Source of the DNA: Clostridia bacterium
GTDB taxonomy: Bacteria > Bacillota > Clostridia > Christensenellales > Aristaeellaceae
Length of the DNA: 36,500 nucleotides
NCBI GenBank assembly: GCA_017434775.1
Contig: JAFSGG010000124.1
Span: 1 to 36,500, forward strand
Direction of reading: 5' to 3'
The translations under genes and the position numbers were made by a program. Each line of letters starts with the position of its first letter. Position 1 is the stretch's first letter. The notes under the pieces were generated by a model. That model worked only from the letters and a program-made list of their open reading frames with translations, did no database searches and was not told where the DNA came from. Positions 1-36,500 of the stretch are shown here, piece by piece.

Positions 1-8
1 AAACAATT

Positions 9-124
<116 letters not shown>

Positions 125-130
125 TTCCAT

Positions 131-160
131 GAAGCATCTCAACTGAGATGCTTCTTTTTT
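131..160 (+). terminator. Rho-independent terminator of the 5S/rRNA operon
   Basis: A 10-bp perfect stem (131-140 with 145-154) with an AACT loop is followed by six T residues. It ends the rRNA transcript just before an unrelated AT-rich gene. Confidence 0.93.
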
Positions 161-209
161 ATGTAGAAATGTGATATGATGCATACATGAAAGTGAAGGT
201 GAAATAAAA

Positions 210-1055
210 GTGTTTTATGAGGCAACCATACAGGATATAAATGAAAGCATCGATCTACTATGGGAAATGGCGCAAAAACCTGAATGCTGCTGTTATCCTA
301 TCTATTATGATGGCATCAAGACAAAAGCTGATATGATGGCTTCGTTGAAAGGGAACGTTGAAAACGGAAATAATACTTTATTCATATATGAAGAAAATGG
401 GATATTTCAAGGAATGATTGGTTATTTTGAAATAAGAGAGGAGCGGTATATTCAGCTCAACTTTTGTATTATGCAGCATGGAACAAGAAATGCAATGCAG
501 GCGTTGATGCACCATTTGAATGAGAAAGTAAAGGGTGATACAATCTATTTTGGCTTTCCTGAAGAAAATAAGGAAGCGTTGGAATTTATGGAAGACAACT
601 GTTTTGAAAAGATTGAAGAAAGTTGGAATCATTCATTCTTCTTTTCGGAATATCAGGAACGAAAAATCGGGAAGACGGTTCGCAAATTAACCAGAGAAAC
701 TTATCATGAATTTATGAAAATATACAAAACGGATGCGTATACTTATTGGAATGCGGACAGAATATTCAATACCTTTGATGGATGGAATATATATATTGCA
801 TATGAACATGAGCAACCGGTTTCTGCGGTTATTCTGCAAAAAGGAACGGAACAAGAAGAAATATTCGGCGTTTCAAGCACAGAAAGCATGACGGAAGAAC
901 ATTATGAAGCAATGATGAATACAGCGCTGAAGGAAAGTAAAGAAAGAGGCGTGAAATATCTAACCTATTTTTCTCAAGAGCAGGAAAAAGGCTGTTTAGA
1001 AAGATTGGGCTTTCATTGTATCGGGAAATATGTGCTCTACATCAAGAAAATGTAA
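210..1055 (+). CDS. GNAT-like N-acetyltransferase, AT-rich
   Basis: This 281-residue protein looks like a two-lobed GNAT-fold acetyltransferase. The N-terminal half has a weak acetyltransferase pattern (Q..IGYFEI near 67-75). The C-terminal half ends with the usual 'RLGFHCIGKYVLYIKK' strand-loop-strand pattern. The acetyl acceptor cannot be told. The start is GTG at 210, preceded by AAGGTG at 196-201. A weak promoter may be TTCTTT (152-157), 17 bp, TATGAT (175-180), overlapping the rRNA terminator's T-run. The gene is visibly richer in A and T than nearly everything after 1159 and prefers AT-ending codons, which suggests recent acquisition next to the rRNA operon. It stands alone, with no obvious operon partner. 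The family call is moderate because no clean acetyl-CoA-binding motif is visible. Confidence 0.6.
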   Translation: MFYEATIQDINESIDLLWEMAQKPECCCYPIYYDGIKTKADMMASLKGNVENGNNTLFIYEENGIFQGMIGYFEIREERYIQLNFCIMQHGTRNAMQALMHHLNEKVKGDTIYFGFPEENKEALEFMEDNCFEKIEESWNHSFFFSEYQERKIGKTVRKLTRETYHEFMKIYKTDAYTYWNADRIFNTFDGWNIYIAYEHEQPVSAVILQKGTEQEEIFGVSSTESMTEEHYEAMMNTALKESKERGVKYLTYFSQEQEKGCLERLGFHCIGKYVLYIKKM

Positions 1056-1090
1056 ACAATGAGAAAATCAGGGAAATTCTTGCAAAGCGT

Positions 1091-1120
1091 GTAAACAAAA
1101 AGCCTTTTATCTGCGTTATA
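1091..1120 (+). promoter_or_regulatory. Putative ECF sigma-factor promoter (GTAAAC-N17-CGTTATA)
   Basis: GTAAAC at 1091-1096 is followed after exactly 17 bases by CGTTATATA at 1114. ECF promoters typically have an AAC-containing -35 and a CGT -10. The same AAC-N17-CGT layout occurs upstream of the ECF sigma gene at 5060-5086. In both cases the start codon lies about 40 bases past the CGT motif. Assignment to that sigma factor is inference. Confidence 0.6.
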
Positions 1121-1158
1121 TATACGAACAGGAAAAAATAGATGGAGAGGTAACGCAG

Positions 1159-2232
1159 ATGAAACGATTTTTGTGCTTTCTTGTCAGTTTGTGTTTTCTT
1201 TTTACAGGAGCAATGGCGGAATGCGGAACAAAAGAAGAAGCTATATCGATATTGCAGTGCAACAGGCCGTACATGCATACGGTGTCTGATAAAACCATGG
1301 AGGCATGGGAAACGGGTAATGCGGATGCGGTATCCTTTATGGACGTGACGGGGGAAGAACGGAAGAGCGGGATCAACAAATGGTCTGCGGCGGTACAGAT
1401 GTTTCAAAAATTGTATTTCCCGGATGATCCATTTTTCAGTGAAACCCTGGAAGGACGTTGTATACGCGATGCGTTTATGGCAGAAGGAAAGCTGATTCCG
1501 CATAGCTATCACGTAATGCCCGGGCCGGATGAAATAGCACATGACGAAGCATGGAACCTGGCATTGGATGCGATGAAGACGAAATACAACCTGAATTTTG
1601 CCGGATTGATGCGGAATATGAAGGTGGATACCCACTATTTTACGCCCACCGGAGAATTGAAGGATGCCTTCTGGCTGTTTCAGGTAAAGCTTGAAAACGG
1701 TGACAAATATGCCGTTCAGGTACGGAATGGCGAAGTGGCGGCATGTCAGCGGCTGGAGCAGGAAGAAAAACTGTTTTCGATGTATGATGAGCTGTGCAGT
1801 GAAAAAGGCGCGTTCTTTCAATGGTCTTTGGAAGATAAGGCTGCGTTTGCTGAACAGCTGCCGGATTTGATCATGAAGGCTTATATCGAAGGGCAGGATT
1901 TGGGCCGATGCGGAGATTTATTGGCCATAGCAGGGCAGGGATTTTGCCTGCCGGATGCAACAGCTATCGAACAGCATCAGGCGTTGGAACATGCCGTGAT
2001 GGCAGCGGGCGAAAAATTCCATCTGCCGGACGGCTGGGCAAAAGAAGCGGAAATTGCTTTTTCCTGTTTCAAACAGGAGGACAAAACAATCTGGCGGGTG
2101 ATCTTCTGGAAGACCGGGAACCCGGAATTGCCGGGCGCGGTAGTGGATATGGATGCAGAAACCGGTGTGCCTTTCCGGGTGGAACGATATGACGGAACCC
2201 CAGAATCCATTCCCTATGTGGAAAGACTGTAA
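1159..2232 (+). CDS. Secreted PepSY-like protein, probable ECF regulon member
   Basis: The 357-residue product starts with a signal peptide (MKRF, hydrophobic core, cleavage likely after AMA at about residue 20). Two repeats of a PepSY-like layout follow: an Ala-rich helix, then a strand pair such as 'YAVQVRNGEV' (about 185-195) and 'AVVDMDAETG' (about 329-338). The C-terminal half resembles that of the secreted protein encoded at 2760-3551 ([LM]PD.T, an Ala-rich helix, W.V/I, then VDA.TG). PepSY-type domains are thought to inhibit proteases or sense the envelope; the role here is unknown. A GGAGAGG site at 1144-1150 precedes the ATG. Upstream lies an ECF-like promoter matching that of the nearby sigma operon, and a terminator follows. 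Confidence 0.72.
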   Translation: MKRFLCFLVSLCFLFTGAMAECGTKEEAISILQCNRPYMHTVSDKTMEAWETGNADAVSFMDVTGEERKSGINKWSAAVQMFQKLYFPDDPFFSETLEGRCIRDAFMAEGKLIPHSYHVMPGPDEIAHDEAWNLALDAMKTKYNLNFAGLMRNMKVDTHYFTPTGELKDAFWLFQVKLENGDKYAVQVRNGEVAACQRLEQEEKLFSMYDELCSEKGAFFQWSLEDKAAFAEQLPDLIMKAYIEGQDLGRCGDLLAIAGQGFCLPDATAIEQHQALEHAVMAAGEKFHLPDGWAKEAEIAFSCFKQEDKTIWRVIFWKTGNPELPGAVVDMDAETGVPFRVERYDGTPESIPYVERL

Positions 2233-2236
2233 TGAA

Positions 2237-2268
2237 AAAAGGATGTGCTGATTTCGGCACATCCTTTT
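2237..2268. terminator. Bidirectional terminator between convergent genes
   Basis: A 12-bp perfect stem (2237-2248 with 2257-2268) is flanked by A-rich and T-rich arms. It can therefore end both the plus-strand secreted-protein gene and the minus-strand deaminase gene. Confidence 0.88.
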
Positions 2269-2282
2269 ATCGTTTTCGTTAA

Positions 2283-2699
2283 TCAGCACACCACCGGCTG
2301 CCAGGCGAAGGGGAGCAGATCTCGTGCGGAAACTTTGATAAGGTTTCCGTTTTCGTCGTTGACAATGACCTTGATATCCGGGCAATACTCAAAGAGCATC
2401 TGCCGGCAGTTGCCGCAGGGCGGAATAACGCAATTCAGGTGCTTTTCATGAACGGCTACAATGGTATCAAATTCCCGTTCCCCAGCGGAAACGGCCATGC
2501 CCATGGTGATGTATTCGGCGCAGGAACCGTGGATGCCGTCGCAATTGACGCCGGTGTAAACTTTCCCGTTTTTGCACAACAGGGCGCAACCTACGGTATG
2601 GTTATACACGCCGTCATCAAAGTTTTTTTCCAGCACGTCCAGTCCCATCCGGATCAGTTGATGGTCTTTTTCGTTGAGGGGATAACGGATCATGGGCAT
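2283..2699 (-). CDS. Cytidine deaminase family protein (blasticidin S deaminase-like)
   Basis: This zinc-dependent deaminase of about 138 residues would convert cytidine or a cytosine-containing compound to the uridine form. The zinc site is complete: Cys60-Ala-Glu62 (C-A-E, with Glu as the proton shuttle) and Cys95/Cys98 in PCGNCRQ. The sequence around CAE, the SPCG/PPCG loop and the C-terminal 'RDLLP' resemble blasticidin S deaminases more than classical cytidine deaminases (family knowledge), so the substrate is uncertain. The frame stays open back to a TTG at 2717, but that sits at the transcription start predicted from the promoter at 2727-2755. ATG at 2699, or 2693 with AGGG ahead of it, is therefore preferred. 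The gene has its own promoter downstream of the sigma operon. Confidence 0.8.
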   Translation of the reverse strand: MPMIRYPLNEKDHQLIRMGLDVLEKNFDDGVYNHTVGCALLCKNGKVYTGVNCDGIHGSCAEYITMGMAVSAGEREFDTIVAVHEKHLNCVIPPCGNCRQMLFEYCPDIKVIVNDENGNLIKVSARDLLPFAWQPVVC

Positions 2700-2726
2700 C
2701 CCTGCTTTCTCAATCAATGTGCATTC

Positions 2727-2755
2727 ATTGTATCACAGGCGGGAAGGGATGGCAA
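2727..2755 (-). promoter_or_regulatory. Sigma-A promoter of the deaminase gene
   Basis: Read on the minus strand, TTGCCA (2755-2750), a 17-bp spacer and TACAAT (2732-2727) lie in the short gap after the preceding gene. It separates deaminase expression from the ECF operon and argues against the TTG start at 2717. Confidence 0.75.
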
Positions 2756-2759
2756 GGGA

Positions 2760-3551
2760 TCAGCCATTGCCGGGATCTTCGCCGATTTGGTAATAACCAT
2801 AGGGATCCACATGCATCCATTGACATTCCCCGGTGTGGGCATCCACGGCCACCAGCCATTCACGCAAAAAGGTGCGTTCATTTTTGCAGATGGTGATGCA
2901 CCAGTAAGGGTTTTCCGGGTCATCCACCCAGAACTGCTGCAGGGTGCGGCGAAGCTGGATATCTTCTATGCTAATGGCACCGGAAGATACAACAAAGTGT
3001 TGAGCCGCTTCGATGGCTTTTTCCATGGGCAAGCATGTTTCATCCGGCATGCCATTTACATGGCTGAGAATGAGAAGGATCTCTGTTTCATGGGCCACAT
3101 CCGCATAATCTGTAATGGAGGCACGCATCCAGGCATCAAATTCTGCTTTGTATTCGATGGGCCAGCAGCGAAAAGGCCCCATGTTTACTTGGTTTTCCCA
3201 GTGCCAGAGAATATACTTCCAATTATCCGGATCATAGTATTGGAAGTGAATATCTTCCGGCCGGATATCGTCATGATACACGTTGTAGATCACCTGAAAC
3301 AGATGGAAATCATCGCTTTTTCGGTAGAGATCAGCAGTCCAGCACCCATAGTCCTGATCATATTCCGGAAAGGGAGGATTATAATTCAGGTATTTCATTT
3401 CCAATTCCACATCGGCATATTCCGGATATTCCTGCAGCAATTTGCGGATCATGGCTTCGGCAACCCTGTCTTCTGTGATGGTTTCGGCAATGGACGGAAG
3501 GGCACCAAAGGCAAGCAGCAGGGCAATCAAGAAGCAAAGTGTTTTGTTCAT
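2760..3551 (-). CDS. Secreted PepSY-like protein, third gene of the sigma/anti-sigma operon
   Basis: This 263-residue protein has a signal peptide (MNKTLCFLIALLLAF, cleavage likely after SIAE at about 22). A mixed alpha/beta region follows, with a C-terminal PepSY-like unit: an Ala-rich helix (about 182-196), 'YWCITICKNE', then 'LVAVDAHTGE' near 240-249. The layout matches the C-terminal half of the protein at 1159-2232. It is translationally coupled to the anti-sigma gene: its ATG overlaps the upstream stop as ATGA (4-nt overlap). Encoded third after sigma and anti-sigma, it could modulate the anti-sigma protein outside the membrane. That role is inference from gene order. Confidence 0.72.
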   Translation of the reverse strand: MNKTLCFLIALLLAFGALPSIAETITEDRVAEAMIRKLLQEYPEYADVELEMKYLNYNPPFPEYDQDYGCWTADLYRKSDDFHLFQVIYNVYHDDIRPEDIHFQYYDPDNWKYILWHWENQVNMGPFRCWPIEYKAEFDAWMRASITDYADVAHETEILLILSHVNGMPDETCLPMEKAIEAAQHFVVSSGAISIEDIQLRRTLQQFWVDDPENPYWCITICKNERTFLREWLVAVDAHTGECQWMHVDPYGYYQIGEDPGNG

Positions 3552-4540
3552 TTTTCGTCTCCTTTCGTGATGACAAAATCCGAAGGGGTCAGGGTCTGCC
3601 CAAATAGCAGCTCATCCCGGCTGCGGTTCCACACTTCCACGCGGATCTCTTCCGGTACCCCTTCATCATAGGGCCAGTAGCGGAACAGGCGGCTTCCGTC
3701 TTTTTGCATCAGATGCAGGGTGGGCTGTTTCAAGGCCATTTCCAGGGGCATGTTTTCCAGAACAAAATCGTATTTCACATAGGTGCGGAAAGCAGTTCTG
3801 TGCAGGGACAGGGCGGTGAGGGTATAGCCGGTATTTCCCAGTACGATGGGTTCCGGAATGGAATAGTCTTCGATGGTGGGCAACCGGTCGATGGAGAACG
3901 GAACGGTTTTCCGTGTGGTTTTGCCGTCCATCAGCACATCTGCTACCAGTGTTATTGGATCGGGTGAGTGGTTTGCTTCCATGGAACCGTTGCAGAGAAA
4001 ATAGAGCGTGTTGTTTTCTGTATCTTCCGTGATGTCGGATAGCTCCGCTTCCCCGCCGCAGCGTACAGTGGCATGGACAAACACGATGGGCAGGTTGCGA
4101 GGGTTGGCGATCCCTTCGGCACTTGCTTCCCAGTCTTGCCCGGAGTAGGGAACCAGCAGCACATCCCCCTTTCCTTCGGCTCGGATATTGGCAAAGTACA
4201 TCCGGTCATCCGCCATGGCTTCCACACAGGTGAAGGTGATGCCTTCCACCTGAACGGTTGCCAGTGTGCCTTTGGTGGTTTGAATCTGCCCCACGGCATC
4301 GGAGAAAATCCAGCTGGAGAGCCATGCCTGTATAGACGGAATGAAGGTGGCTGCCAATGCTCCCATGCTCAAAAGCAGCAGCAGGATCAAAGCCAGCACC
4401 AGCATGGGCTTTCTGACGGGGAAAGACCGCTTTTCTTCCTGCAGCAAGGATTGCATTTTTGCTTCAATCTTCTGGTCAAACGTGGAGGAAGGAGTGGGCC
4501 GCTGTTCAAAAATCATGGAAGCGATCTGATGTTCAGTCAT
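3548..4540 (-). CDS. Membrane anti-sigma factor-like protein
   Basis: This 330-residue single-pass membrane protein has a cytoplasmic N-terminus of about 45 residues, one transmembrane segment (about 46-64) and a large extracellular part. The extracellular part is beta-rich and resembles the DUF4179-type proteins often encoded beside Clostridia ECF sigma factors. The N-terminal segment would bind and hold the sigma factor encoded just upstream. The two genes overlap by 8 nt (sigma stop TGA at 4533-4535, this ATG at 4538-4540), a classic sign of a coupled pair. No HxxxCxxC zinc anti-sigma motif is visible, so this is not a ZAS-type protein. The role rests on topology and gene order. Confidence 0.78.
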   Translation of the reverse strand: MTEHQIASMIFEQRPTPSSTFDQKIEAKMQSLLQEEKRSFPVRKPMLVLALILLLLLSMGALAATFIPSIQAWLSSWIFSDAVGQIQTTKGTLATVQVEGITFTCVEAMADDRMYFANIRAEGKGDVLLVPYSGQDWEASAEGIANPRNLPIVFVHATVRCGGEAELSDITEDTENNTLYFLCNGSMEANHSPDPITLVADVLMDGKTTRKTVPFSIDRLPTIEDYSIPEPIVLGNTGYTLTALSLHRTAFRTYVKYDFVLENMPLEMALKQPTLHLMQKDGSRLFRYWPYDEGVPEEIRVEVWNRSRDELLFGQTLTPSDFVITKGDEK

Positions 4541-5018
4541 GACCTTTTTCCTCCTTTTCCATTTGATTGCGCAGGATGTTCAAGCCTCTGGCAATGCGGC
4601 TGGATACTGTTCCTGCGGGCAGATGCAAAATCTTTGCGATTTCCGTGTTGGGCAGGTTTTCGGAATATCGCAGCATCAGCGGGATGCGGTATGTATCATC
4701 CAATGCAGACAGATACATCCATACCGGTGTTTCTGTTTTCGGGGGCTGCATAAAAATTTCCAGATTGTCTGTAACGGTTTCCCGCTTTCGCTTTCGAAGC
4801 ATATCCCGGCAGGTGTTCATCACACACCGGGTCAGGTAAGCGGAAAGGGCATCTTCCTGCAGGATGCGCCCCATTTTTCGCCAGCAGTTTTCCATTCCCT
4901 GGGCTACTGCATCTTCTGCATCAGGTGCATTGCGCAGCATCATCAGGGCCAGGCGGTACAGTCCCTGCTGCCGCCGGGAAACAACGGCAGTGAACCGGGC
5001 TTTTCTTTCGTCCGTCAA
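4533..5018 (-). CDS. ECF-type RNA polymerase sigma factor
   Basis: The 161-residue length is typical for ECF sigma factors. Region 2 spans about 14-78, with the core-binding and -10 helices (LMMLRNAPDAEDAVAQ). Region 4 spans about 100-152, with a helix-turn-helix (SENLPNTEIAKIL, PAGTVSSRIARGL) that recognises the -35 element. The start is TTG at 5018 with GGGAGG six bases upstream; no better ATG exists. It is the first gene of an operon with an anti-sigma protein and a secreted PepSY-like protein. The promoter ahead of it is itself ECF-like, so it probably drives its own transcription. The inducing signal is unknown. Confidence 0.9.
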   Translation of the reverse strand: MTDERKARFTAVVSRRQQGLYRLALMMLRNAPDAEDAVAQGMENCWRKMGRILQEDALSAYLTRCVMNTCRDMLRKRKRETVTDNLEIFMQPPKTETPVWMYLSALDDTYRIPLMLRYSENLPNTEIAKILHLPAGTVSSRIARGLNILRNQMEKEEKGHD

Positions 5019-5059
5019 AATGCTCCTCCCTTTCCAGATGATGTAAACTCATCTATATA

Positions 5060-5086
5060 GACGAATGGGAACAAAAAAGCGTTGCA
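5060..5086 (-). promoter_or_regulatory. Putative autoregulated ECF promoter (TGCAAC-N17-CGTC)
   Basis: On the minus strand TGCAAC (5086-5081), then a T-rich 17-base spacer, then CGTCTATA (from 5063) form an ECF-type promoter ahead of the sigma gene. A matching element lies at 1091-1120. The TTG start is about 42 bases downstream of CGTC. Confidence 0.65.
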
Positions 5087-5117
5087 TCGAAGGAAAATTT
5101 TGTTGAAAAAGAGAAAT

Positions 5118-5146
5118 TTGACAAGGCAGGCCATTTGTAGTACAAT
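5118..5146 (+). promoter_or_regulatory. Sigma-A promoter of the marR-degV operon
   Basis: A perfect -35 TTGACA (5118-5123) and a TACAAT -10 (5141-5146) are separated by 17 bp. The probable transcription start lies on the inverted repeat at 5153-5166. Confidence 0.85.
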
Positions 5147-5152
5147 TAAGAA

Positions 5153-5166
5153 GTTGAAATATCAAC
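5153..5166. promoter_or_regulatory. Inverted repeat, probable MarR operator
   Basis: GTTGA-AATA-TCAAC has perfect 5-bp arms. It sits immediately after the -10 box and before the marR gene, where binding would block transcription. MarR proteins usually bind such palindromes and repress themselves. The link is inferred from position. Confidence 0.55.
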
Positions 5167-5191
5167 AAACAGGAAAGGCAGATAAACGCTT

Positions 5192-5644
5192 ATGATGGAA
5201 CGCTTTGAACACTTTTCTCTGGCCATTACGGAAATTTCCCGCTATTGGCGGAAGCTGGCTACGGAGGAAATGGAAAAATATGATCTGAAAGGCCCGCATG
5301 CCACGTACCTTACCACCATTTATCGCTTCCCGGAGGGGATTACCGTGCCCCAGCTGTGCGAAATCAGCGGCAAGGATAAATCCGACGCTTCCCGGATGAT
5401 TGCCATTCTGGAAAAGAAGGGCATGGTGGAAAAGAAAACAGTGGACGGCAGCCTGTACCGCGGTGTGCTGGTGTTGACGGAAGCCGGAAAAGAAGCGGCA
5501 GCCCGGGTCAGCAACCGTGCAGCCCGTGTGGTGGCTCTGGCCGGGAAGGATCTGGATGATGAGCAGCGGCGCGCCTTCTATTTTGCGCTGGACACCATTG
5601 TGGGGAATCTGCGCAGTCTGTACCGGGATGGCATTCCTGAATAA
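5192..5644 (+). CDS. MarR-family transcriptional regulator
   Basis: This 150-residue winged-helix protein has dimerisation helices at about 1-30 and 110-145, a DNA-binding winged helix at about 35-95, a recognition helix near 63-75 (KSDASRMIAILEKKG) and a wing near 81-93 (KKTVDGSLYRGVLV). Length and layout fit MarR repressors. An AGGAAAGG site precedes the ATG by 13 bases; a second in-frame ATG follows directly. The consensus promoter and palindrome upstream suggest autorepression. It is followed after 18 bases by a DegV gene, so the two are likely cotranscribed. By analogy with FabT-type MarR proteins a link to fatty-acid supply is possible but unproven. Confidence 0.9.
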   Translation: MMERFEHFSLAITEISRYWRKLATEEMEKYDLKGPHATYLTTIYRFPEGITVPQLCEISGKDKSDASRMIAILEKKGMVEKKTVDGSLYRGVLVLTEAGKEAAARVSNRAARVVALAGKDLDDEQRRAFYFALDTIVGNLRSLYRDGIPE

Positions 5645-5662
5645 GCGAATGAAAGGATAGGT

Positions 5663-6505
5663 ATGGTCAGAATTCTGATTGACTCCACGGCGGATTTGCC
5701 GGAAAAATTGAAGAAAAAAACAGATGTGATTCCCCTGACGGTGACCTTTGGCACCGAAGAATATGTGGATGGAATCACGATTACGCATCAGGAGTTTTAT
5801 GAAAAGCTGGTCGAAACCAGCGTGTTGCCCCACACCAGCCAGGCTTCCCCTCAGCAGTTTGCCGATGCTTTCCGCCGGGTGCAGGAAAAAGGAGACAGCG
5901 CTGTGGTGATCACGGTATCGGCGGCGCTCAGCGGCACATTCCAGAGTGCGCAGATTGCTGCGGCGGATTATGAGAATATTTATGTGGTGGATAGCCAGAC
6001 GGCGGCTATCGGCGCTGGTATTTTGACGGAAATGGCCCTGCGGTGGGTGGAAGAAGGGCTTTCTGCCCGGGAGATCGCCGTCCGGCTGGAAAAGGAACGG
6101 GAATATATCTGTGTGATTGCCATGCTGGATACCCTGGAATACCTGCAAAAAGGCGGCCGCATTTCCAAGACGGCTGCAATAGCCGGTAATCTGCTGGGCA
6201 TCAAGCCGGTGCTGTCCATTGAGCATGGGCACATCAATCTGCTGGGCAAAGCCAGGGGATCCAAACAGGCGAATAACCTGCTGGCCCAGGAAATTGAAAA
6301 AGCCGGCGGCATCGATTTTTCAAAACCCATTCTTCTGGGTTATACTGGCCTGAGCGATCATCTGTTGCAAAAGTATATCCGGGACAGCGCGGATCTTTGG
6401 CAGCATGGCGCCAAGGAATTGCGTACTACGATCATTGGCAGTGTGATTGGTACCCATGCCGGGCCTGGTGCCGTGGCCGCAGCATTTTTCAAGAAAAACA
6501 GATAA
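5663..6505 (+). CDS. DegV family fatty-acid-binding protein
   Basis: This 280-residue protein is full length for the DegV (FakB-like) family. Such proteins bind a fatty acid and, with the FakA kinase, present it for phosphorylation in the uptake of exogenous fatty acids. Visible signatures are the N-terminal 'ILIDSTADLP' strand, 'HTSQASP' at 57-63 and 'LSGTFQSA' at 89-96; the Thr and Ser in these motifs hold the carboxylate in known members. 'YLQKGGRIS' and a C-terminal 'GPGAVAAAFF' are also typical. AAAGGA lies six bases before the ATG. It probably shares a transcript with marR, and a terminator follows at 6510-6541. No FakA is in the window. Confidence 0.92.
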   Translation: MVRILIDSTADLPEKLKKKTDVIPLTVTFGTEEYVDGITITHQEFYEKLVETSVLPHTSQASPQQFADAFRRVQEKGDSAVVITVSAALSGTFQSAQIAAADYENIYVVDSQTAAIGAGILTEMALRWVEEGLSAREIAVRLEKEREYICVIAMLDTLEYLQKGGRISKTAAIAGNLLGIKPVLSIEHGHINLLGKARGSKQANNLLAQEIEKAGGIDFSKPILLGYTGLSDHLLQKYIRDSADLWQHGAKELRTTIIGSVIGTHAGPGAVAAAFFKKNR

Positions 6506-6509
6506 TATA

Positions 6510-6541
6510 AAAACCGGAGGGAGTGTTTCCATCCGGTTTTT
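6510..6541 (+). terminator. Terminator of the marR-degV operon
   Basis: The stem AAAACCGGA (6510-6518) pairs with TCCGGTTTT (6532-6540) and a further T follows. The A-rich 5' arm lets it work on the minus strand too, where the convergent gene ends at 6555. Confidence 0.85.
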
Positions 6542-6554
6542 CTGTATGCTGTTT

Positions 6555-7079
6555 TCAGAAGGGGGATAGGCCGGAGCGCCGGTCATTGTCATCGGTGATG
6601 TATTCCATTTCCGATAGATCGGCATCGATGGTTTCCAGCGCCAGGAGCATTTTGCCGGTCAGTGCAGGGTCTTTCACATACACGTCAAAATCATAGGAAT
6701 CGCAGAAGATCAGGGCAATTTCAAAAGGAGAGGCCAGAAAATCCGCATAGGTTTCAGGTTTTGCGCATTTCAACGGTTCTACTTCCTTGGGTGCGCCGAA
6801 GAAGCGGCCTGTTTCCAGGGATTGATGGGCATTGCGCTGCAGGAAAAGCAGCAGCTCTTCATTGGTATACAGCCCGTCTTTGAGCGTTTCACCCGTCCAG
6901 GGCTGAGCATTGAAACCTTCCCATAGCCATTGCATACTTTGGTCGTTCACCGTGCGGATCAGGAGCATCAGGAACAAGCCGTTTCCATAGGAGGAATGCT
7001 GGGAAAAGGAAAGAATATCGGTTGCCCCCTGTTTTTCCGCATGCACATTGGCAGCGATAAAATGAATACCGCGGATCAT
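6555..7079 (-). CDS. Hypothetical cytoplasmic protein, 174 residues
   Basis: No family was recognised. The protein has no signal peptide or transmembrane segment and is acidic at its C-terminus. The composition is that of a folded globular protein, with many aromatic residues. The ATG at 7079 is preceded by a G-rich site (AGGGGG). A strong promoter (TTGCTT, 17 bp, TATAAT) lies upstream, so it is a genuine single-gene unit. It diverges from the glycerol-1-phosphate dehydrogenase gene, with the two promoters in a 159-bp gap, but no functional link is visible. Confidence 0.7.
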   Translation of the reverse strand: MIRGIHFIAANVHAEKQGATDILSFSQHSSYGNGLFLMLLIRTVNDQSMQWLWEGFNAQPWTGETLKDGLYTNEELLLFLQRNAHQSLETGRFFGAPKEVEPLKCAKPETYADFLASPFEIALIFCDSYDFDVYVKDPALTGKMLLALETIDADLSEMEYITDDNDRRSGLSPF

Positions 7080-7114
7080 GGGCTGCTGCCCCCTTTTTTT
7101 GTTTTCTTTCTTTT

Positions 7115-7143
7115 ATTATATCGGAAGGTGGAGAAGGAAGCAA
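7115..7143 (-). promoter_or_regulatory. Sigma-A promoter of the hypothetical gene
   Basis: On the minus strand TTGCTT (7143-7138), a 17-bp spacer and a perfect TATAAT (7120-7115) precede the ATG by about 36 bases. Confidence 0.78.
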
Positions 7144-7184
7144 GCGTGCGTGATAAAAAGGGATCTTTCAGGCGGAATCGTGGC

Positions 7185-7213
7185 TTTTCAACCGTACATG
7201 GATGTGATACAAT
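7185..7213 (+). promoter_or_regulatory. Sigma-A promoter of the glycerol-1-phosphate dehydrogenase gene
   Basis: TTTTCA (7185-7190), 17 bp, TACAAT (7208-7213) lie 25 bases before the ATG. The frame is open for about 300 bases further upstream, but that part precedes the promoter and overlaps the divergent gene, so it is not translated from this transcript. Confidence 0.65.
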
Positions 7214-7238
7214 AGAAAAAAACGAAAGGTGTAAAGCG

Positions 7239-8579
7239 ATGCATTTGTGTGATATGAATATACAGGAACTGATCCGTCCCCAAGGGCATGCCTGTGCCTG
7301 CGGGCGGCATCACAGCATTGGCCTGAAATATCTGCGGATCGGCAGCGGCGTGACGGACAATCTGCCGGATGCCCTTCAGGTGCTGGGCTGCCAAAGGCCT
7401 TTTATCGTCTGCGATCAGGACACGAAAAAAGCGGCCTGGCATTTTGTGCAGCCGGTGCTGAAAAAGGCCGGGATTGCTTATGAGCTCTACACCATTCATC
7501 GCACCCATCCCGAGCCGGACGAAGAAACCGTGGGGGAAATCACCATGGCCTTTGATCCCGGCTGTGATTGCATTCTGGCCTTGGGGTCCGGGGTGATCAA
7601 TGACTGCTGTAAGGTGCTGGCCAGAGCCGTGGGCAAGCCGCAATTGGTAGTGGGCACGGCTCCTTCCATGGACGGCTATGCCTCGGATTCCTCTTCCATG
7701 ATCGTAGGCCGGGCCAAGACTACCCTGTATAATGCCTGCCCCCAGGCGATTCTGGCGGACACCCGGATTATGAAAGATGCTCCCATGCGCATGCTGCAGG
7801 CCGGTCTTGGGGATATGCTGGCCAAATACATTGCCCTGTGCGAATGGCGTATGACGGCGCTGATCAATGGAGAGTATTATTGTGAAGAAATTGCCGGCAT
7901 GATGCGCGCTTCCCTGAAAAAGATTGTTTCTTCTGCATCCCGGATGATGGAACGGGATGAAGAAGCCGTTGCTGCCGTGGCGGAAGGGCTGATCCTGTCC
8001 GGCATTGCCATGGCATTTGCGCAAATTTCCCGGCCGGCATCCGGACTGGAACACTATTTTTCGCACTTGTGGGAAATGTTTTCGCTGGATCGCGGCAAGC
8101 CTGCTGAATTACACGGCATTCAGGTAGGCGTGGGTACCCTGCTGTGCCTGAAAATGTATGACAAACTGAAAGTTATGACACCGGATGAAAGGACCTTTGC
8201 CGCCGCATGTGCTGCCTGGAAGGAAGCGGAATGGGAAAAGGAAATGCACCGGGTGTTTGGCTGCACGGCGCAAGGGCTCATCGAAAAAGAAAGAACCCAG
8301 TGGCACAATAATGACGCTGCAGCCCGGCAGCATCGCTTTGAAAGGATACGGGCATGCTGGCCGCAGCTGCAGCAGATTATGGCGGAGGAACTGCCGCCCC
8401 TTTCGGATATTGCGCGCTTGATGCGTGAAGCCTGGATGCCCATGCAGCCGGAGGAATTGGGCTGGGGATGGCAGGATGTATTGGATGCCTTTTTCTATTC
8501 CCGCAATACCCGGGATAAATATCTCACCAGCTCTCTGTTATGGGATATGGGCGAACTGCGGGCAGAAATGTTACATTGA
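7239..8579 (+). CDS. araM: sn-glycerol-1-phosphate dehydrogenase (AraM/EgsA family)
   Basis: The enzyme reduces dihydroxyacetone phosphate to sn-glycerol-1-phosphate with NAD(P)H, the stereoisomer used in archaeal lipids and in heptaprenylglyceryl compounds of some Bacillota. Motifs of the iron/metal-dependent dehydrogenase-like fold are in order: GSGVIND (116-122), 'SMDGYAS' with Asp145, 'GLGD' (189-192), 'EHYFSHLWE' with His272 and His276, and 'LHGIQVG' with His292. Asp145, His272 and His292 match the usual metal ligands. An N-terminal CACGRHH is typical of one bacterial subgroup. At 446 residues it is longer than the roughly 394-residue B. subtilis AraM, with the extra length toward the C-terminus. 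ATG 7239 has AAAGGTG seven bases upstream. No prenyl-transferase partner is in the window. Confidence 0.9.
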   Translation: MHLCDMNIQELIRPQGHACACGRHHSIGLKYLRIGSGVTDNLPDALQVLGCQRPFIVCDQDTKKAAWHFVQPVLKKAGIAYELYTIHRTHPEPDEETVGEITMAFDPGCDCILALGSGVINDCCKVLARAVGKPQLVVGTAPSMDGYASDSSSMIVGRAKTTLYNACPQAILADTRIMKDAPMRMLQAGLGDMLAKYIALCEWRMTALINGEYYCEEIAGMMRASLKKIVSSASRMMERDEEAVAAVAEGLILSGIAMAFAQISRPASGLEHYFSHLWEMFSLDRGKPAELHGIQVGVGTLLCLKMYDKLKVMTPDERTFAAACAAWKEAEWEKEMHRVFGCTAQGLIEKERTQWHNNDAAARQHRFERIRACWPQLQQIMAEELPPLSDIARLMREAWMPMQPEELGWGWQDVLDAFFYSRNTRDKYLTSSLLWDMGELRAEMLH

Positions 8580-8620
8580 AATCCGGTTACATTTCTAAAT
8601 AAACCGGTTACATTTTGTAA
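8570..8620. promoter_or_regulatory. Direct repeats (GTTACATT) and palindrome upstream of the cyclase promoter
   Basis: GTTACATT occurs at 8570, 8586 and 8607. The last two sit in longer matching copies, CCGGTTACATTT at 8583-8594 and at 8604-8615, 21 bp apart (two helical turns). The third copy continues into a perfect inverted repeat, TTACA-TTT-TGTAA (8608-8620). The array ends just before the -35 box at 8627, as expected for an activator or repressor site. The binding protein is unknown. Confidence 0.55.
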
Positions 8621-8626
8621 ATTTTC

Positions 8627-8655
8627 TTGTATCAGCATGTAAAATGTGGTATAAT
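8627..8655 (+). promoter_or_regulatory. Extended -10 promoter of the diguanylate cyclase gene
   Basis: TTGTAT (8627-8632), 17 bp, TATAAT (8650-8655) preceded by TGG (extended -10). Its position shows that the longest open frame, which starts inside the -35 box at 8627, is not the real gene start. Confidence 0.82.
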
Positions 8656-8689
8656 AATATGGTATTTTTGTAAGAGAGAAGGGACGGCA

Positions 8690-10072
8690 GTGCAAGGAAT
8701 ACAGAAGCAGGAAAAGAAACGGACGTATTGGTTCCGTTTTCTGGGGTGTTTTGTCATTATGGCTGCCATCCTGTTTACAATAGCAGGCGTTTTTATCAGC
8801 AATCTGATTCAGGAGCAGCGCACGCATAAACAGTACCTGCTGGAAAGCAAGGGTCACGATATGGAAGTGCAGATGTCCCTGCTGATTGACCGTGTGCACG
8901 CCATGCGGTTCATGCTGATGGCGGAGCAGGGTCAGCCGGAAAGCTTTGATGTTCTGGCGCCATTGGTACTCAAGGGCTGGGATGACAAAACAGAAAGCTT
9001 TGTGCAAAATGTGGCGCTGGCTCCCCAGGGGATTATCCGGTATGTATACCCCATGAATGGAAACGAGATGCTGGTAGGCTATGATCTGTGGAAAGCTGCT
9101 GCGCCCAATCCCGAAGCGGTGGAAACCCTCCGGCAGGGCAAAGTATATATCACGCCGCCGATTGATCTTGTGCAGGGCGGCAGCGGGATGAATATTTGCC
9201 TGCCGATCACGCTGCCCGGTGAAGCAGATTCGTGGGGGATGGCTGCCATTGTGGTGGATACGGATAAACTGGTGCGTTCTTTCGGCCTGAAGGATATTTC
9301 GGAGCACGGGGCCGGCTATTCTCTGGAATACAGGGATATGGAAGGCAACTATGTGACCCTGGCCAGCCGTGGTAAACTGGAGCAGCCGGTGATCTATGAA
9401 TTCCAGACCGAAAGCATGCAGTGGCGCTTGTCCATGACGGGTACGCTGGATAAGGCCGGTGTCTGGACGGTGGTGCTGCTGTGCGTTGCGGCTTTTGTGG
9501 TTTCGTTGCTGCTGGCATCCAATCTGGCCGGCAGAAAGCTGAAAAAGCAAATGACCGTGCTTTTCCGGGAACTGGCCAATACGGACAGTGTTACCGGCTG
9601 CAGCAGCCGTCATTTTGTGTATGAAAAGTTGGTTGATCAGAAAAGCGGTTCCTGGAATTACCCCGAAATGAAGTATTCGCTGGCCATCCTGGATGTGGAC
9701 CATTTCAAGGATGTGAACGATACCCTGGGCCATGAGGTGGGGGATATTATCCTGCAGGAAATGGCGAAAATTTTGCTCAATTCTCTCAGTCGGGACAAAG
9801 GTGACTGCGCCATCCGCTTTGGCGGGGATGAGTTTGTTCTTCTGTTTGGCAATCGTTCCCGGGAACAGGTGAAGGATATTCTGAACCATATCCTCTCGTC
9901 TGTCCGAATGCTGGATATTCCCGAAATGAAGGGCATGCAGGTGTCTGTCAGCATTGGCGGTGTGCATCCGGATGAAATGCAGGAAGAGGCCACCTATAAG
10001 AATATGCTGCGTACAGCCGATGAAAAGCTGTATCGTGCCAAGGAGAGCGGCCGCAATCGCTGTATTGTGTAA
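8690..10072 (+). CDS. Membrane diguanylate cyclase, CHASE-like sensor plus GGDEF
   Basis: The 460-residue protein should make cyclic di-GMP from two GTP. Transmembrane helices at about 16-38 and 258-278 enclose an extracellular sensor. The sensor has the CHASE signature 'ALAPQGIIRYVYPMNGNE' (109-126). The cytoplasmic GGDEF domain (about 290-458) has an intact GGDEF at 378-382, metal-binding Asp335 (LDVDHFK) and 'SIGGV'. The inhibitory site normally four residues R-x-x-D, five before GGDEF, reads DKGD here, so product inhibition may be weak or use the Arg one place upstream. GTG 8690 has AGAAGGGA ahead of it and lies downstream of the promoter. Direct repeats at 8570-8620 may regulate it. A terminator follows. 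Confidence 0.92.
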   Translation: MQGIQKQEKKRTYWFRFLGCFVIMAAILFTIAGVFISNLIQEQRTHKQYLLESKGHDMEVQMSLLIDRVHAMRFMLMAEQGQPESFDVLAPLVLKGWDDKTESFVQNVALAPQGIIRYVYPMNGNEMLVGYDLWKAAAPNPEAVETLRQGKVYITPPIDLVQGGSGMNICLPITLPGEADSWGMAAIVVDTDKLVRSFGLKDISEHGAGYSLEYRDMEGNYVTLASRGKLEQPVIYEFQTESMQWRLSMTGTLDKAGVWTVVLLCVAAFVVSLLLASNLAGRKLKKQMTVLFRELANTDSVTGCSSRHFVYEKLVDQKSGSWNYPEMKYSLAILDVDHFKDVNDTLGHEVGDIILQEMAKILLNSLSRDKGDCAIRFGGDEFVLLFGNRSREQVKDILNHILSSVRMLDIPEMKGMQVSVSIGGVHPDEMQEEATYKNMLRTADEKLYRAKESGRNRCIV

Positions 10073-10086
10073 ATGAAAACAAACAG

Positions 10087-10119
10087 ACCGACGGAGAATT
10101 CGTTTTTCCGTCGGTTTTT
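10087..10119 (+). terminator. Terminator of the diguanylate cyclase gene
   Basis: A 9-bp stem, ACCGACGGA (10087-10095) with TCCGTCGGT (10107-10115), is followed by a T-run. Confidence 0.9.
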
Positions 10120-10126
10120 GCATCAA

Positions 10127-10150
10127 GAAAAGGAGAGGCTATGCCTCTCC
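10127..10150 (-). terminator. Terminator of the secreted papain-fold candidate gene
   Basis: On the minus strand an 8-bp stem, GGAGAGGC with GCCTCTCC (10150-10143 and 10139-10132), has a three-base loop and is followed by a short T-run. It directly follows the minus-strand stop codon. Confidence 0.7.
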
Positions 10151-10161
10151 CGGAACCATGC

Positions 10162-10887
10162 TTATTTCTGAATTTCCACAATATCATCCCGCAGGCGGTA
10201 AAGGGTGGCGCCGTACTTTTTACGGCAGAAGGCATCCACGAACCAGTCGATATCCTTTTCCGCATCAAACTGCACGTAGCCATAACGGATGCCGTCGCTT
10301 TTGCGGGTGCCCTTCATGTTACTGTCCGCCCAGCGGATGGTATCGGTTTCGGGGTTGTAATCCCCGGTGATCATCATGCTGTGGGCGCCTACGCCATGAA
10401 CATAATTGGCGGCCATCTGGAAATAATCCCCCCGCTGGCACTGCATCATAAATTCCCGGGCCAGCTTCTGGTTTTCTTTTTTGGTGAGGGTATTATCGTA
10501 GCGGAAAGTAGCGGCTACATAGAAGGGATTTCCTTCTTCGGCGGGCACATCCATCCATTCCACGCCGTACACATAATCCTTGCATTCGGCTTTGGGCAGG
10601 TTGGCCGGGATCTGCAGTTCCTGCTCCGGGAATTCAGCCATGCGGTATTTGGAAGCGGCGGTTTCAAAGCAGTGCACGGTGAAATTCTTGCACACGTAGA
10701 TATCGCCGCTGTAATACGCCCGCTGGGGCCGCCCCTTGGCTTTGTCAAAGAGGGCTTTGGCTTCTGAAAGAATATCTTCGATCATCTGTTCCCGGGGGGT
10801 GAGGGGTTCTTCCTCAGCCAACACCAGGGGACAAACAGACAGCAGAATCAAAAACAGGCAAACCATGCGGCGGAACAGAATCTTCAT
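10162..10887 (-). CDS. Secreted papain-fold (NlpC/CHAP-like) hydrolase candidate
   Basis: The protein has about 241 residues and a signal peptide (hydrophobic 8-24, cleavage near VLAE). A Cys, His, Asp order suits a papain-like amidase or peptidase: Cys66 in 'YVCKNF', His169 in 'GVGAHSMM' and Asp188 in 'WADSNM'. Similar spacing occurs in secreted NlpC/P60, CHAP and amidase families that cut peptidoglycan or peptides. No family was matched with certainty. ATG 10893 has GGAGG only two bases away, whereas ATG 10887 has it at eight bases, so the latter is preferred. A TTGACT-N17-TATGCT promoter lies upstream. A probable function is wall remodelling, by inference. Confidence 0.65.
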   Translation of the reverse strand: MKILFRRMVCLFLILLSVCPLVLAEEEPLTPREQMIEDILSEAKALFDKAKGRPQRAYYSGDIYVCKNFTVHCFETAASKYRMAEFPEQELQIPANLPKAECKDYVYGVEWMDVPAEEGNPFYVAATFRYDNTLTKKENQKLAREFMMQCQRGDYFQMAANYVHGVGAHSMMITGDYNPETDTIRWADSNMKGTRKSDGIRYGYVQFDAEKDIDWFVDAFCRKKYGATLYRLRDDIVEIQK

Positions 10888-10921
10888 GGCCATTTCCTCC
10901 AGGTAAAGAATTTATAAAAAA

Positions 10922-10950
10922 AGCATACGGTGACGGGAGCCAAAAGTCAA
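10922..10950 (-). promoter_or_regulatory. Sigma-A promoter of the papain-fold candidate
   Basis: On the minus strand TTGACT (10950-10945), 17 bp, TATGCT (10927-10922) precede the start by about 35 bases. Confidence 0.65.
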
Positions 10951-11001
10951 GGGTTGAAATGTAAAAAAACCGGTCTTTCCATACCCCACAAAAATGCGCC
11001 G

Positions 11002-11030
11002 TTGACATCCTTTCCGGATAATTATATAAT
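11002..11030 (+). promoter_or_regulatory. Full-consensus sigma-A promoter of the envelope operon
   Basis: Perfect TTGACA (11002-11007), 17-bp spacer and perfect TATAAT (11025-11030). It drives the three-gene run 11062-13957, which should be strongly transcribed unless repressed. It lies back to back with the promoter at 10922-10950. Confidence 0.92.
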
Positions 11031-11061
11031 GAAGTGATACTTATGTACGAGGAGGATATCC

Positions 11062-11973
11062 GTGAAAAAGGCATTGCTTGTGTTGCTGGCGCTGCTGATG
11101 CTGCCCGTTTATGGAAGCGCAGAAGAAATGCGGGGCTATGTGAAAAAAGAAGGCTATCAGTATGTTCTCTTTGGCGAATATCCCTATGAAAAAGACGGCA
11201 CCAAAAAGCCGCTTTTGTGGCGCGTGCTGGACGTGACGGACAATCAGGCCCTGCTGATTACGGAAGATGTGATCGATGCGCAGCAGGTGATCTTTGAAAC
11301 GGACGAAAAGGTGATTGAAAAACGCACTTATCGCCGCATTGCTTCCTATGCGGAAAGCGATCTGTATACCTGGATGAATACGGAAGCGCTGGATACTCTG
11401 CTGGGGGACGGGCCGGAAAGGAATGCCCTGGTGGAAGAGCCGGGCGGCGGCCAATTCTTCATTCTCACCAGTGAGCAATTCCTCAATACTGATTATGGTT
11501 TTTCTGCCGGCATGTGGAATGAGCAGAAATCCCGTCAGGCATCCGCCACGCCCTACGCCCTCAAGCGCGGCGTGTATAAGGATTCCGGTATCGGTAAGTG
11601 CCCCTATTGGGCAGCCACGCTGAAGGAGGAAACAGGCTATAAAATGCAGCTGATCGGCTACAACGGCCACCTCAGTTGGGGTGCTTACACCCGGGTGAAT
11701 GTGGGCTTGCGGCCCAGCGTGCGGCTGGATATGACGCAAATGGAAATCACCGGCGGCACCGGCACGAAGAAAGATCCTTTCATCCTTACCTATTGCGGCA
11801 GTCCTGCGCCGGCAGAAACGCCGGTTCCTGTGATGCCGGACGTTCCCCCGGTTCCCGTGGAGGACGAGCCGGAAGGGACAGCCGCCCCTGTGCCGGTTGC
11901 GACCCCTGCACCGCAGGTGGAGGAAGAGGAAGAAGTACACATGGTGATCATCACACCTTTGGGAGGAAAATAA
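11062..11973 (+). CDS. Secreted DUF6273-type domain protein
   Basis: This 303-residue protein has a signal peptide (1-20, cleavage near GSA). Residues about 30-245 carry the DUF6273-like pattern: 'FGEYPYEKDG...PLLWRVL', 'ALLITEDVIDAQ', 'LYTWMN', 'FILTSEQ' and the closing 'VGLRPSVRLD'. This module is common in secreted or cell-wall proteins of gut Clostridia; its function is unknown to me. A Pro/Glu/Val-rich tail (about 250-303) may span the wall or act as a linker. The start is GTG at 11062 with GGAGG six bases away. It is first in an operon with a phosphodiester glycosidase (1-nt gap) and an Lgt-like membrane protein. Confidence 0.8.
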   Translation: MKKALLVLLALLMLPVYGSAEEMRGYVKKEGYQYVLFGEYPYEKDGTKKPLLWRVLDVTDNQALLITEDVIDAQQVIFETDEKVIEKRTYRRIASYAESDLYTWMNTEALDTLLGDGPERNALVEEPGGGQFFILTSEQFLNTDYGFSAGMWNEQKSRQASATPYALKRGVYKDSGIGKCPYWAATLKEETGYKMQLIGYNGHLSWGAYTRVNVGLRPSVRLDMTQMEITGGTGTKKDPFILTYCGSPAPAETPVPVMPDVPPVPVEDEPEGTAAPVPVATPAPQVEEEEEVHMVIITPLGGK

Positions 11974-11974
11974 A

Positions 11975-12871
11975 ATGCTGAAATATGTGTGGCGTGTGGC
12001 CCTTGTGCTGATGTTGCTGTTGGGCATGCTGTTCCTGGCCCCCGTAGGCCCCATGGATGTGGACGGCGCTCTGGCAGAAGTGGTGGAAATTCCGCTGACG
12101 GCGAAATACGGCGTGAAGCCCCTCAAGAGCGGCTATACCGAAAATGGGTATGAAGACCCTTCTATTTCCGTGACCATCGAACGGGGCCGCATTTATGATA
12201 CCAATTATGTGGTGGCCCGGGTGAAATTGCAGAATGCTTCCCAGATCCGCACCGCCATGGCGCAGAGCTATTATTCCCCCTCCACGGATATGGGCACCAC
12301 CATTGCCCGGCGTTCCAATGCCGTGCTGGCCATCAACGGGGACTTTTTCTCCAGCCGCAATAACGAAGGCTATGTGGCTCGGCAGGGCAAGGTGTACCGT
12401 ACTCGCTGCGATAACCGGGTCTATGATATCCTGATCATTGACGAAAACGGCGATCTGCACATTTTTGAAAAGCCGGATAATGCAGCCATCGAAGCCTTTG
12501 AAGGCACGCCCATCAACGGCTTTACCTTCGGCCCGGGGCTGATTGTGAACGGCGAAGTGCGCCGCCATGAAGGGGATCATTTCTACGCCGGTTCCAAACC
12601 TGCCCAGCGCATGTGCCTGGCGCAGGTGGGGCCGCTGGAATATTTGTGCATCTGCTCCGAAGGACCGGAAGATCCCGGTTCCACCGGCATGACCCTGGAT
12701 CAGTTCACGGATCTGGTGGCTTCCTTTGAGGGGGTTCAGAATGCCTATAATCTGGACGGCGGTTCTTCCAGTACCATGGTGTTCCAGAACCAAAAGATTA
12801 ATTCGCCCAACAACCCCAAGCGCCGCCCCCTGTGCGATATCATCTATTTTGCTTCTGCCTGGATGGAGTAA
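11975..12871 (+). CDS. Secreted or membrane-anchored phosphodiester glycosidase (NAGPA domain)
   Basis: This 298-residue protein has an N-terminal hydrophobic segment (about 6-26) acting as signal peptide or anchor. The NAGPA domain (PF09992-type) is clear: 'AINGDFF' at 119-125, 'NGFTFGPGLIVNGE' at 181-194 and 'NLDGGSSSTM' at 259-268. The Asn, Asp and Gly residues in these blocks form the active site in the family. Members remove a sugar from a sugar-1-phosphodiester, as in the mannose-6-phosphate uncovering enzyme; in bacteria they are tied to exopolysaccharide or teichoic-acid-like polymers. The substrate is unknown. It is translated right after the DUF6273 gene (GGGAGG inside that gene's last codons) and three bases before the next gene. 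Confidence 0.9.
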   Translation: MLKYVWRVALVLMLLLGMLFLAPVGPMDVDGALAEVVEIPLTAKYGVKPLKSGYTENGYEDPSISVTIERGRIYDTNYVVARVKLQNASQIRTAMAQSYYSPSTDMGTTIARRSNAVLAINGDFFSSRNNEGYVARQGKVYRTRCDNRVYDILIIDENGDLHIFEKPDNAAIEAFEGTPINGFTFGPGLIVNGEVRRHEGDHFYAGSKPAQRMCLAQVGPLEYLCICSEGPEDPGSTGMTLDQFTDLVASFEGVQNAYNLDGGSSSTMVFQNQKINSPNNPKRRPLCDIIYFASAWME

Positions 12872-12874
12872 TGT

Positions 12875-13957
12875 ATGGACGAAAATTACTTCGCTGATGA
12901 TTATTTTGCCAACGACTATTTCTTTGAAGAAGAAATGTATGAGGGCGCCAATGCCCTGCTGCAGCAGGGGCAATTTTCCGTGGTGAAGGAAACCGCAGCC
13001 ATGGAGCTGACCTTGCCGCTGTATGCCCTGGCGCTGGTGGTGGCCTTTGCAGCTGGTATTCTGCTGATGCACGGCCTGTGCCGCAAGAAGGGCCTGAAGG
13101 GCACCACGGCGCTGAATTTTGCCCTGCTGGCGCTGCCTTTGGGGCTGGTGGGCGCCCGGCTGTTTTATGTGGTGAACCGGCTGGATATGTTCCAGGAAAT
13201 CGGCCTGCAGCATATTACCAACCTGTGGTTTGGCGGCTATGCCCTGTGGGGGGCTATCGGCGGCGGTGTGCTGGCAGCGGTATTGTGTGCCAGGCTCACA
13301 AAGCAGAAGTTCAGCCGCATTATGGATGCAGCGGCCGCACCCACGGCACTGGTGATCGGCCTGGCCCGGCTGGCGGAATATTTCAATGGCGAAGGTGTGG
13401 GCATGATGATCGAAGAAAAAAGCCTGCAGTTTTTCCCGTTGGCTGTGCGCACGGTGTGCGAAATGTGGGATGGGGTGGTGGAGTACGAAGAATGGCGTCT
13501 GGCCGTGTTCGTACTGGAAGCTCTGGCAGCTTTCATAATTCTTCTTGTGCTGCTGCGTACAAGGGAGGAAGACGGAAGGCAGACCAAGGTGTTCTTTATC
13601 CTGTTCTGCACAGTATCTTTGGTGCTGGAAAGCATCCGGGAAGACAGCTACCTGCGCTGGCAGACCCTGTTCGTCAAAGTGAATCAGCTGGCCAGTGCGC
13701 TCACGCTTACCGGTATTGCGGTATGCAGTATGATCCGGCGGCTGAAAAAGCCTGAAAAGGGCGGACTTTCCCGATCGAAAGCCGTCCTCTGTTCCGTGGT
13801 GTATGTGCTGCTGGCCGGCGTGTGCATCGGGATGGAATTTGCTTTGCAGAAACTCTCCTGGCTGCCCAACGGAGCATGTTATGCCATCATGACGCTGAGC
13901 GCTGCAGGCATTGGCCTGTGCGCCTGGCAACTGATTTTTCCCCGGAAAAGCGTATAA
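12875..13957 (+). CDS. Lgt-like multi-pass membrane protein lacking the HGG histidine
   Basis: This 360-residue protein resembles prolipoprotein diacylglyceryl transferase (Lgt). It has about nine predicted membrane helices (from 46 to 353), against seven in Lgt. The Lgt landmarks 'GARLFYVV' (93-100), 'GGYALWGAIGGG' (120-131), 'ARLAEYFNGEGVG' (164-176) and 'LESIRED' (251-257) align. The two key arginines correspond to Arg165 and Arg255. The essential His of HGG is Phe119, and the Asn of GNF is Glu168. A Tyr/Asp/Glu-rich stretch of 20 residues precedes the first helix. It is therefore probably a paralogue with another substrate, or inactive as Lgt. It is the last gene of the operon, and a terminator follows. 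Confidence 0.8.
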   Translation: MDENYFADDYFANDYFFEEEMYEGANALLQQGQFSVVKETAAMELTLPLYALALVVAFAAGILLMHGLCRKKGLKGTTALNFALLALPLGLVGARLFYVVNRLDMFQEIGLQHITNLWFGGYALWGAIGGGVLAAVLCARLTKQKFSRIMDAAAAPTALVIGLARLAEYFNGEGVGMMIEEKSLQFFPLAVRTVCEMWDGVVEYEEWRLAVFVLEALAAFIILLVLLRTREEDGRQTKVFFILFCTVSLVLESIREDSYLRWQTLFVKVNQLASALTLTGIAVCSMIRRLKKPEKGGLSRSKAVLCSVVYVLLAGVCIGMEFALQKLSWLPNGACYAIMTLSAAGIGLCAWQLIFPRKSV

Positions 13958-13959
13958 AG

Positions 13960-13985
13960 AAAAGCCGTGCGCTGCACGGCTTTTT
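13960..13985. terminator. Bidirectional terminator between convergent genes
   Basis: A stem of about 10-11 bp, AAAGCCGTGC (13961-13970) with GCACGGCTTT (13974-13983), has a GCT loop and T-runs on both strands. It ends the envelope operon and the minus-strand acyltransferase gene. Confidence 0.9.
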
Positions 13986-13991
13986 GCTTGC

Positions 13992-15203
13992 TTATTTTCG
14001 CAGCTTTCGGGCGATGGGCTTTTCGTAGAGGTAAGTGATCAGCCCGGCTACAATAATGGCAGCTGCGAAACACACAATGGTGTATTTTTGCCGCCAAAGC
14101 TGGTCTGCCGCACTGGCCCAGGGCTGAGCGGGCGCATTGTGGGGGATGAAATCCCAGTCCCGGATCCGGGCGGACAGCCACTGATGCCAGATATAGAGCT
14201 GCAGCGAAATGGCGGAGAGGAAAGCCATCAGCTTATTTCCAAGAAGAAAACGGAGGAAAGGCAGGCTGAAGGCGGCAGAGATCATGGCGCATGCCAGCAG
14301 CACGGAAAAGCCAAACCGGTTTTCCAGCTGCCCCAGGCGAATGTTGTCGTAGCCCTGGCGCTGTGCCTGGCCCTGCAGCAGCGGCACAATCAGGCAAATG
14401 CACAGGAAAAAGATTACGGTGAAGAACACTTTCAGCCGGGTATCCCCGCCGTTTTTATTCATTTTGCTGCGTAGGGTGGCGAAGATGGAAGCCGCCGCAA
14501 AGCCATTGGCATAAACGTCCAGAAAAGCCGGCAGCTGATTGATGTACAGGCTGTTATCCGGCAGGGCCGAAATATGCCAGCGCCAGAGGAAAGCAATAGC
14601 TGTCATGAAAAGCCAGGTGATGCCCGGCTTCTTTTTGAAGCACCAGCCAAGCAAGGGGAAGATCAGATAAAACTGCATTTCCACGGCCAGCGTCCAGAGA
14701 GCGCCGTTCAGGGGCGTTTGCTGATAGCTGAAGGGGAAAAGGGTGTGGGTGAAGGTCAGGTGCGCCGCCAGATCCTTTACGGCATCGCCGGTGCTGGCGT
14801 ATTTGTGTTCTATAAGCGCCAGAATGAACAAAGGAATGATGCACAGTAAATAAGACGGAAGGATGCGGATCAGCCGACGTTTGTAAAACGTCAGGACGGG
14901 CACGGGCTTGCTTTTGCCGGTGTAGGGCAGAAACAGCAAAAACCCGGACAACAGCATCAGCCCATCCACCCAGATATAGCCCGTCTGCAGCAGATAATCC
15001 AGCTGGACTTTTTCGCCGAACAGCCATACATCCGTCCACAGCCAGCCCAGCTGCCAGATGTGATACCGGGCAATCAGCAGCACAAAAAGGGCCCGGAAGC
15101 CGTCCAGCACGTCAATATGCTTTTCCTCCGGCGGTAGAGAGAAAGAACGGATATGGGTCTTGCATGCGGTCCAAAGGGAGGCAGCTTTGTTTGCTTGCAT
15201 CAT
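13992..15203 (-). CDS. Membrane acyltransferase, family 3 (OafA-like)
   Basis: This multi-pass protein of about 403 residues moves acyl groups, often acetyl, onto surface sugars. Visible signatures are 'DGFRALFVLLIARYHIW' (34-50) with catalytic-type His48, 'FYKRRLIRILPSYLL' (106-120), 'LNGALWTLAVEMQFYLIFPLL' split over about 165-185, and about ten membrane helices. The open frame extends to ATG 15254, but that start lies inside the terminator hairpin of the preceding gene (15226-15260). ATG 15203, with AAAGGA about 11 bases upstream and outside the hairpin, is preferred. It converges on the glycosidase/Lgt-like operon, so a role in decorating the same surface polymer is possible but inferred. 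Confidence 0.88.
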   Translation of the reverse strand: MMQANKAASLWTACKTHIRSFSLPPEEKHIDVLDGFRALFVLLIARYHIWQLGWLWTDVWLFGEKVQLDYLLQTGYIWVDGLMLLSGFLLFLPYTGKSKPVPVLTFYKRRLIRILPSYLLCIIPLFILALIEHKYASTGDAVKDLAAHLTFTHTLFPFSYQQTPLNGALWTLAVEMQFYLIFPLLGWCFKKKPGITWLFMTAIAFLWRWHISALPDNSLYINQLPAFLDVYANGFAAASIFATLRSKMNKNGGDTRLKVFFTVIFFLCICLIVPLLQGQAQRQGYDNIRLGQLENRFGFSVLLACAMISAAFSLPFLRFLLGNKLMAFLSAISLQLYIWHQWLSARIRDWDFIPHNAPAQPWASAADQLWRQKYTIVCFAAAIIVAGLITYLYEKPIARKLRK

Positions 15204-15225
15204 AATGCCAAGATTCCTTTCGATG

Positions 15226-15260
15226 AAAAAGGCATGCATCCCCGGGGAACACATGCCTTT
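15226..15260 (-). terminator. Terminator of the 37-residue-repeat protein gene
   Basis: On the minus strand AAAGGCATG (15260-15252) pairs with CATGCCTTT (15236-15228), and further T residues follow. It lies just past the stop codon at 15270 and ahead of the acyltransferase gene, so that gene either depends on read-through or has its own unseen promoter. Confidence 0.8.
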
Positions 15261-15269
15261 GGTGTTGTT

Positions 15270-18086
15270 TTACTCTTCGGTGACAAGGGTTACACGGTAA
15301 TTCATGTTTTTCTTTTCGTGCTTCAGTGTGGCTGTTTTGCCAACCAGCCGAACGACGTTATAGGTATAGGCCAGGTCGTCTTCCCGGTCTCCGATGTAGA
15401 TGCCGTAGGTGGTGGCAGTGTAGTAATAATCCCGGCCGTCGATGGTGCAGGTGCCGTCATCCCGGAAGGTGAAGGTGAAGCCCTTTTCCGTCTTCCAGGT
15501 GCCGATCAGCTTATACACCGTGCGGTTCAGCTTCTTGGACGTTACGTCTTCGTAATCGGGAATCTGCCGGTAATACTTCAGTGCCTCGAAGGGCTTCTTT
15601 TCATCGGAATAGAGGGTGTTGGCGTATTCATAGCAGGCCTTGCGGTACATATCGGGGATGGAAGCATACTTTTCGGACAGATCGTCCTGCCAGAAGGGGG
15701 CCAGCAATTCCACCACCGATTTGTAATCCTTGTGTTCCATGGCCACCGTGGCGGCGCGGAAGGCTTCTGCGTAGTAAAGATCGGCGCATTCTTCCGCTTT
15801 CTGGGGAGCATCGTTGATATTGCCGGCTTGGGCATACAGCCGGGCAGCTGCAGCCAGATCTCCGTCGTTTTCCGCAATCACAGCCGCCTGATAGGCGTAG
15901 GCGGCAGCCCGGTCTTTGGCATCCAGATAATCGGGGATGGAGAGGAACAGATCGATGGCGGCGGTCAGTTCGCCCTGGTCCGCCAGGATCAATGCGCGCT
16001 GGTATTTGCAATCGTCCAGCTGATCCTTTGCATCGGCATAATGGCCCAGCATGGAAAACAGTGCTTCGGCGTCCTCAAAGTTCTGGCTGTTTTTCAGATC
16101 CAGGGCTTGCATATAACGGGCTTTGAGGATGTATTCTTCGCTGTTCATATAGCCGTCCAGGCTTTCCAGCATGGTAATGGCTTCATCATACTGCGCATTA
16201 TCAATCAGGGACACAGCGTAGCCGTACCGGGCATTGATCAGCTCGTCTGCGCTGTTTTTGTAATCCCCCAGGGATTCAAACAGCACCATGGCTTCGTCCC
16301 AGTTCCGGGCGTTGGCCAGGCCAATGGCCTTTTCGTATTGCAGCTGATTGGCGTAATCATCGGCATCCTTATAGCCGGGGATGGTGAGGAAGAGCGCCAG
16401 GGCGCCTTCGTTGTCTCCTTCGCTCAGCAGCTGCAAAGCGGGCTGGTAGGTGCATTCCCGGCGGCCTTCCTGCGCTTCGGGCAGGTCCGGCACCTGATCA
16501 AAGAACGCCAGGGCGCCTTCCCAGTCGCCTTCGTTCATCTTTTCTTCGCCCTGCAGGTAAATGCAGCGGGACATCAGCAGTGCGGCATCCTCATAGCCGG
16601 AGATTTTCCGGAACCGTTCGGCCGCCTGCGCATATTCGCCCTTTTCCATCAGGTCCACCGCCGGGGCGTACAAACAACCCGTGGCCCGGCGATAGGCATC
16701 TTCATAGTCGTCTGCCAGCAGGAAGTATTCGGCAGCGGTATCATATTCGCCTTCGCCGAAATAGTAATCACCGGCGTTATAATAGGCGCTTTTCAGCTTC
16801 ATTTTAGCGTCCCGCCAGTCACCCAGCTGCAGGAAATAATCAATGGCCAGCAGATAATCGCCGCTTTCCATGGCATGGAGCGCCGGTTGATACAGGCAAT
16901 CCTTGGCATGGACGGCGGATTCCTGATAATTGCCCAGGGTGAGGAATTTTTCCCGGGCTTGTGCATATTCGCCGTCTTCCATCATATCCACAGCCCAGCT
17001 GTAGTGGGCCTGGGTGATTTTTTCATCGGCATCCTGATAGCCGGGCACTTGCTGGTAATAGGCGATGGCCTGGGCGTATTCCCGGGCGGCCAGCTGCTTT
17101 TCGGCATAGACGTACCGTGCTTCCTTTGCTTTTTCGGCGCTGTCTTTGTAATCTCCCAGCGCATCAAAGCCCAGCTGAGCGGTGGTGAGGGAGGTATAGG
17201 TGCCGGCGTTCAGGGCATCGGTGGCGGCGCGGTAATCACATTCCAGAGCCAGTTCCGGGCAATCCCGATAGTCTTCCAGGGCCAGGAACTGCTCCTTGGC
17301 ACTTTCGTACTGGGCGTTTTCCAGGGCGCGGTTGGCCATGTAGTATTTGTAGTAGGGGATGCCGTGGAAATAGGTGCCGTAGGCCAGGGCCCCCAGCACA
17401 ACCACCGTAATCACCAGCGAAATGATGATTTTCCGGGTGCGGCGGCGCTTTTTCAGCCGGGCTTCTTTTTCATCGGCAATGCGCTTTTGTTCTTCCCGCT
17501 GGCGCATCTGTTCTTCTTCCAGGGCATTTTGCCGCTGGAAAAGAATCTTTTCAATGGCGGCTTCGTTGAACTGGGTGAAAATATCGTGCTTATCCCGATG
17601 ACAGCGGCGGCAGGTATCCTCCCGGGGGGCATTGGCACGGCCGCAGACGCACACCCACACATTGCCCTGATCACTGGGATAGCAGGATGCATCCATGCCG
17701 GCCAGCTGCTGCATCACCTGCAGCCGGGGCCCCTGGAGCACGGGGGAGGGCACGTAATCGGTGGGGGAGGCAGCGCCGCGGCGCCATACGGTACCGTCTT
17801 CGTACCATACTTTTTCGATCAGCACTTCCATATCCTGCGCCATGACGGCATCTTCCGCGCCCATAACGGCTTCAAATACATGGCGTGCCGGTGCATCCAG
17901 CCCCTGAATGCGCTCCACCTGACGGGAATACAATTCGCCTTCCCGATCGTAGCACAGCAAACACACCTGCATGCTGTTCACATCTTTCTCGGAAAGGTTA
18001 TAGATTTCCATGGTCAGTACGGGATAGGCAGCCGTGGGCATTTTGCAGTGCCACAATTCAATGGGGCAGGTCAGGTCGATCCGCAT
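15270..18086 (-). CDS. Membrane protein with zinc ribbon and 16 TPR-like repeats of 37 residues
   Basis: The protein has 938 residues. Residues 1-140 form an unrecognised domain. A RanBP2-like zinc ribbon follows (Cys146, Cys148, Cys159, Cys162 in 'VCVCGR...TCRRC'). Next come a charged helix (about 175-217, Gln/Glu/Arg-rich) and one transmembrane helix (219-238) after a KKRRRTRK stop. Residues about 251-860 hold about 16 repeats, most exactly 37 residues, with the pattern A..L...G.Y..A...F..L..Y.DA......C.Y. The C-terminal domain (about 862-938, 'IGTWKTEKGFTFTFRDDG') is lipocalin-like. The charge pattern puts the zinc ribbon inside and the repeats outside. CAGGAGG precedes the ATG. Function unknown; a scaffold or binding role is likely. 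Confidence 0.85.
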   Translation of the reverse strand: MRIDLTCPIELWHCKMPTAAYPVLTMEIYNLSEKDVNSMQVCLLCYDREGELYSRQVERIQGLDAPARHVFEAVMGAEDAVMAQDMEVLIEKVWYEDGTVWRRGAASPTDYVPSPVLQGPRLQVMQQLAGMDASCYPSDQGNVWVCVCGRANAPREDTCRRCHRDKHDIFTQFNEAAIEKILFQRQNALEEEQMRQREEQKRIADEKEARLKKRRRTRKIIISLVITVVVLGALAYGTYFHGIPYYKYYMANRALENAQYESAKEQFLALEDYRDCPELALECDYRAATDALNAGTYTSLTTAQLGFDALGDYKDSAEKAKEARYVYAEKQLAAREYAQAIAYYQQVPGYQDADEKITQAHYSWAVDMMEDGEYAQAREKFLTLGNYQESAVHAKDCLYQPALHAMESGDYLLAIDYFLQLGDWRDAKMKLKSAYYNAGDYYFGEGEYDTAAEYFLLADDYEDAYRRATGCLYAPAVDLMEKGEYAQAAERFRKISGYEDAALLMSRCIYLQGEEKMNEGDWEGALAFFDQVPDLPEAQEGRRECTYQPALQLLSEGDNEGALALFLTIPGYKDADDYANQLQYEKAIGLANARNWDEAMVLFESLGDYKNSADELINARYGYAVSLIDNAQYDEAITMLESLDGYMNSEEYILKARYMQALDLKNSQNFEDAEALFSMLGHYADAKDQLDDCKYQRALILADQGELTAAIDLFLSIPDYLDAKDRAAAYAYQAAVIAENDGDLAAAARLYAQAGNINDAPQKAEECADLYYAEAFRAATVAMEHKDYKSVVELLAPFWQDDLSEKYASIPDMYRKACYEYANTLYSDEKKPFEALKYYRQIPDYEDVTSKKLNRTVYKLIGTWKTEKGFTFTFRDDGTCTIDGRDYYYTATTYGIYIGDREDDLAYTYNVVRLVGKTATLKHEKKNMNYRVTLVTEE

Positions 18087-18126
18087 GGATGAAACGCCTC
18101 CTGATTACGGGATGAATCAATGATGA

Positions 18127-19275
18127 TCAGTTATTGAACAGTTGAATTTCCTGCAGGATATCATTATTGAAAGTGAGGTAGAGCATAACGGAACCCTGAT
18201 CCAGCTTTTCGGTATAGACGAGGGTGTCTGTATCGGTGCCGTATGTGATTTTGCCAAAGGGCGCGTTTTCGCCGTCGCCGTAAAGGATCACGCCGTTTTC
18301 CACCGCAGAGCCTTCACTGTGGCGGAAACGGAAGAGCACCATATCGATATAGTCGCCGGTGCGCAGGCCGCGGGGGCCTTCCACTTCTTCATTGGTGATG
18401 GTCAGGCTGTACACGCTGGAGAATTTCTTTTCGGTATCATATTTGGCAATCAGGGTAATGCCGTCCCACTGCATCAGGCGTAGCCAGGTACCGTCCGTGT
18501 CCTGATTCCATTCGTCCACCTGGGCATTGCCCAGCGCTGTGATCGCTTTGTCCGGAGTGAGAGCGTAGAAATCCATGCCGGAAAACACCAGGTCTTCCCG
18601 GCAGAAGGGGTCCAGCGCAGCGCCATTTTCGGAAACGGGATAGGCAAAGTATTCATCGTCTTCCTGTACAGCGGCGGAATCGTTGATATCTGCCAGCACT
18701 TCTTCCTGGGTCATCAGTTCCGGAGCGGTGAACACATTGATCTGCTGAATATACCCTTGATCCAGATGGAAGGTGATGCCGGACTTGACAATGCCGTCCG
18801 CCTGCCAGTTGTAAACCGCATAGGTCACTTCCGTAATGCGCTGACCGTTGCGCAGGGCATAGCCCAGCATCACTTCGGGTTCCTCGCCCCAGATGCACAG
18901 GGTGGCTTCATAGTAGTTGCCCACCAGGGCAGGGTTATCGTTGGGATACACCTGGAAGATCATATCCAGGCTGTCGCCGATCATCAGACCGCGGGGGCCG
19001 GGCTGATGTACGCTCAGCCGGGCATTGCGGACATAGGTATCGGCTTCCGGGGCATCACCGGTAATGGTCAGGTCGCCAACGGTGGTGATGGCCACGTTCT
19101 GGCCGTTCTGATCCTTTTCCAGGATGATTTCACCGGCCATAGCCTGAGCCCACAGGTTTTCTTTGTACATTTCCAATTCTTCCATGGAAAGGACAGGGGT
19201 CTCTTCCATTTCATCAGCCAGGGCAAGGGGCATGACCATCAGGCAGCAAAGCAGCAATGCAAATAGTTTTTTCAT
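18127..19275 (-). CDS. Secreted protein with an internal domain duplication
   Basis: The 382-residue protein has a signal peptide (1-20, 'LALA|DEM'). Two related halves follow. Each contains 'GPRGL..GD..DM...' (about residues 93-105 and 304-316), then a block ending in 'LDQG....L.F....IQ.I..F' (about 170-183 and 361-380). The first half is preceded by a 'TITGDAPE' strand and the second by a matching 'LTITNEEVE'. No known family was recognised. AAAGGAGA lies eight bases before the ATG. It is 47 bases after the phosphorylase gene and 40 bases before the repeat-protein gene on the same strand. No terminator is visible between them, so the three may share a transcript. Confidence 0.78.
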   Translation of the reverse strand: MKKLFALLLCCLMVMPLALADEMEETPVLSMEELEMYKENLWAQAMAGEIILEKDQNGQNVAITTVGDLTITGDAPEADTYVRNARLSVHQPGPRGLMIGDSLDMIFQVYPNDNPALVGNYYEATLCIWGEEPEVMLGYALRNGQRITEVTYAVYNWQADGIVKSGITFHLDQGYIQQINVFTAPELMTQEEVLADINDSAAVQEDDEYFAYPVSENGAALDPFCREDLVFSGMDFYALTPDKAITALGNAQVDEWNQDTDGTWLRLMQWDGITLIAKYDTEKKFSSVYSLTITNEEVEGPRGLRTGDYIDMVLFRFRHSEGSAVENGVILYGDGENAPFGKITYGTDTDTLVYTEKLDQGSVMLYLTFNNDILQEIQLFNN

Positions 19276-19322
19276 GGCGGTTCTCCTTTATATATAAGAT
19301 GATAGAGTTCAGTCGGGCTAAA

Positions 19323-20654
19323 TCAGAGGGGCATTTCGTTGGCCCCGTCCTTATCCACCAGGGCATAAATCAGCCGGGAAGGTGCAACGGGGGCAGGGGA
19401 GAAGGTGAGGGCGGCTTCAATGCGCAGCCGGGCTTCTTCTGCTTCCCGTTCATTCCGGGCATGGAGGGTGAACATTAGATCTCCTTCCTTTACCGGATCG
19501 CCGATGCGTTTGTGGAGCACAAAGCCCACGGCAGGATCAATGATATCGTCCTTGGTCATGCGGCCGGCACCCATCCGCTGGGCAGCCAGGCCCAGGGCCA
19601 CACCGTCGGTTTCGGAAAGCCATCCCATATCTTTTGTTGCATGCACCGGCATAACCACCGGGGCGGCCGGCAGCAGGGCAAGATGGTCGCATACTTCGGG
19701 GTTGCCGCCCTGAGCGGCGATCATTTCCTTGAATTTTTGCAGGCCGCTGCCGTCTTCGATGGCGCGGAGCAGCATCGCTTTGGCTGCTTCATGATTTGCA
19801 GCCAGGCCGGCATTGATCAGCATCCGGCTGCCCAGGAACAGCGCCACTTCCTTCAGTGGACCCTGCACCTTGCCCTGCAGGATTTCAATGGCTTCTTTTA
19901 CTTCCAGAGCGTTGCCTACATGGGAACCCAGGGGTTCTTCCATGCCGGAAATCACGCAGCTCACCGGCCGCTCAAGCTTTATGCCAATGTCCACCATGGT
20001 TTTTGCCAGGTTCATGGCATCGGGCAGGGTGGGCATCAGGGCACCGGAACCTACTTTCACATCCAGCACGATGGCTTTGGCGCCGGAAGCGAATTTTTTG
20101 CTCAGAATGCTGGAGGCGATCAAGGGAACGGAATCCACCGTGCCGGTCACATCCCGCAGGGCGTAGAGCCGTTTATCGGCCGGGGCCAGGTTTTTGCTCT
20201 GGCCCACCACACAGCAGCCCACTTCCCGCACGATCTCCACAAAGCGGTCTTCGTCAAGCTCCACCTGCATGCCTTCAATGCTTTCCAGCTTATCCACCGT
20301 GCCGCCGGTATGGCCAAGCCCCCGGCCGCTCATCTTCAGCACTTTGCCGCCGCAGGCAGCAACCAGCGGAGCCAGTACCAGGGTGGTGGTATCGCCCACG
20401 CCGCCGGTGGAATGCTTATCCAACGGAATGCCGTCCACATCCGGCTGCAGCATGGCGCCGCTGCGGGCCATTTCCCAGGTGAGGGCAGCTGTTTCTTCGA
20501 TGGTCATGCCATTGAGCCGGATGGCCATCAAAAGGGCGGCCAGCTGATAATCCGGCAGGCTGCCGTCTGCTGCACCTTGCACAAAAAAGCGGATTTCATC
20601 TTCTGTAAGGCGTTGATGTTGTTTCTTGTGTTCAATGACAGAAAGAATATCCAT
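19323..20654 (-). CDS. pdp: Pyrimidine-nucleoside (thymidine) phosphorylase
   Basis: The enzyme splits thymidine or uridine with phosphate into base and (deoxy)ribose-1-phosphate for nucleoside salvage. The family signature SGRGLGHTGGT followed by DKLE is present (109-123), with the phosphate-binding 'DKHSTGGVGDT' (79-89) and 'VKVGSGA' further on. The roughly 443-residue length is normal. The open frame begins at ATG 20666, but that codon touches its ribosome site. ATG 20654 gives an N-terminus (MDILSVIEHKK) that lines up with B. subtilis Pdp and is preferred. A TTTACG-N17-TATACT promoter lies upstream, back to back with that of the SH3 protein. The 3' neighbour encodes a secreted protein, an unusual partner. 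Confidence 0.93.
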   Translation of the reverse strand: MDILSVIEHKKQHQRLTEDEIRFFVQGAADGSLPDYQLAALLMAIRLNGMTIEETAALTWEMARSGAMLQPDVDGIPLDKHSTGGVGDTTTLVLAPLVAACGGKVLKMSGRGLGHTGGTVDKLESIEGMQVELDEDRFVEIVREVGCCVVGQSKNLAPADKRLYALRDVTGTVDSVPLIASSILSKKFASGAKAIVLDVKVGSGALMPTLPDAMNLAKTMVDIGIKLERPVSCVISGMEEPLGSHVGNALEVKEAIEILQGKVQGPLKEVALFLGSRMLINAGLAANHEAAKAMLLRAIEDGSGLQKFKEMIAAQGGNPEVCDHLALLPAAPVVMPVHATKDMGWLSETDGVALGLAAQRMGAGRMTKDDIIDPAVGFVLHKRIGDPVKEGDLMFTLHARNEREAEEARLRIEAALTFSPAPVAPSRLIYALVDKDGANEMPL

Positions 20655-20711
20655 ACATTCATCCATCCTTTATATTCGGCATATCCCTTCCTATTACAAT
20701 AAACCAAATTA

Positions 20712-20740
20712 AGTATAACACACTTTGTTGCAATCGTAAA
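20712..20740 (-). promoter_or_regulatory. Sigma-A promoter of the nucleoside phosphorylase gene
   Basis: On the minus strand TTTACG (20740-20735), 17 bp, TATACT (20717-20712). Its likely start point is about 50 bases before the ATG. Confidence 0.65.
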
Positions 20741-20792
20741 GCAAAGCATATCAAAAAAATCGAAAAAAACGTAACAAATTTATAAAAAACGC

Positions 20793-20821
20793 TTGACCTT
20801 GTAACAAAAATGTAATAGAAT
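20793..20821 (+). promoter_or_regulatory. Sigma-A promoter of the SH3-domain protein operon
   Basis: TTGACC (20793-20798), 17 bp, TAGAAT (20816-20821). Together with the divergent promoter it occupies an AT-rich 240-bp gap. Confidence 0.78.
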
Positions 20822-20856
20822 ACATGAGAAGGATTGCATCTTTCACTATTTGTGTC

Positions 20857-20885
20857 CATAAAACGGCGTAGATAAGCCGTTATGA
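20857..20885 (+). other. Hairpin in the 5' leader of the SH3-domain gene
   Basis: AACGGC (20862-20867) pairs with GCCGTT (20876-20881), and the flanking CATA/TATG can extend the stem with a bulge. The leader of about 80 nt is too short and lacks the conserved bases for a c-di-AMP or c-di-GMP riboswitch. A simple mRNA-stabilising role is as likely as regulation. Confidence 0.4.
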
Positions 20886-20906
20886 TTGTATCCAAGGAAA
20901 AAGGAA

Positions 20907-23528
20907 ATGGATGGGGTGTCATTTCGTATGAAGAAAATGAACTGCATGGGAAAAATCATGGCATTGGCGCTGCTGATGGTAATGGCAGCGGCATTGCTCC
21001 CGGCACAGAATGCACTGGCCGATGAAGGCTATGGCTACCTGGTGATCAATAACAGCACGCAAAACCGTGTTGTTAATTTCCGTCCCGCTCCGGGCACGTC
21101 GGATTATATCGACAGGCTGCCCGAAGGCCTGGTGATGGAAGTGCTGGGAGATACCTGGAAGGGCTCTACCCAGTGGTACCAGGTGCGCAACCTGAAGACC
21201 AGCAAAGTGGGCTACATCCATGGGGACTTTTTCCATGTGATGGATGGCGGAGAGATCGAAGCATGGCTGGCTGCCGGAACGGATCTGTTCCCGGGCTACA
21301 GCGGCGGAACGTCCACCACGCCTCCCACTACGCCCCCCACCACGCCTCCTGTGGTGGGCGACCAGTATATCATTACGGTGCTGGGCGGCGTTAACGTGCG
21401 CAAAACCCCGGGCGGCACGGTGCTGACCGGCCCCATGTCTTCCAAAATTCCCAAAGGCACTATCCTGAATTATTTTGAAGGCCCCGTCTGGACCAGCGAT
21501 GAAATCTACTGGGTGAAGGTGGATTATTATGGTGTGATCGGCTATGTGCGCAGCGACTGCTTCGAACATTGCGATGAATACGGCTCTCCTGTGGCCGGCC
21601 CCACCCCGCCGCCCTCCTCTTCTCCCATTACGCCGCCTTCTTCTTCCGTTCCGGATACTTCCACCCAGTACGGTACTGTGACCACCATCAAGGGCGGCCT
21701 GAACTTCCGCGAAACTCCCGGCGGCAAGGTGCTCTATCAGATCAGCCGCAACCGCGAACTGCCTTACTACGGCATCAAGCAGGGTGACAATTACACCTGG
21801 TATCTGGTTTATGACGAAAAGACCGGTGAATACGGCTACCTCCGCCATGACTTCCTGAAAGTCAACAACAACGGTGGCAGCTCCACCCCCGAACCCACCT
21901 ATTCCGGCTATGTGGCTACTTCCATGGTTGCTGTGTATGTACGCAGCCAGCCCAAGACCGGTGCGGCCACGGTTGGTAAGGTGCAAAAGGAAGGCACTGT
22001 GATCCTGCAGACCGGCAACCCCGTTCAGGATCCCAAGTATGCCAATCGTTCCTGGTTCCCCGTGCAGCTTTCTGACGGCACCCGCGGCTATATGCGCAGC
22101 TACTGCGTGTATGCCCTGGCCAGCTGGCAGGTGGATTACTACAACCAGTATGGCGTGTGCCCCACCCCCACGGCGGCGCCTGCCACCCCCCGTCCCGGCA
22201 ACAGCGATTATCTCATCACCACCGATTCCGACCTGTGGGTGCGTTCCGGCCCCAGCAAGAAATACAACCCCATCCCCGGGGATGTGCAGCTGGACAAGAA
22301 TTACGTGACCAAATTCTATGACACGGATAAGGATGGCAGCGTTACCTGGTATAAGATCAAGGTAAACGGCACGGATGGCTGGGTGCACGGCAATTTTGTC
22401 CGGGTGCTCACCAATGCGGAATACGATCAGTGGCAGGGCGCTCAGCCCACCGCCACGCCCCGTCCCACCGCCACGCCTCTGCCCGATCCTTCCACCTTCA
22501 GCGATATGGCCATCACCACCGATGAAAAGGTGAAGCTCCGTGCAACGCCCTCTTCGGACGGCAAGACCCATACCCTGATTTACACCAAGGGCACCCAGCT
22601 GACTTACCTGAAGGATTACGAACTGGATGCTTCCGGGGACTTCTACTGGTTCAAGGTGAAGTACGGCACCCTGTCCGGCTGGATGCACGGCGATTATGTG
22701 CGTGTACTGACAGAAGAAGAAAAGGCCATGTATGAACTGGCCGGCGATCCCGATGCTCCGCCGGAAGCCAGCTACCGCAATCTGAGCCTGGGCTCTTCCG
22801 GTGAAGACGTAATGGCGCTGCAGAATGCTCTGGTGGAAAAGGGCTATCTGGATGCCAGCGAAGTAAACGGCATCTACCTGAGCGCCACGGAAGCGGCTGT
22901 GCGTTCCTTCCAGAAGGATAACAAACTGTCTGTGGACGGCGTGGCCGGCGAACAGACCCAGCATGCGCTCTTTGGCACCGTGCCCGAAGGCACTTACACC
23001 GGCGGTTCCGTGACCCCCGTGCTCTACCCGGCCGAAATGGTAGACTGGTGGAACGGCGGCATTGATGAACTCTGGAGCCCCGGCAAGAATGCCATCATCA
23101 CCGACGTGAAGACCGGTATCTCCTTCCGCGCTCAGCGTCTCTATGGCGATAACCACGCTGACGCCGAGCCTGCCACTACGGAAGATACCGCTGCTATCTG
23201 CCGCATTTACGGCGTCAGCAATCCCCAGGAAATCTCTGACCGTGAAAAGGAACTGCAGTCCTACCGCCGCCGTCCCCTGTGGGTTACCATTGGTACCCGC
23301 ACCTTCTGCGGCTCCATGTACGGCATTCCCCATAATTTTGACGGCGATCGCATTCCCGATAATGGCTACAACGGCCAGTTCTGCGTGCACTTCACCAACA
23401 GTAAGACGCACGGCAGCAAGGATAATCCTGCCAAGGTGGACGTGGACAGTTCGAAGAACGGCTGGTATGGCCACCAGACCGCCATCAAGGATGCCTATAA
23501 GGCATATTATGAGCAGTATGGCAACTGA
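20907..23528 (+). CDS. Secreted multi-SH3, peptidoglycan-binding protein
   Basis: This protein of about 873 residues has a signal peptide (cleavage after 'NALA', about residue 38). Six SH3b-like units follow, joined by Pro/Thr/Ser linkers (TTPPTTPP, TPPPSSSPITPP, PTATPRPTATP). Then come a PG_binding_1 domain ('LSLGSSGEDVMALQNALVEK') and a C-terminal domain seen in other Clostridia SH3 proteins: 'DVKTGISFRAQRLYGDNHADAEP', 'GIPHNF' and 'GQFCVHFTNSKTHG'. Its conserved Cys and His residues suggest a hydrolase or transpeptidase-like site (inference). ATG 20907 has AAGGA eight bases upstream; ATG 20928 is an alternative. No terminator separates it from the flavoprotein gene 12 bases later. Confidence 0.87.
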   Translation: MDGVSFRMKKMNCMGKIMALALLMVMAAALLPAQNALADEGYGYLVINNSTQNRVVNFRPAPGTSDYIDRLPEGLVMEVLGDTWKGSTQWYQVRNLKTSKVGYIHGDFFHVMDGGEIEAWLAAGTDLFPGYSGGTSTTPPTTPPTTPPVVGDQYIITVLGGVNVRKTPGGTVLTGPMSSKIPKGTILNYFEGPVWTSDEIYWVKVDYYGVIGYVRSDCFEHCDEYGSPVAGPTPPPSSSPITPPSSSVPDTSTQYGTVTTIKGGLNFRETPGGKVLYQISRNRELPYYGIKQGDNYTWYLVYDEKTGEYGYLRHDFLKVNNNGGSSTPEPTYSGYVATSMVAVYVRSQPKTGAATVGKVQKEGTVILQTGNPVQDPKYANRSWFPVQLSDGTRGYMRSYCVYALASWQVDYYNQYGVCPTPTAAPATPRPGNSDYLITTDSDLWVRSGPSKKYNPIPGDVQLDKNYVTKFYDTDKDGSVTWYKIKVNGTDGWVHGNFVRVLTNAEYDQWQGAQPTATPRPTATPLPDPSTFSDMAITTDEKVKLRATPSSDGKTHTLIYTKGTQLTYLKDYELDASGDFYWFKVKYGTLSGWMHGDYVRVLTEEEKAMYELAGDPDAPPEASYRNLSLGSSGEDVMALQNALVEKGYLDASEVNGIYLSATEAAVRSFQKDNKLSVDGVAGEQTQHALFGTVPEGTYTGGSVTPVLYPAEMVDWWNGGIDELWSPGKNAIITDVKTGISFRAQRLYGDNHADAEPATTEDTAAICRIYGVSNPQEISDREKELQSYRRRPLWVTIGTRTFCGSMYGIPHNFDGDRIPDNGYNGQFCVHFTNSKTHGSKDNPAKVDVDSSKNGWYGHQTAIKDAYKAYYEQYGN

Positions 23529-23540
23529 CGGTAAAAGACA

Positions 23541-24743
23541 ATGAAACAATACGATGTGATGATCATCGGTGGAGGCGCAGCGGGTTTGGCCGCTGCGCTT
23601 TCCGCATCCGAACAAAAAAAGGATATTCTGGTGCTGGAAAGCGCCCCACGGGTGGGACGGAAGCTGCTGGCTACCGGCAATGGCCGCTGCAATCTGATCA
23701 ACATGCTGGATGCTCCCTATTATGGGGATGCAGGCTTTGCAAAGCAAGTGCTGGATGCATGCAACCGGGCGGACGTGCTGGCCTTTTTCCATGGATTGGG
23801 CCTTGTGACCCGGGAGGAAGGTGGTGGCCGGGTGTACCCCGGCAGCGGCCAGGCGGCAAGCGTACTGGATGTGATGCGCAAAGCCCTGGACAGAAGGGGT
23901 GTTGCCATCCTGTGCGATGGAAAAGTGCAGCGAATCACCCGGCAAAAAAACGGTTTCCGGGTGACTGCCGGCGAAAACAGCTATGATGGAAAAAAAGTGA
24001 TTGTGGCCTGCGGCGGCATGGCCGGCGGTAAGCTGGGCCATGACGGCGGTGCTTACGCATTATTGACCGCCTTCGGGCATACCCTGAAACAGCCGCTGCC
24101 GGCCCTGACCCCTTTGCTGGCGGATAAGAAGGTCATTAAAGGCCTTTCAGGGCTTCGCCTCCCGGCCATCCTTACTCTTTGCGATGGCGAGAAGCCTGTA
24201 AGCCGGGCGGCCGGGGAAGTGCTGTTCACCGATTACGGGGTCAGCGGCATTTGCGCCATGCAGCTGTCTGCGGATGTACACCGGGCAAAGAAGCCGATTC
24301 TCTATGCGGATTTTTCCCCCATGATGGGGCTGGTGCCCTGCCTGTATGAAAGGCTGCCGGTGGGAGACGTGTATGAAAATCTGGACAAAGTGCAGCGCCT
24401 GCTGAAAGACAGAAGCAGCCTGTTGCCCCGGGAAGAAGTGCTCTGCGGCCTGTTGCCCCGGCTGCTTTCCGAAAAAATGCAGGGTTTGACCGGCCAGCAG
24501 CTGGCGAAAATGCTGTGTGCATTTGCTATTCCCATCACCGGTTTGCGTGGCTTTGAATACGCTCAGGTCACCCGGGGCGGTGTGAACACCCGGGATTTTG
24601 ATGCCCATACCATGGAATCTGCCCTGCAAAAGGGGCTTTACGCCGCCGGGGAAATCCTGAATGTGGATGGCGATTGCGGCGGCTATAACCTGCTGTTTGC
24701 CTTTGCTTCCGGCATTCTGGCCGGCAAAGCGGCGGCACAATAA
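23541..24743 (+). CDS. FAD-dependent NAD(P)/FAD oxidoreductase, HI0933/BaiN-like
   Basis: This 400-residue flavoprotein has an N-terminal FAD dinucleotide fold (IIGGGAAGLAAA, 8-19), the family mark 'GRKLLATGNGRCNL' (39-52), 'GEVLFTDYGVSG' in the middle, and a C-terminal FAD-closing block 'GLYAAGEILNVDGDCGGYNL'. These match the HI0933 family, which includes the bile-acid enzyme BaiN; the actual substrate is unknown for most members. No strong ribosome site precedes the ATG (GGTAAAAGACA only). The gene starts 12 bases after the SH3-protein stop and is followed 14 bases later by a flavin reductase-like gene, suggesting a redox pair. Confidence 0.9.
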   Translation: MKQYDVMIIGGGAAGLAAALSASEQKKDILVLESAPRVGRKLLATGNGRCNLINMLDAPYYGDAGFAKQVLDACNRADVLAFFHGLGLVTREEGGGRVYPGSGQAASVLDVMRKALDRRGVAILCDGKVQRITRQKNGFRVTAGENSYDGKKVIVACGGMAGGKLGHDGGAYALLTAFGHTLKQPLPALTPLLADKKVIKGLSGLRLPAILTLCDGEKPVSRAAGEVLFTDYGVSGICAMQLSADVHRAKKPILYADFSPMMGLVPCLYERLPVGDVYENLDKVQRLLKDRSSLLPREEVLCGLLPRLLSEKMQGLTGQQLAKMLCAFAIPITGLRGFEYAQVTRGGVNTRDFDAHTMESALQKGLYAAGEILNVDGDCGGYNLLFAFASGILAGKAAAQ

Positions 24744-24757
24744 AAGGAGGAAATATC

Positions 24758-25357
24758 ATGGCTTTTGTGAACCTGAATCCCGGCACCCTGCTGGCACCTG
24801 TGCCGGCTGTTTTGGTCAGCTGCGCCCGTGAAGGGGAAAAACCCAATGCGGTGACCATCGCCTGGGCCGGAACCGTCAATTCCGATCCGCCCATGGTGTC
24901 CATTTCTGTGCGGCCGGAACGCTATTCCCATGATATCATTGAAGAAACCGGAGAATTTGTGGTGAACCTGTGCGGCGAAGAAAACCTGCAGGCCACCGAC
25001 TGGTGCGGCGTGAAGAGCGGCCGGGATTTTGACAAATTCAAGGAATGCGGCCTGACGGCTGTGCCGGTGGAAGGCATGGATTATGCTCCTGCCATTGCCG
25101 AATGCCCCATTTATCTGGCCTGCAAGGTGAAAAAAGTGGAACGCCTGGGCAGCCATGATCTGTACATCGGCGAAATTGTTTCCATGGGCATCAGTGAGAA
25201 ACTGATGGACGAAACCGGGCGCATTGACTATAACAAAGCAAAGCTGGTGGCGTATAACCACGGTGCTTATTATGCACTGGGCGAAGCGCTGGGCTTCTTC
25301 GGCTATTCCGTGGCCGCCCCGGACGTGCTGGAAAGGCGCATGGCACAGCTGAAATGA
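24758..25357 (+). CDS. Flavin reductase-like FMN-binding protein
   Basis: The 199-residue protein is of the flavin reductase-like (DIM6/NTAB) split-barrel family, which binds FMN and reduces flavin or a bound substrate. Typical blocks are 'PVPAVLVSC' (14-22), 'NAVTIAWAGTVNSDPPMVSISVRP' split over 30-53, 'TGEFVVNL' (64-71) and 'GKAKLV-YNHGAYYALG' near 170-190. AAGGAGG lies seven bases before the ATG. It follows an FAD enzyme and overlaps the next acetyltransferase gene by 4 nt (ATGA), so the three are translationally linked. The substrate is unknown. Confidence 0.88.
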   Translation: MAFVNLNPGTLLAPVPAVLVSCAREGEKPNAVTIAWAGTVNSDPPMVSISVRPERYSHDIIEETGEFVVNLCGEENLQATDWCGVKSGRDFDKFKECGLTAVPVEGMDYAPAIAECPIYLACKVKKVERLGSHDLYIGEIVSMGISEKLMDETGRIDYNKAKLVAYNHGAYYALGEALGFFGYSVAAPDVLERRMAQLK

Positions 25358-25860
25358 GCATCATCGAAACGGAACGGCTGATCCTTCGGCCCATGACGGA
25401 AGCGGATGGGGAAGACGTATTTCTTTGGACGGGCGACCCCGTTGTAAACCGATATATGCCCTATCCTGTGCATAAGAATGTGGAGGAAACCAGGGTATGG
25501 CTGCGTTCCTTGCAGGGGAAAGAGGACGAATTTGGTTTTTGTCTGAAGGAAACCGGGCGGCTGATCGGTGCCGGTTCCATCAAATATCGGGAAGAATTTG
25601 ACGCCTTTGAAATTGGCTATAATCTGAACAGAGATGCTTGGGGCAAGGGCTATGCTACTGAAGCCGGCAAGGCACTGGTGCGCTGGGCCTATGAACAGAA
25701 AAACGCGCGCCGTTTTATGGCGCGCCACGCTACGGTTAATACGGCTTCCGGCCATGTGCTGAAAAAATGCGGTTTTCTCTTCAGCCATTATGGCCAGTAC
25801 AGCCGTTATGACGGCAGCGAAACCTTTGATGCCACCTACTATACCCTGCATCTGGACTAA
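25354..25860 (+). CDS. GNAT acetyltransferase, RimJ/RimL-like
   Basis: This 168-residue acetyltransferase has 'MSIIETERLILRPMTEADGEDVF' (split as a start strand and helix), 'GYNLNRDAWGKGYATEAGKAL' (motif A region, with W-G-K-G-Y-A binding acetyl-CoA) and 'NTASGHVLKKCGF', the usual RimJ/RimL-type ending. Substrates range from ribosomal protein N-termini to small amines and cannot be assigned. The ATG overlaps the preceding stop codon (ATGA); no separate ribosome site is needed. A strong terminator at 25868 closes the transcript that began with the SH3 protein. Confidence 0.92.
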   Translation: MSIIETERLILRPMTEADGEDVFLWTGDPVVNRYMPYPVHKNVEETRVWLRSLQGKEDEFGFCLKETGRLIGAGSIKYREEFDAFEIGYNLNRDAWGKGYATEAGKALVRWAYEQKNARRFMARHATVNTASGHVLKKCGFLFSHYGQYSRYDGSETFDATYYTLHLD

Positions 25861-25867
25861 AAGAAAG

Positions 25868-25897
25868 AAGCGAAGCACAATCCATGCTTCGCTTTTT
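25868..25897 (+). terminator. Terminator of the SH3/flavoprotein run
   Basis: A 10-bp stem, AAGCGAAGCA (25868-25877) with TGCTTCGCTT (25885-25894), is followed by T residues. Confidence 0.9.
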
Positions 25898-25932
25898 AAT
25901 TCGGGAAAAGCCTTGCATTTGTCCGCTTCCCC

Positions 25933-25961
25933 TTGCGGCATCGTGCAAAACCTGCTATGAT
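25933..25961 (+). promoter_or_regulatory. Sigma-A promoter of the pcp operon
   Basis: TTGCGG (25933-25938), 17 bp, TATGAT (25956-25961), 29 bases before the ATG. Confidence 0.65.
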
Positions 25962-25990
25962 TATCCTATCAATTCGAAGGACGTGACACC

Positions 25991-26581
25991 ATGAAAACCT
26001 TGCTGATCACCGGCTTTGATCCCTTTGGCGGCGAAAACATCAATCCTTCCTGGGAGACCGTAAAGCGGCTGCCGGATGAAATTGGCAGCTATCAGCTGCA
26101 TAAACTGCAAATCCCTACCCGTTTTGGTGTTGCAGCGGAAAAGGTGTTGGAAACAGCCCGGATGATTGTTCCGGATGCAATTATCAGCGTGGGGCAGGCC
26201 GGGGGAAGAAAGGGCATCACGCCGGAAGTGGTGGCCATCAATTTACAGGAAGCCTCCATTCCCGATAATGCAGGCCATCAGCCCACCGATACGCCCGTTG
26301 CTGCCCATGGGCCGGCAGCCTATTTTTCCACCCTGCCGGTACGGCGCATGGTGGAAAGCATCCGGGAAACGGGGCTTCCCTCAAATCTCTCCTTTTCTGC
26401 CGGCGCCTTTGTGTGCAACGATGTGATGTATACCCTGCTGCATCATTTTCAAGGAACGCAAGTGCAATGCGGCTTTATCCATGTGCCGTTTCTGCCGGAG
26501 CAAGCCAAAGAAAATGTGCCCTGCCTGTCCCTTGACGAAATGGTGAAGGGCATTACCGCGGCCATTGCTGCACTGGAGTGA
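25991..26581 (+). CDS. pcp: Pyroglutamyl peptidase I
   Basis: This cytoplasmic cysteine peptidase removes N-terminal pyroglutamate from peptides. The 196-residue length is slightly short of the usual 210-215. The catalytic triad is visible: Glu79 ('PEVVAIN'), Cys142 ('GAFVCNDVMY') and His164 ('GFIHVPFLPEQ'). The N-terminal 'LLITGFDPFGGENINPS' is the family hallmark. GAAGGA lies about ten bases before the ATG. It heads a two-gene run with an acetyltransferase nine bases later. Confidence 0.95.
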   Translation: MKTLLITGFDPFGGENINPSWETVKRLPDEIGSYQLHKLQIPTRFGVAAEKVLETARMIVPDAIISVGQAGGRKGITPEVVAINLQEASIPDNAGHQPTDTPVAAHGPAAYFSTLPVRRMVESIRETGLPSNLSFSAGAFVCNDVMYTLLHHFQGTQVQCGFIHVPFLPEQAKENVPCLSLDEMVKGITAAIAALE

Positions 26582-26590
26582 GGAGGGCGT

Positions 26591-27133
26591 ATGAGCAGGA
26601 TTCATCTGATGGAGCCTGCCGGGGAATATGCAGAGGATATCTGGGCCTTCCGGCAGGAAATTTTGCAGCATGACGCAGCGAATGAAGATCAGTTTGCAGG
26701 CTGCCTGTCGCTGGATCGCTGCGAAACACCGGAAGAATGGATTCGTATCTGCCGCTTGCGCAAACATGCGGAAACCTGCAGGCAATCCGGCACAGAGGTG
26801 CCTTCTCATACGTTCCTGGCCGTTCGGGAAGAAGAAGGGCGCATTGTTGGCATCATTGATTTACGCCACCATATTGATCATCCCATTCTTGGCACATGGG
26901 GCGGCCACTTGGGCTACAGCGTGCGCCCCTCCGAAAGAGGCAGGGGCTATGCCACCCAGATGCTTCGCCTGAACCTGGAAAAGGCGAAAGAAATGGGGAT
27001 TCCCAAACTCTTGATCACCTGCAACGAAACGAATTTTGCCAGTGAAAAGGTGATTCTGAAATGTGGCGGCATGTATGAAAGCACCCTGACGGTGGAGGAA
27101 AGCCGCATCAAACGGTATTGGATCACGGTATAA
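26591..27133 (+). CDS. GNAT acetyltransferase
   Basis: The 180-residue protein has a clear acetyl-CoA-binding motif, 'YSVRPSERGRGYATQML' (about 109-125), and the later 'LITCNETNFASEKVILKCGG' split over about 141-160. The variable N-terminal half (EPAGEYAEDIWAFRQE) gives no substrate. AGGAGG is four bases before the ATG, nine bases after pcp, so the two are cotranscribed. Confidence 0.9.
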   Translation: MSRIHLMEPAGEYAEDIWAFRQEILQHDAANEDQFAGCLSLDRCETPEEWIRICRLRKHAETCRQSGTEVPSHTFLAVREEEGRIVGIIDLRHHIDHPILGTWGGHLGYSVRPSERGRGYATQMLRLNLEKAKEMGIPKLLITCNETNFASEKVILKCGGMYESTLTVEESRIKRYWITV

Positions 27134-27139
27134 ATAAAA

Positions 27140-27176
27140 AACCAAGGCAGGGGTTTGCGCAGCCCCTGCCTTGGTT
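27140..27176. terminator. Bidirectional terminator between pcp run and deacetylase gene
   Basis: A 14-bp perfect stem (27140-27153 with 27163-27176) has a 9-base loop. The T-run is better on the minus strand, where it closes the deacetylase gene, but it should also stop the plus-strand transcript. Confidence 0.9.
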
Positions 27177-27197
27177 ATTTGGCGATATTTTGCTTTG

Positions 27198-28409
27198 TTA
27201 TTCCACGGGGACATTTTCGAAGAAATCGTTCTTCTCCACGTCTTCCCCTACGGTGGTGTGAACCAGCCCGAAACGATAGCAGCTGTAATCGCTGTCCCGG
27301 GGTTCCACGATGAAGTATTCAAATTCGCCGGTTTGCTTATTTTTCTGGCCCTGATCGTGCTGGGAAAAGTGCCAGCTGTAGCCTTCCTGGGCCATTTCGT
27401 AGCCGGTCTTGCCTCCGAAAGCGGAAAGGGGCTGATCCCAGTCCATTTCAATGGGGTTTTCCTTGTACAAATGCAGGTACAGCTTTTTCACTTCCCAGGT
27501 GCCGTAGGCCTTGGCGGAATCCTTGAATTTATCGGGATTGGCAGCGGTGGTGATGCATTTTTGCATCAGATCCGCGCAGGTTTTGTGGGCACCGTGGCCG
27601 TATTCGCCGTTTACGTCATGGGTAAGCACCACATCGGGCTTAAAGCGCCGCAGCTGTTCCACCACAAATTTCTGGGATGCCGTTTTGCCCCAGGCATCGT
27701 AGATCTTATCCACCTTAGTGGCGTATTTGTCGTAAAAATCGCCGATGATGGGGTAGGTTTTCACGCCGCAGGTCCACAGGCCGTTGAGCAGTTCGCTCCG
27801 GCGTTCCATCAGGTTGCAGGTCATATAGACAACCACCACATCCATACCCTTTTCTCCGGCATAGTAGGGGATGGCGCCGCCGAAAAAGAGCATTTCGTCA
27901 TCGGGATGGGCGGAGAGGATCATCAGGTCTGCCTTTTCAGGGGCGGGCTGCCAGAACTGCACGGTGGGGGGGAGTTCCCCTTTGCCATAGACGAACAGCT
28001 CTCCGATGCACAGCGTGGTGCTCTTGGTGGTTGCAGGCAGAATGCGGATCTGCCGCTCACCTTCCAGCGGGGCAAATTCGTGAGCATAGAGCCCTTCACT
28101 TTCGTAAACGGTGACCCATTTTCCGTCTTTTTTGGCTTGCACTTGCCAGGGGGCCAGCTTGTCCCCGAAGCACACGTACACGCCGTACATATCTTCGCCT
28201 TTAGGAGCTTGCACGGTGACGGAAGGGTTTTTCATTTTGTTGCTGAGGTAGATGGTGTGCCAGTCCCGGTCGCAGATACGATCCAGGGTTTTATACTTGC
28301 CGGGGGAGAGGGTGATCTCGCAATCAGCCGTCATATCCCGGGCTTCCTCGGCCATGGCGGGCAGGCACAGGCACAACAAAAGCAGAAACAGCGGAATGAA
28401 CTTTTTCAT
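27198..28409 (-). CDS. Secreted PIG-L/LmbE-type deacetylase with N-terminal beta domain
   Basis: The 403-residue protein has a signal peptide (1-20, 'PAMA|EEA'). Residues about 25-145 form a discoidin (F5/8 type C)-like beta domain that could bind carbohydrate. Residues about 160-395 are a zinc-dependent GlcNAc deacetylase-like (PIG-L) domain with 'SAHPDDE' (166-172) and 'HGAH' (272-275); His168, Asp171 and His275 are the expected metal ligands. PIG-L enzymes remove acetyl groups from N-acetylglucosaminyl compounds. A secreted member with a binding domain probably acts on surface or environmental glycans (inference). GGAGGA precedes the ATG by seven bases. It may receive read-through from rpsA on the same strand. 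Confidence 0.9.
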   Translation of the reverse strand: MKKFIPLFLLLLCLCLPAMAEEARDMTADCEITLSPGKYKTLDRICDRDWHTIYLSNKMKNPSVTVQAPKGEDMYGVYVCFGDKLAPWQVQAKKDGKWVTVYESEGLYAHEFAPLEGERQIRILPATTKSTTLCIGELFVYGKGELPPTVQFWQPAPEKADLMILSAHPDDEMLFFGGAIPYYAGEKGMDVVVVYMTCNLMERRSELLNGLWTCGVKTYPIIGDFYDKYATKVDKIYDAWGKTASQKFVVEQLRRFKPDVVLTHDVNGEYGHGAHKTCADLMQKCITTAANPDKFKDSAKAYGTWEVKKLYLHLYKENPIEMDWDQPLSAFGGKTGYEMAQEGYSWHFSQHDQGQKNKQTGEFEYFIVEPRDSDYSCYRFGLVHTTVGEDVEKNDFFENVPVE

Positions 28410-28429
28410 TAATTGTTCCTCCGAAATAA

Positions 28430-28474
28430 ACAGGGCTGCCCAGCGGACAGCATGCCCGGCAGCGACAGCCCTGT
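28430..28474 (-). terminator. Probable terminator of the ispH-rpsA gene
   Basis: On the minus strand ACAGGGCTG pairs with CAGCCCTGT (28474-28466 with 28438-28430) around a 27-base loop that can fold further. It is followed by the weak T-run TTTATTT, so partial read-through into the deacetylase gene is plausible. Confidence 0.6.
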
Positions 28475-28494
28475 TGTATTACTTTGTAATGGAA

Positions 28495-30495
28495 TTATTC
28501 TTCCACGGGAGCTTCTTCAGCGTACACTTCTTCCGCTTCGCCGGGAATTTCCATATCGTCGCCTTCTTCGAAAGCGGTGTCAGCCAGGGCTTCGCGCACG
28601 CTCAGGCTGATGCGCTTGGCTTCGGGATCCACAGCCAGCACCTTCACGGCCACAACCTGACCAACGGACAGAACGTCTTCCACCTTGGCCACGCGGGTCA
28701 GAGCGCACTGAGAAATGTGCACCAGGCCATCCACGCCGGGTTCCAGTTCGATGAAAGCACCGAAGGGACGGATGCGGACGACTTCGCGTTCCAGAATCAG
28801 GCCAACGGGATACTTTTCTTCGATGTTATCCCAGGGCTTGGGCTGCAGCTGCTTGTAACCCAGCTGGATGCGTTCGCGGTCGCGATCCAGGGACAGCACT
28901 TTCACTTCCACTTCCTGGTTGATCTGCAGCACGTCAGAGGGATGACCCACGCGGCTCCAAGCCAGGTCGGTGATGTGGATGAGGCCGTCTACGCCGCCCA
29001 GGTCCACAAAAGCGCCGAAATCGGCAAAGCGGCGGACGATACCGGTGAGGGTAGCGCCTTCTTCAAGCTTTTCCCAGGCAGCAGCCTTCTTGGCGGCGTT
29101 TTCTTCTTCCACAACCTGCTTGCGGCTGGCTACGATGCGCTTCTTCTGCTTGTCGACGTCGATGATCTTCAGCTTCATTTCCTGACCCACGAACTGGGCG
29201 ATCTTTTCAACATAGCGGCTGGCCAGCTGAGAAGCGGGAACGAAAGCGCGGATGCCGCCTTCGATGGTGGCGAGCAGGCCGCCCTTGACGGCTTCCTTGC
29301 CCACGGCGTCGATGTATTCGTTGTTTTCGAACTTAACCATCAGGGCTTCCCAAGCCTTGCGGTTAACGATGTTACGCTGGGAGAGCAGGACGTTGCCTTC
29401 GCCGTCATTGACTTTGACAACCTCAACCTCAATTTCGTCGCCCATTTTAACATCTTTGTCCACCAGGTCGGCCTTTTTGATGAGCCCGTCAGACTTGTAG
29501 CCGATATTGACGCATACTTCGTCTTCGGTGATCTGTACGACCGTGCCGGTGACCGTCTGGCCGTTGTGAATACGGACAACAGTCTTTTCGATGTCTTCCA
29601 TCGTGAACACGGGGGTATCATTGGTGTTTACGGGTTCCTGGGTTTCCTGGTTGATGAGTTCCATGTCGTTCATGCGTGTGACAACCTCCTTAAATGACCA
29701 ATCCGGTGTGGATGCGCCGGCGGCTATTCCTATGTATTCCGTGTGGATATTTGCAAAGTGCGGCGGTATTTCCGCTGCACGTTCCACCAAACAGGTGCGT
29801 GGGCAAAGGGCCTTGCAGGCTTCGTAAAGCTTGCGGGTATTGGCGCTCATGCGGCTGCCCACCACGATCATTGCATCTGCCTTTTTGGCCAGTTCCCTTG
29901 CCGCTTCCTGGCGGCGGGCGGTGGCCAGGCAGATGGTGCACCTCTTTTCCAGGTGCGTTATTTTTTCTTCCAAAATGGCGGTGATGCTTTCCCAGCGTTC
30001 CATGGGGAAAGTGGTCTGGGAAACGCACAGGGCTTCCGCCATGGGCGGCAGCGCCCGGGCTTCATTTTCATCCTGGATGATGTGACATTCCCCGGTGCAC
30101 CAGCCGGCTGTGCCCTGCACTTCCGGGTGCTCCTTTTCGCCAATGAGCAGCACCGGCACCCGGCTTTGTGCCACGATCTGGTGCAGTGCCTTGACGTAGG
30201 AACAGGTGCAGTCCCGGATATCCAGCCCCTGCTTTTCACAGGCGGCGTATACCTCCGGGCTCACCCCGTGGCTGCGCAGCAGGATAATGCCGCTATTTGC
30301 ATCACGGATATCGCTCACCGGCCGCACGCCTTTTTCTTCCAGGGCGGCGGTGGCCTGGGGATTGTGGATCAAGGCACCCAGCGAATAGCATCGGATGCCT
30401 TTTTCCAGGGCTTCTTCCGCTGCCAGATGTGCGGTTTCCATGGCTTTGCGCACGCCGGCACAGTAACCGGCATGGGCAGCAAGTACACAGGGCAT
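28495..30495 (-). CDS. ispH-rpsA: Fused IspH (HMBPP reductase) and ribosomal protein S1
   Basis: The N-terminal half (about 1-280) is the 4Fe-4S enzyme making IPP and DMAPP in the last step of the MEP pathway. Its three cluster cysteines are Cys12, Cys98 and Cys189, with HPEV (123-126), 'VSQTTF' and 'SANTRKLYE' present. A short linker leads to four S1 RNA-binding domains (about 312-645). Domain 2 is degenerate, and domains 3 and 4 carry the typical 'FGAFV/I' and 'DGLIHI/VHIS' motifs. The tail is acidic. Such fusions are known in Clostridia. The frame extends to GTG 30507, but ATG 30495 places Cys12 as in E. coli IspH. Neither start has a well-spaced ribosome site. Confidence 0.94.
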   Translation of the reverse strand: MPCVLAAHAGYCAGVRKAMETAHLAAEEALEKGIRCYSLGALIHNPQATAALEEKGVRPVSDIRDANSGIILLRSHGVSPEVYAACEKQGLDIRDCTCSYVKALHQIVAQSRVPVLLIGEKEHPEVQGTAGWCTGECHIIQDENEARALPPMAEALCVSQTTFPMERWESITAILEEKITHLEKRCTICLATARRQEAARELAKKADAMIVVGSRMSANTRKLYEACKALCPRTCLVERAAEIPPHFANIHTEYIGIAAGASTPDWSFKEVVTRMNDMELINQETQEPVNTNDTPVFTMEDIEKTVVRIHNGQTVTGTVVQITEDEVCVNIGYKSDGLIKKADLVDKDVKMGDEIEVEVVKVNDGEGNVLLSQRNIVNRKAWEALMVKFENNEYIDAVGKEAVKGGLLATIEGGIRAFVPASQLASRYVEKIAQFVGQEMKLKIIDVDKQKKRIVASRKQVVEEENAAKKAAAWEKLEEGATLTGIVRRFADFGAFVDLGGVDGLIHITDLAWSRVGHPSDVLQINQEVEVKVLSLDRDRERIQLGYKQLQPKPWDNIEEKYPVGLILEREVVRIRPFGAFIELEPGVDGLVHISQCALTRVAKVEDVLSVGQVVAVKVLAVDPEAKRISLSVREALADTAFEEGDDMEIPGEAEEVYAEEAPVEE

Positions 30496-30507
30496 ACCCT
30501 CTACCAC

Positions 30508-30660
30508 CCCAGATTTGAGCTAATATTCATGTATTCGCCGCCTTTCCTTTTTTTCCTGCTGAAAAAAATAATTTTTTCATATTTTTATCAACTTTTTTTT
30601 CGGAATCTTTTTTGCAGGGAAAAACAGGCAAAAAGAGGAGATTTTCCGAAGGTTTTTTGG
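30508..30660. other. AT-rich divergent intergenic region with homopolymer tracts
   Basis: This part of the 410-bp gap between ispH-rpsA and rimP holds repeated A- and T-runs and an AT palindrome, TGAAAAAA/TTTTTTCA (about 30560-30579). Such phased tracts can bend DNA or act as UP elements for highly expressed genes. I could not fix a convincing -35/-10 pair for the ispH-rpsA direction. No gene is visible. Confidence 0.5.
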
Positions 30661-30671
30661 TAAAAATGCGC

Positions 30672-30700
30672 TTGTATTTCCGCCGGGCGTGTGGTATACT
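30672..30700 (+). promoter_or_regulatory. Extended -10 promoter of the rimP-nusA-infB operon
   Basis: TTGTAT (30672-30677), 17 bp, TATACT (30695-30700) with TGTGG ahead of the -10. The transcript would begin near 30707, giving a leader of about 210 nt. Confidence 0.8.
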
Positions 30701-30727
30701 ACGTTTAAGGTGTGCAAGTGTGCGCCT

Positions 30728-30885
30728 GTGTAGCCGTGGAAAGGAAACGGCAGCACGTAAAATAAAGATTCTGACCTTGAAGAAAGAAGGGTTTAGCGAA
30801 GAGTGGGAACTGCAATGCACAAACCGGCGGCGGAGGTTTTTTCCGCATCCCGGGAAAGTGCTTTGTTGCAGTGATGCCCACTCTT
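30728..30885 (+). ncRNA. Structured leader of the rimP-nusA-infB operon
   Basis: Two structures are visible. Hairpin 1 (30728-30756) pairs GTGT/GCAC and GCCGT/ACGGC around an A-A mismatch. Hairpin 2 (30799-30885) is a long rod of five stacked helices: 9 bp (30799-30807 with 30877-30885), 7 bp (30809-30815 with 30866-30872), 4 bp (30817-30820 with 30858-30861), 4 bp (30824-30827 with 30850-30853) and 5 bp (30830-30834 with 30842-30846). Short internal loops separate the helices. A T-rich stretch follows. It sits ahead of nusA, whose product affects termination at hairpins, so attenuation or NusA feedback is possible (inference). Confidence 0.55.
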
Positions 30886-30917
30886 TGTGTATTTAAACGC
30901 TGAAAAAGGAGGAGCCT

Positions 30918-31394
30918 ATGCCCCCTAAAAATGCCAATATGCAAAAGATCACGGCCATCTGTGAACGCTTCGCCGCCAAGCTGGAATATTACCTGTGCGA
31001 CGTGGCCATGGAAAAGGAACCTACCGGCCGTTACCTGCGGATCTACATCGATAAGGACGGCGGCATTACGCTGGATGACTGTGAAAAATACCACCGTGCG
31101 GTGCAGCCTTCTCTGGAAGATTACGATTACGATTTTCTGGAAGTGTGCTCTCCCGGCATTGACCGGCCCATCAAAAACCAGCGGGATATTGACGCATCCA
31201 TCGGGCTGGAAGTGGCGGCCAAGCTGTATAAGCCCATGAACGGGCTCAAAACCGTGCAGGGCGCCCTGGTGAAAATGGATGAGACCGAAGTGGTAATTCA
31301 CTGCGGCGAAGAAGACGTGGCGTTGCCCCGCAAGAGCGTAGCCCAGGTGCGGCTGGTGCCGGATCTGAGCGCATTGGATGAAGACGACCAATAA
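30918..31394 (+). CDS. rimP: Ribosome maturation factor RimP
   Basis: This 158-residue protein helps assemble the 30S subunit. 'RIYIDKDGGITLDDCEKYHRAV' (split at 41-62) and 'VCSPGIDRPI' (about 77-86) are the RimP hallmarks, followed by a C-terminal Sm-like beta barrel. A strong AAGGAGG site is six bases before the ATG. It is the first gene of the rimP-nusA-ylxR-ylxQ-infB operon, in the standard order for Bacillota. Confidence 0.95.
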   Translation: MPPKNANMQKITAICERFAAKLEYYLCDVAMEKEPTGRYLRIYIDKDGGITLDDCEKYHRAVQPSLEDYDYDFLEVCSPGIDRPIKNQRDIDASIGLEVAAKLYKPMNGLKTVQGALVKMDETEVVIHCGEEDVALPRKSVAQVRLVPDLSALDEDDQ

Positions 31395-31417
31395 AAGAAA
31401 GCAGAGGTTATAGAAAA

Positions 31418-32605
31418 ATGGCAGCTCGCAAATCCGAAATGTTTGACGCAATCGAAAATCTGGCCAAGGCGAAGGATATCAACGCCGAACAGATTATTTC
31501 CGCCGTGGAAGAAGGCTGCAAGGCCGCTTACCGCAAGTATGCCAAGTATTCCACCGCCCAGAACGAATCCGCCTCCACCAATTTGTCCGTGGTGATGAGC
31601 CGGGAACATGACATCCAGATCTTCGCCCGCAAAGTGGTTGTGGATCAGGTGGAAGACGATAACCAGCAGATCACCCTGGAAGACGCCCGCAAGATCCGCC
31701 CCAATTATGAACTGGGCGATATCGTGGAAATTGAAGTAACGCCCCGGGATTTCGGCCGTGTGGCTGCCCAGACCGCCAAGCAGGTGATCCTCCAGCGCAT
31801 GCGCGAACTGGAAAAGGGCAAAATCTACGACGAATACATCGAAAAAGAAAACGAAATCCTCACCGGTATTGTGGACCGGGTGGATGCCGAAAACGTGTAT
31901 GTGGAGCTGGGCGCCACCCGCGGCGTGCTCAATAAGAGCGAATTCATGCCCGGCGAAGAATACCGCCCCGGCGATCACATCAAAGTATATGTGCTGCAGG
32001 TGTACCGCGCCGGTCGCGGCGAAGCTTCCGGGCCTCAGGTGGCGGTGAGCCGTGTACATACCGGCCTGGTCAAGCGCCTGTTTGAAATGGAAGTGCCGGA
32101 AATTGCCACCGGGATCGTGCAGATCAAGTCCATCGCCCGGGAAGCCGGCAGCCGTACCAAGATCGCCGTGGCTTCCTCCGACGCCGCCATCGATCCCGTG
32201 GGCGCTTGCGTGGGCCCCCGGGGTATCCGTGTGGATAAGGTGGTCAGCGAACTGAAGAACGAAAAGATCGATATCATCAAGTGGAGCGCCGATCCTGCCG
32301 AATTCGTGGCCAACGCCCTGAACCCGGCCCATGTGGTCAGCGTGTATGTTTCCGAAAAGGAAAAAATCTGCCGCGTGATCGTAATGGATAATCAGCTCAG
32401 CCTGGCCATCGGCAAGGAAGGGCAGAACGCCCGTCTGGCCGCCAAGCTCACCGGCTGGAAGATTGACATCAAGTCCCAGACCCAGGCTGCGGAACTGATG
32501 CAGCTGGAACTGCCCGAACTGAAGATGGGCGACGGTCAGGTGATTGCCGATGAATACGACGATGGCGATTATCTGGAACTGGATCTGGATGACGACATCG
32601 AATAA
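31418..32605 (+). CDS. nusA: Transcription termination/antitermination factor NusA
   Basis: The 395-residue protein binds RNA polymerase and modulates pausing and termination. Domains in order are the N-terminal polymerase-binding domain (1-130), an S1 domain (about 145-200), KH1 with 'GPRG' (266-269), KH2 with '[13 protein letters not shown]' (332-344), and an acidic C-terminal tail (DDDIE). There are no E. coli-type acidic repeats, as expected outside Proteobacteria. AGAGG lies about ten bases before the ATG, 23 bases after rimP. Confidence 0.97.
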
Positions 32606-32623
32606 GCTTTTAAGGAGAAATCC

Positions 32624-32911
32624 ATGAAAGAAAGAAAAACACCCATGCGCATGTGCGTCGGCTGCCGGGAAATGCAGCCGAAGAAAAGCCTGATTCGTGT
32701 GGTGCGCTCTCCGGAAGGGGACGTGTCCATGGATCCCACAGGCCGCAAAGCCGGCCGGGGCGCTTATGTGTGTAAAAATGCTCAGTGCCTGCAGAAGGCG
32801 CTGAAGCAAAAGCAGCTGGAAAGGGCCTTCTCCTGCACATTGGGGGAAGAAACCCACAAGGCCCTGATGGATGCTCTGGCGGCGCTGGAGGATACCGATG
32901 GCGCAGATTGA
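32624..32911 (+). CDS. ylxR: YlxR family RNA-binding protein (RnpM)
   Basis: This 95-residue protein has the DUF448 fold: 'MCVGCREMQPKKSLIRVVR' at 10-28, 'GRGAYVC' near 44-50 and a following CKNAQC. YlxR of B. subtilis is reported to bind and regulate RNase P RNA (RnpM), and the family lies between nusA and infB in most Bacillota. A TAAGGAGA site precedes the ATG, 18 bases after nusA. Its end overlaps the ylxQ start by 14 nt. Confidence 0.93.
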   Translation: MKERKTPMRMCVGCREMQPKKSLIRVVRSPEGDVSMDPTGRKAGRGAYVCKNAQCLQKALKQKQLERAFSCTLGEETHKALMDALAALEDTDGAD

Positions 32912-33212
32912 AGGGCTGCTGGGGCTGGCCATGCGAGCCGGGCAATTGACCCCGGGGGCGGACCTGGCCCTGCGTGAAATCAAGGCCGGAAAAGCGGCGC
33001 TGGTATTGGTGGATGCGGATGCATCGGAAAACACCAGGAAGAAGCTGGGGGATGCCTGTGCTTTTCGCCGGGTGCCCATGCATATCATGGAAGCGGGCCT
33101 GCTGGACAGAGCCTGCGGCAGGGAAGGAAGAATGGCTGCCAGCCTGAAAAAGGGCGGCATCACCAGCCAGATCCTGCGTTTCATCGATTCAACGGAAGAG
33201 CCGATTACATAA
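32898..33212 (+). CDS. ylxQ: L7Ae/L30e-type RNA-binding protein YlxQ
   Basis: The 104-residue protein has the L7Ae-like pattern 'GLAMRAGQLTPGADLALREI' (split across 8-27), 'KAALVLVDADAS' and a C-terminal 'AASLKKGG'. Such proteins bind kink-turn-type RNA; the exact target is unknown. The frame is open further upstream inside ylxR, but ATG 32898 has GGAGG at six bases and an N-terminus matching the family. The 14-nt overlap with ylxR implies translational coupling. Confidence 0.92.
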   Translation: MAQIEGLLGLAMRAGQLTPGADLALREIKAGKAALVLVDADASENTRKKLGDACAFRRVPMHIMEAGLLDRACGREGRMAASLKKGGITSQILRFIDSTEEPIT

Positions 33213-33254
33213 ATTCTGATTTTATTGCCGATATGGCGGGGGTGCAAGCATCGA

Positions 33255-36182
33255 ATGACCAAGGTAAAACTGGCAGAAGCTACAAAAGAAATCAATCAGC
33301 AGTCGGGTGTCATCCTGGAAGAAGCGGCGCATATCCGGCGCAATATTGACGCGCTGATGCAGACGCTGCGCAAGCAGGAAGCCCGCTTCCTGCGGGAACA
33401 GGAAGAAGAACAGGCACGCAAGCACCAGGAAGAACAGAAGATCCTGGCGCAGCAGCATACCAAGGCCTGGACCATGCCGGATGAAGAGGAAGCAGCGCCC
33501 AAGGCAGAAGCTGCCCCCGAAAAGCCTGCCGAAAAGCCGGTGGAAAAGCCTGTGGAAAAGGCTGCCGAAAAACCGGTTGAAAAGAAAGAAGAAAAGCCTG
33601 CTGCTGCCGAAAAGGCAGAGGTGAAGGCTGAAAAGCCTGCCCCCGTGCAGGAAGAACCCAAAAAAGAAGAAAAGACGGAACCCAAAGCGGAAGAAAAGGC
33701 TGTGCCTGTTCAGCAGGCTTCTGCCCAGCCGGCCAAGCCTGCCGTCGCCCGTCCTCAGCAGGCTGCTCCCCAGCAGCCCCGTCCTGCTGCTCCCCAGCAG
33801 GGTGCTGCCCGTCCCCAGGGCCCCTATGGCCGTCCCGCCAACCCCCAGGGTCAGCAGCAGTTTGGCCGTCCTGCCAATCCGCAGGGTCCCTATGGCCGTC
33901 CCGCCAATCCCCAGGGTCAGCAGTTTGGCCGCCCTGCCAATCCGCAGGGCCCCTATGGCCGTCCTGCCAATGCTCAGGGCCAGCAGTTTGGCCGCCCTGC
34001 CAATCCGCAGGGCCCCTATGGCCGTCCTGCCAATGCCCAGGGTCAGCAGCAATTCGGTCGTCCGGCCAACGCCCAGGGCCAGCAGCAGTTTGGCCGCCCC
34101 GCCAATCAGCAGGGTGGTCAGGGCTTTAACCGTCCTGCCGGCGGCGCGCCCCGTCCCCAGCAGGCCGGCGGCAATCGTCCCATGGGCGGCGGCCGCAGCC
34201 GCGGCCCCGAACTGACCCCCATCGTGGAAAAGGAACGGGTCAGCAATTATGATCCCAACAAGAAGCAGTATCTGCGTCAGCATGATCCGGAACATGTGGC
34301 CAAGAACCGCAAGCAGCTGCAGAAGGAAGCCTTCAACGGCTACGATGACGAAACTATCCGCGGCGGCAAGCGTGCCCGTGCCAAGAAACAGCAGCCCTCT
34401 GCCCAGCAGATGATGGCTCCCATCAAGATTGACAAGGCCTACATGACGGCGGAAACCATCACCGTTAAGGATATGACCGAACGCATCGGTAAGCCCGCCG
34501 GTGAAATTCTGAAAAAACTGCTGATGCTTGGCATCATGGCCAATATCAACAGCGAACTGGATTTCGATACCGCTTCCCTGGTCTGCGCCGAATTTGACGT
34601 GGAACTGGAAATGAAGCTGGATAAGACGGCAGAAGACGTGCTGTCCGATACCAATGTGCAGGATAAGGAAGAAGATCTGGTCACCCGTCCGCCGGTTATC
34701 ACCATCATGGGCCACGTGGACCACGGCAAGACCTCCTTGCTGGACTATATCCGCAAGGCCCATGTGACCACCACCGAAGCCGGCGGCATCACCCAGCACA
34801 TCGGTGCTTATACCGTGAAGCTGGACGGCCGTCAGATCACCTTCCTGGATACGCCCGGCCACGAAGCCTTTACCGCCATGCGTATGCGCGGCACCCAGGC
34901 CACGGACATCGCTGTGCTGGTGGTGGCTGCCGATGACGGCGTTATGCCCCAGACCATTGAATCCATCAACCATGCCAAGGCTGCCGGTGTGCCCATTGTG
35001 GTGGCCATCAACAAGATGGATAAGCCCACCGCCAATCCCGATCGCATCATGCAGGATCTGACCAAGTACGAACTGATCCCTGAAGATTGGGGCGGCGAAA
35101 CCATCATGGTGCCCGTTTCCGCGCTCACTGGTCAGGGTGTGGACGACCTGCTGGAAATGATCCTCCTGCAGGCCGACGTGCAGCAGCTGCGCGCCAACCC
35201 CAACCGTATGGCCACCGGTGTTATCATCGAAGCCAAGCTGGATAAGGCCCGCGGCCCGCTGGCTACCGTGCTCATCCAGAACGGTACCCTGAAAGTGGGC
35301 GACAATATCGTGGCCGGTATGGCCAGCGGCCGTGTGCGCGCTATGCTCAATGACCGCGGCGAACGCGTCCAGTCCGCCGGTCCTTCCACCCCTGTGGAAA
35401 TTTCCGGCTTCACCGAAGTGCCTTCTGCCGGCGATGAAATGCTGGCTGTCAAGGACGATCATCTCTCCCGTCAGGTGGCCCAGGAACGCAAGGATAAGCT
35501 GAAGGCCAGCCGTGTGGCTGCTTCTGCCAAGGTGTCCTTGGATAACCTGTTTGCCGGTATTGCCGAGGGCAAGGTGGTGAACCTGAACATCATCATCAAG
35601 GCTGACGTGCAGGGCTCCGTGGAAGCTGTGAAGCAGGCGCTTGAAAAGCTGAGCAATGACGAAGTGAAGGTGCGTGTGCTGCACAGCGCCGTGGGCGCCA
35701 TCACCCAGGACGACGTGAACCTGGCTTCCGCTTTCAATGCCATCATCATCGGTTTCAATATTCGCCCCGATGCCACTGCCCGGGATGCCGCCGAAAAGGA
35801 AGGCGTGGACGTGCGGCTGTACCGCATCATCTATCAGGCCATCGAAGACGTGGAAAAGGCCATGAAGGGCCTCCTGGCTCCCGAATACAAGGAAGTGCTG
35901 CTGGGCCATGCGCAGGTGCGCAATGTGTTCAAGATCACCGGTGCAGGCACCATTGGCGGCAGTTACGTCACCGACGGCAAAATGCAGCGTAACGCTTCCG
36001 TCCGCCTGCTGCGTGATAACGTGGTCATCTTCGAAGGAAAGCTTTCTTCCCTCCGCCGTTTCAAGGACGACGTGCGCGAAGTGGCCACCGGCTACGAATG
36101 CGGCATCGGCCTGGAAAACTACAACGACATCAAGGAAAACGACGTTGTGGAATGCTTCGTGATGGAAGAAATCGAACGGTAA
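33255..36182 (+). CDS. infB: Translation initiation factor IF-2
   Basis: This 975-residue GTPase brings initiator tRNA to the 30S subunit. After a coiled-coil-like N-terminus come Glu/Pro/Lys-rich repeats (EKPVEKP, about 75-140) and nine GRPAN-type repeats (about 190-290). The IF2 core follows with G1 GHVDHGKT (486-493), G3 DTPGH (532-536) and G4 NKMD (586-589), then domains II-IV. The conserved core is intact to the stop. ATG 33255 is preceded by a GGGGGTG stretch about 10 bases away; an upstream in-frame TTG (33225) has no ribosome site and is rejected. rbfA, the usual next gene, is not seen in the remaining 318 bases. Confidence 0.96.
33819..34120 (+). repeat. Tandem coding repeats (GRPAN-x-QG) in infB
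   Basis: Nine copies of GRPAN alternate short (about 10 residues, ending PQGPY) and long (11-12 residues, QGQQF or QGQQQF) units. The copies differ mainly at third codon positions, and the protein sequence is kept, so this is a selected low-complexity segment and not an array of non-coding repeats. Confidence 0.9.
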
Positions 36183-36200
36183 GCGATAAGAAGATTATTT

Positions 36201-36246
36201 GTGCGGGAGGGAGATTCTTTGAAGCCAAAGAATCCCCCTCCCACGC
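36201..36246. repeat. Long hairpin element after infB
   Basis: GTGCGGGAGGG (36201-36211) pairs with CCCTCCCACGC (36236-36246) with one mismatch, and GATTCTTTG (36213-36221) with CAAAGAATC (36226-36234), around an AAGC loop. The stem is about 20 bp. No T-run follows on either strand, so it is unlike a standard terminator. It may be an intergenic palindromic repeat. Confidence 0.6.
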
Positions 36247-36500
36247 CACCCCAAGAAAGCTATACGGGATGGAGCATCATGGGAAGGACTGAAGTTTTTC
36301 CCCGTGACGCTGAATGAACGATCTGAAAGTGAGATATGTTTGCTTTCATGATAAACAAAGGGTGGCTTTCTGGGGGAGAGCGAGAGAGGGGGTATCTTTC
36401 CCCGTGGAACCTCAGCATAAGGCCGTCTCTCCTCTGTTGCACGGTAAGCTTTTACTACCGCTGCGATTTTAGGATATGCATTCGTCAGAATGGTATCCAC
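36247..36500. other. Non-coding-looking tail after infB
   Basis: No convincing gene is visible. A minus-strand frame stays open to the window edge, but its product reads through the hairpin and has low-quality composition. G-rich and C-rich patches occur (for example near 36374-36402 and the matching C-runs near 36294-36304). Together with the hairpin this may be one longer intergenic repeat element. Confidence 0.4.

Follow-up and report, generated by a model that had tools for sequence, protein, structure and literature searches.

The locus studied here raises two questions: whether its ECF sigma factor transcribes only its own operon or also an isolated gene 2.3 kb away, and what the secreted proteins encoded by the two units do. 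The window denotes the whole stretch of 36,500 nucleotides that was analyzed; it corresponds to contig C123 of a draft genome of 2.26 Mb that is 77% complete and comes from an uncultured bacterium of a Clostridia lineage.

Gene content of the locus

The original prediction had placed four open reading frames here, and all four were recovered at their coordinates and strands. The features discussed below are the following:

4533..5018, minus strand: ECF sigma factor gene (161 aa, TTG start; Pfam Sigma70_r2 and Sigma70_r4_2 above cut-off)
3548..4540, minus strand: predicted membrane anti-sigma factor gene (330 aa; single TM segment at aa 46-64; no PepSY recognised in the ectodomain by the tests applied)
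2760..3551, minus strand: third operon gene, secreted protein (263 aa; C-terminal part homologous to PepSY ectodomains of other predicted anti-sigma factors)
1159..2232, plus strand: isolated gene for a secreted protein (357 aa; in the predicted model, two regions, at about aa 128-198 and about aa 272-344, look PepSY-like)
5049..5087, minus strand: predicted autoregulatory ECF promoter of the operon (AAC at 5083-5081, CGT at 5063-5061, extended -10 CGTCTATATAGATGA)
1094..1116, plus strand: AAC-N17-CGT look-alike before the isolated gene (AAC at 1094-1096, CGT at 1114-1116), unsupported as a promoter of this sigma factor

Within the operon, the sigma and anti-sigma genes overlap by 8 bases, the anti-sigma and third genes by 4 bases. 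Downstream and in the same direction follows a cytidine deaminase-like gene (window 2283-2760), at a gap of about 42 bases.

Among the products of the operon and the isolated gene, the sigma factor is the only one to exceed a Pfam cut-off (Sigma70_r2, 44.2 bits; Sigma70_r4_2, 39.6 bits), and its composition of regions 2 and 4 only places it among the ECF sigma factors. The second protein is assigned as an anti-sigma factor by position: its gene lies directly behind the sigma gene, and its single TM segment follows a short cytosolic part. N-terminal relatives in G031, G039 and G002 are likewise encoded directly behind adjoining sigma genes; a match in G049, whose stretch shows no sigma gene, was taken as chance, as were weak matches to dihydrofolate reductase. 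Zinc anti-sigma factors are marked by the motif HxxxCxxC. The window protein does not match this motif and has no Cys in its first 45 aa; it is thus not of the zinc type, and other types remain. DUF4179 matches it under the cut-off of 30.1 bits (15.1 bits, E 0.031), short of membership, and 3 of 10 members of its family reach E <= 0.1, the best at 0.031. An ALA triplet (aa 61-63) stands right after the TM segment. Searches for PepSY families gave no match beyond this segment, and no named relatives of the protein were found.

A predicted promoter for the sigma factor's own operon

For promoter prediction, a two-box matrix was built from the upstream regions of 75 sigma genes of the own genome and its relatives, excluding the window sigma gene. 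The matrix was seeded with seven AAC-N17-CGT sites and then refined; 38 sites with scores of 12.3-31.2 were kept. Its consensus reads about RTSGAAAAAA, about 12 bases, then TTCGTCTATATARGTGA. The operon site scores 22.6, which is the top of the 36.5 kb window on both strands and is reached by 0 of 1000 shuffles. It is the one position in the window that scores at least 20, as compared with none in 30 shuffled windows. Autoregulation of the sigma factor, as put forward by the original prediction, is therefore well supported by sequence, with the window sigma gene left out of training: the protein is predicted to be an ECF sigma factor with an AAC/CGT promoter of its own.

Matrix scores of 12-15 alone prove little, because sites of at least 12 arise 0.57 times per shuffled window. 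The second-best site of the window (15.4 at 25927, minus strand) looks like background, and none of the reading frames that follow it in this orientation is a convincing gene. A pattern search of the own genome with CGTCTWNNNNRNTGA returned 29 sites, whereas its backwards control returned 8. Scores above 12 are found for ten of the 29, and five of these ten, the window's included, precede open reading frames recognised by the sigma profile. The other five are the training site of another sigma gene (C1:8552), a site preceding a secreted protein just behind another sigma/anti-sigma pair (C11:5242), one at the end of a sigma gene (C124:15071), one at a contig end (C13:160), and one within an open reading frame (C60:30596). 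Apart from the window's, the scores of these own-genome sites are not independent, since they were open to matrix training. At 3053-7515 of contig C11 (L201) of the own genome, a pair of a sigma factor and a TM protein is followed by two secreted proteins, the first of which has an ECF-type site scoring 14.5. The matrix also supplies a promoter consensus for a large set of ECF sigma factors whose lineage is represented here by draft genomes.

The element before the isolated gene

The original prediction extended the circuit to the isolated gene on account of a common promoter layout. AAC-N17-CGT does stand upstream of both units at the expected places, and the spacing agrees as well: AAC begins 65 bases before the start codon and CGT-to-start is 42 bases for both genes. 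The longer consensus CGTNTATA, by contrast, is not common to the two sites (CGTCTATATA vs CGTTATATATA). A genome search run as AAC-N16/17-CGTNTATA gave 5 own-genome matches versus 13 for the backwards control and missed the isolated site; the differing sequences and the excess of the control over the real matches rule out this shared consensus.

Of 2000 dinucleotide shuffles made from the 150 bp before the isolated gene, 29 contain the literal AAC-N17-CGT, as do 3 of 61 sampled own-genome upstream regions, the isolated gene's among the three; the open reading frames behind these 61 regions were chosen by length, and some are not real genes. A literal copy also lies within 150 bp upstream of a secreted-looking open reading frame at window 10162-10893 (minus strand), where the matrix score is -6.0. 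The isolated gene's element scores 5.6 with the matrix made without the window sigma gene, versus 12.3-31.2 for the kept sites, and thus falls outside the promoter class of the sigma factor. Shuffles attain 5.6 in 110 of 1000 cases in one test and in 64 of 500 in another; 16 window positions score at least as high, versus a mean of 11.3 in 30 shuffled windows. It is also the top score among non-sigma upstreams in the sample of 61, so that a weak or variant site is possible. AAC/CGT is a generic ECF signature (PMC8103513), and 27 stretches of the own genome pass the Pfam cut-off for sigma region 4; this sigma factor would therefore not be singled out even by a true ECF site. By these comparisons the element appears indistinguishable from chance, which leaves the two-site circuit unsupported. 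A scan of the plus strand between 950 and 1200 revealed no sigma-70-like promoter.

The isolated gene in related genomes

Among the first 100 relatives searched, the isolated gene is full-length only in the own genome (G000) and G008, and the search of the whole family added five further genomes in which it is full or nearly full length. The sole close ortholog with DNA is that of G008 (61%), a genome of the same genus. Its upstream region contains no AAC-N17-CGT, so that the element is not conserved there, and the whole sigma operon is missing from the G008 stretch. A different weak site is present instead, scoring 8.4 (17 of 500 shuffles). Moreover, the 11-mer GTGTAAACAAA, which spans AAC on the -35 side, is common to window 1090-1100 and G008 L028 436-446; a shared 11-mer or longer appears in 10 of 1000 shuffle pairs, and the remaining upstream sequence differs between the two. 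The 11-mer and the weak site count against flatly dismissing some common upstream element. More distant orthologs score 4.5 in G190 (27 of 500 shuffles) and below 0 in G342, G336, G151, and RGIG2950.

In G008 the isolated gene lies behind an rRNA-like stretch, and cytidine deaminase and MarR genes adjoin with no sigma operon between; the same two genes are neighbours in G024 and G015, likewise without the operon. Consequently, the sigma operon was either gained here or lost there. The third protein has a full-length match only in the window's own genome out of 29 genus genomes, and partial matches in six others. A secreted-looking open reading frame of 244 aa (L028 1670-2404) follows the isolated gene in G008 and shows no clear similarity to the third protein or the anti-sigma factor of the window (best E 0.021). 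Near-identical loci of a PepSY gene, a sigma gene and an anti-sigma gene were found on two contigs labelled Bacteroidales bacterium RGIG2950 (L092 and L093; JAFRZX010000173.1 and JAFRZX010000015.1); carrying a locus typical of this Clostridia family, these contigs are likely wrongly binned.

Two accounts of the isolated gene have to be weighed. It may be an older gene for a secreted PepSY protein, transcribed from a different promoter, perhaps one of another of the genome's sigma factors, and lie near the operon by chance; the evidence leaves this account about evenly poised. A sigma gene is present in the fetched stretch for two of eight distinct full-length orthologs, the window's and that of RGIG2950, which lies 141 bases before a sigma gene. 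The gene occurs without the operon in G008, and cytidine deaminase and MarR are direct neighbours in G008, G024 and G015. Against it stands the lack of a sigma-70-like promoter in the searched upstream interval; furthermore, the stretch of G101 includes a single base upstream of the gene and further stretches are also of limited length, such that a more distant sigma gene would escape the count. The opposing account, in which 1094-1116 serves this sigma factor as a promoter for the isolated gene too and the secreted proteins are paired outputs feeding back on the system, we regard as improbable. It can draw on the exact 17-base spacing, the identical 42-base distance, the rarity of the literal element in shuffles, its top rank among non-sigma upstreams, and the 11-mer and weak site in G008. 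In addition, a longest contig of 25610 bases is recorded both for P0017, a homolog of the isolated protein, and for P0033, a homolog of the anti-sigma factor, so that these two may share a contig. What weighs against it is the low matrix score, which shuffled sequence and other window positions also attain, together with the ortholog of G008, which lacks both the element and the operon, and the poor scores of the distant orthologs.

PepSY-type modules in the secreted proteins and in predicted anti-sigma factors

That the two secreted proteins are homologous was borne out by BLASTP (E 2e-4 over 72 aa) and by profile-profile comparison (hhalign E 1.3e-4, but with a probability of only 53.5%). 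Their PepSY-like character, also part of the original prediction, emerges through a third, PepSY-bearing family, which both families match far more strongly than each other: against the outer parts of 42 membrane proteins, described below, the profile-profile E values are 1.7e-35 and 4.9e-14. Pfam PepSY (PF03413) gave no match in either the isolated or the third protein, and reached E <= 0.1 in 4 of 19 (best E 1.2e-4) and 1 of 7 (E 0.086) members of the two window families. Both proteins are homologous to proteins that match PF03413 (23 of the 42 at E <= 0.01); lacking a match over the cut-off, they are called PepSY-like here and are not filed as members of PF03413. The PepSY fold, of which YpeB and CD1622 are examples, is a helix that leads into an antiparallel sheet. 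The predicted model of the isolated protein appears to contain two PepSY-like domains; the model of the third protein is poor (pLDDT 59.1). Fold searches also returned rows for copper amine oxidase and cystatin. A PDB sequence search with the family of the isolated protein found nothing, the viral contigs searched held no match, and a weak match of the isolated protein to IP_trans was taken as chance.

Profiles built from the two window families served to gather proteins with such modules, which were counted on 73 stretches, comprising 58 fetched regions (40 with flanks and 18 earlier), four own-genome stretches, four around MarR, six named contigs, and the window. Open reading frames identical in the last 100 aa were counted once, those below 150 aa were dropped, and full-length orthologs of the isolated protein were left out. 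Of the 56 module proteins obtained, 42 have their gene where an ECF sigma gene ends, and in each of these 42 a TM segment begins within aa 25-115; position and this segment are the sole grounds for predicting an anti-sigma role. The figure for comparison is 9 of 293 other open reading frames of at least 250 aa at the same loci. The 14 non-adjacent module proteins include the third protein of the window and the two secreted proteins of G180. A control for hydrophobic artefacts changed the counts little: uncut profiles gave 43 sigma-adjacent and 14 non-adjacent proteins, cutting the signal peptide from the isolated family's profile gave 41 and 13, and cutting it from both gave 42 and 14, the counts used here. 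In 14 open reading frames the two window protein families match over the same stretch.

A profile of the 42 proteins matched in 23 of 396 genomes of the order, with at most three candidates scored per genome. All 23 belong to the window's family, of which 34 genomes were listed (11 without a match), and no match outside the family appears among the matches listed. The best reading is that PepSY-type modules provide the sensing material for an expanded set of ECF switches in this one family, where they make up the extracellular portion of the predicted anti-sigma factors. The own genome contains PepSY anti-sigma systems at C13, C77, and C112. The last (L234, 2490-4803) is interrupted by a stop, which reflects either decay or an assembly error. 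A search of the open-access literature found no paper on PepSY in ECF anti-sigma ectodomains, which is weak evidence of absence.

The closest parallel to the window operon lies on one strand of G180:C70, where a sigma gene is followed by genes for a 490-aa anti-sigma factor with PepSY modules, two secreted PepSY-module proteins of 331 and 323 aa, and another sigma factor with its partner. The 331-aa protein is over the Pfam PepSY cut-off. The window operon has the same plan, except that its own anti-sigma ectodomain has no PepSY match.

A possible role of the third protein

The window thus holds three overlapping genes behind a strong ECF-type site, and the third product is homologous to sigma-adjacent ectodomains in the family. 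We propose that the operon is transcribed by its own sigma factor and that the third protein is a detached sensor or gate for the predicted anti-sigma factor, a proposal to which we give about an even chance. The third protein is read as a detached sensing module rather than only as an output because G180:C70 shows the same plan with a fused PepSY module. Action at the anti-sigma factor gains plausibility from the fused domains of relatives. To go from fusion to function is an inference, and, as the window's own ectodomain has no PepSY match, the argument reaches the operon only through relatives. The anti-sigma factor would hold the sigma factor at the membrane. The third protein would meet its outer part, or the protease that cuts it, and thereby set the timing of its destruction, possibly by shielding or exposing a cleavage site near the TM segment, as RseB does for RseA. 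The ALA triplet behind the TM segment and the sub-threshold DUF4179 match make an RsiV-like cut possible. Freed sigma factor would then raise expression of the operon, the third gene included, which would close a feedback loop of either sign. PepSY modules fused to predicted anti-sigma factors at 42 loci and unfused in a like operon would tie PepSY to transcription control.

Alternatively, the sigma factor may simply produce the third protein as an envelope effector, e.g., a protease inhibitor or metal binder, that never acts on the anti-sigma factor. The position of the third gene in the sigma operon fits this, as does the secreted protein on C11 of the own genome, which lies behind a good ECF-type site beside a sigma/anti-sigma pair. 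The literature links PepSY domains to protease inhibition and metal binding (PMC12714742) and reports a raised PepSY-associated protein in the Neisseria sigma-E regulon (PMC3240639). Homologous modules built into 42 predicted anti-sigma factors of the family point to the input side instead, and we consider a pure output doubtful. A broader scheme, rather unlikely in our estimation, is an exchangeable sensor kit for the family's many ECF switches, in which PepSY modules would shift between fused ectodomains and free secreted proteins, the free ones would plug into one or several anti-sigma factors as subunits or act on them as decoys, and the isolated gene would encode a sensor shared across systems.

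Comparison with known systems

The closest known systems comprise those compared below, and also YpeB, YpmB and CD1622 (PDB 5boi, 2gu3 and 4exr). In SigV-RsiV of Bacillus subtilis and with DUF4179 anti-sigma factors, an ECF sigma factor is likewise paired with a single-pass anti-sigma factor, and RsiV is cut by signal peptidase near its TM segment upon ligand binding (PMC6066255). Further points of likeness are the ALA triplet and the weak DUF4179 match of the window protein; it differs in that this match stays under the cut-off, no lysozyme-type ectodomain was identified, and the operon encodes a secreted third protein. In the RpoE-RseA-RseB system, a separate extracytoplasmic protein, RseB, guards the anti-sigma factor RseA from site-1 cleavage (PMC8844934), which is the role proposed here for the third protein. 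The likeness to RseB lies in this proposed role; the protein here is of PepSY type and belongs to a Clostridia lineage. The third comparison is DbfQ-DbfRS of Vibrio cholerae, where a small secreted PepSY protein is encoded beside a membrane-bound envelope sensor and DbfQ sets this neighbour by binding; PMC12714742 further describes PepSY domains as common outside cells, with a role not settled, and PepSY genes near such sensor systems as widespread. In Vibrio, a histidine kinase acts as the sensor and its binding by DbfQ has been demonstrated, whereas the counterpart here is a predicted ECF anti-sigma factor, and the system of this family is set apart by two modules per protein and by fused versions in relatives.
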